Of a stretch of DNA of 64,000 nucleotides, positions 1-64,000 are shown piece after piece (positions within the stretch are counted from its first letter, which is position 1; every line of letters begins with the position of its first letter). The notes under the pieces are model-generated. The model was not told the DNA's origin and did not search any database. It saw nothing but the letters and a program-made list of their open reading frames with translations. The DNA comes from Akkermansia muciniphila (GTDB lineage Bacteria; Pseudomonadota; Gammaproteobacteria; Burkholderiales; Burkholderiaceae_C): NCBI GenBank assembly GCA_943331105.2, contig CALQKH020000010.1:62001-126000 (forward strand), in the 5' to 3' direction. Both the position numbers and the translations under genes were made by a program.

Positions 1-424
1 CAATACCATCTTGTTGCAGGCGAGTGCGCAATGCTTCAACCGTCAGCTGGTTGTTGTTGGCAACCCCAGATTCAGCTTGGTTAATGGCCGCATCGTCCAC
101 CACGATGCCCGAAGACAGCGCTTGTTGAATTTGAGCTTTTTCGTTGATCAGCTGCTCGAGTGCCAGCCCTTTGGACTCGGCATTGTTCGTCGGCTTGCCT
201 TGTGTGCGAGCCTCACGTTGTAAACGAAGGCTCAATGCCTGAACTTCTTGGTTGGTGATGGGCTCGGAATTGACCACTGCCACCACGTAGTCAACAGAGC
301 GCACAGGCGCAGAGCTGGGCTGAGCGCTTGCTGTCAAGGAGAGCGCCATCCACCCGATAAATGCGACAAAAGGCGATAAACACTTGAGCCAATACAAGCT
401 GCGGCAATTGAAAGGTTTATTCAT
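1..424 (-). CDS. surA: Peptidyl-prolyl isomerase SurA, N-terminal part (truncated by window edge)
   Basis: Periplasmic chaperone and peptidyl-prolyl isomerase that escorts outer-membrane beta-barrel proteins. It was read directly on the minus strand because the ORF track omits it. About 141 codons are present: a signal peptide (hydrophobic stretch ending TASA, cleavage before QPSSAP), then the SurA start VDYVVAVVNSEPITNQEV and the helical N-terminal domain. The parvulin domains lie outside the window. The ATG overlaps the end of lptD by 8 nt, so the two are cotranscribed. SurA assists folding of LptD itself, which fits this pairing. Confidence 0.93.
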   Translation of the reverse strand, partial: MNKPFNCRSLYWLKCLSPFVAFIGWMALSLTASAQPSSAPVRSVDYVVAVVNSEPITNQEVQALSLRLQREARTQGKPTNNAESKGLALEQLINEKAQIQQALSSGIVVDDAAINQAESGVANNNQLTVEALRTRLQQDGI

Positions 425-2834
425 AATTCTGAAAACGGCTCGGTTGCAAAGGGTTGTCGCGCAAATCTTGGTAACGAGGAATGTTGTTCCGAAGTGCTGC
501 CAGTGGACTGGAGCCAACGCGGGCCAGGCCAATCAATTCCAATTGGAACAGTAAACGCGTGTTGGATGTCTCGATAGACCGTTGGTTTCGTTCAAAAACG
601 ATGCGGCCAATCCAACAACCAGCATCATATTCAAGGCCCATCAGGCTTTCCACCATACGGCCTTCACTCATGCTGAAATTCATACGGCCCACGGTAAACC
701 AGCGATCAGGCCCCAAGCCTTGGCCAGGGGATCGAGTCCATGCAGATTCAGCTTCTGTATTTCTACGGCCGATCAAATCGCTCAAGGGCCACTGCCACCC
801 CAAATCCAGCTGTTCGCTGATGCCGCGATTCAATCGGTAAGCTGCGTTCAATACTCGATAAGGGCTGGGGTAGTAGCGAAGCTGAAGGGTGTTGCGGCTG
901 ATGTCATTGGTTTGGTTGTTGATCTGGACTGTGTTGTCCAAAGCCCAACGATTGTCCCAACGAACGCCAGCACCCACCAAAAGGTCACTCAGGCCAGTTT
1001 TAGCCGCAAGCTGGTTGTTCAAGAGTGTGTTGTCCAACACAACCCGTTGATCGGAAAAGCGAATGCGTTGAGCCACACCCAAGCGCAGCAACTCGGCGCC
1101 GTTGACCGAATCGAAAAACCGACTGGTGACGCCAAGGGTCAGTGCGTCGTTGTCAATCAACCTGTCGTTGCCGACAAAAGTGTTCTCACTGTAAATAGTG
1201 GACAAGTTGAAATCGGTGATGCCCGTGTCGTACAGAGGCAGCATGCTTTGATCCCTGAATGGGCTTTTGGCATAAAAAGCACGGGGTTCTAATGTTTGCG
1301 CCACCGACCGACCAAACCACTGTGCAGCCCGCTCAAACACCAATCCGGTGTCCAACGAATAGGTTGGTAATACGCGGTTGGCAGAGCTGGAGCCGTTGTC
1401 CATGGGCTGATCGAGTTGATAACGTGTTGCGTGCAGTTGAAGTTTGGGTGTGAAAAAGCCCCAAGGGCGAATCCAGGGACGGCTGACCTGGGTATGCACA
1501 AAGCTGCGTTCACCATTTTGTGCCACCCTGCCAGGATTACGGCTGAAGTCGGCTTCGAAACGGGTTGTATCGCCCCGCACAGACCAATCAAAACCATTGG
1601 CTTGCCATTGACCGTAAGACATCCCGATTTGGGGGGTGCGGTCGTAGGGAGGCAAAATCGTGGAATTGATGTCCTGCAATGTCTGCCAGCGCTGAACCTG
1701 AGCCGTCATGTTGAAGGCACCACGCCCCCAACTGAGAACGCCTGTGGACGGTAACAAGCGCTGCGTCAAAACCAATCCTGTGCGGCGAAAATCGCGCCAA
1801 TAGTTGTCGTCACTGACGCGGTTCAAGTTCAGGCCAAGGCCCAAAGCACCGATGCGGTCAATGCCTGTGTCAATGCTGCCACTGTGTTGACTGGACAAGC
1901 CCCAGCGGGCTTGATCACTCAAGGTATCGGAGGGCATCAAATTCAAACGGGTTTGGCCTTTGTAGTCTTTTTCCAGGTATCGAAATTCGGTGTCCACCGC
2001 CACACCGCGTTTGCTCATGACATGTGTGGTCACCGTGGCATCCCGATTGGGTGCAATGTCAAAGTAATAAGGCTGTGCGATTTCAGCGCCATTGCGTGTC
2101 GTGACGCCCACAATGGGCGGCAAAAAGCCGGAGCGTCGATCTGTGGTCAGAGGAAAGCTGAGGGAGGGAATTGATACTTCGGGAAAGTTTTGAAAGCGAA
2201 CCTTGACCCCTTCAGCTTTAACGGTCGACTCTTCGTCGTCGATGCTCATGCGCGTGGCTTTGAGCAACCATGCCGGCAGCCAGTCTGGGCCGGGTGTGCG
2301 GCGGCAAGTGGTGTAGTTGGCCTGGTGAACGATGGCACGAGTCGGATCGATGAATTCAAGCTGCGAGGCTGAACCATGCGCACCGTTGCCAAAAATTTCA
2401 AAAGTAGGTTGATCAAGAGTTCCCTGAAAGCTGTCAACTTGAAGCTTCAGCTCGGACCCCTTAAATTGACTCCCAGCCCGGTTGATTTGAATGCCGCCAG
2501 ACGCCGCTACAACATCTTGGCTTTGTTCATAAACCATGCGGTCAGCCCGCAAGCTCAAGCCTGGCTTTCTTAAATTGGCCGCCCCATCAACCACTGTTCT
2601 GAGGTCTGGCTGCACCACCAAACTTTGCCCTGTGACAAAGACAGCGCCTTCTTTGTCTTGGCGAGGCGAAATGTTTTCTTCCAACAAAGTGCTGCTGCGC
2701 AAAACAAGCGGGGCTGATTGAGAATGCGCCACCCCTTGCAGGAGCAAGGCCACACCCACGGCTATGCCCCCAAGTCTTAAGGTCAACAAGAACTGTACAA
2801 GTCTCAAAATGGGGGAGCAGTTCACAAGGATCAA
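417..2834 (-). CDS. lptD: LPS-assembly protein LptD
   Basis: Outer-membrane beta-barrel that, with LptE, inserts lipopolysaccharide into the outer leaflet. The 805-aa product has a signal sequence (cleavage near AHS-QSAP), an N-terminal OstA/LptA-like beta-jellyroll (about residues 60-200) and a long C-terminal barrel. Cys is visible in TTCRRTPG (about 177) and in AGCWIGRI near the C-terminus. These look like one long-range disulfide pair, whereas E. coli has four cysteines including a CC doublet. The track start is a TTG, and a GTG three codons downstream is an alternative. It is followed by overlapping surA and divergent from amgK, 56 bp away. Confidence 0.95.
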   Translation of the reverse strand: MILVNCSPILRLVQFLLTLRLGGIAVGVALLLQGVAHSQSAPLVLRSSTLLEENISPRQDKEGAVFVTGQSLVVQPDLRTVVDGAANLRKPGLSLRADRMVYEQSQDVVAASGGIQINRAGSQFKGSELKLQVDSFQGTLDQPTFEIFGNGAHGSASQLEFIDPTRAIVHQANYTTCRRTPGPDWLPAWLLKATRMSIDDEESTVKAEGVKVRFQNFPEVSIPSLSFPLTTDRRSGFLPPIVGVTTRNGAEIAQPYYFDIAPNRDATVTTHVMSKRGVAVDTEFRYLEKDYKGQTRLNLMPSDTLSDQARWGLSSQHSGSIDTGIDRIGALGLGLNLNRVSDDNYWRDFRRTGLVLTQRLLPSTGVLSWGRGAFNMTAQVQRWQTLQDINSTILPPYDRTPQIGMSYGQWQANGFDWSVRGDTTRFEADFSRNPGRVAQNGERSFVHTQVSRPWIRPWGFFTPKLQLHATRYQLDQPMDNGSSSANRVLPTYSLDTGLVFERAAQWFGRSVAQTLEPRAFYAKSPFRDQSMLPLYDTGITDFNLSTIYSENTFVGNDRLIDNDALTLGVTSRFFDSVNGAELLRLGVAQRIRFSDQRVVLDNTLLNNQLAAKTGLSDLLVGAGVRWDNRWALDNTVQINNQTNDISRNTLQLRYYPSPYRVLNAAYRLNRGISEQLDLGWQWPLSDLIGRRNTEAESAWTRSPGQGLGPDRWFTVGRMNFSMSEGRMVESLMGLEYDAGCWIGRIVFERNQRSIETSNTRLLFQLELIGLARVGSSPLAALRNNIPRYQDLRDNPLQPSRFQNYE

Positions 2835-2890
2835 CTGGATTGGGCAAGGCGCACTGGGTGAACAAAGCGGTGAGATTTTGACTTTGTAAA

Positions 2891-4000
2891 ATGGGATTAT
2901 CCATGAGCCACCCTACACCCCCCACAACTGCCGATTCTCAAGTCACTTGGGCCGATCCGATGCGGCAAGCAGCATGTGCTGCATGGTTGTCAGAAAGGGC
3001 AAACGACCAGGGTCTTTTGCCTCATAGCTTGCGGATTGCCTCGGCCGATGCTAGTTTTCGCCGCTACCTGCGGGTCGACACCGTGCAGGGCGGCAGCCGC
3101 ATCGTCATGGACGCGCCACCCGATAAGGAAAACTCCGAGCCCTTTGTGCGCATTGCCGCCTTGATGAAGGCCGCTGGTCTGAATGCCCCCGAGGTGCTGG
3201 ATTGGCACGAAGCCCACGGCTTCATGTTGCTGAGTGATCTGGGTGACGCCACCATGATGTCAGCCATCGATACCGAGCGCCCCCAGGCCAACCACGGGCT
3301 GTACATGCAGGCGGTCGACACGCTGGTGCAGTGGCAGCTGGCGTCGCGCCCCGGTGTGCTGCCGCCGTACGACGCCGCACTCCTTAACCGAGAGCTGAGC
3401 CTGTTCCCCGATTGGTATTTGGCCCAACATCGGGGCGTGCAACTGCAAGGCGCGCAGCGCGAGGTGTTCGACAAGGCCTTTGCCCTCATCGTGCAGCGCA
3501 ACCTGGCCGCGCCCAGCGTGTATGTGCACCGCGACTTCATGCCCCGCAATCTGATGATGCCTTTTGGCAGCAGTGCACAACTGGGTGTGCTGGACTTCCA
3601 AGACGCGGTCTACGGCCCCATCAGCTACGACATCGCCAGCTTGATGCGCGACGCCTTTTTGACCTGGGACGAAGACTTTGTGCTCGACATCACCATCCGT
3701 TATTGGGAAAAGGCCCGAAAAGCAGGTTTGATGGACTTTGAAGACTGGTACAGCGACTTTGGTGCTTTTTACCGAGCCGTGGAGTGGATGGGCCTGCAAC
3801 GCCACCTGAAAGTGGCCGGTATTTTTGCCCGTTTGACTTTGCGAGATGGCAAGCCCAAATATTTGGCCGATGCGCCTCGCTTCATACATTACATTCGCAG
3901 CACCTGCGACCGTTACCGCGAATTGGGCCCGCTGCTCAAGTTGATCGACGAAATCGAAGGCACCACGCCCCAGGTTGGCTTTGCCTACGGGCGCATGTGA
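2891..4000 (+). CDS. amgK: Anomeric N-acetylmuramate/N-acetylglucosamine kinase (AmgK-like phosphotransferase)
   Basis: Aminoglycoside-phosphotransferase-fold sugar kinase of the cell-wall recycling route that bypasses MurA; it would phosphorylate MurNAc at C1. The 369-aa protein shows the catalytic loop VYVHRDFMPRNLMM and the metal-binding motif GVLDFQDAVYGP typical of APH kinases. A second in-frame ATG lies four codons downstream and may be the true start. In related bacteria amgK is usually next to lptD and immediately followed by murU. Here rsmE follows after 2 nt, and murU sits about 39 kb away in this same window. The AmgK assignment rests on this context and on family resemblance. Confidence 0.85.
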   Translation: MGLSMSHPTPPTTADSQVTWADPMRQAACAAWLSERANDQGLLPHSLRIASADASFRRYLRVDTVQGGSRIVMDAPPDKENSEPFVRIAALMKAAGLNAPEVLDWHEAHGFMLLSDLGDATMMSAIDTERPQANHGLYMQAVDTLVQWQLASRPGVLPPYDAALLNRELSLFPDWYLAQHRGVQLQGAQREVFDKAFALIVQRNLAAPSVYVHRDFMPRNLMMPFGSSAQLGVLDFQDAVYGPISYDIASLMRDAFLTWDEDFVLDITIRYWEKARKAGLMDFEDWYSDFGAFYRAVEWMGLQRHLKVAGIFARLTLRDGKPKYLADAPRFIHYIRSTCDRYRELGPLLKLIDEIEGTTPQVGFAYGRM

Positions 4001-4002
4001 GC

Positions 4003-4704
4003 ATGCCGCGCTTTTACTGTCCCACGCCTTTGGCCACAGGCCATGCGCTCAGTCTGCCTGCGGGTGCCGCCCGTCATGTGCAGGTGCTGCGCTTGCAGCC
4101 GGGCGAGGTCATCACTTTGTTCAACGGCGAAGGTGGCGAGTTTGACGCCACCGTCATCCGCATGGGCCGCAGCGATGTGGAGGTGGCGGTGGGCGCTCAC
4201 CACCCGGTGGAGCGCGAAACCGTCCGTGCTGTGCACTTGTTGGCAGGCATCACCGCCAACGACCGCATGGACTGGCTGGTTGAAAAAGCCACCGAACTGG
4301 GCGTGGCCAGCATCACCCCATTGGTGGCGGAGCGCAGCGTGCTGAAGCTCAAGGGTGAACGGGCCGATAAAAAATTGGCGCATTGGCAGGGTATTGCGGT
4401 CGCTTCTGCCGAGCAGTGCGGTCGCAACCGCGTGCCCATGCTGCACGCCGCCGTCACCCTCAAAGAGTGGTTGGTGCGGGCCGAAGCAGGACAGCGCTGG
4501 GTGTTGTCTTTGTCAGAAGGCACGCAAGCCTTGTCGGCCATGAGCGGCAGCGCCCCCGTCACCGTGCTCAGCGGCCCCGAAGGGGGCCTCAGCCCCAGCG
4601 AAGAAGCCAGCGCACTGGCTGCAGGCTTTGTGCCTGTGACACTTGGCCCTCGCGTTTTGCGGGCCGAGACCGCGCCTTTGGCCGTCCTGGCCATTTGCGC
4701 CTGA
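4003..4704 (+). CDS. rsmE: 16S rRNA (uracil-1498-N3)-methyltransferase RsmE
   Basis: SPOUT-family methyltransferase that modifies U1498 of 16S rRNA in assembled 30S subunits. The track ORF begins upstream in another gene; the start MPRFYCPTPL at 4003 leaves 2 nt after amgK and gives 233 aa, the usual length. An N-terminal PUA-like region precedes the knotted SAM-binding domain, with the motifs VEKATELGV, SAEQCGRNRVP, LSGPEGGLSPSE and the C-terminal LGPRVLRAETAP that forms the trefoil knot. It is translated closely behind amgK. Confidence 0.95.
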   Translation: MPRFYCPTPLATGHALSLPAGAARHVQVLRLQPGEVITLFNGEGGEFDATVIRMGRSDVEVAVGAHHPVERETVRAVHLLAGITANDRMDWLVEKATELGVASITPLVAERSVLKLKGERADKKLAHWQGIAVASAEQCGRNRVPMLHAAVTLKEWLVRAEAGQRWVLSLSEGTQALSAMSGSAPVTVLSGPEGGLSPSEEASALAAGFVPVTLGPRVLRAETAPLAVLAICA

Positions 4705-4732
4705 CCTGAACATCTGACAACTCGCTGATTTT

Positions 4733-4790
4733 TGTGGGAGCCCCGACACCGGGTCGGTGGATCATGGATCGCGAAGGCTCTTTCGCGACG
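4733..4790. repeat. REP-like palindromic element in the rsmE-MFS intergenic region
   Basis: The 138-bp intergenic region contains TGTGGGAGCCCCGACACCGG followed by a short stem-loop (TCGCGAA, six-base loop, TTCGCGA at 4769-4788). The TGTGGGAGC head plus a TCGCGA hairpin resembles extragenic palindromes known in pseudomonads and relatives. Only one copy was noticed here, so repeat status needs the rest of the genome. Confidence 0.35.
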
Positions 4791-4842
4791 AGGGCGCCGA
4801 GGCGACAGGGTTTTATAAGTACCCAGCGATACACTGCCCTTC

Positions 4843-6033
4843 ATGAACCCCAATTTGATTCTTCTCACCCTCTGCCAGGGCCTGTTTTTCACCAACAACG
4901 TCACTTTCATCGCCATCAATGGTTTGGTGGGTTTGTCTATGGCGCCGCTGGGCTGGATGGCGACTTTGCCCGTGATGGGCTATGTGGTGGGCGGTGCATT
5001 GTCGACTGGGCTGGTGGCCAAGAGCCAGTCGCGCTGGGGGCGCAAGGTGTCTTTCCAGCTGGGGCTGGTGGTGGCTTTGTTTTCGGCGTTACTGGCCGCT
5101 TATGCCGCCTGGAGCCACAACTTCTGGCTGCTGGTGTCGGCCACGGTGATTGCGGGTTACTACAGCGCCAATGGCCAGCTGTACCGTTTCGCGGCGGCCG
5201 AGTTGGCCGCAGACGGTTTCAAGGAAAAAGCGGTCTCACTGGTTTTGGCTGGTGGCTTGATCGGCGCCATCGTGGGCCCCAATTTGGCTTCGCGCACACG
5301 CACCTTGTACGAGGTGCCGTTTTTGGGCGCTTACATGGCGCTGGGCATCGTGGCCATTTTGGCCATGGTGTGCATGAGCTTCATCCGCTTTCCGGTCGTG
5401 CCCGCCAAAAAACCGGGCGACAGCGCGGGGCGCCCTTTGCGCGAGATCATGCGCCAGCCGGTGTTCATTGTGGCGGCGGCTGCAGCGGCCCTGAGTTATG
5501 GCGTGATGAACCTGCTGATGGCGGCCACCCCTTTGGCCATGCAGGTGTGCGGTTTCAGTTTTGACGATGCGGCGCTGGTGCTGGAGTGGCATGTGATCGC
5601 GATGTTCGCGCCGGGCTTTTTCACAGGCCACCTGATCAAAAAATTCGGCACGCTGCAGATCATGGCGGTCGGCGTGGTCATCAACTTCGCGTGCATCGCC
5701 ATTGCACTCACAGGGGTTGAGCTCCACCAGTTCCTGATCTCACTGTTCTTGCTGGGCTTGGGCTGGAACTTCCTGTTCACCGGCAGCACCACGCTTGCCA
5801 TGCAGGCTTGGACTCCCGCTGAAAAAGACAGGGGTCAGGCTGCCATCAATTTCTTTGTTTTTGCCACCATGGCCATCACCTCTTTCGCATCAGGCGCGCT
5901 GGTCACCACACAGGGCTGGACTTGGCTGAATCTCGGATCTCTCTTGCCCGTGACTTTGACCGGGCTGGCGCTGATATGGATGGTATTCAAGCAGAGGGAT
6001 GCGCAGAAAAACGCGCCAGCAGCCAGCGCTTGA
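4843..6033 (+). CDS. Major facilitator superfamily permease
   Basis: A 396-aa inner-membrane protein with about 12 hydrophobic segments in two halves separated by a polar loop near residue 190 (PAKKPGDSAGRP). The cytoplasmic loop after TM2 contains KSQSRWGRKVS, matching the MFS signature between TM2 and TM3. The substrate cannot be read from the sequence. The gene stands alone on the plus strand and overlaps the 3' end of the convergent hydrolase gene by 47 nt. The start ATG is preceded by about 140 bp of non-coding DNA holding the REP-like element. Confidence 0.85.
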   Translation: MNPNLILLTLCQGLFFTNNVTFIAINGLVGLSMAPLGWMATLPVMGYVVGGALSTGLVAKSQSRWGRKVSFQLGLVVALFSALLAAYAAWSHNFWLLVSATVIAGYYSANGQLYRFAAAELAADGFKEKAVSLVLAGGLIGAIVGPNLASRTRTLYEVPFLGAYMALGIVAILAMVCMSFIRFPVVPAKKPGDSAGRPLREIMRQPVFIVAAAAAALSYGVMNLLMAATPLAMQVCGFSFDDAALVLEWHVIAMFAPGFFTGHLIKKFGTLQIMAVGVVINFACIAIALTGVELHQFLISLFLLGLGWNFLFTGSTTLAMQAWTPAEKDRGQAAINFFVFATMAITSFASGALVTTQGWTWLNLGSLLPVTLTGLALIWMVFKQRDAQKNAPAASA

Positions 6034-6865
6034 GGGATGTGAACACTTGGGCGCGGTAAAGGTCGTTGAAGATCTCGTGGTACATGGCTTCAAAGCATTC
6101 GGCCTGCACCACAGCCTTGGGGGCTGACCGGGCAAAGTCTGCGCTGGCTTGCGCATTGACCAAACGGTCTTGCCCTGCATACAGCAGCAAGGTGGGCACC
6201 TGCCATTTCGCTGCCTCGTCTAGTGTTTTTTCGCCATTCTTCAAAATCCAGGCAGCCAGCCCGGTGGCGATGCGCCGGTGCACCATCGCGTCGGCTTGGT
6301 AGGCCTTCACCACATCCGGGTCGCGTGACACAAAATCGGCTTTCAAGCCGTTGTCCACGCACAAGTGAGGTGCCAGACGCGGCAAGAAGGCGAGCAGTAT
6401 TTTTTGGAAAATGTTGGGAAACCCACCCAACGCAGGGGACGACAAGACAGCCGCATCCACGGTACGCAAACCCTCGGCCAGCGTGCGCGCCACCACCAAG
6501 CCACCCATGCTGTGGCCCAGCAAAATCAGGGGCAGCTCTGACAAGTGGGGGCGCTGCCTGGTGTCGTCGATCACTCGGCACAAATCGGCCTGCAAGCTGC
6601 CGGGGCGCAACATGTCACCGCGTGCGCCTTCGGATTGGCCATGGCCTTGATGGTCGTAGGCCCGCACCGCAAAACCCCATTGGTGCAAGTGCGCCGCCAC
6701 CTCGCCGTAGCGCCCGGCGTGTTCGCCCAGGCCGTGCACCAAGATCACCGTGCCCAGGGGTTGGCCTGCAGGCAGGGCCCAGTCGTAAACGGCCAGTTGG
6801 CCGGCTTCGCCCTGCAAGGCGGTAACTTTCGGGCGCGCGATGGCGGGACGCGATGTCACGTTCAT
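5987..6865 (-). CDS. Alpha/beta hydrolase, monoacylglycerol-lipase-like
   Basis: About 292 aa of the Hydrolase_4/lysophospholipase group. Visible elements are the oxyanion region VHGLGEHAGRY, the nucleophile elbow GHSMGG (catalytic Ser), the acid in YAGQDRLV and the His in AMYHEIFND. It has no signal peptide, so it is probably cytoplasmic or membrane-associated. The track starts at a TTG; the ATG at 6865 overlaps the stop of the upstream peptidase gene (TGATG), indicating translational coupling. The physiological ester is unknown; acylglycerols are the family's usual substrates. Confidence 0.88.
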   Translation of the reverse strand: MNVTSRPAIARPKVTALQGEAGQLAVYDWALPAGQPLGTVILVHGLGEHAGRYGEVAAHLHQWGFAVRAYDHQGHGQSEGARGDMLRPGSLQADLCRVIDDTRQRPHLSELPLILLGHSMGGLVVARTLAEGLRTVDAAVLSSPALGGFPNIFQKILLAFLPRLAPHLCVDNGLKADFVSRDPDVVKAYQADAMVHRRIATGLAAWILKNGEKTLDEAAKWQVPTLLLYAGQDRLVNAQASADFARSAPKAVVQAECFEAMYHEIFNDLYRAQVFTSLKRWLLARFSAHPSA

Positions 6866-8346
6866 CAAGGCATCCGCGCCATGACTTCGGCCACCGCAGC
6901 CGTGAGCTTTTTGGCATAAGGCACATGCAAAAACTCGTTGGGTCCATGCGCGTTGCTCTTGGGACCGAGCACGCCGCAGACCATCATTTGCGCCTTGGGA
7001 AAGCCAGCGCTCAGCATGTTCATGAGCGGGATGGTGCCGCCTTGGCCGATGTAGCCGACGCCGGCACCAAAGTGCGCTTGGCTCGCGCTGTTCAGGGCTT
7101 GCTCGAACCAGGGTGAGGTGTCAGGCGCGTTCCAGCCGGTGGCACCGCCGCCGCTTTCAAAGGTGACCTGGGCCTGGTAGGGCGCGTTGTCCTCCAGCAA
7201 TGCTTTCATCTCGGCCACGGCTTGTGCCGCATCCACCAGCGGGGGCAGGCGCAAGCTGAGCTTGAAGGCGGTGTAGGGCCTGAGCACATTGCCTGCGTCT
7301 TTCAGCGCCGGAAAGCCTTCCGCCCCCGTGACGCTCAAGGTCGGTGTCCAGGTGCGGTTGAGCAGGGCTTGCGTGGGGTCGGTCGTGGTGGGCAGGGCAA
7401 AGCTGGTGGAGCCGCCGCAGTCGTAGTGCGCCCAGGGGAAACGCTTGTACACCTCGTCGCCCAGTATGGCGGCTGTGGCCCGCGCTTGCGCCAGCCGCTC
7501 GGCAGGCACTTCGCAGTGGAAGCTCGCGGGCAACAGTCGGCCTGTGGCGCTGTCTTCGAGGCGGTCGAGCACCTGGCGCATGATCCGAAAGCTCGATGGC
7601 ACCAAGCCCGAGGCGTCCCCCGAATGGATGCCCTCGGTCAGCACCTGTACCTTGAGCGTGCCGCTGGCCATGCCGCGCAGGCTGGTGGTGAGCCACAGCT
7701 GGTCGTAGTTGCCCGCGCCGCTGTCAAGGCAAATCACCAAGCCCACATCGCCCATGCGGGTGCGCAGCGCGTCCACATAGGGCAGCAGGTCATACGAACC
7801 CGACTCTTCGCAGGTCTCGATCAGGCCGACGATGCGCGGGTGCGGAGTCTTTTGACTCTTGAGCGCCTGCACGGCGGCGATGCTGGCATAGACCGCATAA
7901 CCGTCGTCTGCGCCGCCCCGGCCATAAAGCTTGCCGTCTTCATACACAGGAGTCCAAGGCCCCAGGTCGCTCCTCCAGCCATTGAACTCGGGCTGCTTGT
8001 CCAGGTGGCCGTACATCAGCACCGTTTGGCCGGATCCCTCGCTGGCGGCGCGGGTGGCGGCGACTTCAAAAAACATGATGGGCGTGCGACCGGGCAACTG
8101 GATGACCTCAAGCGTCAGGCCTTCCACCTTTTGTGCCTCGACCCATTGCGCCGCGCGGCGCAGCACAGTCTCGATGTGGCCATGCGCCGCCCAGTTGGCG
8201 TCAAAGGAGGGTGATTTGGCGGGAATTTCGATGTAATTCTTCAGCTCTGGAAGGATGGTGCTGTCCCAGGCTTGGGTGACGTCGTTCAGGGCGCGGGCAC
8301 TGTCAAGATGACCGGCTGGCATTTCGCGGTGCAGGGGGGTGTTCAT
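6865..8346 (-). CDS. M20 family metallopeptidase (dipeptidase-like)
   Basis: A 493-aa di-zinc exopeptidase of the M20/ArgE/CPG2 family. Metal-site motifs are MYGHLDKQPEF (His plus Asp), YGRGGADDGY (bridging Asp), IETCEESGS (general base Glu pair) and VICLDSGAG. The C-terminal end HGPNEFLHVPYAKK supplies the last His ligand. The length and the LDKQPEFNGW context match large intracellular M20 dipeptidases. It is the first gene of a two-gene unit with the overlapping hydrolase and is divergent from the mocA-like gene. Confidence 0.9.
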   Translation of the reverse strand: MNTPLHREMPAGHLDSARALNDVTQAWDSTILPELKNYIEIPAKSPSFDANWAAHGHIETVLRRAAQWVEAQKVEGLTLEVIQLPGRTPIMFFEVAATRAASEGSGQTVLMYGHLDKQPEFNGWRSDLGPWTPVYEDGKLYGRGGADDGYAVYASIAAVQALKSQKTPHPRIVGLIETCEESGSYDLLPYVDALRTRMGDVGLVICLDSGAGNYDQLWLTTSLRGMASGTLKVQVLTEGIHSGDASGLVPSSFRIMRQVLDRLEDSATGRLLPASFHCEVPAERLAQARATAAILGDEVYKRFPWAHYDCGGSTSFALPTTTDPTQALLNRTWTPTLSVTGAEGFPALKDAGNVLRPYTAFKLSLRLPPLVDAAQAVAEMKALLEDNAPYQAQVTFESGGGATGWNAPDTSPWFEQALNSASQAHFGAGVGYIGQGGTIPLMNMLSAGFPKAQMMVCGVLGPKSNAHGPNEFLHVPYAKKLTAAVAEVMARMP

Positions 8347-8520
8347 GGCGTGGCTCCTGATGGCTGCATAAAAAATGACTGTAACGCTATTGGACCCAGT
8401 CGACCACTGCCGTGCTTCGCAGTGGGGACAGCCGGTGATTTACTGCCCTGGTTTGGCGCAAAATAGCTGTGCAACATTCCCTTTGGCCTGCCCCGATTTG
8501 CCTCAAGTCCACCAATCCAA

Positions 8521-9219
8521 GTGACCCCGTTCGCCCTCAACACGCCTCCCAATGTTGGCTTACCACGCATGGGCGCCATTGTCTTGGCTGCTGGCGCAGG
8601 CAGCCGCATGGGGCATCGCCCCAAGTGCCTGTTGCAGCTCAGTGGCAGGAGTTTGCTTGAGCGTCAATTGGAGGCCTTGTCAGAAGCCAAACTTGCTCCT
8701 CTGCTGGTGGTTTTGGGGCACTATGCTGAACGCATTCAACAAGAGATTGCGCTGCAGCATTGGGGAGCCCGCGTGGTGCTCAATCACCAACCGGATGACG
8801 GTCATGTCAGTTCTTTGCGTGCTGGACTTTTGGCCTTGCCCCTTGATTTGGATGCGGTCATGGTGCTGCTCGCCGACCAGCCCATGATCGATGCGCAAGC
8901 TGTCCATGCCCTGATCCAAGCTTATGCCGCGCGTCCTGTGGGCACGCAACTGCTTCAACCGACGGTGCAGGATTTGCCCGGCAATCCGGTGATTTTTTCA
9001 TCTGTGGTGGTCTCACAAATTATGGCGGGGGACGTTCAGATGGGCGCGCGCCAATGGCAAAAAGCTCACCCCAATGAGTCTTACCGATGGAAAACCCCTG
9101 ATGCGCGTTACTGTCTGGATGTGGACAATGAAGAAGACCGTCAGACAGTGGAGACCTTGACAGGGCAAAGCCTGATTTGGCCCCACGACTTGAGCCAATC
9201 CAACACAAAGCAGACATGA
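8521..9219 (+). CDS. Molybdenum-cofactor nucleotidyltransferase family protein (MocA/MobA-like)
   Basis: GT-A-fold nucleotidyltransferase of about 232 aa that would add CMP (MocA) or a related nucleotide to molybdopterin. The signature LAAGAGSRMGHRPKCLLQ and the metal motif VLLADQPMID are clear. The start is uncertain: the track uses a GTG at 8521, while ATG at 8569 begins right before the signature. It overlaps the xdhC-like gene by 4 nt, and both serve maturation of xanthine-dehydrogenase-type molybdoenzymes. No molybdoenzyme structural gene lies in the window. Confidence 0.85.
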   Translation: MTPFALNTPPNVGLPRMGAIVLAAGAGSRMGHRPKCLLQLSGRSLLERQLEALSEAKLAPLLVVLGHYAERIQQEIALQHWGARVVLNHQPDDGHVSSLRAGLLALPLDLDAVMVLLADQPMIDAQAVHALIQAYAARPVGTQLLQPTVQDLPGNPVIFSSVVVSQIMAGDVQMGARQWQKAHPNESYRWKTPDARYCLDVDNEEDRQTVETLTGQSLIWPHDLSQSNTKQT

Positions 9220-10217
9220 ACAGCATCGACATTGATGTCATCCGCACCGCCCTTGATTGGCAAAGCCGTGGTCACCGCGTGGTGATGGGCACGGTCGTGC
9301 GCACTTGGGGCTCGGCCCCGCGTCCACCCGGCTCACTCATGATCATTCGGGACGATGGCCAAGTGGCCGGGTCGGTGTCGGGTGGTTGCATCGAAGACGA
9401 CTTGATTCGCCGTGTGGCCGCGGGTGAGCTGGCCATGCGCATGCCCGACACCACCACCTATGGCCAAACCGCCGAAGAGGTGCGACGCTTTGGCCTGCCT
9501 TGTGGCGGTTCGGTGCAGGTGGTGCTGGAGCCTTTGAGTCCCCAATCGCAATTGCGCGAATTGCTGGTGCTGATCGAGCAGCATCAGCGCGTGGAGCGCC
9601 GCTTGGATATGGCCACTGGCATGGTGCGCATGGGAGCCGCCACCGAAGGCGACAAGCTGCAGTTTGATGGTCAGAGCCTGACCACGGTACACGGTCCTCG
9701 TCTGCGCTTGCTCATCATTGGAGGCGGGCAACTGTCGCGTTATCTGGCCGCGATGGCCGTCATGCTCGACTACCAAGTCACGGTGTGCGAGCCGCGTGTG
9801 GAATACCACGAAGGCTGGGAAGCCATGAGCGGTGTGACCCTGTCCACCCAAATGCCCGACGATTTGGTCTTGGCCATGCGCCTGGACCACAACAGCGCCG
9901 TGGTCGCCGTCACGCACGACCCCAAGCTGGACGACTTGGCCTTGATGGAGGCGCTGCGTACCCCCGCGTTTTATGTGGGCGCATTGGGCTCGCTGCACAA
10001 CAACGCCCAGCGCCGCAAACGGCTCCTTGACTTTGATGTGAGTGAGGCCGAAGTGCAGCAATTGCATGGCCCTGTGGGCCTGAATATTGGTGCACTCACT
10101 CCGCCAGAGATAGCCATGAGCATCGTGGCCGAGATGACCGCCATGCGCCGGGGCACCGATTTGAGTCAAGCGCTCAGCAACTGGGAAGGCTCAAAGACGG
10201 TGTGCGGGTTGGTTTGA
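9216..10217 (+). CDS. XdhC/CoxI family molybdoenzyme maturation factor
   Basis: A 333-aa protein of the XdhC family, which binds the molybdenum cofactor, promotes its sulfuration and hands it to xanthine-dehydrogenase-like enzymes. The N-terminal XdhC_CoxI domain contains TWGSAPRPPGS and GSVSGGCIEDD; the C-terminal Rossmann domain begins LRLLIIGGGQLSRYLA and ends in ALGSLHNNAQRRKRL. The ATG at 9216 overlaps the stop of the mocA-like gene (ATGA), so this start is preferred over the track's 9177. It ends 6 bp before the convergent permease gene. Confidence 0.9.
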   Translation: MNSIDIDVIRTALDWQSRGHRVVMGTVVRTWGSAPRPPGSLMIIRDDGQVAGSVSGGCIEDDLIRRVAAGELAMRMPDTTTYGQTAEEVRRFGLPCGGSVQVVLEPLSPQSQLRELLVLIEQHQRVERRLDMATGMVRMGAATEGDKLQFDGQSLTTVHGPRLRLLIIGGGQLSRYLAAMAVMLDYQVTVCEPRVEYHEGWEAMSGVTLSTQMPDDLVLAMRLDHNSAVVAVTHDPKLDDLALMEALRTPAFYVGALGSLHNNAQRRKRLLDFDVSEAEVQQLHGPVGLNIGALTPPEIAMSIVAEMTAMRRGTDLSQALSNWEGSKTVCGLV

Positions 10218-10223
10218 TGGCGC

Positions 10224-10967
10224 TCAAGCCCTGACGACGTCCAGGATCAACTTCAGTGAGATCAGCAGCAAGCCCAGTTGCACCCATTTGAAGAACCAGT
10301 CGTCGGCTATTTTGCGTGTCAGGTAAGCCCCCACCACGGTACCCACCAAGGCAAACGGGATCAGCACCAGTGCACCTGTCAGTTCAGCGGGGCCATACGG
10401 CTGCAGCTGGTGGTAGGGCCCCAGTTTGGCCAAGTTGATGAATGCAAAAAACAAAGTTGAGGTGCCAGCAAACACCAACTTGGAAAGTTTCTGGGGTAAC
10501 AGGTAAACCTGAAATGGGGGGCCACCCGCGTGTGAGATGAAGCTGGTAAAACCCGACAAACCACCCCAAAAAAGTCCTTTGTCCCAGCGGGCTGGGCTGG
10601 GTGCCTGTTCGGTGTTGCGCTGGCGCCAGGCGTTGAGCACAAAGCCCACGCCCATCAGGCCGATCATCATTTTCACGGCTGTGTCAGACACCAGCGCTGC
10701 GGTGAGCCAGCCCACCAACACGCCGCCCACACCAGCTGGAACGAGAATTTTCAGATTGATGGCGCTGAAGTTTTTACGGTACAACCACAGCCCCACCATG
10801 TCAGAGATGATGTAGATGGGCAGCAGCATGACGACCGCTTTGACCGGAGACATGAACAGCGAAAGAATAGGCACTGAAAGCATGCCCACTGTGGGCAAGC
10901 CACCTTTGGACAAGCCCACCATGGCCGCGGCCACGCCCGCCCAAATCAGGTAATGCAAATCATCCAT
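10224..10967 (-). CDS. TauE/SafE (sulfite-exporter) family permease
   Basis: A 247-aa membrane protein of the TauE/SafE/DUF81 family with about 7-8 hydrophobic segments and the family features AMVGLSKGGLPTVGM near the N-terminus and the GGPPFQVYLLP half-repeat. Members export or import sulfite, sulfoacetate or other small anions. The chosen ATG follows an in-frame GTG by one codon. It is the last gene of the minus-strand run, 27 nt after hydroxypyruvate isomerase. A link to sulfite released by the TauD-like enzyme 13 kb away is possible but not demonstrated. Confidence 0.85.
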   Translation of the reverse strand: MDDLHYLIWAGVAAAMVGLSKGGLPTVGMLSVPILSLFMSPVKAVVMLLPIYIISDMVGLWLYRKNFSAINLKILVPAGVGGVLVGWLTAALVSDTAVKMMIGLMGVGFVLNAWRQRNTEQAPSPARWDKGLFWGGLSGFTSFISHAGGPPFQVYLLPQKLSKLVFAGTSTLFFAFINLAKLGPYHQLQPYGPAELTGALVLIPFALVGTVVGAYLTRKIADDWFFKWVQLGLLLISLKLILDVVRA

Positions 10968-10994
10968 CACAACGCAGGTCAGAACGTCTTTGAA

Positions 10995-11828
10995 TCACAA
11001 ATAAGGACGCACCCATTCCAAACCCCGTGAAGTCCCCCCCGCCGAAGCATCGGCCGGGTTGTATTCACAACCGATCCAGCCGTTCCAGCCGCATTCGGCC
11101 GAAACCTTGTCGATGATTTTGAAGATGTGTGGCCAGTTCACCTCGCCTGTGCCGGGCTCGTGTCGGTGGGGCACCTCAGCGATCTGAAAGTGGCCTACCT
11201 GGCCTGTAGGCAGGTATTGGGCAATCTTGGCGCTCAAATCGCCCTCGACGATCTGGCAGTGGAACAAGTCCATCTGCACCTTCAGGTTGGCCGCACCCAC
11301 CGCCTGCACGATGCGGTGCGCGTGGTCTTGGCGGTTCAGGTGAAAGCCCGGCACGCTGCGGGTGTTGATCGGCTCAATCAGCACATCACGGCCGGCTTTG
11401 GCCGCTTCAGCAGCAGCCCACTGCAGGTTTTTCACCAGTGTTGCGTCAGCAGCTTCAGGGCTGTCACCCGAGGCGCGCAAACCGACCATGGCATGGATGC
11501 GGGGACATTGCAGCGCCTCTGCATAGACCAGCGCGGCTTCGAAGCCAGTGCGAAATTCGGCTTCACGCCCCGGCACGCTGGCCGTGCCCCGGCTGCCGCC
11601 TTCCCAGGCCTGCATGAAGTTGCCGATTGCATTGCCCCCGGAAGGGGTGTTGAACAAAACCTGCTGCAAACCATGGCCCTGCAATCGGGCCGCCAATTCA
11701 GCCGCTGGGTAGGCATAGGGAAACAAATACTCCACGGCCTTGAAGCCGTCTTGGGCAGCCGCTGCAAAGCGGTCCAAGAACGGCAGGTCGGGGTACATCA
11801 TGGACAAGTTGGCGGCAAATTGAGGCAT
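10995..11828 (-). CDS. hyi: Hydroxypyruvate isomerase family TIM-barrel protein
   Basis: A 277-aa xylose-isomerase-like TIM barrel. The start MPQFAANLSMMYPDLPFLDR, the segment EYLFPYAYP and the glutamates in LIEPINTRSVPGF and IGCEYNPA match hydroxypyruvate isomerase (Hyi/Gip), which interconverts hydroxypyruvate and tartronate semialdehyde in glyoxylate metabolism. The related 2-oxo-tetronate isomerases (OtnI) are hard to separate by eye. It lies 116 nt downstream of the MmgE/PrpD gene and upstream of the TauE/SafE permease. No glyoxylate carboligase or tartronate-semialdehyde reductase gene is present nearby. Confidence 0.85.
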   Translation of the reverse strand: MPQFAANLSMMYPDLPFLDRFAAAAQDGFKAVEYLFPYAYPAAELAARLQGHGLQQVLFNTPSGGNAIGNFMQAWEGGSRGTASVPGREAEFRTGFEAALVYAEALQCPRIHAMVGLRASGDSPEAADATLVKNLQWAAAEAAKAGRDVLIEPINTRSVPGFHLNRQDHAHRIVQAVGAANLKVQMDLFHCQIVEGDLSAKIAQYLPTGQVGHFQIAEVPHRHEPGTGEVNWPHIFKIIDKVSAECGWNGWIGCEYNPADASAGGTSRGLEWVRPYL

Positions 11829-11944
11829 GTTGGAAGGTTTGAAAAGAAGTCATGAAGTCGACGAGCAATCGATACCGTCGCTCCACTTTGAAGCAATGAC
11901 GCCGTTTTGCTCGACTCAGAATGCAAAGATAACAGCATTTCCAG

Positions 11945-13309
11945 TCAACAAAGCCGGGCGCTTTGGTGCAATTGCCAGATGCGCGCCAGCACATCGCGGG
12001 CTTGCTTCTCGCCAATCACCGGCGTCGCCAGTTCCATGAGCTTGCCTTCCAGGTCGGCATCGGACAGGGGCAGCTCAGGATCACCCTTGCGGTCAGACTG
12101 CAGCAGGTTCAGCTGCCGACCATCGCGCAAGGTGATATCCACCCGCGCACCGCGACGACCGGGAAACGCAGCATCCACGGCCGGATCTAGCGCTTTGTCG
12201 ATGCGTTGCATGAGCGCACGGGTGTGTGGGTCGTTCAAACGCTCGGGCTCGAAGGCCGACAGGCGCACACTGCCGTGGACCAGCGCTGTAGCCACCATGT
12301 AGTGCAGGCTAAACCGCGCTTGGTCGGCGTTTTGTGGGTCCACATGCGGCGCGATGTCGAGCGTGGGCTGGTACACGCCCAGCTGCACCCGCTTGATGTC
12401 GGCATGGCCAAAGCCGTGCATTTGTTGCAGTGCCAAAGCGCCGTCGATGGCGGCAAAAGTGTGGCCGCAGCCAACGTGGTTTTTGAAGGTGAGGCGGGTG
12501 ATGTGGAAGTCTGTGCCCAGTGTGGCGCCGACCTTTGACCAATCTGGTCCTTGGCTCATGGCCTGACCCAGACCCGATTCGCCTTCGAGCACATCGAGCG
12601 AGCTGCGCATGCCGCCTGCGGCCAGTTGGGCCGCCAGCACACCGGCTTCGGCTGCGCGGCCTGCGTGCAGTGGTTTGGCCATCGCCTCTGAGCGAAAGGC
12701 CTGCTGCAGTCCGGCGGTGAAGGTGGCGGCGACGGCCAAAGCGTTGGCAAAAGCCACTTCGTCCAACTGCAACAAACTGGCGGCTGCTGCAGCGGCCCCA
12801 AAGCTGCCCATGGTGCCCGTGTTGTGCCAGTACTGGTAGTGCGGCCGCCCCATGACCACGCCGATGCGGGTAGAGACTTCGTAACCCAGCACCACGGCGC
12901 GCAAAAATTCAGGGCCACTGGCCCTCACCGACTGGGCAACAGCCAGTGCCGCGGCAATCGTGGCTGCACCGGGGTGGAGCATGGCGTCGCGAAAACTGTC
13001 GTCCACCTCAGCCGCGTGGGCGGCCGTACCCTGAATCAGGGCCGCGGCACGCGGGGTGGCCGCGCGCCCTTGTACCAGTTGTGCGGCGCCCCGGTCCAAG
13101 TCATCGGCCAGGGTGTGGGTCAGCACCTGCACCGCAGGCGTGTTCAGGCCGGGGTAGATGGAGGCATACCAATCGATCACGGCACGCTGCGCGTGGTGCG
13201 CCACTTCGGGCGGCAGCGGAGCCCGGGCAAAGCACATGGCAAAGCGAGCGAAAGTTGCGACCGCCAAGGGCTTGGGTGCTGGTTCGGATGCGGGTTCGGT
13301 GTGGGCCAT
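11945..13309 (-). CDS. MmgE/PrpD family protein
   Basis: A 454-aa protein of the MmgE/PrpD fold, the family of 2-methylcitrate dehydratase, aconitate decarboxylase and related dehydratases or epimerases. Family features are GTAAHAAEVDDSFRD, ALAVAATFTAGLQQAF, the SEAMAKPLHAGRAAEAG active-site region and KNHVGCGHTFAAIDG. The exact substrate cannot be inferred. It begins 10 nt after the stop of the ADP-forming acyl-CoA synthetase gene, within the TTT-ECH-ACS run, suggesting a role in degrading a carboxylic acid via CoA thioesters. Confidence 0.9.
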   Translation of the reverse strand: MAHTEPASEPAPKPLAVATFARFAMCFARAPLPPEVAHHAQRAVIDWYASIYPGLNTPAVQVLTHTLADDLDRGAAQLVQGRAATPRAAALIQGTAAHAAEVDDSFRDAMLHPGAATIAAALAVAQSVRASGPEFLRAVVLGYEVSTRIGVVMGRPHYQYWHNTGTMGSFGAAAAAASLLQLDEVAFANALAVAATFTAGLQQAFRSEAMAKPLHAGRAAEAGVLAAQLAAGGMRSSLDVLEGESGLGQAMSQGPDWSKVGATLGTDFHITRLTFKNHVGCGHTFAAIDGALALQQMHGFGHADIKRVQLGVYQPTLDIAPHVDPQNADQARFSLHYMVATALVHGSVRLSAFEPERLNDPHTRALMQRIDKALDPAVDAAFPGRRGARVDITLRDGRQLNLLQSDRKGDPELPLSDADLEGKLMELATPVIGEKQARDVLARIWQLHQSARLC

Positions 13310-13319
13310 GAAACAGCCT

Positions 13320-15467
13320 TTAAGTCAGCACCAGCACGCCATCGGCAGCGCTCACGCCTTGGCCTTGCGCGCGCACAAACACCGGGTTGATTTCTGCCTC
13401 CAGCAGGCGGTCGCCCAACTGCGCGGCCATGCCCGAAAAAGCCACGACGGCGTCCACCAGCGCGTCCACATCGGCTTTCGGGCGGCCACGAAAGCCGTCG
13501 AGCAAGGGCCAGGTTTTGAGGTCCTGGGCCATGGCCAGCGCATCAGCGCGGCTGAGGCTTTTGAGGCCTTGCGCGTCTTGCGGCAAAAGGCGCAGCGTGG
13601 TGTCTTGGAACAACTCGGCTGTGACGCCGCCCATGCCCAGCAGCACGGCCGTGCCCAGCGCATCGCGGTGCAGACCCAAAATCAATTCGGTGCCGCCATA
13701 GACCATTTCTTGTACCAAAAAGCGCTCAGGGCGCACGCCTGCCTTGGCCAGTACTTCGTCTCGCATGCTGGCCATGCGCTCGCCCACCGTTTCGGGGTTC
13801 AGGCCGATGGCCACACCGCCCACATCGCTCTTGTGCGTGATCTGCGAGGAGAGGATTTTGAGCACCACACGGCCACCGAGTTCGCGCGCAGCGGCCTCGG
13901 CCTCGGTTGGCGTGGTGACGATGCGCTCGGCCGCACACGGCAACTTGAAGCGCGCAAACACTTGTTTGGCCTGCGCTTCGTCGAGCGAACCAGAAGGCAA
14001 GTCGTCGATGGCGATTGCGGCTGGGCTGCTGTTCGTTACTTCTTCGATGGGAGCCACAAATCGGCCGACTTTCAGCATGGCGGCCAGCGCGGCTGTGCAG
14101 CTCTCGGCAGCGGCAAAGGCGGGCACACCGCTGCGGGTGAGCAGTGCGCCTACCTCCGGGGCGTGCGGGCTGACATAGGCCATCACGGGTTTGTCCGATT
14201 CAGGCAAACAGTCGCGAATGGCATGGGCCATCAGCTCGGGCATCGCCAAGCTGGACGAACCCACGATGATCACCAGCGCGTCGTAGCTGGGGCTGGCCAA
14301 CAAGGCGCGTATCGCGCCGCGCAGCAGGTCGGGGCGCAGGCCTGCCAAGGTCACGTCAATTGGGTTGCGGTCGAGCACGGCTTCGCTGCCAGTTTGCAGC
14401 GCACGCAGCGCCCCGGCCGTGGCGGCGTCGGGTGCGGGGGTTTCAAAACCGGCCACGCCCAAGTCGTCGGACACCAGCGTGCCCGCACCGCCGGTGCTGG
14501 TGAGGATGGCCACGCGCTGGCCGCGCAAATGGCGTCCGGTGGCCAAGGCCACTGGAATGTCCAGCAGGTCATTGAAGGTCTGTGCGCGGATCACGCCCAC
14601 TTGTTTGAAGAGCGCGTCGTACATGCGGTCGGTACCCGCCATCGCACCTGTATGCGACACAGCGGCTTGTGCGCCGGCTTCAGAGCGGCCGATCTTGAAG
14701 GCCACCACGGGCTTACCCAAGCCTGCGGCTTTCAGGCAAGCGGCGCGGAACTTGGCTGGATCGCGCACAGTCTCAATGTAGAGCGCGATCACCTGCGTGG
14801 CCGGGTCGTCGGCCAAGTGGTCAATGAAATCGGCCAATTCCAAGTCCACCTCGTTGCTGGTGGATATCAGCTTGGACAGACCAATGCCGCGTGCTGTAGC
14901 CCTTGACAACAAAGAACCCAAAATGCCACCACTTTGCGACACCACGCCAATACGCCCCACCGGGAAATGGTCCATTTCCAGTGCGCCGGTGGCCGAAAGC
15001 ACGATGCTGTTGGTCAGGTTCACCAAGCCGATGGTGTTGGGGCCCAAGATGCGCATGGCACCCGCCGCTTCCATCAGTTGTTGTTGGCGGCGTGCGCCGT
15101 CTTCGCCGGTCTCGGTGTAACCACTGGCCAGCACGATGGCCGCCGCGCAGCCACGCACCGAGAGCTCTTTGACCGCCAAGTGGGCGCGTTCGGCGCCCAA
15201 CAAGACGATGGCTACATCGGGTGTCTCGGGCAGCGAGGCGATGTCGGCATAACAAGGCAGATCACCAATGCGGTCCACCTTGGGATTGACCGGCAGGATG
15301 CGCCCAGTAAAGCCATGTTTTTGCAGGTAGGCCACTGGGCGGCCGGCGGTTTTGCTGGCGTCGGCCGATGCGCCGATGACGGCGACGCTGCGGGGTTGTA
15401 GCAAGCGGGTGATCGCATCGATGGGGGAATTCATGGGCGCACTCATGGGGACATTCACGATGTTCAC
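13320..15467 (-). CDS. ADP-forming acyl-CoA synthetase (acetate--CoA ligase family)
   Basis: A 715-aa fused alpha-beta NDP-forming acyl-CoA synthetase that interconverts acyl-CoA + ADP + Pi and acid + ATP + CoA. Order: CoA-binding Rossmann domain (SVAVIGASADASKTAG), succinyl-CoA-synthetase-like domain with the phospho-His candidate in VSHTGAMAGTDRM, then an ATP-grasp domain (GGRVVLKILSSQITHKSDVG) and LRLLPQDA near the end. A GTG start overlaps the upstream enoyl-CoA hydratase stop; an ATG seven codons later is possible. It is the only enzyme near the BMC operon that could recover ATP from an acyl-CoA, though it sits in a separate transcription unit. Confidence 0.9.
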   Translation of the reverse strand: MNIVNVPMSAPMNSPIDAITRLLQPRSVAVIGASADASKTAGRPVAYLQKHGFTGRILPVNPKVDRIGDLPCYADIASLPETPDVAIVLLGAERAHLAVKELSVRGCAAAIVLASGYTETGEDGARRQQQLMEAAGAMRILGPNTIGLVNLTNSIVLSATGALEMDHFPVGRIGVVSQSGGILGSLLSRATARGIGLSKLISTSNEVDLELADFIDHLADDPATQVIALYIETVRDPAKFRAACLKAAGLGKPVVAFKIGRSEAGAQAAVSHTGAMAGTDRMYDALFKQVGVIRAQTFNDLLDIPVALATGRHLRGQRVAILTSTGGAGTLVSDDLGVAGFETPAPDAATAGALRALQTGSEAVLDRNPIDVTLAGLRPDLLRGAIRALLASPSYDALVIIVGSSSLAMPELMAHAIRDCLPESDKPVMAYVSPHAPEVGALLTRSGVPAFAAAESCTAALAAMLKVGRFVAPIEEVTNSSPAAIAIDDLPSGSLDEAQAKQVFARFKLPCAAERIVTTPTEAEAAARELGGRVVLKILSSQITHKSDVGGVAIGLNPETVGERMASMRDEVLAKAGVRPERFLVQEMVYGGTELILGLHRDALGTAVLLGMGGVTAELFQDTTLRLLPQDAQGLKSLSRADALAMAQDLKTWPLLDGFRGRPKADVDALVDAVVAFSGMAAQLGDRLLEAEINPVFVRAQGQGVSAADGVLVLT

Positions 15468-16255
15468 TCTTGGCCAGAGGTTTTGGCCAAAAAGGCTTCG
15501 ACCGAGGCGCGGTGCTCGCTGCTGGTGTAGCAGATGCCTTGCGCTTGGCTGCCTTGTGCAAACACGTCGTGGGAGCTCATTTCAAAGCTTTGGTTCAAGA
15601 TGGTTTTGGTCAAAGCCATGGCGGTGCTGGAGTTTTGACTCAGCTCTTTGGCCCAAGCTTGTGCGTCAGCCAACAGCGTGTCGGCGCTGGTCTTGCGGTC
15701 CACGATGCCCAAGGCAAGGGCTTCGTCCACCTTGACTTGGCGGCCGGTGAAGATCAGTTCTTTGGCCTTGGCCAAGCCCACGCGGCGGGGCAAAAAGTAC
15801 ATGCCGCCGCCATCAGGAATGATGCCGCGCAGCATGTACGACCAAGCAAAACTGGCCCACTCGCTGGCGATGATGAAGTCGCAAGCCAGCGCCGTGTCTG
15901 CGCCCAAGCCCGATGCGGCGCCGTTCACGGCAGCGATCACTGGTTTGGGGCAGGTGTGCAGCAGCGACTGCGCGGTGTGCACCCGCTGCTGACGGTGCCA
16001 GCCATTGAAGCCGACTTCGCCAGCCGGAGCGTTCATGCGCTTTTGCATGCCGCTGATGTCACCGCCTGCGCAAAAGCCCTTGCCCGCGCCGGTCAGCACC
16101 AAGGCGCGAATGGCTTTGTCGGCCGTCACCGACTCCAGCGCAGAGATGAATTCCGTGCGCATGTCGTCGCTCATGGCGTTGCGCTTGTCGGGACGGTTGA
16201 GTGTGAGCGTGGCGATGCCGTTGTTCACGGCCAATTCAAGAAGTTGGTAGTCCAT
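15464..16255 (-). CDS. Enoyl-CoA hydratase/isomerase family protein
   Basis: A 263-aa crotonase-fold protein. The oxyanion-hole segments LTGAGKGFCAGGDISGM and NGAASGLGADTALACDF are clear, and GGGMYFLPRRVGLAKAKEL follows. The residue usually acting as the second catalytic Glu is not obvious in IPDGGGMYFL (D instead of E), so the reaction could be hydration, isomerisation or hydrolysis of an acyl-CoA. It is translationally coupled (4-nt overlap) to the acyl-CoA synthetase and 26 nt downstream of the TTT binding protein. Confidence 0.9.
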   Translation of the reverse strand: MDYQLLELAVNNGIATLTLNRPDKRNAMSDDMRTEFISALESVTADKAIRALVLTGAGKGFCAGGDISGMQKRMNAPAGEVGFNGWHRQQRVHTAQSLLHTCPKPVIAAVNGAASGLGADTALACDFIIASEWASFAWSYMLRGIIPDGGGMYFLPRRVGLAKAKELIFTGRQVKVDEALALGIVDRKTSADTLLADAQAWAKELSQNSSTAMALTKTILNQSFEMSSHDVFAQGSQAQGICYTSSEHRASVEAFLAKTSGQE

Positions 16256-16281
16256 GGTGATTTGGGTGTCGTTGTCAGTGT

Positions 16282-17256
16282 TCAGTCGGCCTTGATGTTG
16301 TTTTCTTTCACGATCTTTCTCCAGCGCGCTTCTTCTGCCTTCACATAGCGATCGAACTCTGCGGGTTCAGACGCGGTGACGATCAAGCCTTCTTGCTCGA
16401 CCTTTTTCACAAACTCGGGGTTTTGAGCCGCTTTTTTGACGGCTGCGTTCAGCTTGGCGATCACCGGAGCGGGCGTGCCTGCACGAACAAAAAATCCATA
16501 CCAGCTTTCCACCGCATAGCCAGGAACCGAGGCGGCCACGGTGGGTACGCCCTTGAACGCGGGCGAAGGTTCGGGCGTCGTCACAGCAAGCGCGCGCAAC
16601 TTGCCTTGGTCGACCAAGTTGCCCACGGCCGCCGCTGTGCCAAAGAACATGTCAATCTGACCGCCGAGTACATCCACCATGGCGGGCCCTGCGCCGCGGT
16701 AGGGAATGTGCAAGAAATCAAGCTTGGTCAAGTTGGCGAACATTTCGCCAGCCAGGTGGGCCGAGGTGCCATTGCCTTGAGAGGCATAGGTCAGTTTCCT
16801 GCCCGACCTTGCTGCATCCAACACGTCTTTGACCGTTTTGAACGGGCTTTCGGCGCGCACCACCAACACATTCGGACCACGGCCGATCAGACTGACCGGC
16901 GCGAAGGCCGTGTCGTTGTTGTAAGGCAGTTTGCTCAACAAACTGGGGTTCACGGCGTGTGCCAGTGTGGCGATGACCAGGTTGTAGCCATCGGGGGCAC
17001 TTTTGGCCACCAAGTCGGTGCCGATCACCGTGCCCGCGCCGGGTTTGTTGTCAATGATGACCGATTGGCCCAGTGCTTGAGACATGCCTTGACCCAAGGT
17101 GCGTGCAATCAGGTCGGTGCCGCCGCCTGGGGCAAAGGGCACGACGATGCGCACAGGTTTGTCAGGGAACTCAGCGTGGGCCAGGTTGGCCAAGAGGGCC
17201 AAGCCCAGCCCCAAACCTGTGGCCACGCGGCGCAGGCCAGAAGAAAAAATGGTCAT
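16282..17256 (-). CDS. Tripartite tricarboxylate transporter substrate-binding protein (Bug/TctC family)
   Basis: A 324-aa periplasmic binding protein. The ATG at 17256 follows a good ribosome-binding site (GGAGAC), which rejects the longer track ORF. A signal peptide ends near ANLAHA-EFPDKPV, and the mature protein starts with the Bug hallmark FPDKPVRIVVPFAPGGGTDL. These proteins bind small carboxylates; the family is greatly expanded in Burkholderiales, often without cognate TctAB membrane genes, as here. First gene of the minus-strand catabolic run and divergent from the IclR regulator, so probably controlled by it. Confidence 0.93.
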   Translation of the reverse strand: MTIFSSGLRRVATGLGLGLALLANLAHAEFPDKPVRIVVPFAPGGGTDLIARTLGQGMSQALGQSVIIDNKPGAGTVIGTDLVAKSAPDGYNLVIATLAHAVNPSLLSKLPYNNDTAFAPVSLIGRGPNVLVVRAESPFKTVKDVLDAARSGRKLTYASQGNGTSAHLAGEMFANLTKLDFLHIPYRGAGPAMVDVLGGQIDMFFGTAAAVGNLVDQGKLRALAVTTPEPSPAFKGVPTVAASVPGYAVESWYGFFVRAGTPAPVIAKLNAAVKKAAQNPEFVKKVEQEGLIVTASEPAEFDRYVKAEEARWRKIVKENNIKAD

Positions 17257-17366
17257 GTGATGTCTCCGTGATGGGTGAGCTCGGGTGCGGTATTTTGTGG
17301 GCCGCGACAACGAACAATGGATTGCACCTAAAGCTTAGAGGTCTTCAGACTTTTTAGAACCTGTAT

Positions 17367-17385
17367 ATTTCCATCTGATGGAAAT
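17367..17385. promoter_or_regulatory. Perfect 9-1-9 palindrome, probable IclR-family operator
   Basis: ATTTCCATC-T-GATGGAAAT lies in the 192-bp divergent region between the TTT binding-protein gene and iclR-like gene, 63 bp before the regulator's start. TGGAAA/TTTCCA half-sites are common for IclR-family regulators. The palindrome is seen; its function as an operator is inferred. Confidence 0.65.
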
Positions 17386-17448
17386 AAAATGGCAAAAACC
17401 TGTTCGCAACTGACCCAGCTCATTGGGTAAACCCTGACCCATCTTGCA

Positions 17449-18225
17449 GTGAGTGCTTTCGAAGAAAACCCAGGCCGTTCCACCATCAACCGTTCCTTGC
17501 TGCGCGGTGCCGACATCCTGCGCGCTTTCCGTCCGGGCTCTGATCTGTTGGGCAATGGCGAGATTGCAGAGCGCACGGGTTTGTCAGCATCCACGGTCAG
17601 TCGCCTCACGCAAAGCATGGTGGCTGCCGGTTTGCTGCAACAAGACCGAGCCCGCAGGGCTTATCGGTTGGCCCCCTTGGTGCTCAGCTTGGGGCATGCG
17701 ATGCGTTCAGGCTCGCAAGTGTTGGCCGTTGCAGCGCCTTTGATGCGTGCTTTGGCTGAGCGAGAGCACATCAATGTGGGCTTGGCATGCCCCGATCGCG
17801 ACGAGATGGTTTACCTCGAATCCATCCGCTACAACCGCCGATTGGCGCTGCGCAGTGTGGTCTCTGGCCAGCGTGTGCCGATGGAGCTGACCTCGTTGGG
17901 GCAAGCTTATTTGGCCACGGTGCCAATGGAGCGATACCAACTGCTCGAGCCCATCTTCAAGCGTCGCAATGGTCGGCACTGGAAAGAGATCAAGTTGGCT
18001 ATAGAGGCCTCAGAACTTTGCATGAAAGAAAAAGGCTATTGCTGGGCCAGTTGGCAACCTGAAGTGTTGGCCCTGTCCACCGCTCTGCAGTCAGCAGAGG
18101 GTGTTTGCATCATCAATGTCAGCGTGTCTACACCCGGAAAAATCGAGCCTTGGATCGAGACGCTGGCACCCCAACTTCTCGCTTTGAAGGCAGACATCGA
18201 TCTGGCGCTGGCCAAATGGCCATGA
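17449..18225 (+). CDS. IclR family transcriptional regulator
   Basis: A 258-aa regulator: N-terminal winged helix (about residues 10-75, with EIAERTGLSASTVSRLTQSM as recognition region), then the IclR effector-binding domain (VNVGLACPDRDEMVYLES and the late YCWASWQPEVLALSTAL). The start codon is GTG. It is divergent from the TTT/ECH/ACS/PrpD run with a palindromic operator candidate between, so it likely responds to the carboxylate or acyl-CoA handled by that run. Confidence 0.92.
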   Translation: MSAFEENPGRSTINRSLLRGADILRAFRPGSDLLGNGEIAERTGLSASTVSRLTQSMVAAGLLQQDRARRAYRLAPLVLSLGHAMRSGSQVLAVAAPLMRALAEREHINVGLACPDRDEMVYLESIRYNRRLALRSVVSGQRVPMELTSLGQAYLATVPMERYQLLEPIFKRRNGRHWKEIKLAIEASELCMKEKGYCWASWQPEVLALSTALQSAEGVCIINVSVSTPGKIEPWIETLAPQLLALKADIDLALAKWP

Positions 18226-18409
18226 GATCGTGGTCTTTCAAAATTTGAGCGTTGAGTCTATGCGCGGTGCTGGGGTCCACTTCGCGGTGTTATGGCGGCT
18301 CTGTATGCGAGCGGACAGACGCTGAATTTGAGGGGCTCAAAATGGGTTGGTAACTCAGGTGCACATGATTTACACCTTTGCAACTTCACTCATTTTGAAA
18401 GCTAATCAC

Positions 18410-18652
18410 ATGACATTCGAAACTCAGAAATCCACGTCACCGGCTTTGGCGACACTCAAGCCGGAGCAGCACCACCAGAAGGCAGCAGAGCATTTGGAGT
18501 TGGCGGCCAAATCACACAAAGAAGTCGCCAAATGCATCGGTACCAACGACCATGCCGCGGCTCAGACCCACAGCAAAGCAGCGCATGAGCACATGACCCA
18601 AGCCCATGAGCATGCTGATGCGGCTAAAAAAGCGATGCCAACACCCAAGTAA
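18410..18652 (+). CDS. Small His/Ala/Lys-rich helical protein of unknown function
   Basis: An 80-aa polar, probably all-helical protein without signal peptide or membrane segment. It is rich in His, Ala and Lys, with repeated elements HHQKAAEHLELAAKSH and HSKAAHEHMTQAHEHADAAK spaced like a helical hairpin. The track start is a TTG; ATG at 18365 and ATG at 18410 are alternatives, and 18410 is used because the protein-like composition begins there. It converges with the BMC operon and shares a bidirectional terminator with it. Regularly spaced histidines could bind metal; no function is known to me. Confidence 0.6.
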   Translation: MTFETQKSTSPALATLKPEQHHQKAAEHLELAAKSHKEVAKCIGTNDHAAAQTHSKAAHEHMTQAHEHADAAKKAMPTPK

Positions 18653-18669
18653 TCCAGCCAGGATTTGCC

Positions 18670-18701
18670 AAGCCGTCTGCCCTGATGAGGACAGACGGCT
18701 T
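18670..18701. terminator. Bidirectional stem-loop terminator at the end of the BMC operon
   Basis: AAGCCGTCTG - 12-nt loop - CAGACGGCTT is a perfect 10-bp stem. It lies between the 80-aa ORF (plus) and the last BMC shell gene (minus). Flanking A and T residues on the two sides fit termination in both directions, though the T tract is short. Confidence 0.7.
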
Positions 18702-18773
18702 TATCTTGGCGATTTGACGCCAGAAGACCCAAAACCACCGTTGCCAATGCGCATACGGCGTGCTTCTGCTGAC

Positions 18774-19451
18774 TTAGCCCCTGCCAGGAATCTTGGCGAG
18801 CAGTTGCTCCACATGGACTTTGGCTTTTTCGAGAGAAGCCATGCTGCCTGTGAGGTACATGCGGCCGCTGGCACCGATCATGCTGCACTCGACCAAGGTC
18901 AGGTCGGGGGCGACTTTTTCGGCTTCGTTGGCCATGTGGGCACCGAACAGTGCCGGAGCCACTTCCATCAGCAACATGTTCTGGCCCGGGAGCACCATGC
19001 TGGCTTGGCGTGTGCGGTTCATCAGCACGGCGTGCTGATCGGTCACGTTTTCCAGAATGTCGCTGTACAGCAGGTGTGGGCGCAGCTGGTCTTCGGCTTT
19101 CGCGCCCATCCAGTCCAAAATGACTTGTCCTGCACGCTGAAGCGCTGCGCTGTCGTTGCTGTGCAACTCCAGGACGCCGAACTGCCGCTCCACAGCCAGG
19201 ATGCCCGGTTCCAGCGTAGGTTCAGCCTTGAGGGCCAGATCGATCACCCGTTGAATGGAAAGTCCGGGCGCGATCTCGACCAGCAGCGCGTTGGTGCCTT
19301 GCATCGCCACGTAGCCACGAGCGCCCAAAGGCGAACTCATCCACGAGGAGAACTGGGGCTGCAAGTCGTTGAGCGTCAGGTAGACCCGAAGCTCAGCTGC
19401 CGGCTTGGTCGGCGGTTTGGCGGGCGCGGTGGCTTTTTTGCTTGTGGCCAT
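18774..19451 (-). CDS. Tandem-domain BMC shell protein (BMC-T), first paralogue
   Basis: A 225-aa trimer-forming microcompartment shell protein with two BMC domains. The first covers about residues 22-115 (VYLTLNDLQPQF to AGQVILDWMG), the second about 118-222 (VLMNRTRQASMVLPGQNML, LVECSMIGASGRMYLTGS). It has a 20-residue Lys/Ala/Pro-rich N-terminal tail absent from the paralogue at 21061. BMC-T trimers often form larger or gated pores for substrates and cofactors. An AAGGAGG site precedes the ATG. No PduT-type iron-sulfur cysteine motif is visible. It is the last gene of the operon, 29 nt after the BMC-H gene. Confidence 0.9.
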   Translation of the reverse strand: MATSKKATAPAKPPTKPAAELRVYLTLNDLQPQFSSWMSSPLGARGYVAMQGTNALLVEIAPGLSIQRVIDLALKAEPTLEPGILAVERQFGVLELHSNDSAALQRAGQVILDWMGAKAEDQLRPHLLYSDILENVTDQHAVLMNRTRQASMVLPGQNMLLMEVAPALFGAHMANEAEKVAPDLTLVECSMIGASGRMYLTGSMASLEKAKVHVEQLLAKIPGRG

Positions 19452-19480
19452 TCGGCCTCCTTATCTGCAACAGCCGTCGA

Positions 19481-19753
19481 TCATTTGCCGTCGAAGGCTT
19501 TGGACACGTCAGCGTGTGGACGTGGGATGACGTGGCAAGACACCACTTCACCGATTGCGCCTGCGGCTTCTGCACCGGCTTCGGTGGCGGCTTTAACGGC
19601 ACCTACGTCGCCCGAAACGATGATGGCGACGAGACCGCCACCGACTTCTTTTTTGCCAACGATGTTGACGTTGGCGGCTTTGACCATGGCGTCAGCGGCA
19701 GCGAAGGCAGCAACATAACCTTTGGTTTCGATCATTCCGATAGCTTGTGACAT
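19481..19753 (-). CDS. Hexameric BMC shell protein (BMC-H, PduA/EutM/CcmK type)
   Basis: A 90-aa single-BMC-domain protein of canonical length. [36 protein letters not shown] and the C-terminal HVIPRPH are hallmarks of shell hexamers. The central-pore loop reads KEVGGGLV, with GGG where PduA has GSG, implying a small neutral pore. It is preceded by a strong AAGGAG site and an 82-nt gap after the BMC-P gene, consistent with independent high-level translation of the most abundant shell component. It is the only BMC-H gene in the locus. Confidence 0.95.
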
Positions 19754-19835
19754 GTGAGTCTCCTTGAGGGGTTAAAAAAGAAAGGGTTGAGGAAAGAAGT
19801 TGAAGGAAGGGGTGAGGGGAACAAGTGCCGCTGCG

Positions 19836-20105
19836 TCAACGCATCGGTGTGGGGGTGTCGTAGTTGTCGAGTGAAGCAATGATCAAGGCATCGGCCACCA
19901 CACGAGGATGCGCTGGGGCGAACCACCACGCGGCGGGTGCGCCGATGGTGATCATCACGCGCTCGCCAATGCCGCAACCCATGGGGTCGTAGCAGACGAC
20001 CACGTCCTTGGGGTAGTCCAGTTGTACCTCCAGCAATGCGCCAGCGGGCAATTCGGGCAGGCGCTTGCTGGCGACAATGCGGCCGATCACGGTTCCTGTT
20101 TTCAT
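19836..20105 (-). CDS. Pentameric BMC vertex protein (BMC-P, EutN/CcmL type)
   Basis: An 89-aa protein of the EutN/CcmL family that caps the vertices of polyhedral microcompartment shells. GTVIGRIVASKRLPELPAG, the DPMGCGIGERVMITIG core and the C-terminal ALIIASLDNYD match the family. Only one copy is present, enough for a closed shell. It overlaps the end of the SnoaL-fusion gene by 4 nt and precedes the BMC-H gene, so shell and cargo are translated together. Confidence 0.93.
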   Translation of the reverse strand: MKTGTVIGRIVASKRLPELPAGALLEVQLDYPKDVVVCYDPMGCGIGERVMITIGAPAAWWFAPAHPRVVADALIIASLDNYDTPTPMR

Positions 20106-21064
20106 GTTTTGCTTCCTCGGTCAATGGTGATGCCGCGCTTGCGCAGGGCCTCTTTGCCCAAAGGGGTCAAGACCGCCTTGGGGTGGATGCGAACGGTTTT
20201 GACGCTGGCTGGCAAGGTTTTGAGCAGCTTCTCGCCAATCACGCCTTTGAGCTCAGGTACGGATTCGCTCGCCTTGTGCGCCTGCAGGTCGCAACGCTCG
20301 TCTTTGCATTCACAGGCTTTGCCTTCTTTGCAAGACGGGCAGCAAGCGGCCGGGTCGATGGCGGTGGTGGCGGCCATGGCCGAGGCACCGCCGGATGAAC
20401 CACCAGTAGCACCACCTGATGCCGCCACGGCTTTCACCGCCGCTTCGTCCACACGCATGTCAAAACGCAGCAAACCCGATTGCGCCGCTTGCAACAAGGC
20501 CGGGCTGGCGGCCAGGCGCTTGAACAGGTCGGTCAGCGCGGCGGCTTGCGCGGCCGTGCCCACACGCAAGGGCACCACCACGCCGATGGGACTGGCAGTG
20601 GCCTTGTTGGGTGTTGTTGGCTTGGGCATGCCCACTTGCTTCCAGTAAGCGTCTTTGCGGGCGATCAGGCCATTGCGAATTTGGTAGACATCGGTGCCGT
20701 CATAGGTGCCGGTCTGGCCACCGGGCAGCGGCACGGACACTTTGTAGTTTTGCACCACGGTCTGGCCCAGCACGTTCATGTGCGAGTCCGAAAACTTGGG
20801 GCCAGTGGGGCTGGCAAAGCGTTCTTTCAAAAATGCCAAGCAGGCTTCGCGGCCGTTGAGCACGCGCGAATCGGGCAGGATCCAGACCACATCGGGCGCA
20901 AAGCAGGCCACGATGGCCTCGGCGCTCATGGTCTCGTAACCGGCTTCAAAGCGGCGCATCAAAGCAGCCACAGACGCGTCAGCCGCCGGGGCTGGGCTGG
21001 ACGCAGCGCCCAAAGCTTTTCGCACCTGCATGCGAATTTGCTCGCGCAAGGCGTCTGTGCTCAT
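20102..21064 (-). CDS. Uncharacterised BMC-associated fusion: encapsulation-peptide-like helix, SnoaL-like domain, Cys cluster, C-terminal motif
   Basis: A 320-aa protein I do not recognise as a whole. Residues 1-20 form an amphipathic helix (STDALREQIRMQVRKAL) followed by an Ala/Pro linker, like a BMC encapsulation peptide. Residues 31-148 resemble the NTF2/SnoaL fold (FEAGYETMSAEAIVACFAPD, TDVYQIRNGLIARKDAYW). Residues 155-215 are a second helical region, then a Gly/Ser linker, a six-cysteine cluster at 241-258 (CCPSCKEGKACECKDERC) and a C-terminal stretch with VLTPLGKEALRKRGITI, reminiscent of a segment at the start of EutT. It overlaps its neighbours by 4 nt on both sides. It could be an enzyme, scaffold or metal-binding cargo; no reaction is proposed. 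Confidence 0.8.
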   Translation of the reverse strand: MSTDALREQIRMQVRKALGAASSPAPAADASVAALMRRFEAGYETMSAEAIVACFAPDVVWILPDSRVLNGREACLAFLKERFASPTGPKFSDSHMNVLGQTVVQNYKVSVPLPGGQTGTYDGTDVYQIRNGLIARKDAYWKQVGMPKPTTPNKATASPIGVVVPLRVGTAAQAAALTDLFKRLAASPALLQAAQSGLLRFDMRVDEAAVKAVAASGGATGGSSGGASAMAATTAIDPAACCPSCKEGKACECKDERCDLQAHKASESVPELKGVIGEKLLKTLPASVKTVRIHPKAVLTPLGKEALRKRGITIDRGSKT

Positions 21065-21675
21065 GCAGCACCTCCTGCGTCGCGGATCACAGCCTCGGCC
21101 ACTGCCGCTGCAGCACGCACGTCCGACGCATTGCCCGACAGGTACAAGCGACCAGCTGGGCCCATGAAGCGGCAGTCGATCAGTTTCACGTTGGCGGCCT
21201 TCTCGGCCTCGTTGGCCACCAGCAGCGCATACGACGAGGTGGTCATCTCCATGATGTAGAGCGACTCACCGGGCAAGAGCATGCTGCCGGCCTTGCTGCG
21301 GTTGATCAAAAACGCGTGGTAGCCATCGACCCGGTCGATCACCTTGGAGGCCAGGATCTCGGGCTTGAGCACGCTTTTCTCGCTCACACCCATGGCATCC
21401 AGCACAGCAGCCCCGGCCGACTTGACCGATGAGGAGGACTGGCCGTGGAACTCCAGGTAACCAAACTGCCGCTCAACCACCAGGTTGCCGGGTTTGACAT
21501 CGTCGTGCTTCAAAGCGATGTCGGTCAACCACTCGATGTCCATGCCGGGGGCGACTTCGATCACCATGGCGGCGTCGTTGTGGCGCGGCAAGAAGCCACG
21601 GGCCGTCGAGCCCAGCAAACACATCAACTGTGGCTGCAAGCGGTCCAGAAAAATGTAACTGCGCAAAGTGGACAT
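21061..21675 (-). CDS. Tandem-domain BMC shell protein (BMC-T), second paralogue
   Basis: A 204-aa two-domain shell protein, clearly paralogous to the 225-aa protein at 18774 (LQPQ near the start, VERQFGYLEFHG, FLINRSKAGSMLLPG, LIDCRFMGPAGRLYLSG) but lacking its basic N-terminal tail. Two divergent BMC-T proteins in a locus usually mean two kinds of pore. It lies 9 nt after the aldehyde dehydrogenase stop and overlaps the SnoaL-fusion start by 4 nt. The arrangement of the second domain suggests an EutL/PduB-like permuted fold, but this is a guess. Confidence 0.9.
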   Translation of the reverse strand: MSTLRSYIFLDRLQPQLMCLLGSTARGFLPRHNDAAMVIEVAPGMDIEWLTDIALKHDDVKPGNLVVERQFGYLEFHGQSSSSVKSAGAAVLDAMGVSEKSVLKPEILASKVIDRVDGYHAFLINRSKAGSMLLPGESLYIMEMTTSSYALLVANEAEKAANVKLIDCRFMGPAGRLYLSGNASDVRAAAAVAEAVIRDAGGAA

Positions 21676-21684
21676 GAGGGGCTT

Positions 21685-23178
21685 TCAGCGAAGGTGTTCG
21701 AGTTCTTCCTGCACGATGCGCAGGACGGTGGCCTGAAGTTCAGGCGTGAGGGAGGACAACTGGCCCGGTGCCGCTTGCAAGGCCGCGCCCGAAGCCATGG
21801 CTCCGGCCCAGCCGCCCGGCAGAGGAAAGGCCACGCGTTTCCAGTTGACCAGAAGCTCGGGGCCGACGTTGCAGTCCACCGAGCTTTTGCCCGCGTAACC
21901 CGTACCAATGGTGAAGGTGTAAGGCAAGCCGGTGTTGGCACCGGTGCTGTCGTGCACCGTGCTGCCATTGACGACCACACGGTAATAGTCGAGCGCCGCG
22001 CCCCAGTACACCGCCTGCTCGGCCGATGCGGAGTGGATACCTGTGGTGTGGCCTGCGCCGCTGTGCTCCAGCATGAGCCGCGCCACGCCAATGCCCTGGT
22101 CAACGTCTTGGACCACCACGCAACCCAAAATGGGCGAGAGCTTTTCCTTGAGCATCACATGGCCAGACTGCGGGTTGGCGATGGGGCAGATCAGCGCCTG
22201 ACAGTCGCGCGGCACTTGCACGCCTGCGGCCTGTGCGATCTCAAACGCGGGGCGACCGACCACTTTGCCATTGAACTTGCCACCAGGAAAGGCGTGGTTC
22301 TGGATTTTCTGCGCCTCTTCTTCGGTGCACACATGCGCACCCTGTCGGGCCAGGGCTTGTTGCATGGGCCCGGCAATTGTTGCGTGCAACAAGAGTACAG
22401 AGGGGGCCTGGCAGGGGCTGCCGTGGTCAAAATTCTTGGCGGTCACAATGGTCTGCGCAGCGGCTTCGATGTCAGCACTGGCATCCACATAAATCGGCAC
22501 ATTGCCCGAACCCACGCCAATGGCGGGGTTGCCCGAGCCGTAAGCCGCACGCACCATGGGCGTGCCACCGGTGGCCAAAATCACGTTGGTGCGGGCGTCG
22601 CGCATCAGCGCCCCTGTCGCCTCGACCGTGGGGCGGGTCAGGATTTGCAGCGCATGGGCCGGGCCACCGGCCTTTTCAATGGCCGCTTGCAGCTCGTTTG
22701 TCACGGCGGTGCAGCAGCCCAAAGCCACCGGGTGCGGCGAGATGACCAGCGCGTTGCGCGTCATCAGGCAAAGAATAGCCTTGAACATGATGGTGGCCAC
22801 CGGCGAGGTGGAGTTGGACAAACCCACCACCACCCCAGCAGGGCGGCCGATCTCAACGATGCGCAGCGCATCGTTGCGGCGCACGCCGCCCAGCGCCACG
22901 TTGTCCCAGGCCGTGGGGGTGAGCGTGCAAGCAATCTGGTTTTTGGCAATCTTGTCGGCCACTTTGCCGATGCGGCTTTCGCGCACGGCCCACTCGGCAT
23001 AAAACTCGGCACGCGGCAGCAAGGCTGCAGCCACTTCTTTGGCCACGCGCTTGGCTTCTTCGGGCGTCCACAGCGCCAGCGTGGCAGCGGCTTGCTGGGC
23101 ACGGCCCAGCAAGTCACGGGCCTCCTGCAAGGCGGCCAGGTCGTGGTCGGCCAGGTCGATCGGGTTGCTGGAACTCAT
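21685..23178 (-). CDS. CoA-acylating aldehyde dehydrogenase with C-terminal encapsulation-peptide-like helix
   Basis: A 497-aa aldehyde dehydrogenase of the CoA-acylating (PduP/EutE/SauS/AdhE-N) class: aldehyde + NAD+ + CoA to acyl-CoA + NADH. Catalytic Cys is about residue 256 in NFDHGSPCQAPSV; the nucleotide region VILATGGTPMVRAAYGSGNP and NPAIGVGSGNVPIYVD is typical of this class. After the enzyme core (to about 460) come an Ala/Gly linker and an amphipathic helix, LTPELQATVLRIVQEELEHL, resembling a BMC targeting peptide. The order (19 nt after the dioxygenase, 9 nt before a BMC-T gene) marks it as core cargo. Resemblance to sulfoacetaldehyde dehydrogenases is noted from memory; the aldehyde is unproven. 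Confidence 0.9.
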   Translation of the reverse strand: MSSSNPIDLADHDLAALQEARDLLGRAQQAAATLALWTPEEAKRVAKEVAAALLPRAEFYAEWAVRESRIGKVADKIAKNQIACTLTPTAWDNVALGGVRRNDALRIVEIGRPAGVVVGLSNSTSPVATIMFKAILCLMTRNALVISPHPVALGCCTAVTNELQAAIEKAGGPAHALQILTRPTVEATGALMRDARTNVILATGGTPMVRAAYGSGNPAIGVGSGNVPIYVDASADIEAAAQTIVTAKNFDHGSPCQAPSVLLLHATIAGPMQQALARQGAHVCTEEEAQKIQNHAFPGGKFNGKVVGRPAFEIAQAAGVQVPRDCQALICPIANPQSGHVMLKEKLSPILGCVVVQDVDQGIGVARLMLEHSGAGHTTGIHSASAEQAVYWGAALDYYRVVVNGSTVHDSTGANTGLPYTFTIGTGYAGKSSVDCNVGPELLVNWKRVAFPLPGGWAGAMASGAALQAAPGQLSSLTPELQATVLRIVQEELEHLR

Positions 23179-23197
23179 GGTGGAGAGCAGCCCGGGT

Positions 23198-24256
23198 TTA
23201 ACGGCGCGCCGCAGCCGAAGCCACGGCGTTCAGGTCCACGTTTTCCAGCGCGCTGAAGATGGCTTCCACCGCTTGCTGTTCACGCGGGCTGGCCGCTTGC
23301 ATGCGGGTGGTGTCGAGCAACTGGCGCATCACCGAAGGCTGGCCACCTGAAGCTGTACCCGCGGCTGCGCCAGGGTTCAGGGTGGGCACAAAGCTGCCGC
23401 AGGTCATGCGCTGACCGGCGCGGTAGTGCGGCGCGTAGTCAAACACGGCGTAGTGCTGCGTAGCGCAGTTATCCCACATGGCCAAGGAGTCTTTTTCCCA
23501 ACGGAAACGCACCATGAATTCGGGTTTTTTCACCCACTCATAGAGCATGTTCAGTACGGCCTCGGACAGGTCCATGTGCATGCCCAGCAAGCGCTTGGTC
23601 CAGATCGAATTCACAAACAAAATCTTGCGGCCGTTGAAGGGGTGGGTGATCACGGCAGGGTGCGACACCGTGGGCGTGTTTTCGATCATCTTGCACTCTT
23701 GCTCGCTGGCCGTGACCAGCATGCCGCTCTTGATAGAAGCACGTTTGGCAAAGCGCTCGCTGGCGTTGATGCGGCGAAAGTGCCAAGGCAGGTCGTGGTC
23801 GGCCTGCAGGCCTTCAAGCATTTGCTGCATGCCAGGATTGAGCGCATCGTAGGCTGCACCTGCGTGCATCCACATGGTGTCGCCGCCCGATGGGGGCAAG
23901 TCGGTGATGCGCAAAATCGACACCATATTGGGCTTCTTGCGGAAGGTCACGTCGGTGTGCCAGCGGTCGGTCTCGGGTGCTTCGTTGCCCTGGTTGGAAA
24001 TCAGTTGGATTTGGGGGTGACCCTCGATGTGCGGGAAGAATTCGTGCTGTTCCATTTCGCCAAAGTTCTGCCCCAGACGGATGTAGGCTTCGGGCTTCAA
24101 GGCCTGCTTGCGAAAGAACACGACGCCGTGTTGCCACAGCGCTTTTTTGATTTCTTCGTAGACGTCCTCTGAGCGGGTGTTGTTCAAGTCAACGCCGCTG
24201 ATCATGCCGCCGATGGTGGGCGTCATGGGGTCAACTTGAATGTGACGGAAGTTCAT
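23198..24256 (-). CDS. TauD/TfdA family Fe(II)/2-oxoglutarate dioxygenase with C-terminal extension
   Basis: A 352-aa dioxygenase; E. coli TauD is about 283. The iron triad is H100-x-D102 (DRWHTDVTF) and H268 (WDNCATQHYAVFDY); R279 or R283 should bind 2-oxoglutarate. Such enzymes hydroxylate the carbon next to a heteroatom, releasing for example sulfite and an aldehyde. Aligned by eye to TauD, the taurine contacts H70, F206 and R270 appear kept, but Y73 is F and N95 is T, so taurine is not assured. Residues 291-352 form an Ala/Gly linker plus a helix (SPREQQAVEAIFSALENV), an apparent BMC-targeting tail. A TAGGAG site precedes the ATG; the gene follows the permease by 33 nt, as in tauABCD operons. 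Confidence 0.9.
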   Translation of the reverse strand: MNFRHIQVDPMTPTIGGMISGVDLNNTRSEDVYEEIKKALWQHGVVFFRKQALKPEAYIRLGQNFGEMEQHEFFPHIEGHPQIQLISNQGNEAPETDRWHTDVTFRKKPNMVSILRITDLPPSGGDTMWMHAGAAYDALNPGMQQMLEGLQADHDLPWHFRRINASERFAKRASIKSGMLVTASEQECKMIENTPTVSHPAVITHPFNGRKILFVNSIWTKRLLGMHMDLSEAVLNMLYEWVKKPEFMVRFRWEKDSLAMWDNCATQHYAVFDYAPHYRAGQRMTCGSFVPTLNPGAAAGTASGGQPSVMRQLLDTTRMQAASPREQQAVEAIFSALENVDLNAVASAAARR

Positions 24257-24289
24257 TTTTATCTCCTAAATGTGATCAAACTGCCTGGC

Positions 24290-25045
24290 TCATTGCCAGT
24301 GCAGCAAACGGCGTTCAACCCAGTTCATCAGCTTCATGATCAGCACCCCAATGAGCGCCAAATCAAACAGCAGCGACCAGACGCCGTTGACGTTGAATGT
24401 GGATCCCAGATAAGCGAGTTGTTGCCCGAGGCCACGCTCAGAAGCAATGACCTCTGCGCCCACCACGCCCAGCAAGGCGTAGATCACACCGAGGCGCAAT
24501 CCTGAGAAAAGCACCGGCACAGCGCCCGGCAATGTGACCGAGAAAAACATCTGCCGACTGCTGGCCCCCAAAGTGCGCGTGAGCGTCACATGGTCTTGGC
24601 TGACGCCCCGAATACCGGCGACGGTGCTGGACAGCACGATGAAAAACGTCAGCGAAACGCCCAGAGCGATCTTGGATCCGATGCCCAAACCAAACCACAA
24701 AATGAACAACGGGACCAGCGCAATGCGCGGCAGTACATTGAAGGCAGAGATGTAGGGGTCGCAAAAGGCCTCGAACTTGGGCCAAGTGACAAAGGCCAAG
24801 CCCGTGATCATGGCAGCGACCGAGCCAATGGCGAAAGACGCGAACACGGCCAACAGCGTGTAGCCCAGATCGCCCCACAAGCGGGCGTTGGTCAGGTTGT
24901 CTAGGGTGAAAAGGATGATACCGAGTGGACTGCCCATGAAACTCGGATCAACCCACCCGATTCGTGCAGCCCACTCCCACAGCCCCAACACGAAGCACAG
25001 GAACAGCGCATGCAGTGACAGCGTACGAAGTGTTTCACCCCTCAT
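24290..25045 (-). CDS. ABC transporter permease, taurine/sulfonate/nitrate type
   Basis: A 251-aa inner-membrane permease of the SsuC/TauC family with about six hydrophobic segments. The EAA-like coupling loop is visible in TLTRTLGASSRQMFFSVTLPG, followed by the typical EVIASERGLGQQLAYLGS. The track ORF is extended at its 5' end; the ATG at 25045 overlaps the ATPase stop by 11 nt and is the likely start. It forms an importer with the ATPase and binding protein encoded just upstream. The transported compound is presumably the dioxygenase substrate. Confidence 0.92.
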   Translation of the reverse strand: MRGETLRTLSLHALFLCFVLGLWEWAARIGWVDPSFMGSPLGIILFTLDNLTNARLWGDLGYTLLAVFASFAIGSVAAMITGLAFVTWPKFEAFCDPYISAFNVLPRIALVPLFILWFGLGIGSKIALGVSLTFFIVLSSTVAGIRGVSQDHVTLTRTLGASSRQMFFSVTLPGAVPVLFSGLRLGVIYALLGVVGAEVIASERGLGQQLAYLGSTFNVNGVWSLLFDLALIGVLIMKLMNWVERRLLHWQ

Positions 25046-25799
25046 GGTGCACCCACCCTTCTTCGAGATGTTTCCAGACTTGAGCGTAGGTGCGGTGGAA
25101 GTCATCGCTGGTCTGCAGCTCACGGATGGAGCGCGGACGTGCCAGCGGCACCTGCACATCGGCCACGATGCGACCTGGCCTGGAGGACATCACCATCACC
25201 CGGTCGGCCAGCGCGACCGCCTCTGACAAATCGTGCGTCACGAAAAGCACCGTTCGGTTACCGTCCTGACACAGCTGCAGCAACAGGTCCTGCAGCTGCA
25301 GCTTGGTTTGCGCGTCCAGTGCACCAAAGGGCTCATCCATCAGCAGCAAGGGTGAGGGCATGGCAAAGGTGCGGGCCAGGGCCACGCGCTGGCGCATGCC
25401 ATGCGACAACGCCTTGGGCAGGCGGTTTTCGGACCCACTGAGCCCGACCTTCTTGAGCATCAATGCGGCAAGCTCCCGGGCATCCGCGATGGGCATGCCG
25501 CGCACTTTCAGTCCAAAGGCTGCGTTGTCCAGTGCATTGAGCCAGGGAAACAGACTGTCGCGTGCCAACATGTAAGCCACGTTGTGGCTGCCGAGCGCAG
25601 GCTTTTCGCCCGCCACCAGCAGACGTTGACCTGCAGGCAAATCCACCAGCCCCGCGCAAAGGTTGAGCAAGGTGGTCTTGCCACAGCCACTGGGGCCAGC
25701 GAGCGCGACAAACTCCCCGGCCTTGACGTGCAGGTCCACGCCTTGCAATACCAAATGGTTGCCGTCAAAGCTCAGGTCGATGCGCTGTGCGTCGATCAT
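25035..25799 (-). CDS. ABC transporter ATPase, taurine/sulfonate/nitrate type
   Basis: A 254-aa ATPase of the SsuB/TauB/NrtD family. Walker A GPSGCGKTTLLNL, Q-loop MLARDSLFPWLN, signature LSHGMRQRVALARTFAMPS, Walker B LLLMDEPFGALD and H-loop FVTHDLSEAV are all intact. It is located 34 nt downstream of the binding-protein gene and overlaps the permease gene. It energises uptake of the substrate that feeds the BMC. Confidence 0.95.
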   Translation of the reverse strand: MIDAQRIDLSFDGNHLVLQGVDLHVKAGEFVALAGPSGCGKTTLLNLCAGLVDLPAGQRLLVAGEKPALGSHNVAYMLARDSLFPWLNALDNAAFGLKVRGMPIADARELAALMLKKVGLSGSENRLPKALSHGMRQRVALARTFAMPSPLLLMDEPFGALDAQTKLQLQDLLLQLCQDGNRTVLFVTHDLSEAVALADRVMVMSSRPGRIVADVQVPLARPRSIRELQTSDDFHRTYAQVWKHLEEGWVHHEG

Positions 25800-25833
25800 G
25801 AATGCGCCCTGGAAAAATCGCTGCTGTGGAGCT

Positions 25834-26832
25834 TCAGGGCAGGACTGCAGGCGCCATCTCTACTCTGCCCGGCAAGAGCTTGTTTTCGCTCATGGCATTG
25901 GCCACCGCTTGCATGGCGGGCACGGTGCCACGGGCCTTGAAGTTGCCGATGGAGTTGCGCAGGCTCACCTCAGCGATCTGGTCTGCGTTGGGCAATTGCA
26001 GGGCAAATGTCTTGCGCAGGACCTCCAGTGTCTTGCCGAAGTTGGCCGGGTTGGCAATGAAAGCCTCCGACAATTCCAGCATCCTGCGAATGGCGGCCAC
26101 CGTTTGCGGATTAGCTGCCGCCCATTCGGTCTTCACCGCCATGGCGCCGGCGCCTCCCCGGGTCGCCAGCATGCTCTTGGGACCTTGTCCTTTGCGGGGG
26201 TCTACCACCAGGCGGCAGGCCTTCAGTACTTCGCACATGCCGTCGGCGGGTGGGAAGGTCATGATCAGATCGACTTGGCCGCGCGTGAGCGCAGGAAAGG
26301 CGGTGTCGGGCGCACCCACGGCCACAAAGGTCACGTCGTTCGCGGTCAGGCCCACATCGGCCAGCATGTCGATCACCTGAAATTCAGCGCCGGAGCCGCG
26401 TTGGGTCACGCCGATTTTTTTACCTTTGAATGACTTGACCACACCGGGGTAGCCTTCTTTTTCTGTTTCCAATTCGGTTTTTGCACCTGCAGCCATGAAA
26501 AACACTGGATCGACGAAGCCCGCGGCGATGATGGAAATGGGGGCCTTGCGGGCAACGGCTGCAACCGCCACTTCGGTCGGGCCAAAAAACACTTCGATGT
26601 CACCCGAGAGCATGGTCTGCATGCCCAGTGGCCCACCCGCTATGGTGCGCAGTTCGCAGCGAATGCCCGCTTGCTGGCAAAAGCCTTGCTCTTGGGCCAC
26701 GCGCACCAACAGATTGCCAGTGCCAGGATAGTCTTGGAAACGCACCACGGACTGCGCCATGGCGCTGGCACCGAGGGTCAAGGCGATGGCACCCAGGGTG
26801 GTGCGTACAAGAGTAGGGGCAGAAAATTTCAT
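25834..26832 (-). CDS. ABC transporter periplasmic substrate-binding protein (SsuA/NMT1-like)
   Basis: A 332-aa binding protein. The ATG at 26832 follows GGAGACGAC, so the 56-codon track extension is rejected. A signal peptide ends near GASAMA-QSVVRFQDYPG. The body has the NMT1/TauA-type fold with AGGPLGMQTMLSGDIEVFFGP and the domain-linking KGKKIGVTQRGSGAEF. This family covers sulfonates, nitrate, thiamine precursors and aromatic acids, so the ligand is open. It is the promoter-proximal gene of the ten-gene operon and divergent from the Crp/Fnr-type regulator. Confidence 0.9.
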   Translation of the reverse strand: MKFSAPTLVRTTLGAIALTLGASAMAQSVVRFQDYPGTGNLLVRVAQEQGFCQQAGIRCELRTIAGGPLGMQTMLSGDIEVFFGPTEVAVAAVARKAPISIIAAGFVDPVFFMAAGAKTELETEKEGYPGVVKSFKGKKIGVTQRGSGAEFQVIDMLADVGLTANDVTFVAVGAPDTAFPALTRGQVDLIMTFPPADGMCEVLKACRLVVDPRKGQGPKSMLATRGGAGAMAVKTEWAAANPQTVAAIRRMLELSEAFIANPANFGKTLEVLRKTFALQLPNADQIAEVSLRNSIGNFKARGTVPAMQAVANAMSENKLLPGRVEMAPAVLP

Positions 26833-26908
26833 GTCGTCTCCAATGTGGTTCTTTGACTTGATCACCGTCAAGCTCGGTGGACACGATTTAAGTCCCCCCA
26901 GATGTCGC

Positions 26909-26932
26909 AAATTGTTTCTGATGTGACAATTT
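26909..26932. promoter_or_regulatory. Inverted repeat between the BMC operon and its divergent regulator
   Basis: AAATTGT-N10-ACAATTT is a perfect 7-bp inverted repeat in the 143-bp divergent intergenic region. The spacing suits a Crp/Fnr-fold dimer. An additional TTGAC-N9-GTCAA repeat lies at 26853-26871, near the operon start. Neither matches the E. coli CRP or FNR consensus exactly. The binding role is inferred. Confidence 0.5.
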
Positions 26933-26975
26933 AGGGGAAAGCACTCAAGATAAACCCATTTCAGCCCGACCAAAC

Positions 26976-27704
26976 ATGCCATCGCCACCCCCGAAAACAC
27001 CGACTAAAGGCCGTACCAACAGCAAGCGCGCTGCTGTTTTCAAAGCGCTGGATGTAGATGAACTGAAGAAAGACTGGGCGCAGAATTCAGGCCTGACAAC
27101 ACGCTCGACCCAAGCCCTTCAAAGTGTGGGCGTGCTGCGTACTTGGAACGATGGCCAGGTCTTGCTCAGCCGGGGCCAACCCACCTCGGCGGCATGGCTG
27201 GTTGTCAGTGGCCGCGTGCGCATCAGCGTGATCACCTCGGAGGGCGAGGAGCAATTGCTGCGCTGGATGTTGCCGGGTGAAATCGCGGGCTTGAGCTCGG
27301 TGTTTGCCCAAGCCACCAATCCGGCTGACATGGTTTCCCATGGCTTGACGCAGGTCTTACACATCGAACGTGCCCGATTGATGGAACTGATTGGGCGCGA
27401 TCCGGTGGTTGCGCTGGACCTTCTTCGCATCCTGGGCCTGCGCATCAACCAACTGTTTGACACCCTTGCTGATCGCGGTATACACAGCCTAGAGCAACGC
27501 GTGTGGGCCACACTGGAGCGAATTGCCAAATTCAACAGCGTGACCGTACCCGACGGTGTGATGCTGCGCGTGAGCCAGTCCGACCTGGCCCAAGCCGCCT
27601 CCGCATCACGCCAGCGCGTCAACCAGCAGCTGAGGCACTTTCAAGATCAGGGCTTGATCCGGCTGGGTTACCGCAACATTGTTTTGCTGCGGCGTAGTTT
27701 TTAG
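26976..27704 (+). CDS. Crp/Fnr family transcriptional regulator
   Basis: A 242-aa regulator: a basic N-terminal tail, a cyclic-nucleotide-binding-like beta-roll (about 50-160, LLSRGQPTSAAWLVVSGRVRI, LPGEIAGLSSVFA) and a C-terminal winged helix (SQSDLAQAASASRQRVNQQL, with the recognition helix after LAQ). There is no N-terminal cysteine cluster, so it is not an FNR-type oxygen sensor; the effector is unknown. Divergent orientation and a palindrome in the shared region suggest it controls the transporter-dioxygenase-BMC operon. Confidence 0.9.
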   Translation: MPSPPPKTPTKGRTNSKRAAVFKALDVDELKKDWAQNSGLTTRSTQALQSVGVLRTWNDGQVLLSRGQPTSAAWLVVSGRVRISVITSEGEEQLLRWMLPGEIAGLSSVFAQATNPADMVSHGLTQVLHIERARLMELIGRDPVVALDLLRILGLRINQLFDTLADRGIHSLEQRVWATLERIAKFNSVTVPDGVMLRVSQSDLAQAASASRQRVNQQLRHFQDQGLIRLGYRNIVLLRRSF

Positions 27705-27715
27705 AAACCAAGATC

Positions 27716-27767
27716 ACGATCCGATGGGGCGCATTTGTTGGCGCCACGTTCGGATCGTTGTATTTTT
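27716..27767 (+). terminator. Rho-independent terminator after the Crp/Fnr-type gene
   Basis: ACGATCCGA pairs with TCGGATCGT over a 25-nt loop that contains its own GGCGC/GCGCC-type inner stem, followed by TGTATTTTT. It closes the regulator transcript and separates it from the CoA-transferase gene. Confidence 0.75.
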
Positions 27768-27840
27768 AGGCGCGCCTTAGGTGACAGAGTACGTTGAAAA
27801 CCAAGCCGAGAATTCAGACCAACAACAAGAGGAATGCTTG

Positions 27841-29040
27841 ATGACCGGTGCACTGAATGGGCTGCGCATCCTGGACTTGACCAGTGTGTTGATGGGGCCT
27901 TTTGCCACACAGCTCATGGCCGACATGGGTGCAGATGTGGTCAAAATCGAATCGCCTGCGGGCGACACTGTGCGTGGGATTGGGCCGATGCGACATGCCG
28001 GCATGGGCGCTATCTTTTTGCATGTCAATCGCAACAAACGGAGTTTGGTGCTGGATCTCAAAAAGCCAGAGGGCTTGAGCGCTTTTTTTGAACTGGTGAA
28101 GACCGCCGATGTGGTGGTCTACAACATTCGTCCACAAGCCATGCAACGCTTGGGCATCGGGTATGAGCAGGTTCGGGCCATCAACCCGCGCATTATCTTT
28201 GCAGGTCTTTATGGTTACGGAGAAAAAGGGCCTTATGCAGGCAAACCCGCCTATGACGATTTGATCCAAGGCGCTGCAGCTGTACCCAGCCTCATGGGGC
28301 AGGCCAGTGGCTCGGCACCACGCTATGTGCCACTCACACTGGCCGACCGCACCGTGGGACTCATGGCCTCCAATACGATTTTGGCGGCGGTCATCGCCCG
28401 CTACCAAACGGGCCTGGGACAGGCGGTTGAGGTGCCCATGTTCGAAACGATGGCGCAATATGTGTTGGGCGAGCACATGGCCGGCGCCACGTTTGAGCCT
28501 GCCTTGGGTCCAACGGGCTACCCGCGCCTGCTGGTGCAAGAGCGTCGGCCTTATCCCACCAGCGATGGCCACCTGTGCGTGCTGATTTACACCGATCGGC
28601 ACTGGGAAACTTTTATGGGTTTGATCGGTCAAGCCGACGCGTTCCTGCAAGATCCACGTTTTGCCAGCATTGGGACGCGCACGCTGCACATCCATGACCT
28701 TTACCGGATGGTGGCCAAAGCCATGGTCACCGAAAGCACCGAGGTCTGGATGACCCGACTCACCGCGGCAGACATCCCATGCATGCCCATGCACGATGTC
28801 GACAGCTTGCTGAAGGATCCGCACCTTCTGGCGGTGGGCATGCTTCAACAAGTGACGCATCCCAGTGAGGGCCTTGTGAGCGAGATCGGTGTGCCCGTCA
28901 GTTTTTCGGGCACCCCGACATTGCCAGTGCAAAAGCCAGCGCCTCGTCTAGGTCAACACAGCATCGAGATTTTGCGAGAGGCAGGCTTGAGCGACGCGGC
29001 CATTGCCAAGCTGCAGCGGCTGGGTGCGACCAACCGCTGA
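27841..29040 (+). CDS. Class III CoA-transferase (CaiB/BaiF family)
   Basis: A 399-aa CoA-transferase moving CoA between a thioester and a carboxylic acid. The family N-terminus LNGLRILDLTSVLMGPFATQ is followed by MADMGADVVKIESP, where the Asp of the ADMGADV/ADLGADV region lies near the catalytic pocket; the catalytic Asp expected around residue 165-170 is probably in LADRTVGLMA or nearby. The ATG at 27841 has an AGAGGA site; the track's GTG 20 codons earlier is less likely. It is a monocistronic plus-strand gene, convergent with the TTT binding protein. The substrate is unknown. Confidence 0.9.
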   Translation: MTGALNGLRILDLTSVLMGPFATQLMADMGADVVKIESPAGDTVRGIGPMRHAGMGAIFLHVNRNKRSLVLDLKKPEGLSAFFELVKTADVVVYNIRPQAMQRLGIGYEQVRAINPRIIFAGLYGYGEKGPYAGKPAYDDLIQGAAAVPSLMGQASGSAPRYVPLTLADRTVGLMASNTILAAVIARYQTGLGQAVEVPMFETMAQYVLGEHMAGATFEPALGPTGYPRLLVQERRPYPTSDGHLCVLIYTDRHWETFMGLIGQADAFLQDPRFASIGTRTLHIHDLYRMVAKAMVTESTEVWMTRLTAADIPCMPMHDVDSLLKDPHLLAVGMLQQVTHPSEGLVSEIGVPVSFSGTPTLPVQKPAPRLGQHSIEILREAGLSDAAIAKLQRLGATNR

Positions 29041-29046
29041 GTGCGT

Positions 29047-30012
29047 TTACTCGGCTTTGGCGCCAGAGTCTTTGACCGCCTTGGCCCAGCGCGGCATTTC
29101 GGTGCGCAGGTGGGCCGCGTACTCGGCGGGCGTGCCGCCCAAAATTTCAGCGCCTTGTGCCGCCAGGCGGGCGCGCAGATCGGGGTGAGCCAGCGCCTTG
29201 TTCACTTCGGTGTTGAGCTTTTGAATGATGTCGGCCGGAGTGCCGGTGGGCACCACGATGCCTTGCCAAGCGGCGGCATCAAAGCCGGGCATGCCCGATT
29301 CGGCCAGTGTGGGCAGGTCTGGCAAGAGGCTGGAGCGCTTGATGCTGGTCACGGCCAGACCGCGTAGGCGGTTGTCGCGCACATAAGGCAAGACCGTGTT
29401 GATGGTGTCAATCATGAATTGCGTTTGACCCGCTGCCAGATCCACCAAGCCCGGGGCGCTGCCTTTGTAGGGAATGTGCTGGGTCTGCACGCCGGTTTGC
29501 GTGGACATCATGGCGCTGGCCAAATGCGTGATGGTGCCGGTGCCCGAGGAGCTGTAGTTCAGTGCGCCTGGGCGCGACTTGGCCAAATCTAAAAATTCCT
29601 TGACGCTGCGCGCGGGCAGTTGCGGGTTGACCACCAGCACCATGGGCACGCTGGCTGTCAGGGCCACGGGCGCGAAGTCTTTCAAGGTGTCGTAGTTCAC
29701 CTTGCCGTAGAGTGCCGGGCCAATCACGATGGCCGATGTGTTGTAAAAAATCGTGTAGCCGTCGGGTGTGGCTCTGGCGGCCAGTTCAGCGGCCAGGTTG
29801 CCACCCGCGCCGGGTTTGTTGTCGACGATGACTTGTTGGCCCAACTGCTCGGACAGTCGTTGTGCCAGCACCCGTGAGACCAGATCGGTGGGGCCGCCGG
29901 GCGGGAAGGCGATGATCATGCGCACTGGCTTGTTGGGCCAGCTTTGGGCCCAGATGCTGCTTGCCATGAGTGCCAGAAAAAGACCCGTCAAGAATCGAAG
30001 AAAAGTGGTCAT
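29047..30012 (-). CDS. Tripartite tricarboxylate transporter substrate-binding protein (Bug/TctC family), second copy
   Basis: A 321-aa periplasmic binding protein with a signal peptide ending near SSIWA-QSWPNKPV and the Bug start WPNKPVRMIIAFPPGGPTDL. It resembles the protein at 16282 in fold but is clearly a different paralogue. A GAGGAG site precedes the ATG. It is 11 nt downstream of the amidohydrolase gene, so the two probably act together on an N-acyl amino acid or similar amide, although such context links are weak for Bug proteins. Confidence 0.92.
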   Translation of the reverse strand: MTTFLRFLTGLFLALMASSIWAQSWPNKPVRMIIAFPPGGPTDLVSRVLAQRLSEQLGQQVIVDNKPGAGGNLAAELAARATPDGYTIFYNTSAIVIGPALYGKVNYDTLKDFAPVALTASVPMVLVVNPQLPARSVKEFLDLAKSRPGALNYSSSGTGTITHLASAMMSTQTGVQTQHIPYKGSAPGLVDLAAGQTQFMIDTINTVLPYVRDNRLRGLAVTSIKRSSLLPDLPTLAESGMPGFDAAAWQGIVVPTGTPADIIQKLNTEVNKALAHPDLRARLAAQGAEILGGTPAEYAAHLRTEMPRWAKAVKDSGAKAE

Positions 30013-30023
30013 GTCAATACTCC

Positions 30024-31712
30024 TCAGGAATTGAATTGGTCCAGCACTTGGCCGGGCCCATGGGGGTGGTCAATGTAGTCTTGACCGTCGTGAACTTTCA
30101 CGCCATTGACCCAGACACCATGCACGCCTGTGGCCTCGCGCACCATGCGCGTGCCGCCGCCGGGCAAGTCCTGGCGTGGCAAGGGTTTGGAGATGCCCAC
30201 GGTGGCTGGGTCGAACAGCAGCAGGTCGGCGGGCAGGCCCACCTGCAAGCGGCCACGGTGAGGGATGCGAAAGCGGTCAGCAGGCTCGCTGGTCAGGCGG
30301 CGCACGCCTTCGGCCAGGGTGAAGTGCCCGGTGTCACGCACCCAGTGCGCGAGAAAAAACAGGCCAAAACCTGCATCGCACATGTAGGTCAGGTGGGCGC
30401 CTGCGTCAGACAAGGTGATCACGCTGGCTGGGTGCTTGAGCGAGGGGGCCACACCGTCGTCGTTGTTGTTAAAAAATTTGCCCACAAAATGCGTGTCCAG
30501 GTCTTCAGACAGGGCCAAGTCAAAGAACACATCCACCGGGTCTAGGCCGCGCTGATCGGCCAGTGCCTGAATGCTCACGCCCTCGAGCGCTTGGTTTGCC
30601 GGGTGCAGGGTGGCGCCCACTTCGATGTGCCGCCAGTTGCCCAGAAACAAGATGCCTGCCTTGGGCTGGCGCAGGTTCTGACGGAAGGCTTCGCGAAACG
30701 CAGCCGAGCGGTACAAGCCGGGCAGTGCGTCCACTGTGGCGGCCTTGACCGCATCGAAGGCCGCATGGCTGAGTAGCACATAGGGGTCTTTCAAGGTGAA
30801 GTCAAACGACAGCGGCTGGCAGCTGGTCAGCACATACAGCTCGTTGCCCCGCGCCAGGGCTTGGGCGCAACGATCGTAATAGGTGGCCCCCAAGCCCGGG
30901 TTGCCCTCGTTGTACATGGTGAGCACGGTAGAGATGTAACCGGGCCGTCCGGTGTCTTGCACGATCGACTCCATCACGTCGGGGCTAGCGCGGGTGCCGG
31001 TGGCCATCATGAAGACGCCTTTATTTTTTTCGCCCAGCACCCCGGCCAAAGCCCGCAACTCGCCTTCAGAGGCAATGGTTGACGGCATAGGGATACCGCC
31101 AAAACCGCTGTGGTTCGGAGAAAACGAGGACGCAAACCCTATCGCGCCGTGGTCCATGGCCTCGCTCACCAGGGCCTTCATGGTTTGCAGTTGTTCGGGG
31201 GTGGGGTCGACCTGGGCCGAGCCGTCAGCACCCATCACGGCCGTGCGGATGACCGAGTGCCCTGCGAACACGGCTGTGTTGACATAGGGGCCAATGCGGC
31301 GCAGTTGGTCCATGTATTGGCCAAAGGACTCAAACTGCCAGTCCACACCGGTGAGCAAGGATTGCAAATCCATGCCTTCGACCACCGACAGGTTTTTCAG
31401 CATGGTCTCGCGCAGCGGCGCTGGGCAAGGCGCAATGCCAAAGCCGCAATTGCCGATCACCGCCGTGGTCACACCCAAAGCGGGCGAGGGCGATAGGGTG
31501 CGGTCCCAGGTGACCTGGGCGTCGTAGTGGGTGTGCAGGTCCACGATGCCGGGCATCAGCGCCAGGCCCTGGGCATCGATGCTGTCGCGGGCAGGGCCAT
31601 CCACCTGGCCGATGTGGGTGATGTGGCCTTGCGAGACTGCCACATCGGCCCGCTGTGGTGGGCTGCCCAAGCCGTCGTGAACCTGCGCATTGCGAATGAT
31701 CAAGTCATGCAT
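30024..31712 (-). CDS. Amidohydrolase of the N-acyl-D-amino-acid deacylase type
   Basis: A 562-aa metal-dependent amidohydrolase. N-terminal beta-sandwich MHDLIIRNAQVHDGLGSPP, then the first metal motif PGIVDLHTHYDAQ, the VIGNCGFGIAPC segment carrying the D-aminoacylase Cys, and a late Asp in TLSDAGAHLTYMCDAGF. The C-terminal ATGVHGVWVNGVKVHDG returns to the beta-sandwich. The family hydrolyses N-acyl-D-amino acids and some other amides. It starts a two-gene unit with the TTT binding protein downstream. Confidence 0.9.
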   Translation of the reverse strand: MHDLIIRNAQVHDGLGSPPQRADVAVSQGHITHIGQVDGPARDSIDAQGLALMPGIVDLHTHYDAQVTWDRTLSPSPALGVTTAVIGNCGFGIAPCPAPLRETMLKNLSVVEGMDLQSLLTGVDWQFESFGQYMDQLRRIGPYVNTAVFAGHSVIRTAVMGADGSAQVDPTPEQLQTMKALVSEAMDHGAIGFASSFSPNHSGFGGIPMPSTIASEGELRALAGVLGEKNKGVFMMATGTRASPDVMESIVQDTGRPGYISTVLTMYNEGNPGLGATYYDRCAQALARGNELYVLTSCQPLSFDFTLKDPYVLLSHAAFDAVKAATVDALPGLYRSAAFREAFRQNLRQPKAGILFLGNWRHIEVGATLHPANQALEGVSIQALADQRGLDPVDVFFDLALSEDLDTHFVGKFFNNNDDGVAPSLKHPASVITLSDAGAHLTYMCDAGFGLFFLAHWVRDTGHFTLAEGVRRLTSEPADRFRIPHRGRLQVGLPADLLLFDPATVGISKPLPRQDLPGGGTRMVREATGVHGVWVNGVKVHDGQDYIDHPHGPGQVLDQFNS

Positions 31713-32055
31713 CTGTCAAAAACCTTGCTGCGGTGAAAGTCTCACGCGGGTACGTGCCCCTCGTTTTTTTGGACTATAGGCAGTTGCATGCTTCAGGCTG
31801 TCGCGCACCGGATATCAGGGTTTTCCAGATCCGTCAGGGTGGGCATGCCTCTGTATCGCAAGGCTTGCCAATGACTGCAGCAGGTGCTTGACCATGGACA
31901 ACCCGCGGGTGTCGCGCAAAGCAAATCAAGCATTAGGTGAAAACGCAAACCGTCGAAATAATGCGCTGCAACAGGGACCGCGATGGGTGGCTGGGCGGTC
32001 TGTTGGCCTTGGATGGAGAGAGCATGAAGACTTTGTTTGAAAAAGGGGTGTTGGC
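31713..32055. other. 343-bp intergenic stretch; only a doubtful 32-codon ORF
   Basis: This gap separates the amidohydrolase (minus) from the acyl-CoA dehydrogenase operon (plus) and should hold both promoters, but I cannot place a convincing -35/-10 pair. A plus-strand ORF from ATG 31961 to the TGA at 32057-32059 encodes 32 residues ending LLALDGESMKTLFEKGVLA, overlapping the dehydrogenase ATG by ATGA. It may be a leader peptide, a gene remnant or chance. Nothing else is supported. Confidence 0.4.
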
Positions 32056-33213
32056 ATGAGCCAGCTCGATTCGCTGAACCCGTCGGCCATTCCTGCGCAA
32101 GACGAAGCGCTGCGCCAGGCGGTGCGGGCATTTTTGACCGAAGCCATGCGCGGTGTGCCCGCGCATGTGCGGGCACGCTCTTGGATGGGTTATGACCCGG
32201 CTTTCAGCCGCGAGTTGGGGCGCAGGGGCTGGCTGGGTATCACTTTTCCGCCAGCCTATGGCGGCGCGGGCCGCAGCGCCTTTGCGCGCTATGTGCTGGT
32301 CGAGGAGTTCCTCAACTTTGGCGCCCCCGTGGGCTCGCACTGGATCGCCGACCGTCAAAGCGGGCCTTTGTTGCTCAAGTACGGCACCGAAGCGCAAAAA
32401 CAGCGCTACCTGCCCCCGATTTGCCGGGGTGAGGCTTTTTATTGCATCGGCATGAGCGAGCCCGGCGCAGGCTCGGACCTGGCCAGCGTGCGCACCCGAG
32501 CGGTGCAGAGCGATGCGGGCTGGTTGCTGAACGGCCAGAAAATCTGGACCACCAATGCCCACAACTGCCACTTCATGATCGCGCTGGTGCGCACCAGCGG
32601 CGAGGCGATGGATCGCCACAAGGGCTTGTCGCAGGTGATCGTGGACTTGTCTTTGCCAGGGGTCACGGTGCGGCCCATCGTGGATCAGTCCGGCGACAGC
32701 CATTTCTGTGAAGTCTTTTTCGAGAACGTGCAGCTGGGGCCGGAGGCCTTGGTGGGCGACGAAGGCGGCGGCTGGGAGCAGGTCACGGCCGAGCTGGCGT
32801 TCGAGCGCAGTGGTCCCGAACGTCTGTACTCCAGCATCGCCTTGTTCGACGAATGGCTGGCCTATGTGCGCACGCCGCAAGGCCGTACACCACAGGCCCA
32901 GCGCCTGGCGGGTAAGATCCTGAGCCAGCTGGCGCCGCTGCGGGCCATGTCGGTGGCCATCACCGAAAAACTCACACGGGGTGAAAGCCCGGTGGTCGAA
33001 GCCGCTCTGGTGAAAGACCTGGGCACGGGAGTGGAACAGCTGATTCCGGCGGCGATTGCGGACGACTTGTTCTCGCGCGATGCATCTGATGTGCCCGCAG
33101 AGCTGCTCAACACGCTCAACTACATCACGCAAGTGGCGCCCAGCTACTCGCTGCGCGGGGGCACACGCGACATTCTGCGCGGCATGATCGCCCGTGGTCT
33201 GGGCCTGCGCTGA
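32056..33213 (+). CDS. Acyl-CoA dehydrogenase, first subunit or paralogue
   Basis: A 385-aa FAD-dependent acyl-CoA dehydrogenase. FAD/substrate motifs YCIGMSEPGAGSDLASVRTR and WLLNGQKIWTTNAHNCHFM are intact, with the C-terminal YSLRGGTRDILRGMIARGLG. In this pattern the usual catalytic Glu near the C-terminus is not evident and RGGT replaces the typical GGTxEI, as in members that pair with a second paralogue. It is 12 nt upstream of the second acyl-CoA dehydrogenase, and the two are likely partners or act on one pathway. Confidence 0.92.
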   Translation: MSQLDSLNPSAIPAQDEALRQAVRAFLTEAMRGVPAHVRARSWMGYDPAFSRELGRRGWLGITFPPAYGGAGRSAFARYVLVEEFLNFGAPVGSHWIADRQSGPLLLKYGTEAQKQRYLPPICRGEAFYCIGMSEPGAGSDLASVRTRAVQSDAGWLLNGQKIWTTNAHNCHFMIALVRTSGEAMDRHKGLSQVIVDLSLPGVTVRPIVDQSGDSHFCEVFFENVQLGPEALVGDEGGGWEQVTAELAFERSGPERLYSSIALFDEWLAYVRTPQGRTPQAQRLAGKILSQLAPLRAMSVAITEKLTRGESPVVEAALVKDLGTGVEQLIPAAIADDLFSRDASDVPAELLNTLNYITQVAPSYSLRGGTRDILRGMIARGLGLR

Positions 33214-33225
33214 AAAGGAAACACC

Positions 33226-34227
33226 ATGGATGATCTTTTTTCTGACGCGGTCAAGGTGCTGCTGACAGACCACTGCACACCTGCGGTGGTGCGCGCCATC
33301 GAAGCGGGCCAACCGCGTGCTGCGTTGTGGCAAGCGCTAGAAGATTCGGGCTTTGCAGATGCACTGGTGCCCGAATCTGCTGGGGGCGCGGGCCTGAATT
33401 TGGCAGATGTGTACCCGGTGCTGGCGCTGTGCGGCAGCTTTGCCGTGCCGGTGCCTTTGGGTGAGACCTTGCTGGCCCGCGGCTTGATGGCTCAAGTGGG
33501 TATTCCCGTGCCGGTGGGCAGCGTGGTGTTGGCCACGGGCCAGGTGGCGCCTGATGGTCGACTGCATTGCGCGCAAGTGCGCTGCGGCACCCAAGCTGAC
33601 TGGGTATTGGTTTCGAGCCAGGGCGCTTGTCGCCTGTTGTCTGCGGCAGATGCCCAAGTTCAGGTGGCCGGATTTTGTTTGGACGCCCAGTTGAGCTGGC
33701 CTCAGTCTGCTTGGGACGCCGCCCAGGCGGTGCCCGGAACGCATGACCTCGTGACGCTGCAAGCTGCGCTGTATGCCGCCCAGTTGGCCGGGGCGCTGAT
33801 GACGGTGTTCAGCCGTACCTTGCAATACGCCAATGACCGCCAGCAGTTCGGCAAGCCGATTGGCAAATTTCAGGCGATCCAGCACCAGCTGAGCGTCATG
33901 TCCGAGCATGCATTTGCCGCGCGCATGGCCGCGCAACTGGGCTTGCGCACCGAGGGCCATGTGCCCGACCGCCTGCGCGTGGCCATGGCCAAGGCCCGCA
34001 CCAGCGAGGCGGCGCTCGAAGTCGCGGGGCTGAGCCACTCCATTCATGGTGCGATCGGTTTCACGCGCGAGTTTGACCTGCAGCTGTACACCCGCCGGCT
34101 GCACGCTTGGCGACAGGCGGCCGGCTCAGAGTCTTATTGGCACGATGTGCTGGGGCAGGCCCTGTTGGACAGCCCTGAGCCGATGAGCTTAGATTTGATG
34201 CGCTCACTCACCGATGCGGTCGCTTGA
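33226..34227 (+). CDS. Acyl-CoA dehydrogenase, second paralogue
   Basis: A shorter 333-aa acyl-CoA dehydrogenase-fold protein. The N-terminal helical domain shows LVPESAGGAGLNLADVYPV; the C-terminal domain has YANDRQQFGKPIGKFQAIQH and SHSIHGAIGFTREFDLQLYT, which binds FAD and closes the active site. The middle beta-domain is reduced, as in the small partner of heteromeric acyl-CoA dehydrogenases (FadE-type pairs for sterols and branched acids). An AAAGGA site precedes the ATG, 12 nt after its partner. Confidence 0.9.
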   Translation: MDDLFSDAVKVLLTDHCTPAVVRAIEAGQPRAALWQALEDSGFADALVPESAGGAGLNLADVYPVLALCGSFAVPVPLGETLLARGLMAQVGIPVPVGSVVLATGQVAPDGRLHCAQVRCGTQADWVLVSSQGACRLLSAADAQVQVAGFCLDAQLSWPQSAWDAAQAVPGTHDLVTLQAALYAAQLAGALMTVFSRTLQYANDRQQFGKPIGKFQAIQHQLSVMSEHAFAARMAAQLGLRTEGHVPDRLRVAMAKARTSEAALEVAGLSHSIHGAIGFTREFDLQLYTRRLHAWRQAAGSESYWHDVLGQALLDSPEPMSLDLMRSLTDAVA

Positions 34228-34246
34228 TTTTTAAACAGGACATTTC

Positions 34247-35041
34247 ATGAGCACTTTTCTCAACATCACCCGTGAGGGCAACATTGCCATCCTCACCATG
34301 AGCCAGCCCGAGACCCGCAACGCCCTCACGGGCAACACGGCGGTCGAAGAGTTTGTACAAGCCTGTGCCGGCATTGGCAAGGACACCAGCATCCGAGCGG
34401 TGATCCTCACCGCCGAAGGCCCGGTCTTCAGCTCGGGTGGCAACGTCAAGGACATGCTGCGTTATCAGACGCAGCAGCTCAAGCCCGATGTCATCCGCGA
34501 GGAGTACCGCAACGGCATTCAGCGGTTGCCCAAGGCGCTGTACAACCTGGACGTGCCCGTGATCGCCGCCATCAACGGCCCGGCCATTGGCGCGGGGCTT
34601 GATTTGACTTGCATGTGCGACATCCGCATCGCCTCTGACAAGGCCACATTTGCCGAAAGTTTTGTGAAAGTGGGCATCGTGCCGGGTGATGGTGGTGCCT
34701 GGCTGTTGCCGCGCGCGGTGGGCGCGTCCAAGGCGGCCGAGATGGCCTTCACGGGGGAGGCCCTGACGGCCGAGCAGGCGCTGGCCTGCGGGCTGGTCTC
34801 ACGGGTGGTGGCGCCCGATCAATTGATGCCCGAGGCGCTGGCGCTGGCACGCAAGATTGCGGCCAACCCTGGCGCGGTGCTGCGCATGACCAAGCGCTTG
34901 CTGCGCGAGGGTGAACGCAGCTCGCTCGAATCCTTGCTGGAGTTGTCGGCGGGCTACCAGGCCATCGCCCACATGACCGATGACCACCACGAGGCGGTCA
35001 ACGCCTTCATTGAAAAGCGACCGCCCAAGTTCTTGACTTGA
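34247..35041 (+). CDS. Enoyl-CoA hydratase family protein
   Basis: A 264-aa crotonase-fold enzyme: oxyanion-hole segments LTAEGPVFSSGGNVKDM and NGPAIGAGLDLTCMCDI, active-site region VGIVPGDGGAWLLPRAVG. It is third in the plus-strand operon after the two acyl-CoA dehydrogenases (19-nt gap), giving consecutive dehydrogenation and hydration steps of beta-oxidation. As in the other crotonase here, an Asp (PGDGG) sits where many hydratases have Glu. Confidence 0.92.
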   Translation: MSTFLNITREGNIAILTMSQPETRNALTGNTAVEEFVQACAGIGKDTSIRAVILTAEGPVFSSGGNVKDMLRYQTQQLKPDVIREEYRNGIQRLPKALYNLDVPVIAAINGPAIGAGLDLTCMCDIRIASDKATFAESFVKVGIVPGDGGAWLLPRAVGASKAAEMAFTGEALTAEQALACGLVSRVVAPDQLMPEALALARKIAANPGAVLRMTKRLLREGERSSLESLLELSAGYQAIAHMTDDHHEAVNAFIEKRPPKFLT

Positions 35042-35138
35042 GGACTTGGCCGTCCTCAAACGACAGACAGACTGGCGGGGTGGTTGCACGTCAACAATGG
35101 TTCAAGAACACACCATGACATTGCAAACCTCAGCGCCT

Positions 35139-36296
35139 TCATTTCTTTTTCGCCAAGGCACACGTCCTTTGCAGAGCCGATGCCTGCACATTGACCCGGC
35201 CCAAATCCCCACCATAGTGCGTCATCACCCGGTGGTCCATCCACGCAAACCACAGGGGCGGGCAATAGGCCACCGAGATCATGGTGGCGTAACCTGCGGG
35301 CAGTTGCGGCGCTGACTCGAAATGCCGCAGTGCTTGGTAGCGCCGGCTGGGGTGGGCGTGGTGGTCAGAGTGCCTTTGCAACTGGTAAAGCAGCAGGTTG
35401 CCCACCAAGTGGTTGCTGTTCCATGAGTGTTCAGGCTCGCAGCGCACATAGCGGCCGTTGGTGTCTTGTTGTCGCAGCAAACCGTAGTGCTCCACGTAGT
35501 TCACCACTTCCAGCATCGAGGCGGCGTACAAGGCCTGCAGCACCAAGAAGGGCAACGCCAACCAGCCCAGCCACGTCACCAGCGCGCCAAATATAACCAG
35601 CGTCATGCCCCAAGCCTGCAGGATGTGGTTTTGGGGGTGCCAAGGGCTGTGGCCTTGAAGTTTCAAACGCTCTTGCTCCAGCGCCCAAGCCGATTGCAGG
35701 CTGCCCCAGACTGAGCGCGGCAAAAAAGCCCAGAAGCTTTCGCCCATGCGAGCACTGGCCGGATCTTCTGGGGTGGCCACGCGTTTGTGGTGGCCCCGGT
35801 TGTGCTCCACAAAAAAGTGGCCATAGGCACTGGGCGCCAAAGCGATCTTGGACAGCCACCGGTCCAGGGCCTCTTTTTTGTGGCCCAGCTCGTGTGCGGT
35901 GCCAATGCCAATGCCGTTGATGGCCCCCACCGTGAGCACCAAGGCGCCATAGCCCCACCAAGGCAGAGACTGAGTGACTGCGATCCAGGCGCCCAAAACC
36001 GTACCGACGAATTGAACAGGCACATAGGCCCACACCAAGACGCGGTAAAACATGTCCTGATCGAGTTGCGTCACCGCCGACTGGGGTGGGTTGCTGAAGT
36101 CTTCGCCAAACACGCGGTCGAGCAATGGCAAAAAGACATGGATGACTGCAGGGGCCAAGAGCATGCACCACCATTGCCCACTCCAGACGAAGGCCAGCAA
36201 GGAGGCCGTGAACACCAGCGGAATGGCAGGGCTCAGTAGCCACCACCAACGCTTGTCTTGCCAAGCCTCATCGCGTGGGATGCTTGGGCTGTTCAT
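35139..36296 (-). CDS. alkB: AlkB-type membrane alkane 1-monooxygenase
   Basis: A 385-aa non-haem di-iron membrane hydroxylase. All histidine boxes are present: HELGHKKE (HxxxH), EHNRGHHKR (HxxxHH) and RHSDHHAHP (HxxHH), plus the alkane-hydroxylase motif NYVEHYGLL. About six transmembrane segments precede or alternate with the boxes. It would oxidise the terminal methyl of an n-alkane or similar hydrocarbon, with electrons from rubredoxin and its reductase, which are not encoded here. It is divergent from the GMC alcohol dehydrogenase gene (180 bp), a natural next step. Confidence 0.9.
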
Positions 36297-36476
36297 GGCT
36301 CAGGCCTGCTGCGCATAACTTGTCTCCACATGTGGTGCCATTGTGAGGTGTGTTGGGGCCAACAAGTTGTCACCATGGCGAGGGGTTCGCTGGGAAAAAC
36401 CCTGATGCATAAAAGACACGCCGCGACACGCTTGGGCCCTTATATTGGGCGCAACAAGCATTTGGGGAGGTGCTGC

Positions 36477-38069
36477 ATGGAATTTGACTACGTGATCGTG
36501 GGCGGTGGCTCGGCCGGTTGTGTGCTGGCCAGCCGCCTGAGCGAAGACCCGGCCGTGCATGTGGCGTTGATCGAAGCCGGGCCGCCCGACACCAGCGCAC
36601 TGATCCATTGCCCGGCGGGCATTGCGCTCATGGCCCGCACCGAAATCGTCTCGCAAGGCCTGAACACCGTGCCGCAGCCCGGCTTGAACGGCCGCATCGG
36701 TTTTCAGCCGCGTGGCCGCACGTTAGGCGGCTCCAGCTCGACCAATGCGATGGCCTACATCCGTGGCCAAGCCGTGGATTACGACACTTGGGCGCAGATG
36801 GGTTGCGCGGGTTGGTCATGGGCCGAGGTCTTTCCCTACTTTCTCAAGGCCGAACACAACGAGCGCATCGACAACGAATGGCATGCCCAAAACGGCCCCT
36901 TGAACGTGGCCGACCTGCAAAGCCCCAATGTGTTTTCCAAGCGCTTTGTCGAGGCCGGCATACAAGCAGGTTTGGCGCACACCACCGACTTCAATGGCCC
37001 CACCCAAGAAGGCGTTGGCCTTTACCAAGTCACACAAAAGGCGGGCGAGCGTTTCAGCGCGGCCAAGGCCTATCTCACGCCCAACCTGGACAGACCCAAT
37101 TTGCATGTGATGGCGGGCGTGACGGTGGACCGCATTGGTTTGGTGGATGGCATGGCGCGGCAGGTGCACACCTTGCAGGGTGGCCAGGCGCAGACCTTGA
37201 CTGCCCGGCGCGAGATCATTTTGAGCGCCGGCGCTTTCCAGTCGCCAGCCATCCTCATGCGCTCCGGCATTGGTCCCGCAGCCCATCTCCAAAGCCTGGG
37301 TATAGAAGTGCTGCGCGACTTGCCCGGTGTGGGCGAGAACCTGCACGACCACCCGGATGCGGTGCTGGTGGCCGACGCGCCGGGGCAGACCGATTTGATC
37401 GGCGTGTCACCCAAAGGCATGTGGCACACCCTGCAGGCCCTGTGGGCCTGGCGGAAACACCGCACCGGGCGCCTGACCACCAACTTTGCCGAGGGTGGCG
37501 CGTTTTACAAAAGCCGACCCGATGAGGCGCACCCGGACATCCAGCTGCACTTTGTCGTGGCCAAGCTGGTGGACCACGGCCGCCAACTGACGCTCGGGCA
37601 TGGCTTCTCTTTGCATGTGTGTTTGCTGCAACCCGACAGCCGTGGCCGTGTGCAGTTGACCGACCGCGACCCCAACAGCGCCCCGCTGATCGACCCGCAG
37701 TTTTTGAGCGACCCGCGTGACCTGCAGCGCTTGCGCGACGGGGTGCGCCAAGCCCAAAAAATTCTGGCCCAGCCTGCACTGGCCGCTTATGGCAAAGAGT
37801 GGGCTGAGTCTGCTGACGCCCATACCGATGAACAGCTGGAGCACTGGATTCGCCAAAACGCCGACACGGTCTACCACCCGGTGGGCACCTGCCGCATGGG
37901 GCAGGACAGCATGGCGGTGGTCGATGCGCAGTTGCGCGTGCACGGCGTGCCGGGCCTTCGCGTGGTCGACGCGTCCATCATGCCGCGCATCGTGAGCGGC
38001 AACACCAACGCGCCGACGATCATGATCGCCGAAAAGGCCGCAGATTGGATTCGGGCTTCAAGGCCTTGA
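36477..38069 (+). CDS. GMC family FAD-dependent alcohol/choline dehydrogenase (AlkJ-like)
   Basis: A 530-aa glucose-methanol-choline oxidoreductase. FAD-binding [19 protein letters not shown] opens the protein right at the chosen ATG, which has a GGGGAGG site; the longer track ORF is rejected. The GMC signature [19 protein letters not shown] and C-terminal catalytic His region [10 protein letters not shown] with [17 protein letters not shown] are intact. Close relatives oxidise medium-chain alcohols (AlkJ) or choline; pairing with alkB favours alcohols, an inference from context. Confidence 0.88.
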
Positions 38070-38233
38070 TGTCACTTGGGTTGTGAGCCCAAAGAAAAAG
38101 CGCCAGAAGGCGGTTTTAGCGATGCCCTATGGCAGCGCCGGGGCACCCCGAAGGGGCGATGTGGCAAAGCGAAGCGCCTCTGAGCCCTGGCGGGGCAGCG
38201 GCATCTGAGTCTGCCGCAGCCACCTGCTAAAGG

Positions 38234-39274
<1,041 letters not shown>

Positions 39275-39343
39275 TTACGTCACCGGATTGGAAATCAGGA
39301 TCCTTGCGAGAACCTGATCCCCTTTGCCGGTCAGTGGGCCTTG

Positions 39344-41371
<2,028 letters not shown>

Positions 41372-41473
41372 GTGGGCAGCTCCGGGAAGGTGTTCTGGAA
41401 AACCCGTGATTTTAGCGGTTGTCCATCGGCTGACCCGGCTCACGCAGTCCGCCATCGGCCCTGCAAGCAGTGA

Positions 41474-42568
41474 TCAGGACTGGCTTTCTTTTTGCTGCCG
41501 GGCCAGCACATACCGACGCATGGCCACTGCCGGCGCATCGGCAGCCACTGAAAATTCGTACAAATCCTCGGCGGGCGTGCTGGCCAGGGCCTGTTCTTGC
41601 AAGGCCAAGCCGTCCACATCTTCCTGAAAAGCCACGAAGAGTTGATCGTGCATGAAGCGCGTGGTGCCTGGATCGTCCAGCGCAAAGTCTCGTCCGTGCA
41701 CGATGAAGTAGTGCGTCGTAGTGGCGGTCTCGGGCGTGGGCATGTGCGCGGTGCGGATGCGGAACTGCGGGCGGTCTGTGTCGGGCAGATGGCAGTCGTA
41801 AAACAGCACCGACACTTCGTGCAGGCCCAGACTGCGGAACTCGGAGCGCACGATGCGGGCGGCCTGGCCTGATTCTGTCAGGCCAGTGGGCACACCCCAC
41901 ACCGGGGGCAGCGTGGTTGGCACCACCTGGCGCAGCAAGGCGAACTGGCCATCGCCGATTTCGGTTTCAAATGCGGCTTTGGCGTAATCGGGCGTGCCAA
42001 AGCTTTTGGCGTGCAAAAAGCTCAAATGGGTCAAGTCCAGCAGGTTCTCGTGGAGGCGCACATAACTGGCTTGCAAACTCAAATAACCCTGTGAGCGTTC
42101 CCATTCTGTGTTCTCCATCCAGTCTTGCGCGGGCAGCTTGCTCAGGTCTGCTTGGCTCTCCTCGCCCATCCAGATCCAGACCACCGCACCGCGTTCTTGG
42201 GTCCGGTAAGCCCTGATGCCCATGTTGTGGGGGCAATTGGCTTGCGAGGGGACTTCGATGCAGTCGCCTTCGCTGTTGAAGCGCAGGCCGTGGTAGCCAC
42301 ACACGATGGTGTCTTGTTGAAGGGTGCCGGCCGACAGGGGCATGGAGCGGTGGGGGCAGCGATCTTCCAATGCCACCACGCGGCCGTCGCTGGTTCTGTA
42401 AAAAACCAATCGGCGGCCCAGCAAGGTGCGGGCCAAAAGCTGGTCTTTGATTTCCTCGCCAAATGCGGCCACGTACCAGTCGTTCATGACAAAAGGGGTG
42501 TGGCGGTCGGCCATGCGTTGAGAGGCGTTCTGTGCGGCGGCAATCACGGCGGGCAGGGGGCGTGTCAT
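41474..42568 (-). CDS. Rieske non-haem iron oxygenase, large subunit (vanillate O-demethylase-like)
   Basis: A 364-aa oxygenase. Rieske cluster ligands are C-x-H in ALEDRCPHRSMPLS and C-x2-H in VCGYHGLRFN; the mononuclear iron site is probably in ENLLDLTHLSFLHAKSFG (D...H...H). The family demethylates or hydroxylates aromatic ethers and related compounds using a separate reductase, not found here. The ATG at 42568 (MTRPLPAVIAAA) is chosen over the track start 40 codons upstream. It lies 102 nt upstream of transketolase, possibly by chance. Confidence 0.88.
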   Translation of the reverse strand: MTRPLPAVIAAAQNASQRMADRHTPFVMNDWYVAAFGEEIKDQLLARTLLGRRLVFYRTSDGRVVALEDRCPHRSMPLSAGTLQQDTIVCGYHGLRFNSEGDCIEVPSQANCPHNMGIRAYRTQERGAVVWIWMGEESQADLSKLPAQDWMENTEWERSQGYLSLQASYVRLHENLLDLTHLSFLHAKSFGTPDYAKAAFETEIGDGQFALLRQVVPTTLPPVWGVPTGLTESGQAARIVRSEFRSLGLHEVSVLFYDCHLPDTDRPQFRIRTAHMPTPETATTTHYFIVHGRDFALDDPGTTRFMHDQLFVAFQEDVDGLALQEQALASTPAEDLYEFSVAADAPAVAMRRYVLARQQKESQS

Positions 42569-42703
42569 GGCTGTGCTCTTTCGGGTCCAACTTATTTGGC
42601 ATTGAACGGGTTGTACAAAAGAGTGTAGAACGCGGGGGCGATGGGCGGATGTCCCATGAGCGCCTTTAGCCATCAGCATCTGAGGCATGGCAATATCCGG
42701 GGC

Positions 42704-43462
42704 ATGTTTTCAACCTTTGATGCTCAAGCCATGGTGCTGGCCGCTGGACGTGGCGAGCGCATGCGCCCCTTGACCGACCATATTCCTAAACCTATGTTGC
42801 AGGTGCGCGGACAGCCACTCATGCAGTGGCCCATGCAGGCGCTGGCCCGGGGTGGCTTTGTCCGCCAGTTGGTCAATACCGCGTGGTTGGGCGAAAAGAT
42901 ACCGGCGCACTTTGGTGAACGCATCACTTGGGCGGGCTTGCCCGAAGTAGAGATCGCCTATTCGCACGAAGGGCAAGATTTTGGCCATGCGCTTGAAACT
43001 GCGGGTGGGATTGTGCGCGCCTTGCCGCACTTGGCTGAGGTGTTTTGGGTGGTGGCAGGCGATGTCTTCGCGCCGGATTTTGTCTTCGCCCCAGGGTCTG
43101 TTCGGCGTTTTGCCGCCAGCACGGCTTTGGCCCACCTGTGGCTGGTGCCCAACCCTGCACACAACCCGAGCGGCGATTTTGGCTTGTCGGCGTCGGGCCA
43201 AATTCTGAATTTGGCCAAAGGCTCAGTGGGCTGCGATCACACCTTCAGCACCATTGCCTTGTACAAAAGATCATTTTTTGCAGGATGTGGCCTGCTGCCC
43301 GGCAACCCGGATGGCGTCGCCCTGGCCCTGGCCCCCTTGCTGCGGGCCGCGATGGACAGAGGTTTGGTGACGGGTGAGGTTTATGCCGGCGACTGGACCG
43401 ATGTGGGTACGCCGGAGCGTTTGGCGCAGCTCAACAGGGATCTGCCTAGAATTACAGCATGA
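42704..43462 (+). CDS. murU: N-acetylmuramate alpha-1-phosphate uridylyltransferase (MurU-like)
   Basis: A GT-A nucleotidyltransferase that makes UDP-MurNAc from MurNAc-1-phosphate, the step after AmgK. Signature AMVLAAGRGERMRPLTDHIP with PKPMLQV, then GGIVRALPHL, VVAGDVFAPDF and the C-terminal YAGDWTDVGTPERLAQLN are typical of this branch. The start is uncertain: 42704 is used, giving 252 aa, but other in-frame ATGs exist at 42641, 42656 and near 42728. It overlaps pepP by 4 nt. Separation from amgK by about 39 kb is unusual. Confidence 0.85.
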   Translation: MFSTFDAQAMVLAAGRGERMRPLTDHIPKPMLQVRGQPLMQWPMQALARGGFVRQLVNTAWLGEKIPAHFGERITWAGLPEVEIAYSHEGQDFGHALETAGGIVRALPHLAEVFWVVAGDVFAPDFVFAPGSVRRFAASTALAHLWLVPNPAHNPSGDFGLSASGQILNLAKGSVGCDHTFSTIALYKRSFFAGCGLLPGNPDGVALALAPLLRAAMDRGLVTGEVYAGDWTDVGTPERLAQLNRDLPRITA

Positions 43463-44847
43463 CCACCCAGACGATTTACACCCAACGCCGTGCCCGCCTT
43501 GCTGCCCAACTGGGCTCGGGCGGTATCGCCATCATCCCCACCGCGCCCGAGCGCCAGCGCAACCGCGACAGCGATTACCTGTACCGGCACGACAGCTACT
43601 TTTATTACCTGACCGGTTTCACCGAGCCCCATGCCAGTCTGGTCATCACTGCTGAGGGAGAAACCACGCTGTTTTGCCAGCCCAAAGACCTGGAGCGTGA
43701 AATCTGGGACGGTATCCGCTTGGGGCCAGACGCGGCACCCGCAGCTTTGGGCGTGGACAGGGCTTTGCCGATCAGCGAGATGGCCGCGCACATGCCCAAG
43801 TTGCTCGAAAACCGCAGCACCGTTTGGTATCCGTTTGCCATCCACGCTGGGCTGGAAGGTTTGGTGGCCGGTTGGTTGCAGTCGGTGCGCGCACGGGTGC
43901 GCTATGGCGCAATGTGTCCCGAGCAGCAGCGCGATTTGTGCAGCTTGCTGGATGAAATGCGCTTGGTCAAAGACGCGCACGAGCAGGACATCATGCGCCG
44001 GGCCAGTGCCATCAGCGCCCGCGCCCACATCCGCGCCATGCAGCGCAGCGCGGCCATGCTGCGTGCGGGTCAAGAGGTGCGCGAATACCACTTGGATGCC
44101 GAGTTGCTGCACGAATTTCGCCAAAACGGCTCTCAATACCCGGCCTATGGCTCCATCGTCGCAGGCGGCGCCAATGCCTGCGTGCTGCACTACCGCGCCG
44201 ATGCGGCTTTGATCAAAGACGGCGACATGGTGCTGATCGACGCGGGTTGCGAGTTGGACGGCTACGCCAGCGACATCACACGCACCTTTCCGGCCAACGG
44301 CCAATTCACCGGCCCACAACGCGCTTTGTACGACCTGGTGCTGGCCTCACAAGATGCGGCCGTGGCTGCCACCAAGGCGGGTGCCCGTTTTGTGGATCCG
44401 CACGAGGCCACCGTGGCCGTGCTGGCGCAGGGCCTCTTGGATGTTGGCTTGCTCGACAAGAACAAGGTCGGCAACGCGCAGGACGTGATCGCCAACCGCA
44501 GTTATTTTCAGTTTTACATGCACCGCACTGGCCACTGGCTGGGCATGGATGTGCACGACTGCGGCAGCTATGTCGAACCGTCGCAGGTGGGCCAGGTCAG
44601 TGAGCGCAAAGACCCGCTGAGCGGAGAATTGATCAAGGACCGCCCCAGCCGCATCTTGCAGCCGGGTATGGTTTTGACCATCGAGCCGGGCTTGTATGTG
44701 CGTCCCGCCCCGGGCGTGCCTGAGAAGTTCTACCACATCGGCATCCGCATCGAAGACGACGCCATCGTGACCGCCACGGGTTGTGAGCTGATCACCCGCG
44801 GCGTGCCGGTCAAGGCCGACGAGATTGAAGCCTTGATGCGGGGCTGA
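43459..44847 (+). CDS. pepP: Xaa-Pro aminopeptidase PepP
   Basis: A 462-aa M24B metallopeptidase that removes N-terminal residues before proline. It has an N-terminal creatinase-like domain, then the dinuclear metal site: D in VLIDAGCELDGYASDITRTF (two Asp), His in HRTGHWLGMDVHD, Glu in LTIEPGLYVRP and Glu in IGIRIEDDAIVT. The ATG overlaps the murU stop (ATGA). The same murU/pepP neighbourhood occurs in other Burkholderiales. Confidence 0.95.
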   Translation: MTTQTIYTQRRARLAAQLGSGGIAIIPTAPERQRNRDSDYLYRHDSYFYYLTGFTEPHASLVITAEGETTLFCQPKDLEREIWDGIRLGPDAAPAALGVDRALPISEMAAHMPKLLENRSTVWYPFAIHAGLEGLVAGWLQSVRARVRYGAMCPEQQRDLCSLLDEMRLVKDAHEQDIMRRASAISARAHIRAMQRSAAMLRAGQEVREYHLDAELLHEFRQNGSQYPAYGSIVAGGANACVLHYRADAALIKDGDMVLIDAGCELDGYASDITRTFPANGQFTGPQRALYDLVLASQDAAVAATKAGARFVDPHEATVAVLAQGLLDVGLLDKNKVGNAQDVIANRSYFQFYMHRTGHWLGMDVHDCGSYVEPSQVGQVSERKDPLSGELIKDRPSRILQPGMVLTIEPGLYVRPAPGVPEKFYHIGIRIEDDAIVTATGCELITRGVPVKADEIEALMRG

Positions 44848-44854
44848 AGGGCCC

Positions 44855-45460
44855 ATGCCATCCAGTTTTCGGCATGTGGTGTCGGGCACACTGATCTCCA
44901 TCCAGACCGGCCAGGTTCGTCCCCTGATGGTGGGCGGGCGCAAAATGGTCTCGGCCATTGGCAAAACGGCTGTCGCTGGTCCCATCGAAGTGGGGGTTCT
45001 GGGCCTTGCCGGTGACGATCAGGCCGACTTGTCGGTACATGGCGGCTTGAGCAAAGCCGTGTATGCCCTCCCGTCCGAGCACCTGGCCTGGTGGCAGGTG
45101 CAGCGCCAAACCCGGGGTGCGACGATGTTTGAAGAAGCCCTAACGCCTGGCTACTTGGGCGAAAACCTGAGCCTGCAAGGCGTGCTTGAGCAAGACCTCT
45201 TTGTGGGCGACTGCCTGAACTTTGGCGATGTGGTTTTGCGCGTGACACAGCCTCGCGAGCCTTGCGGCAAGTTCAACGCGGTCATGGGCTACGCCGGAGC
45301 CGCCAAAGACATGGTGGACAGTGGGCGTTGCGGGTTTTATTTGGCGGTGGACAAGCCGGGAACGCTGAGGGCAGGCGCTTCATTTCATGTGGTGCAGGGC
45401 CACAGATCGGTCAGTATCCTCCAAGCTTTGCAGTACAAAGCCTGGAAACACAGGCGTTAA
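44855..45460 (+). CDS. MOSC domain protein (YiiM-like)
   Basis: A 201-aa MOSC-domain protein, a relative of the molybdenum-cofactor sulfurase C-terminal domain. LAGDDQADLSVHGGLSKAVY and the Cys of VTQPREPCGKFNAVMGY match the YiiM group, which uses Moco to reduce N-hydroxylated bases in some bacteria. It starts 7 nt after pepP and is probably cotranscribed. The window's mocA/xdhC-like genes show that Moco metabolism exists in the organism. Confidence 0.88.
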   Translation: MPSSFRHVVSGTLISIQTGQVRPLMVGGRKMVSAIGKTAVAGPIEVGVLGLAGDDQADLSVHGGLSKAVYALPSEHLAWWQVQRQTRGATMFEEALTPGYLGENLSLQGVLEQDLFVGDCLNFGDVVLRVTQPREPCGKFNAVMGYAGAAKDMVDSGRCGFYLAVDKPGTLRAGASFHVVQGHRSVSILQALQYKAWKHRR

Positions 45461-45522
45461 AGCGCTCTATTTGTGCCAAAAAGTCAAAAGCCAACTCACT
45501 TGCTACGCAGATTTACGCAGTC

Positions 45523-45549
45523 TTGACCCCCTAATCCGGGGCCTACAAT
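45523..45549 (+). promoter_or_regulatory. Candidate sigma-70 promoter for malic enzyme
   Basis: TTGACC (45523-45528) and TACAAT (45544-45549) with a 15-nt spacer, about 105 bp upstream of the maeB ATG. The spacer contains a CCCC/GGGG inverted repeat. The spacing is one or two bases short of optimal. Confidence 0.45.
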
Positions 45550-45654
45550 GAAAAGACCGCCATTCAAGCACGCACACCAATGTGTTCGAACGGACAGACG
45601 AAGACGGCTGAACCCCAGCAGTCCACAGGCAAATTATCAAAGCGGAGTACATCC

Positions 45655-47958
45655 ATGACCAACAAGGTTCAAGCCGAAGAAAAGCGCGCACAACTGCGCA
45701 AAGCGGCGCTCGAATACCATGAGTTTCCGACCCCCGGCAAGGTGGCCATTGCAGCCACCAAACAACTGGTCAACCAGCACGATTTGGCTTTGGCCTATTC
45801 GCCAGGCGTTGCTGCGCCTTGTGAAGAAATCGTCAAAGACCCGGCCAACGCTTTCAAATACACCAGCCGTGGCAACTTGGTGGGTGTGGTGACCAATGGC
45901 ACGGCGGTGCTCGGTCTGGGCGACATCGGCCCGCTGGCCAGCAAGCCGGTCATGGAGGGCAAAGGCGTTTTGTTCAAGAAGTTCTCGGGCATTGACGTGT
46001 TTGACATCGAAATCAATGAAAAAGACCCGGACAAGTTGGTCGAGATCATCGCCTCGCTGGAGCCCACCTTTGGTGGCATCAACCTCGAAGACATCAAGGC
46101 GCCAGACTGCTTCTACATTGAGCGCAAATTGCGTGAGCGCATGAAAATCCCGGTCTTTCACGACGACCAGCACGGCACTGCCATTGTGGTGGGTGCCGCC
46201 ATTTTGAACGGCCTCAAAGTCGTGGGCAAAGACCCCAAACAGATCAAGCTGGTCACCTCGGGCGCGGGCGCTGCGGCGCTGGCTTGCTTGGGCTTGTTGG
46301 TCAAGCTGGGCATTCCACGCGAAAACATTTGGGTCACCGATTTGGCTGGCGTGGTCTATGAAGGGCGCACCGAGCTGATGGACGAAGACAAGATTCAGTT
46401 TGTGCAAAAGACCGAGCACCGCACTTTGGCGCAAGTCATTGCTGGGGCCGACGTGTTCTTGGGTTTGTCGGCGGGCGGCGTCCTCAAGCAAGACATGGTC
46501 AAGTCCATGGCCGCCAAGCCCCTAATTTTTGCGCTGGCCAACCCCAACCCCGAAATCAACCCCGAAGACGTCAAAGCTGTGCGCGACGACGCGATCATGG
46601 CAACGGGTCGCACCGACTACCCGAACCAGGTCAACAACGTCCTGTGTTTCCCCTATATTTTCAGGGGCGCTTTGGATGCGGGTGCTTCGACCATCACTTT
46701 GGAGATGGAGATTGCCGCTGTTCATGCGATCGCCGAATTGGCCCAAGCCGAGCAAAGCGAAGTGGTGGCAGCTGCTTACGTGGGCGAGCCTTTGGCCTTT
46801 GGCCCTGAGTACTTGATCCCCAAGCCCTTTGATCCGCGTTTGATGATCAAAATTGCGCCTGCGGTTGCCCAAGCGGCGGCCGAAAGTGGTGTGGCTTTGA
46901 GGCCCATCAAGGACATGGACGCTTACCGCGAAAGTCTGCAAGGTTTTGTCTATGCCTCTGGCACCATGATGAAGCCCATTTTCACGGCCGCCAAACGCGC
47001 CCTGAAAAAACGCATCGCCTACAGTGAAGGTGAAGAAGAGCGGGTGTTGCGCGCCTCGCAAATCGTGGTGGACGAGGGCATTGCCCGCCCCACCTTGATT
47101 GGTCGCCCTGCTGTGATTGCCGAGCGCATCGAGAAGTTCGGTCTGCGCCTGAAAGAAGAGCTCGATTACGACGTGGTCAACGTTGAAGACGACCACCGTT
47201 ACCGGGATTTTTGGCAGACTTACCACCGCATGACTGAGCGCAAGGGCATTACCCAGCAAATGGCCAAGATCGAGATGCGCCGCCGTTTGTCGCTCATTGG
47301 TGCCATGTTGCTGCAAAAAGGTGATGTGGACGGCATGATTTGTGGCACATGGGGCACCAACCCGATGCACCTGAATTACATCGACCAAGTCATCGGCAAG
47401 CGTGCGGGCGTCAATACGTTTGCTTGCATGAACGGTTTGATGTTGCCGGGACGCCAGGTTTTCATGGTCGACACCCATGTCAATTACGACCCAACAGCCG
47501 AGCAATTGACCGAATTCACCATCATGGCGGCTGAAGAAATGCGCCGATTTGGCATTCAACCCAAAGCGGCGTTGTTGTCGCACTCCAATTTTGGTTCGTC
47601 TAACCAACCCAGCGCCGTCAAAATGCGCGATGTGTTGGAGCTGTTGCGCCAGAAGGCCCCGTGGCTTGAAGTGGACGGCGAAATGCACGGGGATGTGGCT
47701 TTGGACGCCGCCGCACGCCACGCCATCATGCCCAACAGCACTTTGATTGGCGATGCCAACTTGCTGGTTTTGCCCAATATCGATGCGGCCAATATCGCCT
47801 ACAACTTGCTCAAAACCGCTGCGGGCGGCAACATTGCGGTGGGTCCAGTTTTGCTGGGCGCTGCCAAACCCGTTCATATTTTGACGCCCAGCACGACTGT
47901 GCGCCGGATTGTGAACATGACGGCTTTGACCGTGGCAGACGCCAACGCGGCCAGATAA
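45655..47958 (+). CDS. maeB: NADP-dependent malic enzyme with C-terminal phosphotransacetylase-like domain
   Basis: A 767-aa MaeB-type enzyme: oxidative decarboxylation of malate to pyruvate. The N-terminal malic domain (about 1-430) includes [27 protein letters not shown] and the nucleotide-binding [17 protein letters not shown]; the C-terminal Pta-like domain (about 430-767) is regulatory and normally lacks transacetylase activity. The ATG at 45655 with GCGGAG upstream is chosen; the track ORF adds 25 unlikely residues. It is preceded by a candidate promoter. Confidence 0.96.
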
Positions 47959-48112
47959 GAGCCCAAATGGGAGTGTGTCCTCACATGCGGTAAAAATGCC
48001 CCAAATACATTGGCCTGTTTATTGGGCATTCGCTTGCATTTTTATCGCATTTGTCGCACACTAGCGCCTTCAAGTTTTCGGGTAAACCCGGAGGCTCCTG
48101 AAAGGTGTACTC

Positions 48113-48526
48113 ATGAAGGTGGCCCAGCAATTGGTGTCCCGCCAGCACTGGTTTGCAGTGTTGTTGGGCCTTGTTTGGATGGCTTGCACGGTTTTGGTGC
48201 ATGCCAAGCAGCCCGTTGAGGTGACGAGCTTGGCCACCGTGTTGGTGGCCGATTTGCCCCGCGAAGCGCAAGAAACGTACCAAACCATTCGAAAGGGTGG
48301 TCCTTTTCCTTACGAAAAGGACGGGACTGTTTTTGGCAACCGTGAACGGCTTTTGCCTCGTCAAGACCGCGGGTTTTACCGCGAATACACCGTCAGGACC
48401 CCTGGAGAGCGCAGCCGTGGGGCCCGCCGCATTGTTTGCGGTGGTCCAGTCCCTGCGGAGCCTAAAGCCTGTTACTACACACAAGACCATTACGCGAGTT
48501 TTCGCATGATGGTTGACCGACCTTGA
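48113..48526 (+). CDS. Secreted guanyl-specific ribonuclease (barnase/RNase N1 family)
   Basis: A 137-aa protein with a signal peptide (hydrophobic core VLLGLVWMACTVLV, cleavage near VHA-KQPVE) and a microbial N1-type RNase domain. The catalytic Glu in YREYTVRTPG, Arg in RGARRIVCGG and general-acid His in QDHYASFRMM are aligned as in barnase. Export would put it in the periplasm or outside the cell. A barstar-like inhibitor gene follows at once. Its role could be nucleic-acid scavenging or competition; neither is shown. Confidence 0.88.
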   Translation: MKVAQQLVSRQHWFAVLLGLVWMACTVLVHAKQPVEVTSLATVLVADLPREAQETYQTIRKGGPFPYEKDGTVFGNRERLLPRQDRGFYREYTVRTPGERSRGARRIVCGGPVPAEPKACYYTQDHYASFRMMVDRP

Positions 48527-48551
48527 TTTTTGTTTGAGAAAGACCACGGAG

Positions 48552-48977
48552 ATGGACACGCTGACACGCCATGACCAAGAGGCGCCCCTGAAGGGTGTGC
48601 GGTCAAACATCGTGCAGTCGATTCGCGCTTACCGCGTGAGCGACCTGCAGGAAGCCGCCCAAGGATTGGGGCATCACTTTTTGTACGCCAACTTGGCGGA
48701 AGCCCAGAGCAAACAGGATGTGCTGGATTTGATTGGTGCGCAATTCACTTTGCCATCGCACTTCGGCAAAAATTTTGATGCGCTCTACGACTGCATGACA
48801 GACCCTTTGCACAAATCGGGCCCACAGCCCGGCTTCATTGTGGTGTTGGAGCAGATTCCGGCCCACGTGAAATTCGACAAAGAGGCCCGCGAGCAATTGC
48901 TGGACATCTTCCGTGACACGGCCGATTTCTGGGGAGACAGGAAGGTACCCTTCCGATGCTTCTATTCTTTTCTGTAG
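48552..48977 (+). CDS. Barstar-family ribonuclease inhibitor
   Basis: A 141-aa cytoplasmic protein with the barstar fold. HFLYANLAEAQSKQDVLDLI corresponds to the first helix region and PSHFGKNFDALYDCMTD to the barnase-contacting helix-loop. It would neutralise mislocalised RNase encoded 25 nt upstream. The ATG at 48552 is chosen; the track's TTG start would overlap the RNase gene by 14 nt. The N-terminus is longer than Bacillus barstar (about 90 aa). Confidence 0.85.
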   Translation: MDTLTRHDQEAPLKGVRSNIVQSIRAYRVSDLQEAAQGLGHHFLYANLAEAQSKQDVLDLIGAQFTLPSHFGKNFDALYDCMTDPLHKSGPQPGFIVVLEQIPAHVKFDKEAREQLLDIFRDTADFWGDRKVPFRCFYSFL

Positions 48978-49187
48978 CCCGTTCTGCGCAAAACAGCCAA
49001 GCAGGACGGGCGATTGAGGCACAAACCGAGGATGCCATCATGGCCGAGTCGGTCGAGGAAGGCGAAAAAATGCCCACCGACAAGTTGGTGGATGTCTCGC
49101 CTTTGGCGCTGCGCATGAGCAGCCCTTTCAATGCAGGGTACTGGCTCGCTGCAGCTTGATTCCTTGAGCAGCCCTAGGGGCTGCGCC
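48978..49187. other. Intergenic stretch with one doubtful small ORF
   Basis: A plus-strand ORF from ATG 49040 to 49159 (39 codons, MAESVEEGEKMPTDKL...) has no recognisable family and a weak start context. It could be a short protein or noise. The stretch ends at a strong bidirectional terminator. Confidence 0.25.
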
Positions 49188-49227
49188 ACCATCAAAAAAC
49201 CCGCTTTGCAGCGGGTTTTTTGATGGT
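49188..49227. terminator. Strong bidirectional terminator
   Basis: A perfect 17-bp stem, ACCATCAAAAAACCCGC / GCGGGTTTTTTGATGGT, with loop TTTGCA. It has A6 on one arm and T6 on the other, so it can end both the RNase-barstar transcript (plus) and the convergent thiL-pgpA-pncC transcript (minus). Confidence 0.88.
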
Positions 49228-49249
49228 TTTTTCCTTGCATTGGGCGCCG

Positions 49250-49732
49250 TCAGGTGGCGGTTTGGGGCAATCTTTTCATCAATCCCTCCAAAGCCCAAGC
49301 CACAGTGGCTTGCCGCACCTTATGCCGGTCGCCCCCAAATGTTTGCCGCTCAGCGTGAAGCTGACCGTCGATGCACCAAGCCAGCCAGACAGTGCCTATG
49401 GGCTTGTCGGCGCTTCCTCCGTCGGGGCCGGCAATGCCCGTGACCGCTAACGAGACTCGGGCGGGTGTTCTGTAAAAAGCGCCCAAGGCCATGGCGCGGG
49501 CTACATCCTCGCTGACAGCACCTTCGGCGGCGATGACTTCCGGGCGAACACCCAGCAAATCGGTTTTGGCCGCATTCGAATAGGTCACAAAACCGCGTTC
49601 AAACCACCGGCTGGACCCTGGCAAGTCGGTGCAATGGGCGGCAATCAAACCGCCAGTGCAGCTTTCGGCGGTGGCCATCATCCAGCCTAATGAGGTCAGG
49701 CGGTCCGCTAAAAGAGAGGTGACATCAGTCAT
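49250..49732 (-). CDS. pncC: Nicotinamide-nucleotide amidohydrolase PncC (CinA C-terminal domain)
   Basis: A 160-aa single-domain CinA/PncC protein that deamidates NMN to nicotinate mononucleotide in NAD recycling. MATAESCTGGLIAAHCTDLPGSS, the Lys in YSNAAKTDLLGV and VTGIAGPDGGSADKPIGTV are diagnostic. The ATG at 49732 overlaps the pgpA stop (ATGA), so the 13-codon longer track start is rejected. Last gene of thiL-pgpA-pncC. Confidence 0.95.
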   Translation of the reverse strand: MTDVTSLLADRLTSLGWMMATAESCTGGLIAAHCTDLPGSSRWFERGFVTYSNAAKTDLLGVRPEVIAAEGAVSEDVARAMALGAFYRTPARVSLAVTGIAGPDGGSADKPIGTVWLAWCIDGQLHAERQTFGGDRHKVRQATVAWALEGLMKRLPQTAT

Positions 49733-50277
49733 ACAAATGACCTCCAAAGTGCGATGACGAAAAGGGTGCAAAAGGCGGCGATCAGATCGTCAAAGACGAT
49801 GCCCCAACCGCCTCGCCATCCAAAACCCTTGAACAAACGATCGGCCCAAGCCACAGGACCTGGCTTGACAGCGTCGAAAAAACGAAACAGGCCAAACGCC
49901 ACCAACTGTCCAGTGAAGTCGGTGGGCATAAGGACGAAAAAAATCAGCCACATGGCCAAAATCTCATCCCAAACAATGGCGCCGGGGTCGCTCACGCGGA
50001 GGTTGCGCGCGGTGACCGTGCAAGCCCACCAACCTAAAAGCAAGCCCGTCACGATCAAAGCAGCTTGAAGTGGCAACGACAAGTTGTGTTGGATCAGCAA
50101 CCAAGACGCCCACCCCCACAAGCTACCGACGGTGCCTGGGGCTTTGGGCGAAAGGCCCGAACCAAAACCCAAAGCGATCGCGTGTGCCGGGTGTTTGAAC
50201 ATGAATGCCGCCGTCGCACGCACTGGCCCCAGCTGGGCGGTGTTGTCAGAGGTGGTCGTTGGCCCGCTCATTGTCAT
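49729..50277 (-). CDS. pgpA: Phosphatidylglycerophosphatase A
   Basis: A 182-aa inner-membrane phosphatase that converts phosphatidylglycerophosphate to phosphatidylglycerol. GFGSGLSPKAPGTVGSLWG, DPGAIVWDEILAMWL and the C-terminal GWRGGWGIVFDDLIAAF match the family's conserved acidic motifs, with 3-4 hydrophobic segments. It overlaps thiL and pncC by 4 nt each, the standard thiL-pgpA arrangement. Confidence 0.95.
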   Translation of the reverse strand: MTMSGPTTTSDNTAQLGPVRATAAFMFKHPAHAIALGFGSGLSPKAPGTVGSLWGWASWLLIQHNLSLPLQAALIVTGLLLGWWACTVTARNLRVSDPGAIVWDEILAMWLIFFVLMPTDFTGQLVAFGLFRFFDAVKPGPVAWADRLFKGFGWRGGWGIVFDDLIAAFCTLFVIALWRSFV

Positions 50278-51233
50278 GCGAAATGGTCAAAAGAACGGAA
50301 GTCGTGGTGTACAACATCCCCGTTGTCATCCATCACCACCAAGCCTCTGCCTGGCGTGATGCGGCCGATGCGGGTGATGGGTGTTCCGCTGCTCAAAGCG
50401 GCCGCTTCAACCGATTGCTGCGATGCTGGCGGGGCGGTGAACACCAGTTCGTAGTCGTCACCGCCAGACAATACGCAGCGCAGCAGCCATTCACAGGGGC
50501 AGTCCCAGGCTTGGCGGGTGAGCATCAGCTGCGACAGGACGGACAAGTTCAACTGGGCGCCGACGCCGCTGGCCTTGAGGATATGCCCCAAGTCACCCAG
50601 CAAGCCATCGCTGACATCGGCCATTGCACTGGCAATGCCGCGCAAAGAAGTGCCCAACGCCATGCGCGGTGTCGGGGTTTCCATGCGTGCCCTGGCCAGG
50701 TCAAAAACAGCTTGCGGTACGCTCAAGTTGCCTCTAAAAACCTCCAAGGCCAGTCGCGCATCGCCCAAATGACCGCTCACATAAATGTCGTCCCCTGTTT
50801 GCGCTGTGCTGCGCAAAATGGCTTGCCCATGGGGGGTTTCGCCCATCACGGTGATGGCGATGTTCAAAGGACCTTGGGTGGTGTCACCACCGATCAACTC
50901 ACAGGCGTGCGAATCGGCCAAAGTCAACAGGCCCTGAGAGAAACCCGATAGCCACTCTTCGTCAGAGCGGGGCAATGACAAGGACAGCAAAAAAGCACGA
51001 GGGGTTGCACCACACGCAGCCAAATCACTCAGGTTCACAGCCAAGGCTTTGTGGCCCAAAGACCGGGGAGATACCGTGGACAAAAAGTGACGCCCTTCGA
51101 CCAGCATGTCGGCCGAAAAAGCCAACTGGTGACCGGGGTGGGGTGTCCACACAGCGCAGTCGTCGCCAATGCCAACAGCCGCTTGCCGTGCAGGCCGTTT
51201 GAAGTAGCGCTCGATCAGCTCAAATTCACCCAT
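50274..51233 (-). CDS. thiL: Thiamine-monophosphate kinase
   Basis: A 319-aa PurM-fold ATP-dependent kinase that forms thiamine diphosphate. FELIERYFKRP, GIGDDCAVWTPHPGHQLAFS, DMLVEGRHFL, ELIGGDTTQGPLNIAITVMG and ADVSDGLLGDLGHILKASG are all family motifs, including Mg-binding aspartates. First gene of the minus-strand thiL-pgpA-pncC operon. TPP made here supports transketolase among others. Confidence 0.96.
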   Translation of the reverse strand: MGEFELIERYFKRPARQAAVGIGDDCAVWTPHPGHQLAFSADMLVEGRHFLSTVSPRSLGHKALAVNLSDLAACGATPRAFLLSLSLPRSDEEWLSGFSQGLLTLADSHACELIGGDTTQGPLNIAITVMGETPHGQAILRSTAQTGDDIYVSGHLGDARLALEVFRGNLSVPQAVFDLARARMETPTPRMALGTSLRGIASAMADVSDGLLGDLGHILKASGVGAQLNLSVLSQLMLTRQAWDCPCEWLLRCVLSGGDDYELVFTAPPASQQSVEAAALSSGTPITRIGRITPGRGLVVMDDNGDVVHHDFRSFDHFA

Positions 51234-51267
51234 GGCCTGAGCTTAACCGCAACTTCGCTGGAGAGGC

Positions 51268-51660
51268 TCAGTGCAGAGTGCGGCCCGCTGGTATCGTGTT
51301 GGACGATTCCAATACGAAGGTGCCGATGGCCGCGTCGAAGCGGTGACCATCTTCTGCCACAAAGAAATAACTGCCGCCCATGGTTCCACTTGGGGCCCGC
51401 AAACGGCAGCCGCTGCTGTATTGGAAGGATTCACCTGGCCGCAAAAGAGGCTGTTGACCGACAACGCCCAAACCTTTGACCTCTTCAGAATGCCCGCGCT
51501 CGTCTTGAATGACCCAATGACGGGAAATCAATTGCACTGGCACCTTGCCGGTATTGGTCACCGTGACGGTGTAAGCAAAGGCAAAAACCTCTTGCAAGGG
51601 CTTGCTTTGGTCGGCCACGTATTGGGGCACGACATCGATTTGAACGTTGTAAGCAGACAT
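51268..51660 (-). CDS. apaG: ApaG domain protein
   Basis: A 130-aa fibronectin-III-like ApaG protein. [40 protein letters not shown] and [14 protein letters not shown] define the family, which binds pyrophosphate-type ligands; its biological role is not settled. It lies divergent from rpe with only 29 bp between the start codons and 34 nt upstream of thiL. Confidence 0.95.
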
Positions 51661-51689
51661 GGGCCGATGTTAACTGCGACAATTCTGGG

Positions 51690-52370
51690 ATGACGAAGAC
51701 CTACCGCATTGCCCCTTCCATTCTCTCGGCTGATTTCGCTCGCTTGGGTGACGAAGTCAAAAGCGTCATCGACGCTGGCGCCGACTGGATCCATTTCGAC
51801 GTGATGGACAACCATTACGTCCCCAACCTGACCTTTGGGCCCATGATCTGCCAAGCTCTGAAGCCGCACGCCATAACAGCGGCAGGCGTGGCGGTGCCAA
51901 TCGATGTCCATTTGATGGTCTCGCCCGTGGACGCCTTGGCCGCGTCTTTTGCCGATGCCGGAGCGGACCTCGTCAGCTTCCATCCTGATGCCAGTGGGCA
52001 TGTACACCGCAGCATTCAGGCCATCAAAGCCAAGGGCGTGAAGGCGGGTTTGGTGTTCAACCCGGCAGAACCGCTCGATGTGCTGGAGTGGACCATCGAT
52101 GAGATCGACCTGATCCTCATCATGAGCGTCAACCCGGGCTTTGGCGGTCAAAGTTTCATTGACTCAGCGCTGCGCAAGATCGAGCAAGCGCGCAAACTGA
52201 TCGATGCCAGCGGCCGTGACATTCGCCTAGAGGTCGATGGCGGTATCAAAACCGACAACATTCGACGCGTGGCCGATGCCGGGGCCGACACCTTTGTGGC
52301 CGGCAGTGCGATTTTCGGCAAGCCCGATTACAAAGCCGTGATCGACCAGATGCGCGTGGCTTTGGGCTAA
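51690..52370 (+). CDS. rpe: Ribulose-phosphate 3-epimerase
   Basis: A 226-aa TIM-barrel enzyme interconverting ribulose-5-phosphate and xylulose-5-phosphate. [43 protein letters not shown] and [15 protein letters not shown] hold the metal and catalytic residues; [14 protein letters not shown] binds phosphate. It abuts gph, a frequent partner in Proteobacteria. Confidence 0.97.
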
Positions 52371-53108
52371 GTGGGCTTGAGTACGATGCAAAATTTGCAA
52401 GATCTGACGCAGATCGAAGCTGTTATTTTTGATCTGGACGGCACTTTGGTGCACACCTTGGGCGATTTCCAGGTGGCCCTGCACCGCACCATGGTCGATC
52501 TGGACTTGCCCCCGGTATCGGACGCGCTGATTGCGCAAGCCATTGGCAAAGGCTCGGAGCACCTGATCCGCAGCCTGCTGGCGCACCAAATCGCCAGACC
52601 CGAAGTCAAAGGGGTGGGGCAAGCGTGTGCAGCCTTGACGGTGGACGCCTTGTTTGACCGCGCTTGGCAGCGCTACCAGCACCACTATTTGGCCATCAAC
52701 GGCCAATTCGCTGACGTCTACCCCGGCGTGCTGGACGTCCTGAAACACTTGGCGGCCAACAACGTGCCCATGGCGTGTCTGACCAACAAGCCCTTGGCCT
52801 TTGCTCAAGCCTTGCTCAAAGACAAGGCCTTGACGCACTTCTTTGGCCCTGTGTTTGGTGGGGACAGTTTCGAGCGCAAAAAGCCCGATCCTTTGCCCAT
52901 CTTAAAAACCTGCGAAGCTTTGGGCACTTCTGTGGCGCGCACCTTGATGGTGGGCGACTCCAGCAACGATGCCCAAGCCGCTCACGCTGCAGGGTGCCCG
53001 GTGGTGCTGGTGACTTATGGCTACAACCATGGCCAACCCGTGCAAGACACGCCTGCTGCTGCCTGGTTAGACAGCCTTGCCGACCTGCCTGCACGCTTGA
53101 ACGCTTGA
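52371..53108 (+). CDS. gph: Phosphoglycolate phosphatase
   Basis: A 245-aa HAD-family phosphatase removing phosphate from 2-phosphoglycolate. HAD motif I VIFDLDGTLVHTLGDF (nucleophile and acid Asp), motif II LTNKPLAF, and motif III/IV FERKKPDPLPIL with VGDSSNDAQAAHAAGCP. A GTG start directly after the rpe stop is used by the track; the ATG at 52386 is an alternative. Phosphoglycolate arises from DNA repair or Rubisco oxygenation. The rpe-gph-trpE order is common in this group. Confidence 0.93.
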   Translation: MGLSTMQNLQDLTQIEAVIFDLDGTLVHTLGDFQVALHRTMVDLDLPPVSDALIAQAIGKGSEHLIRSLLAHQIARPEVKGVGQACAALTVDALFDRAWQRYQHHYLAINGQFADVYPGVLDVLKHLAANNVPMACLTNKPLAFAQALLKDKALTHFFGPVFGGDSFERKKPDPLPILKTCEALGTSVARTLMVGDSSNDAQAAHAAGCPVVLVTYGYNHGQPVQDTPAAAWLDSLADLPARLNA

Positions 53109-53215
53109 ATACGCCTGCGAAGCGTTGAGCAAGGAGGGCAGTTTGACCAAGCTCCCAAAGTGCTTGCTTGGGTCTCAACCAAAGCGTCTCGGGCCTTTGC
53201 TACACTCTCAACACC

Positions 53216-53311
53216 ATGTTCACCCTCCATCACCATTCCAGCGCAGCCTGCCTGCCGAGCCATTCCCTTTCGGAAGGCCGGGGAGCCTGGCCCTGGCGTC
53301 AGCCAGCCTGA
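53216..53311 (+). CDS. trpL: Candidate trp operon leader peptide with W-P-W
   Basis: A 31-codon ORF in the 325-bp gap before trpE, starting MFTLHHHSSAAC and ending GAWPWRQPA then TGA. Two Trp codons separated by one Pro codon near the end fit a ribosome-mediated attenuation leader. Downstream are GCCCGG/CCGGGC arms and an imperfect AGCAGCTTG/CAAGCTTGCT hairpin at about 53391-53411 before the trpE start; no clear U-tract terminator was found, so control could act on trpE translation. The Trp codons are seen; the regulatory role is inferred. Confidence 0.6.
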   Translation: MFTLHHHSSAACLPSHSLSEGRGAWPWRQPA

Positions 53312-53433
53312 CCCCATCGACTCTGCGGCTTGCCCGCCACCCGCGCCCGGATTCCTTTACACCATGACCGGGCACCTGGAAGAATGAAAAGCAGCTTGCA
53401 CAAGCTTGCTGAGCGCTTTGGAGGCATTAGCCT

Positions 53434-54933
53434 GTGATCACTGAACTTGAATTCAAAAGCCTGGCCAGCCAAGGCTACAACCGCATTCCCCTCATGATCG
53501 AGGCCTTTGCGGACCTGGAAACACCCCTGTCGCTTTACCTGAAACTGGCGCACACCAAAGACAACGGCCAATACAGCTTCTTGCTCGAATCGGTGGTGGG
53601 TGGCGAGCGTTTTGGGCGCTACAGTTTTATTGGCTTGCCTGCGCGCACCTTGCTCAGGGCCAGTGGTTTTGGGGCCGAGGCCAAGACCGAGGTGGTGCGA
53701 GAGGGGAAGGTCATCGAGTCCGCTACGGGCAATCCACTGGATTTCATCGAGCAGTACCAAAAGCGTTTCAAGGTGGCCTTGCGCCCGGGTTTGCCCCGCT
53801 TTTGTGGTGGTCTGGCAGGCTATTTCGGTTATGACGCGGTGCGCTACATCGAGAAAAAGCTTGAAAAAACCTGCCCGCCGGATACCTTGGGCACGCCCGA
53901 CATTCTGTTGTTGCAATGCGAAGAACTGGCCGTGATCGACAACTTGTCGGGCAAGCTCTACCTCATTGTCTATGCCGACCCGGCCACGCCAGAGGCCTAT
54001 GTGGGCGCGAAAAAGCGCCTGCGCGATCTGAAAGAGCAGCTCAAATACTCGGTCAGTGCCCCGGTGGTCAAGCCCACTCAGTCTTACCCGGCTGAGCGCG
54101 ATTTTTCCAAGGCCGATTACATCGCCGCCGTCGAAAAAGCCAAGGAATTGATCGCCGGCGGCGACTTCATGCAGGTGCAGGTGGGTCAGCGCATCAAAAA
54201 GCGCTACACGGAGAGTCCACTATCCCTGTACCGTGCGCTGCGCTCGCTCAACCCCAGCCCTTACATGTATTTCTACAACTTCGGCGACTTCCATGTCGTC
54301 GGGGCCAGCCCCGAAATTTTGGTGCGCCAGGAGCAAACCGAAGAAGGCGCCAAAGTCATCATCCGTCCTCTGGCGGGCACACGCCCTCGTGGCGCCACGC
54401 CCGAAAAAGACAAGGCCGCCGAGCAAGAACTGATCAATGACCCCAAAGAGCGCGCCGAGCATGTGATGCTGATCGATCTGGCCCGTAACGACATTGGGCG
54501 CATCGCCCAGATTGGCTCGGTCAAGGTGACCGAGGCCTTTGTGGTTGAGCGCTACAGCCACGTCATGCACATCGTGAGCAACGTCGAGGGAATGCTCAAC
54601 GACGGCATGAGCAACATGGACGTGCTCAAAGCCACTTTTCCTGCAGGCACTCTTACGGGCGCACCCAAAGTTCACGCGATGGAGTTGATTGATCAGTTCG
54701 AACCCGTCAAGCGCGGCATCTACGGCGGCGCGTGTGGCTACATCAGCTATGCGGGCGACATGGATGTGGCGATTGCGATACGCACTGCCGTCATCAAGGA
54801 CCAGATGCTCTACGTGCAGGCCGCGGCCGGTGTGGTAGCCGATTCGGTGCCCGAGATGGAGTGGCGCGAAACCGAGCACAAGGCGCGTGCCTTGTTGCGG
54901 GCCAGCGAGTTGGTTGAAGAAGGGCTGGAGTGA
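53434..54933 (+). CDS. trpE: Anthranilate synthase component I
   Basis: A 499-aa chorismate-utilising enzyme making anthranilate with ammonia from TrpG. FVLGRYSFIG-like N-terminal elements ([13 protein letters not shown]) and [10 protein letters not shown] belong to the Trp-binding regulatory site; the catalytic half holds [56 protein letters not shown] and [19 protein letters not shown]. The start is a GTG preceded by GGAGG. It overlaps or abuts trpG. Confidence 0.97.
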
Positions 54934-54935
54934 TC

Positions 54936-55517
54936 ATGTCGAAAAAAATCAAACTCCTGATGGTCGACAACTACGACTCCTTCACTTTCAACATCGTGCA
55001 GTATTTTGGCGAGTTGGGCGCGGAGGTTGAGGTTTTTCGCAACGACGAGATCACGCTGGAAGGCATTGCGGCACGCCAGCCTGACCGGTTGGTGATTTCG
55101 CCTGGCCCGTGTTCACCCGCCGAGGCGGGTATTTCGGTGGCGGCCATTCAACATTTCGCAGGCCAGTTGCCCATTTTGGGTGTGTGCCTCGGGCACCAGA
55201 GCATTGGCGCAGCCTTTGGCGGCAAGATCGTTCGTGCTCAGGAGTTGATGCATGGTAAGACCAGTGTCATCACCACCACGCAAGACGGCGTTTTCGCAGG
55301 CTTGCCCCCGCAGTTCACCGTTAACCGTTACCACTCTTTGGCCATTCAGCGGGCCACGTGTCCGCCTTGCCTGAAAGTCACCGCTTGGACCGACGACGGC
55401 GAGATCATGGGCGTGCGCCACACCGAGCTGGACATCGAAGGCGTGCAGTTCCACCCCGAATCCATCCTGACCGAGCATGGTCACGCCATGCTCAAGAACT
55501 TTTTGGTGCGACCATGA
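54936..55517 (+). CDS. trpG: Anthranilate synthase component II (glutamine amidotransferase)
   Basis: A 193-aa class I amidotransferase supplying ammonia to Trp[21 protein letters not shown] at the N-terminus, nucleophile Cys in [18 protein letters not shown], and His-x-Glu in [14 protein letters not shown] complete the triad. The track starts at a GTG two codons earlier that overlaps the trpE stop; the ATG at 54936 is an equally good start. It overlaps ltaE by 4 nt. Confidence 0.96.
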
Positions 55518-56590
55518 AAATGCCCATTGACCTGCGCAGCGACACCGTCACCCAGCCCACCGCAGCCATGCGGGAAGCCATGTTGCGCGCCCCCTTGGGA
55601 GACGATGTGTTTGGTGACGACCCCAGCGTCAACGCCTTGCAAGAACGCATCGCCCAACTCACGGGCAAAGAGGCCGCGCTGTTCATGCCCACCGGAACGC
55701 AGAGCAACCTGTGTGCTTTGATGGCGCACTGCGAGCGGGGCGACGAGTACATCGTGGGGCAAAACGCCCACACCTACCGCTACGAAGGCGGCGGTGCGGC
55801 GGTGCTGGGCAGCATCCAGCCGCAGCCGCTGGCGCAAAACGCTGCGGGTGAAATGTCTCTGGCCGATATTGCAGCAGCCATCAAGCCGATCGATTGCCAC
55901 TTTGCCCGTACACGCTTGCTGGCGCTGGAAAACACTTGGAACGGTCACCCCATGTCGCAGGACTATTTGGCGCAAGCCACAGGTTTGGCCAAACGGCATG
56001 GCTTGGCCACGCATCTGGATGGCGCCCGCTTGTTCAATGCCGCCGTGGCGCAGGCAGACGGCGGATCGGTCACGGCCAGCGTACGCCGAATCGTTGACCA
56101 TTTCGACAGCGTGTCCGTGTGTTTCAGCAAGGGCTTGGGCGCGCCGGTGGGCTCGGCCTTGTGCGGTTCTCGTGAATTGATCGCCTGTGCACTTCGCTGG
56201 CGCAAGGTGCTGGGCGGCGGTATGCGCCAGTCCGGCATTTTGGCCGCTGGAGCTTTGCATGCCCTGGCTCACCATGTGGACCGCCTGGCCGATGACCATG
56301 CTCTAGCTCAGCGCTTGGCCCAAGGCCTGCAGGGCTTGCCCGGTCTGAGCGTGCGTTCTGCGCAAACCAATATCGTGTTTGTGGACGTGGCCGATGGCCG
56401 TGGCCCCGCCTTGTTGGCCGAACTCAAGGCCCAAGGTGTTTTGGCCACAGGTTTGATCGGCCTGCGTTTTGTGACGCACCTGGATGTGGACGCTGCACGT
56501 GTCGACTTCGCCATCGCTTGCATTCGCCGTTTCATGGTCCAGCCTTTGGCGACCAACGGCACGGGATCATCCCCGTCTGGTATTTACTGA
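55514..56590 (+). CDS. ltaE: Low-specificity threonine aldolase
   Basis: A 358-aa PLP-dependent fold-type I aldolase cleaving threonine to glycine and acetaldehyde. [52 protein letters not shown] and the PLP-lysine region [20 protein letters not shown] are intact. The ATG overlaps the trpG stop, and trpD follows 26 nt later, so ltaE is embedded in the trp operon. The track start at 55358 lies inside trpG and is rejected. Confidence 0.93.
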
Positions 56591-56616
56591 ACACCCATTC
56601 CCATCAGGACGACGCC

Positions 56617-57645
56617 ATGCCCATCACCCCCCAAGAAGCACTGCAACGCACCATTGAGCACCGCGAAATTTTCCATGACGAGATGCTGCACATCATGCGC
56701 ATGATCATGAATGGAGAGTTGTCACCCGTCATGATGGCTTCTTTGCTCACGGGTTTGCGCGTCAAAAAAGAAACCATTGGCGAGATCACCGCCGCTGCGC
56801 AGGTGATGCGCGAGTTTTCCACCAAGGTCCATGTGGCCGACCCCACTCATTTGGTTGACATTGTGGGCACAGGCGGAGACGGTGCGCACACTTTCAACAT
56901 CTCGACTTGCGCCATGTTTGTGGCTGCCGCGGCAGGGGCCAAAACGGCCAAACACGGTGGCCGCAGCGTGAGCAGCAAGTCCGGCAGCGCCGATGTGGTT
57001 GAGGCTTTGGGTGGCAACATCCATTTGTCGCCTGAGCAAATTGCCCGATCGATCGAAGAGGTCGGCATCGGTTTCATGTTCGCGCCCAATCACCATCCGG
57101 CCATGAAAAACGTGGCCCCTGTGCGCAAGGAGCTCGGCGTGCGCACGATGTTCAACATCCTCGGGCCTTTGACCAATCCTGCCAGTGCCCCCAATATTCT
57201 GATGGGTGTATTTCACTCTGACTTGGTGGGTATCCAGGTGCGTGCCTTGCAGCGTTTGGGCGCTGAGCACGCGGTGGTGGTCTATGGGCGCGATGGCATG
57301 GACGAGATCAGCTTGGGCGCCACCACTTTGGTGGGTGAATTGAAAAATGGCCAGATTACCGAATACGAAATTCACCCCGAAGACTTTGGGTTGACCATGG
57401 CCAGCAACCGTGCGCTGAAGGTCGATACACCGGAGCAGTCGATGGCCATGCTGCGCAGCGTGTTGGACAATCAGTCGGGTGCGGCGCGAGACATCGTCAT
57501 GATCAATGCCGGCGCAGCTTTGTACGCGGCCAATGTGGCCAGCAGCATCGCCGACGGGCTCTCACGCGCCAAGGCGGCCATTGAGTCGGGCGCCGCCAAA
57601 GCCAAGCTGGCGCAGTTTGTGGCCTTTGGCCAGAAGGCGGCTTGA
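56617..57645 (+). CDS. trpD: Anthranilate phosphoribosyltransferase
   Basis: A 342-aa enzyme joining anthranilate and PRPP. The N-terminal helical domain includes [18 protein letters not shown]; the PRPP loop [41 protein letters not shown], and [19 protein letters not shown] are canonical. The start [10 protein letters not shown] at 56617 is chosen over the long track extension into ltaE. Downstream trpC is 53 nt away. Confidence 0.96.
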
Positions 57646-57698
57646 GCCATTTTGAATTTCCCCCCTCTGAGCCTCGGAGCTCGGACAGAAAGCAAATC

Positions 57699-58487
57699 AT
57701 GAGTGACATCTTGGACAAAATTGTGGCAGTCAAGCGCGAAGAAGTGGCTGCTGCGCTCAGGCACAAACCCTTGGATGTGGTCCGAGCCGACGCCGAAAGC
57801 CGTGTGCTGACCAGAGACTTTGAAGGCGCCATGCGTGCCAAAATCACCGTTGGCCAAGCGGCAGTCATCGCAGAAGTCAAGAAAGCCAGTCCCTCTAAAG
57901 GCGTTTTGCGGGCTGAGTTCATTCCAGCGGATATCGCCCAGAGCTATGCCGAATTCGGTGCAGCATGTTTGTCGGTGTTGACCGACAAGCGGTTTTTTCA
58001 GGGCAGCGTTGATTTCTTGAAGCAGGCCCGCGCCAGCTGCGACCTGCCTGTGTTGCGCAAAGACTTCATGATCGATGTGTATCAGATCTATGAAGCCCGG
58101 GCCATGGGTGCCGATGCGATTTTATTGATCGCGGCCTGCTTGGACGATGCCCAGATGGCCGACATGGAGGCCGTAGCCCGCAGCTTGGACATGGCGGTCT
58201 TGGTCGAAGTGCATGACCGCGCCGAACTTGAGCGAGCACTGAAACTCAAGACGCGCCTTGTTGGCATCAACAACCGCAACTTGAAAACATTTGAGGTGTC
58301 ATTGCAGACCACCTTGGACATGTTGTCCGACGTGCCTGCCGATCGTTTGCTGGTCACCGAAAGCGGAATCCAAACACCCGACGATGTTCGTCTCATGCGT
58401 GAGGCCAAGGTCCACGCCTTTTTGGTGGGTGAGGCTTTTATGCGCGCTGACGAGCCTGGTGAGGCCTTGGCCAAGCTCTTTGCCTGA
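57699..58487 (+). CDS. trpC: Indole-3-glycerol phosphate synthase
   Basis: A 262-aa TIM-barrel enzyme closing the indole ring. [37 protein letters not shown] (catalytic Glu and Lys), [46 protein letters not shown] and [13 protein letters not shown] follow the family order. The ATG at 57699 is used. Its stop overlaps the ung start by one base (TGATG). trpF, trpB and trpA are not in the window. Confidence 0.96.
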
Positions 58488-59248
58488 TGCCCTCTGGATT
58501 GGCGCAGCAGTCTCTTGATTTGGGCGATTCACCCATGGGTTGCGATCGCTTGGTGTGTTGGCCGCCAGATTTATCGGGGATGGATGAAGGCTGGGCCACT
58601 CTGGTACAAGGTTTTTTGAGCAGTGATGCGGGCCGTGCGCTGTCTTCGCGATTGTCCGATGCCCTGAGGGTTGGGCAAGTCGTTTTTCCGCCAGAGCCAT
58701 TCAAGGCGCTCAGCCTGACGCCTCTGAAAGACGTTCGCGTGGTGATTCTGGGCCAAGACCCCTACCATGGGCCCGGCCAAGCGCACGGGCTGGCGTTTTC
58801 GGTGCCACCGGGGGTGCGGATCCCGCCCAGTCTGCGAAATATTTTCAAAGAACTGCAAGAAAGTTTGGGTTTGCCTGTGCCGCCACATGGGTCGCTGGTG
58901 CACTGGGCTCAGCAGGGCGTGTTGCTGCTCAATACTTGTTTGACGGTTGAGGCGGGACAGGCTGGCAGCCATGCCCGCTGGGGATGGGAGGCGTTGACCG
59001 ATGCCTTGGTTGCCGCTGTGGCTGAAAGCCCCGGGCCCGTCGTGTTCATGTTGTGGGGTGCGCATGCGCAAGCCAAGAAGACAATACTGGATGCTGTGGC
59101 GGGCTCGTCCAGACATTTGATCCTTCAGGCCAATCACCCCTCACCGCTGTCTGCCTTGCGGCCCCCCCTGCCTTTTTTGGGGTGCGGCCATTTCGCCCGT
59201 GCCCAACTTTTTATGAGCCAAACGGGCAGGCAGCCCATCGCATGGTGA
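58487..59248 (+). CDS. ung: Uracil-DNA glycosylase
   Basis: A 253-aa family-1 UDG that excises uracil from DNA. VVILGQDPYHGPGQAHGLAF carries the catalytic Asp in the water-activating loop; LLLNTCLTVEAG and the DNA-intercalation loop LQANHPSPLSALR complete the signature. It is coupled to trpC by a one-base overlap, so it may be read from the trp promoter. Length is somewhat above the usual 220-230 aa owing to an N-terminal extension of about 25 residues. Confidence 0.95.
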   Translation: MPSGLAQQSLDLGDSPMGCDRLVCWPPDLSGMDEGWATLVQGFLSSDAGRALSSRLSDALRVGQVVFPPEPFKALSLTPLKDVRVVILGQDPYHGPGQAHGLAFSVPPGVRIPPSLRNIFKELQESLGLPVPPHGSLVHWAQQGVLLLNTCLTVEAGQAGSHARWGWEALTDALVAAVAESPGPVVFMLWGAHAQAKKTILDAVAGSSRHLILQANHPSPLSALRPPLPFLGCGHFARAQLFMSQTGRQPIAW

Positions 59249-59264
59249 AAAGTTCCATGCTGAC

Positions 59265-59294
59265 TTGCGCGTTGTCACAAAAAGATGGCATAAT
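59265..59294 (+). promoter_or_regulatory. Candidate promoter for the tRNA-tuf operon
   Basis: TTGCGC at 59265-59270 and CATAAT at 59289-59294 with an 18-nt spacer, 15 bp before the tRNA-Tyr start, a position suited to a stable-RNA promoter. Confidence 0.5.
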
Positions 59295-59309
59295 CTAAGA
59301 CTCGCTTCT

Positions 59310-59395
59310 GGAGGGGTGCCCGAGTGGCTAAAGGGGGCAGACTGTAAATCTGTTGGCTTACGCCTACACTGGTTCGAATCCAGTCTCCTCCACCA
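59310..59395 (+). tRNA. tRNA-Tyr (anticodon GTA)
   Basis: An 86-nt class II tRNA with a long variable arm. The acceptor stem GGAGGGG pairs with CTCCTCC, the anticodon loop is CTGTAAA (anticodon GTA), the T-loop is GGTTCGAATCC, and CCA is encoded. First gene of the tRNA-tuf cluster. Confidence 0.96.
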
Positions 59396-59480
59396 GCAAA
59401 CTGGCGAAAGCCGGCTTGATTGAGCAATTGGAAATGGTTTCAAGCATTGGCGTCGCATCCACTCGTGCGGTGCAATCAGT

Positions 59481-59554
59481 GCGGGAGTAGTTTAATGGTA
59501 GAACCTTAGCCTTCCAAGCTAATGACACGGGTTCGATTCCCGTTTCCCGCTCCA
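59481..59554 (+). tRNA. tRNA-Gly (anticodon TCC)
   Basis: A 74-nt tRNA, GCGGGAG...CTCCCGC-type acceptor, anticodon stem-loop TTAGC-CTTCCAA-GCTAA giving anticodon TCC, T-arm GGGTTCGATTCCC, and encoded TCCA end. 85 nt after tRNA-Tyr. Confidence 0.95.
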
Positions 59555-59581
59555 ATTTGCCGGTGAGTTGTTAGATGTTTC

Positions 59582-59656
<75 letters not shown>

Positions 59657-59663
59657 GTTTTGA

Positions 59664-59687
59664 GGCGCGCAATGCAAGTTGTGCGCC
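59664..59687 (+). other. Stem-loop between tRNA-Thr and tuf
   Basis: GGCGCGCAA-TGCAAG-TTGTGCGCC forms a 9-bp stem with one G-U wobble. No strong T tract follows, so it may be an RNA-processing or 5'-stabilising hairpin for tuf mRNA rather than a terminator. Confidence 0.5.
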
Positions 59688-59729
59688 TTCTGTCTTGGTT
59701 GTTGACCACTACTTTTCGGAGTTGAAGAT

Positions 59730-60920
<1,191 letters not shown>

Positions 60921-60936
60921 AGAGGTTTCTTCAAGT

Positions 60937-61012
60937 AGGGGTATAGCTCAATTGGCAGAGCGTCGGTCTCCAAAACCGAAGGTTGTAGGTTCGATTCCTA
61001 CTGCCCCTGCCA
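60937..61012 (+). tRNA. tRNA-Trp (anticodon CCA)
   Basis: A 76-nt tRNA, acceptor AGGGGTA with TGCCCCT, anticodon loop TCTCCAAAA giving CCA, T-arm TAGGTTCGATTCCTA, and encoded GCCA end. It lies 16 nt after tuf and upstream of secE, the standard arrangement. Confidence 0.96.
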
Positions 61013-61032
61013 CCTGAACAGGTGGATTTTCC

Positions 61033-61057
61033 AAGCCCGCTAGACCCTAGCGGGCTT
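61033..61057 (+). terminator. Stem-loop after tRNA-Trp
   Basis: AAGCCCGCTAG-ACC-CTAGCGGGCTT, a perfect 11-bp stem with a 3-nt loop, 20 nt after tRNA-Trp and 55 nt before secE. Only ACTTGT follows, so termination is likely partial. Confidence 0.6.
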
Positions 61058-61111
61058 ACTTGTCTGATAAGAGTCATCTGTTGAAGAGGCTCAACAAAGG
61101 TTTCAAGCCGT

Positions 61112-61495
61112 ATGGCAACGTCCGAAGTTCAAACAGTGAATACTGCTGGCGATAAGATGCGATTGGCGTTGGCCGTTGCATTGGTTTTGGCAGGATTGGT
61201 TGCTTACTACATGCTCGCAGCCCAAGGCGCTTGGGTTCAGTGGGGTGGTTTGCTGGTGGCTGTGCTGGCGGCTGTGGTGGTCTTTTTCACCTCCGAAACC
61301 GGTCGCGAACTGGTGGCTTTTGGCCGGGATGCTGTTCGTGAAACCAAAAAAGTGGTTTGGCCTGAGCGCAAAGAGGCGCTTCAAATCACTTTGTACGTCT
61401 TTGCGTTTGTGGTGGTGATGGCACTTTTCCTGTGGCTCACCGACAAAACTCTCGAATGGGTTTTTTACGATCTGATTCTGGGGTGGAAAAAATAA
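61112..61495 (+). CDS. secE: Preprotein translocase subunit SecE
   Basis: A 127-aa subunit of the SecYEG channel. Two hydrophobic segments ([18 protein letters not shown] and [15 protein letters not shown]) precede the conserved amphipathic helix [20 protein letters not shown] and the last transmembrane segment, as in beta- and gammaproteobacteria with three-TM SecE. It overlaps nusG by one base (TAATG). Confidence 0.97.
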
Positions 61496-62076
61496 TGAAC
61501 GATGTCGTCGTGAACGCGCCAATGGCCGGATCCTCCACCAACCCTGACCTCAAGTGGTACGTGGTTCATGCCTATTCGGGCATGGAAAAAGCGGTTGAGC
61601 GCAACATCATCGAGCGCATCACGCGCTCTGGCATGGAAACCAAATTTGGTCGCATCTTGGTGCCCACTGAAGAAGTGGTTGAGATCAAGAACGGCCAGAA
61701 AAAAACCACCGAAAGAAAATTCTTTCCGGGTTATGTGTTGGTTGAGATGGTCATGGACGACGAAACATGGCATCTCGTCAAGCACACGAACAAAGTCACC
61801 GGCTTTGTGGGCGGCGCTAAAAATCGTCCGGCTCCGATCTCTGAGGCCGATGTCGCCAAGATCGTGAACCAGATGCAAGAGGGCACTGACAAACCGCGCC
61901 ACAAGGTCGAGTTTGAAGTAGGCGAGTACATCCGCGTTAAAGAAGGCCCGTTCACAGACTTCAATGGCACGGTTGAAGAAGTCAACTACGAGCGCAACAA
62001 AATGCGCGTCTCAGTCACCATTTTTGGTCGAGCGACACCCGTTGAGCTTGAATTTGGTCAAGTGGAGAAAACCTGA
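61495..62076 (+). CDS. nusG: Transcription termination/antitermination factor NusG
   Basis: A 193-aa RNA-polymerase-binding factor. The NGN domain starts [20 protein letters not shown], with [18 protein letters not shown] and GFVGG; the KOW domain is near the end ([19 protein letters not shown]). The start [10 protein letters not shown] at 61495 is used rather than the longer track ORF. It is translationally coupled to secE. Confidence 0.98.
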
Positions 62077-62090
62077 CCTGTATTTTTCGG

Positions 62091-62117
62091 ATGGGTGCTT
62101 CCCGACTCGGCACCCGT
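62091..62117 (+). terminator. Stem-loop between nusG and rplK
   Basis: ATGGGTGC...GCACCCGT, about 8 bp with an 11-nt loop, followed by CTTTGATCTT. It may separate the secE-nusG transcript from the rplKAJL transcript or be part of the rplK leader. Confidence 0.45.
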
Positions 62118-62194
62118 CTTTGATCTTGAGTCGTTAACCCCGGGGAGCTGAGGGCCTGAAGGCCTCAAGCGTTAAAACCCGCAAGGAGAAAAGC

Positions 62195-62626
62195 ATGGCG
62201 AAAAAAATCGTCGGCTTCATCAAGCTGCAAGTTCCAGCTGGTAAAGCCAATCCATCACCACCTATCGGTCCTGCACTGGGCCAGCGTGGTTTGAACATCA
62301 TGGAATTCTGCAAGGCGTTCAACGCCCAGACCCAAGGCGTTGAGCCAGGTTTGCCGTTGCCTGTGGTCATCACTGCGTTTGCAGACAAGTCCTTCACCTT
62401 CATCATCAAGACACCGCCCGCAGCGACCTTGATCAAGAAGTCCTTGAAAATCGACAAAGCTTCCACCAAGCCTGGCTTGGAAAAAGTGGGCAAGATCACC
62501 CGCGCTCAATTGGAAGACATCGCCAAAGCCAAGATGAAAGACTTGACCGCTGCCGATCTGGACGCAGCAGTTCGCACCATCGCTGGTACTGCCCGTTCCA
62601 TGGGCGTGAATGTGGAGGGCGTGTAA
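62195..62626 (+). CDS. rplK: Ribosomal protein uL11
   Basis: A 143-aa L11 of the GTPase-associated centre. [20 protein letters not shown] and [20 protein letters not shown] form the N-terminal domain, and the rRNA-binding C-terminal domain ends [13 protein letters not shown]. An AAGGAG site lies upstream. It abuts rplA directly. Confidence 0.99.
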
Positions 62627-63322
62627 ATGTCCAAGCTCACTAAAAAACAAAAAGCCCTCGTGGGCAAAGTTGACAGCCTGAAGCTGTACGCCTTGGCCGA
62701 CGCTTTGACCATGGTCAAAGAGTGCGCCACAGCCAAGTTTGATGAATCCATCGACGTGGCCGTGCAACTCGGTATTGACGCCAAGAAGTCCGACCAAGTG
62801 GTTCGTGGCGCTGTGGTGTTGCCCAACGGTACAGGCAAAACTGCCCGCGTTGCTGTGTTTGCCCAAGGCGCCAAGGCTGAAGAGGCTCTGGCTGCTGGCG
62901 CAGACGTGGTTGGCATGGACGATCTGGCTGCCCGCGTCAAAGCGGGTGACATGCCTTTCGATGTGGTGATTGCTGCCCCTGACGCGATGCGCGTTGTGGG
63001 TACTTTGGGTCAAATCCTGGGCCCACGTGGCCTGATGCCTAACCCCAAAGTTGGCACCGTCACACCTGATGTGGCCACTGCTGTGCGCAATGCCAAAGCC
63101 GGTCAGGTCCAGTTCCGTGTCGACAAGGCCGGTATCGTGCATGGCACCATCGGTCGCCGTTCTTTCGATACCGACAAGTTGCAAGGCAACTTGGCTGCAT
63201 TGATCGAGGCTTTGGTCAAGGCCAAGCCTGCGACCAGCAAAGGCATTTACCTGCGCAAAGTGGCTGTTTCGTCGACCATGGGTGTGGGCGTTCGCGTCGA
63301 CACACAATCCATCTCGGCGTGA
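62627..63322 (+). CDS. rplA: Ribosomal protein uL1
   Basis: A 231-aa L1-stalk protein. [39 protein letters not shown]-like core ([19 protein letters not shown]) and GKxTS-like end are canonical. In relatives free L1 represses its own rplKA mRNA. The ATG follows the rplK stop with no gap. Confidence 0.99.
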
Positions 63323-63576
63323 TGGCAAAGATTTGAGGGGTTCGAAAGAGCGCCTCAATGTGGTGGGTCGCTGTGCTTGAAAAAGTACAGCGAGCCATCC
63401 AAGACCGTTGGTGCACACCCTGTGTGCTTAATCAACAAAGTCTCAAGAGATCTTGAGGTTTTGGGCCAACGCAGATGGCGATCCCGCTGCAGATGGATGA
63501 AGATCCGAAACAGTTGGTCGCTGCAAATAGGCGTGTTTCAGGGGTGACCCGAAAAACACATACAAAGGAGTAGACC
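63323..63576 (+). promoter_or_regulatory. Probable L10 leader region of rplJL
   Basis: A 254-bp non-coding stretch between rplA and rplJ, the usual place of the L10-binding leader that autoregulates rplJL. Several potential stems are visible, for example CAGCGACCCACC/GGTCGCTG and TCTCAAGAGATCTTGAG. I assign the leader by position, not by a matched consensus. Confidence 0.5.
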
Positions 63577-64000
63577 TTGAGTCTGAATCGCAGTGAGAAA
63601 GAAGCGGTCATTTCCGAAGTGACCGACCTCGCCGCTAAAGCTCAAACGCTTGTGATGGCGGAATACCGTGGTATCACGGTCGCTGACATGACCAACCTGC
63701 GTGTCAAAGCTCGCAGCCTCGGCGTTTCGCTGACGGTGTTGAAAAACACCTTGGCTCGCCGTGCTGTGGCAGGTACGCAGTTTGAAGTTGTCGCCGACCA
63801 GATGACCGGTCCGCTGATCTATGGCTTCTCTGAAGATGCAGTGGCTGCCGCGAAAGTGGTGGCTGACTTCGCGAAAACCAATGACAAGTTGGTCATTCGT
63901 GCAGGTGCATTCGCAGGCAAAGCTTTGGATGTGAACGGCGTTAAGCAATTGGCAAACATCCCTTCGAAAGAAGTTTTGTTGGCCCAGTTGTGTGGCTTGT
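63577..64000 (+). CDS. rplJ: Ribosomal protein uL10, N-terminal part (truncated by window edge)
   Basis: About 141 codons of L10, the base of the L7/L12 stalk. It begins at a TTG codon with AAAGGAG six bases upstream and reads [20 protein letters not shown], then [20 protein letters not shown] and [19 protein letters not shown]. It was read directly because the track omits this strand's ORF. A non-ATG start is consistent with tight translational control. Confidence 0.95.

Follow-up and report, generated by a model that had tools for sequence, protein, structure and literature searches.

Does a TauD-type dioxygenase work inside a bacterial protein organelle? Among metabolosomes, the most familiar cases house radical or B12 chemistry that is sensitive to oxygen. 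In the window, the whole 64,000-nucleotide stretch of DNA that was analysed, a gene for such an oxygen-dependent enzyme lies in one operon with genes for shell proteins, and the first-pass annotation had proposed that an added C-terminal tail might target the enzyme to the lumen of the shell. The genome is of the Limnohabitans type and 99.9% complete, with close matches to named Limnohabitans isolates. On the minus strand, the gene order is binding protein, ABC ATPase, permease, TauD, aldehyde dehydrogenase (ALDH), BMC-T1, hub, BMC-P, BMC-H and BMC-T2, with a divergent CRP regulator:

26976..27704, plus strand: CRP-family regulator, divergent from the operon, which it neighbours at almost every betaproteobacterial locus
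25834..26865, minus strand: periplasmic binding protein, SsuA/NMT1-like, start uncertain (PF09084; SsuA_fam 62.9 bits, below cut-off)
25035..25799, minus strand: ABC ATPase (PF00005)
24290..25159, minus strand: ABC permease, probable substrate uptake (PF00528); adjoins TauD in most betaproteobacterial loci
23198..24256, minus strand: TauD-family Fe(II)/2OG dioxygenase, 352 aa, predicted signature (aldehyde-releasing) enzyme (Pfam TauD E 3.9e-59; iron ligands H100/D102/H268, R279/R283 conserved)
23336..23386, minus strand: variable Ala/Gly/Pro linker of TauD, residues 291-307
23201..23335, minus strand: conserved C-terminal helical segment of TauD, residues 308-352, candidate targeting peptide (conservation, dN/dS, AlphaFold2)
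23243-23287, minus strand: core helix of the TauD tail, SPREQQAVEAIFSALEN
23204-23233, minus strand: last helix of the TauD tail
21685..23178, minus strand: CoA-acylating ALDH, 497 aa (Pfam Aldedh)
21688..21750, minus strand: ALDH C-terminal helix LTPELQATVLRIVQEELEHLR, type I AldDH-like putative encapsulation peptide, past residues 9-453 aligned to 5j78
21061..21675, minus strand: BMC-T1 shell protein, CcmP-like, 204 aa (Pfam BMC; NCBIfam CcmP 216.7 bits, below cut-off)
20102..21064, minus strand: hub protein, 320 aa, with an N-terminal encapsulation-peptide-like helix, a SnoaL domain (residues 37-136) and a C-terminal motif like PduM/EutQ/TIGR02536
19836..20105, minus strand: BMC-P (EutN/CcmL) vertex protein (PF03319 E 9e-13)
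19481..19753, minus strand: BMC-H shell protein, EutM-like (PF00936 E 1.5e-26)
18774..19451, minus strand: BMC-T2 shell protein, CcmP-like (NCBIfam CcmP 168.7 bits, below cut-off)

The clustering of BMC-H, BMC-P and BMC-T genes with enzymes identifies a metabolosome (BMC) locus. Five genomes that carry the locus were searched; it was the sole BMC locus detected in each, and the PduL phosphotransacylase (PF06130) gave no match in any of them. Among the genes called in the locus, no alcohol dehydrogenase was recognised. With an ALDH but no complete core, the locus classifies as a metabolosome with incomplete core (MIC), and it resembles the described MIC loci in having an AldDH without phosphotransacylase or alcohol dehydrogenase (PMC4207490, PMC8217296). 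The main texts of these two catalogues name no TauD signature enzyme; their supplements may list the locus as an uncharacterised type.

The gene order was kept in about 30 related genomes, in another Burkholderiaceae genus (genomes G338/G642, loci L065 and L072), in Chachezhania (L032) and in a second alphaproteobacterial family (L165-L167). The order TauD-ALDH-BMC-T-hub-BMC-P-BMC-H-BMC-T, with the TauD gene first, is therefore common to two betaproteobacterial and two alphaproteobacterial lineages. The alphaproteobacterial loci have a TRAP transporter and an AraC/DJ-1 regulator in place of the ABC transporter and CRP.

The proposed tail, positions 23201-23386 on the minus strand, corresponds exactly to residues 291-352 of TauD, PTLNPGAAAGTASGGQPSVMRQLLDTTRMQAASPREQQAVEAIFSALENVDLNAVASAAARR, and the Pfam TauD match covers residues 8-284 of the 352-aa protein. 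The first-pass annotation had put the protein at about 70 residues longer than E. coli TauD and had placed all of this length in the tail. The overall figure was right (352 versus 283 residues, 69 more). Its placement was only partly so: because the PDB alignment ends at query residue 286 and TauD residue 273, the C-terminus accounts for about 56 of the extra residues and an internal insertion for about 12.

The tail had further been described as an Ala/Gly/Pro linker followed by an amphipathic helix, for which a structure prediction of the tail alone had been suggested. As the AlphaFold2 model of full-length TauD from a 17-row alignment was poor (pLDDT 44.7), the tail was folded by itself. 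The model shows a low-confidence linker (tail residues 2-14, pLDDT<50) followed by helices at protein residues 308-320, 324-338 and 342-351, with a block pLDDT of 74-83 over the middle helix. The linker and the helix were thus borne out, but not amphipathicity as a distinguishing property. An encapsulation peptide should be amphipathic, its small hydrophobic residues lying along one face of the helix. The best-window hydrophobic moment of the tail (0.46-0.64) lies in the range that known encapsulation peptides span, but it does not exceed that of shuffled tails (p 0.09-0.47). We therefore rejected amphipathicity as proof of targeting, since alone it proves nothing.

Encapsulation peptides are defined as helices of 15-20 residues at a terminus, attached by a flexible linker (PMC11157265). 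With a predicted helix at residues 324-338 and a linker that varies by indels, the tail, as modelled, fits this published architecture. It shares with the peptides of metabolosome cargo such as PduP, PduD and PduL (PMC11157265) the short terminal helix, the flexible linker and the absence from homologues outside compartments. It differs from known encapsulation peptides in its position at the C-terminus of a TauD-type dioxygenase, in its up to three short helices (about 45 residues) and in its distinctive conserved pattern.

That pattern, R..Q..SP.E..AV.AIF.AL..VDL.., is shared by aligned tails of TauDs that are 45-57% identical over the whole protein. The helix is conserved in all four BMC lineages (two beta, two alpha), while the linker ahead of it varies widely in length between TauDs, from about 20 to 60 residues. 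Within Limnohabitans, dN/dS was lowest in the core (0.045) and highest in the linker (0.169); residues 309-352 gave 0.089, and the helix at 324-338 gave 0.056. Judged by these rates, the tail helix in Limnohabitans is under purifying selection like the catalytic core. The tail is thus more than a chance extension, because its helix is conserved despite far-diverged cores and evolves nearly as slowly as the core.

We compared tails inside and outside BMC loci, as had been proposed along with the targeting idea. In 90 Limnohabitans genomes, 29 of the 138 TauD-family matches reach residue 352 (one of them truncated at the N-terminus), and each of the 29 has BMC-T1 on its own contig, no more than about 3 kb away. 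The other 109 matches end at or before residue 311, and none of them is tailed. In the alphaproteobacterial set (385), the tail occurred on only three among the more than 150 matches listed, all three in a BMC locus. A profile search with the tail in seven genomes returned nothing else significant; the motif occurred once per genome, only on the TauD of the BMC locus. Every complete tail that we found is in a TauD-BMC locus. The first-pass annotation had held that a tail common among TauD homologues lacking BMC genes would speak against targeting; no such pattern appeared in Limnohabitans or among the listed alphaproteobacterial matches.

Two candidate tails were rejected in these comparisons. 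The H1 plasmid TauD match also reaches residue 352, but its alignment extends over hemB as well and probably continues beyond the end of TauD. In genome G1419 the match extends to residue 334 and has one stop inside. In a further genome (G1065), BMC-T1 lies near the start of the contig, and the TauD gene would fall off the contig.

Untailed relatives show the same association from the other side. None of the untailed TauDs L066-L070, L115 and L168-L170 adjoins ALDH or shell genes (for L115, this holds at genome level only), and no BMC domain was detected in genomes G1127, G196, G1064, G256, G178 and G1196. Genome G378, which has an untailed TauD, carries an unrelated BMC locus elsewhere. One untailed TauD (L067, in G196) stands in a similar CRP-SBP-ABC-TauD cluster without shell genes. 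The closest TauD outside the BMC loci (L168, in G1127) shares the active-site signature but is untailed, and its genome has no BMC domain; by sequence, this TauD is the best control for the association between tail and shell.

The tail is accordingly present in BMC-associated homologues and absent from non-BMC ones, with one exception. On a MAG contig with ALDH and BMC-T1 (L030), the TauD at 3530-4585 is 67% identical and its tail lacks the main helix. Only the last short helix is kept, so this lineage may do without the main helix or have a substitute for it. In one phylogenetic tree, the BMC TauDs form one clade (support 91/76); with more alphaproteobacterial sequences, two untailed long-branch proteins join weakly inside it. 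As the BMC TauDs form approximately one clade, the association reflects about one origin and long retention rather than many independent gains, and the link between tail and BMC may be a single event.

This history leaves room for a reading in which the tail is an intrinsic part of a TauD subfamily, such as an oligomerisation element or an active-site lid, unrelated to the shell and linked to BMC genes by shared ancestry. The closeness of the BMC TauDs to one clade agrees with it, as does the exception on the MAG contig, where BMC genes occur without the main helix, so that the tail is not strictly required. We nevertheless regard it as unlikely, because untailed proteins have the same active-site signature (L168) or belong to the same clade (L066/L115), because a linker of such variable length is unlike a lid or an interface, and because the tail follows the locus across beta- and alphaproteobacteria.

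The preferred reading, to which we assign a probability of roughly 0.75, is that the tail acts as an encapsulation (or assembly) peptide and that the locus encodes an O2-dependent metabolosome with incomplete core, of which the dioxygenase would be the signature enzyme. The enzyme itself belongs to the TauD Fe(II)/2OG family, with the HxD...H motif and the 2OG-binding Arg in place (H100, D102, H268, R279). In E. coli numbering, it has retained the iron ligands, the 2OG-binding Arg266 and the sulfonate-binding His70 and Arg270 of E. coli TauD (PDB 1gqw), whose fold family it shares. Unlike the E. coli enzyme, it carries the C-terminal tail, and all BMC members have replaced Tyr73 by Phe, Asn95 by Thr and Phe206 by Trp. 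The resulting pocket signature (H70, F73, T95, R97, W206, R270) is common to the BMC TauDs and L168. The match to the NCBIfam equivalog for TauD (NF007104) reached 256.6 bits against a cut-off of 313, below the score for a taurine dioxygenase. The pocket changes, in particular the replacement of Tyr73 and Asn95, together with the low score disfavour taurine as substrate and point to another anionic substrate. An organosulfonate would agree with the SsuA-like binding protein (below cut-off) and with the TRAP transporter of the alphaproteobacterial loci.

With O2 and 2-oxoglutarate, TauD-type enzymes hydroxylate the carbon that bears the leaving group, and the product collapses to an aldehyde. 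Apart from TauD, no enzyme that could supply the aldehyde is encoded between the transporter and shell genes. For the adjacent ALDH, the nearest families are AdhE, EutH_ACDH and SauS, all below cut-off, and the closest PDB structure is an acetylating acetaldehyde dehydrogenase (5j78). A C-terminal encapsulation peptide is typical of type I AldDH (PMC8217296), and the C-terminal helix of the ALDH is conserved in every complete ALDH.

We envisage the following sequence of events. The tail would draw the dioxygenase into the shell whose genes share its operon. The substrate, an imported anion other than taurine and probably an organosulfonate or a sulfate ester, would enter the shell with 2-oxoglutarate and O2. 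TauD would hydroxylate the carbon next to the leaving group, yielding an aldehyde, succinate, CO2 and sulfite or sulfate, and the co-encapsulated acylating ALDH, carried by its own C-terminal helix, would convert the aldehyde to acyl-CoA before it reaches the cytosol. In this scheme we infer the binding of the helix to the shell, the partner of the helix, the luminal location, the substrate, the product and the recycling of CoA. The oxygen chemistry of the dioxygenase would then probably take place inside a bacterial protein organelle.

Two other arrangements of the same parts were considered. The tail might be a BMC assembly element that binds other cargo, either the ALDH or the SnoaL/PduM-like hub, so that TauD is carried in with the enzyme core. 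The hub has an N-terminal encapsulation-peptide-like helix in all lineages in which it could be read, and its C-terminal motif resembles PduM/EutQ. ALDH and hub both have helices more typical of encapsulation peptides and could attach to the shell themselves, with TauD bound to them; the helix of TauD is unlike either in sequence pattern. Yet the architecture of the tail fits a direct shell-binding peptide equally well, and we consider binding to other cargo a serious but secondary possibility. Docking of TauD by its tail outside or near the shell, with only the aldehyde dehydrogenase step inside, appears improbable, even more so than an intrinsic role of the tail. Luminal and external positions look the same in sequence, and de novo external targeting has been reported (PMC6109187); a shell would, however, bring no benefit for an aldehyde released outside it, and known signature enzymes are luminal.

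For the preferred reading, encapsulation of the dioxygenase, the expectation that oxygen chemistry is unusual for a metabolosome holds, although there is a precedent. The ARO BMC of Actinobacteria contains an extradiol 2-aminophenol 1,6-dioxygenase with an N-terminal extension found only in BMC members (PMC10470539). Both systems thus have an O2-dependent, aldehyde-making dioxygenase as proposed signature enzyme and a terminal extension restricted to BMC members. The ARO enzyme is unrelated, however, its extension is N-terminal and not helical, and it occurs in another phylum with another shell. Its AldDh is non-CoA-acylating and lacks an encapsulation peptide, whereas the ALDH described here is of the acylating type and has a C-terminal helix. 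The TauD locus therefore lacks the combination that defines ARO, a pfam02900 ring-opening dioxygenase with a non-acylating AldDh.

Cleavage of a sulfonate in a compartment is known from the isethionate-desulfonating BMC (IslAB) of the anaerobe Bilophila wadsworthia (PMC8667426). If the substrate is a sulfonate, the TauD locus would share with it C-S cleavage that releases an aldehyde beside an acylating aldehyde dehydrogenase in a shell. IslAB, in contrast, is an oxygen-sensitive glycyl radical enzyme accompanied by a phosphotransacetylase, whereas the TauD locus is O2-dependent and no PduL was found. The odds are about even that these loci form an O2-dependent metabolosome class across beta- and alphaproteobacteria, hitherto undescribed, with an Fe(II)/2OG dioxygenase as signature enzyme that is targeted by a new family of C-terminal peptides, as an aerobic counterpart of the isethionate-desulfonating BMC. 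Our search of the literature, including the main texts of the BMC catalogues, found no report of a TauD-type BMC signature enzyme.

If the preferred reading is true, the shell must admit O2 and 2-oxoglutarate and release succinate, CO2 and probably sulfite, so that its permeability becomes directly testable. An Fe(II)/2OG oxygenase would join the list of signature enzymes, a locus type with incomplete core would gain a possible function, and a new targeting peptide would become available for engineering. Limnohabitans is abundant in freshwater, and the compartment may therefore matter in organosulfonate turnover there.

Several minor observations concern variation around the locus. The closest outside TauD (L168:7324-8115, in G1127) adjoins a TRAP transporter and enoyl-CoA hydratase and thiolase-like genes, and this cluster is possibly an uncompartmented version of the pathway. 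The loci L073-L077 of other Burkholderiaceae represent a different BMC locus, in which the aldehyde dehydrogenase is 33% identical and the BMC-T is CcmP-like; they are not TauD loci. The SnoaL domain of the hub has been gained or lost between the conserved N-terminal helix and the C-terminal PduM/EutQ-like motif; it is present in most Limnohabitans and in L165-L167, and absent in L014, L020, L024, L032 and L065. Finally, the transporter has been swapped in nine loci (L006, L013, L016-L019, L021, L022 and L029), where the adjacent ABC and binding-protein genes match 24290-26865 at only 46-69% identity; for TauD, ALDH and most shell genes, identity to the window's genes is about 89-100%.
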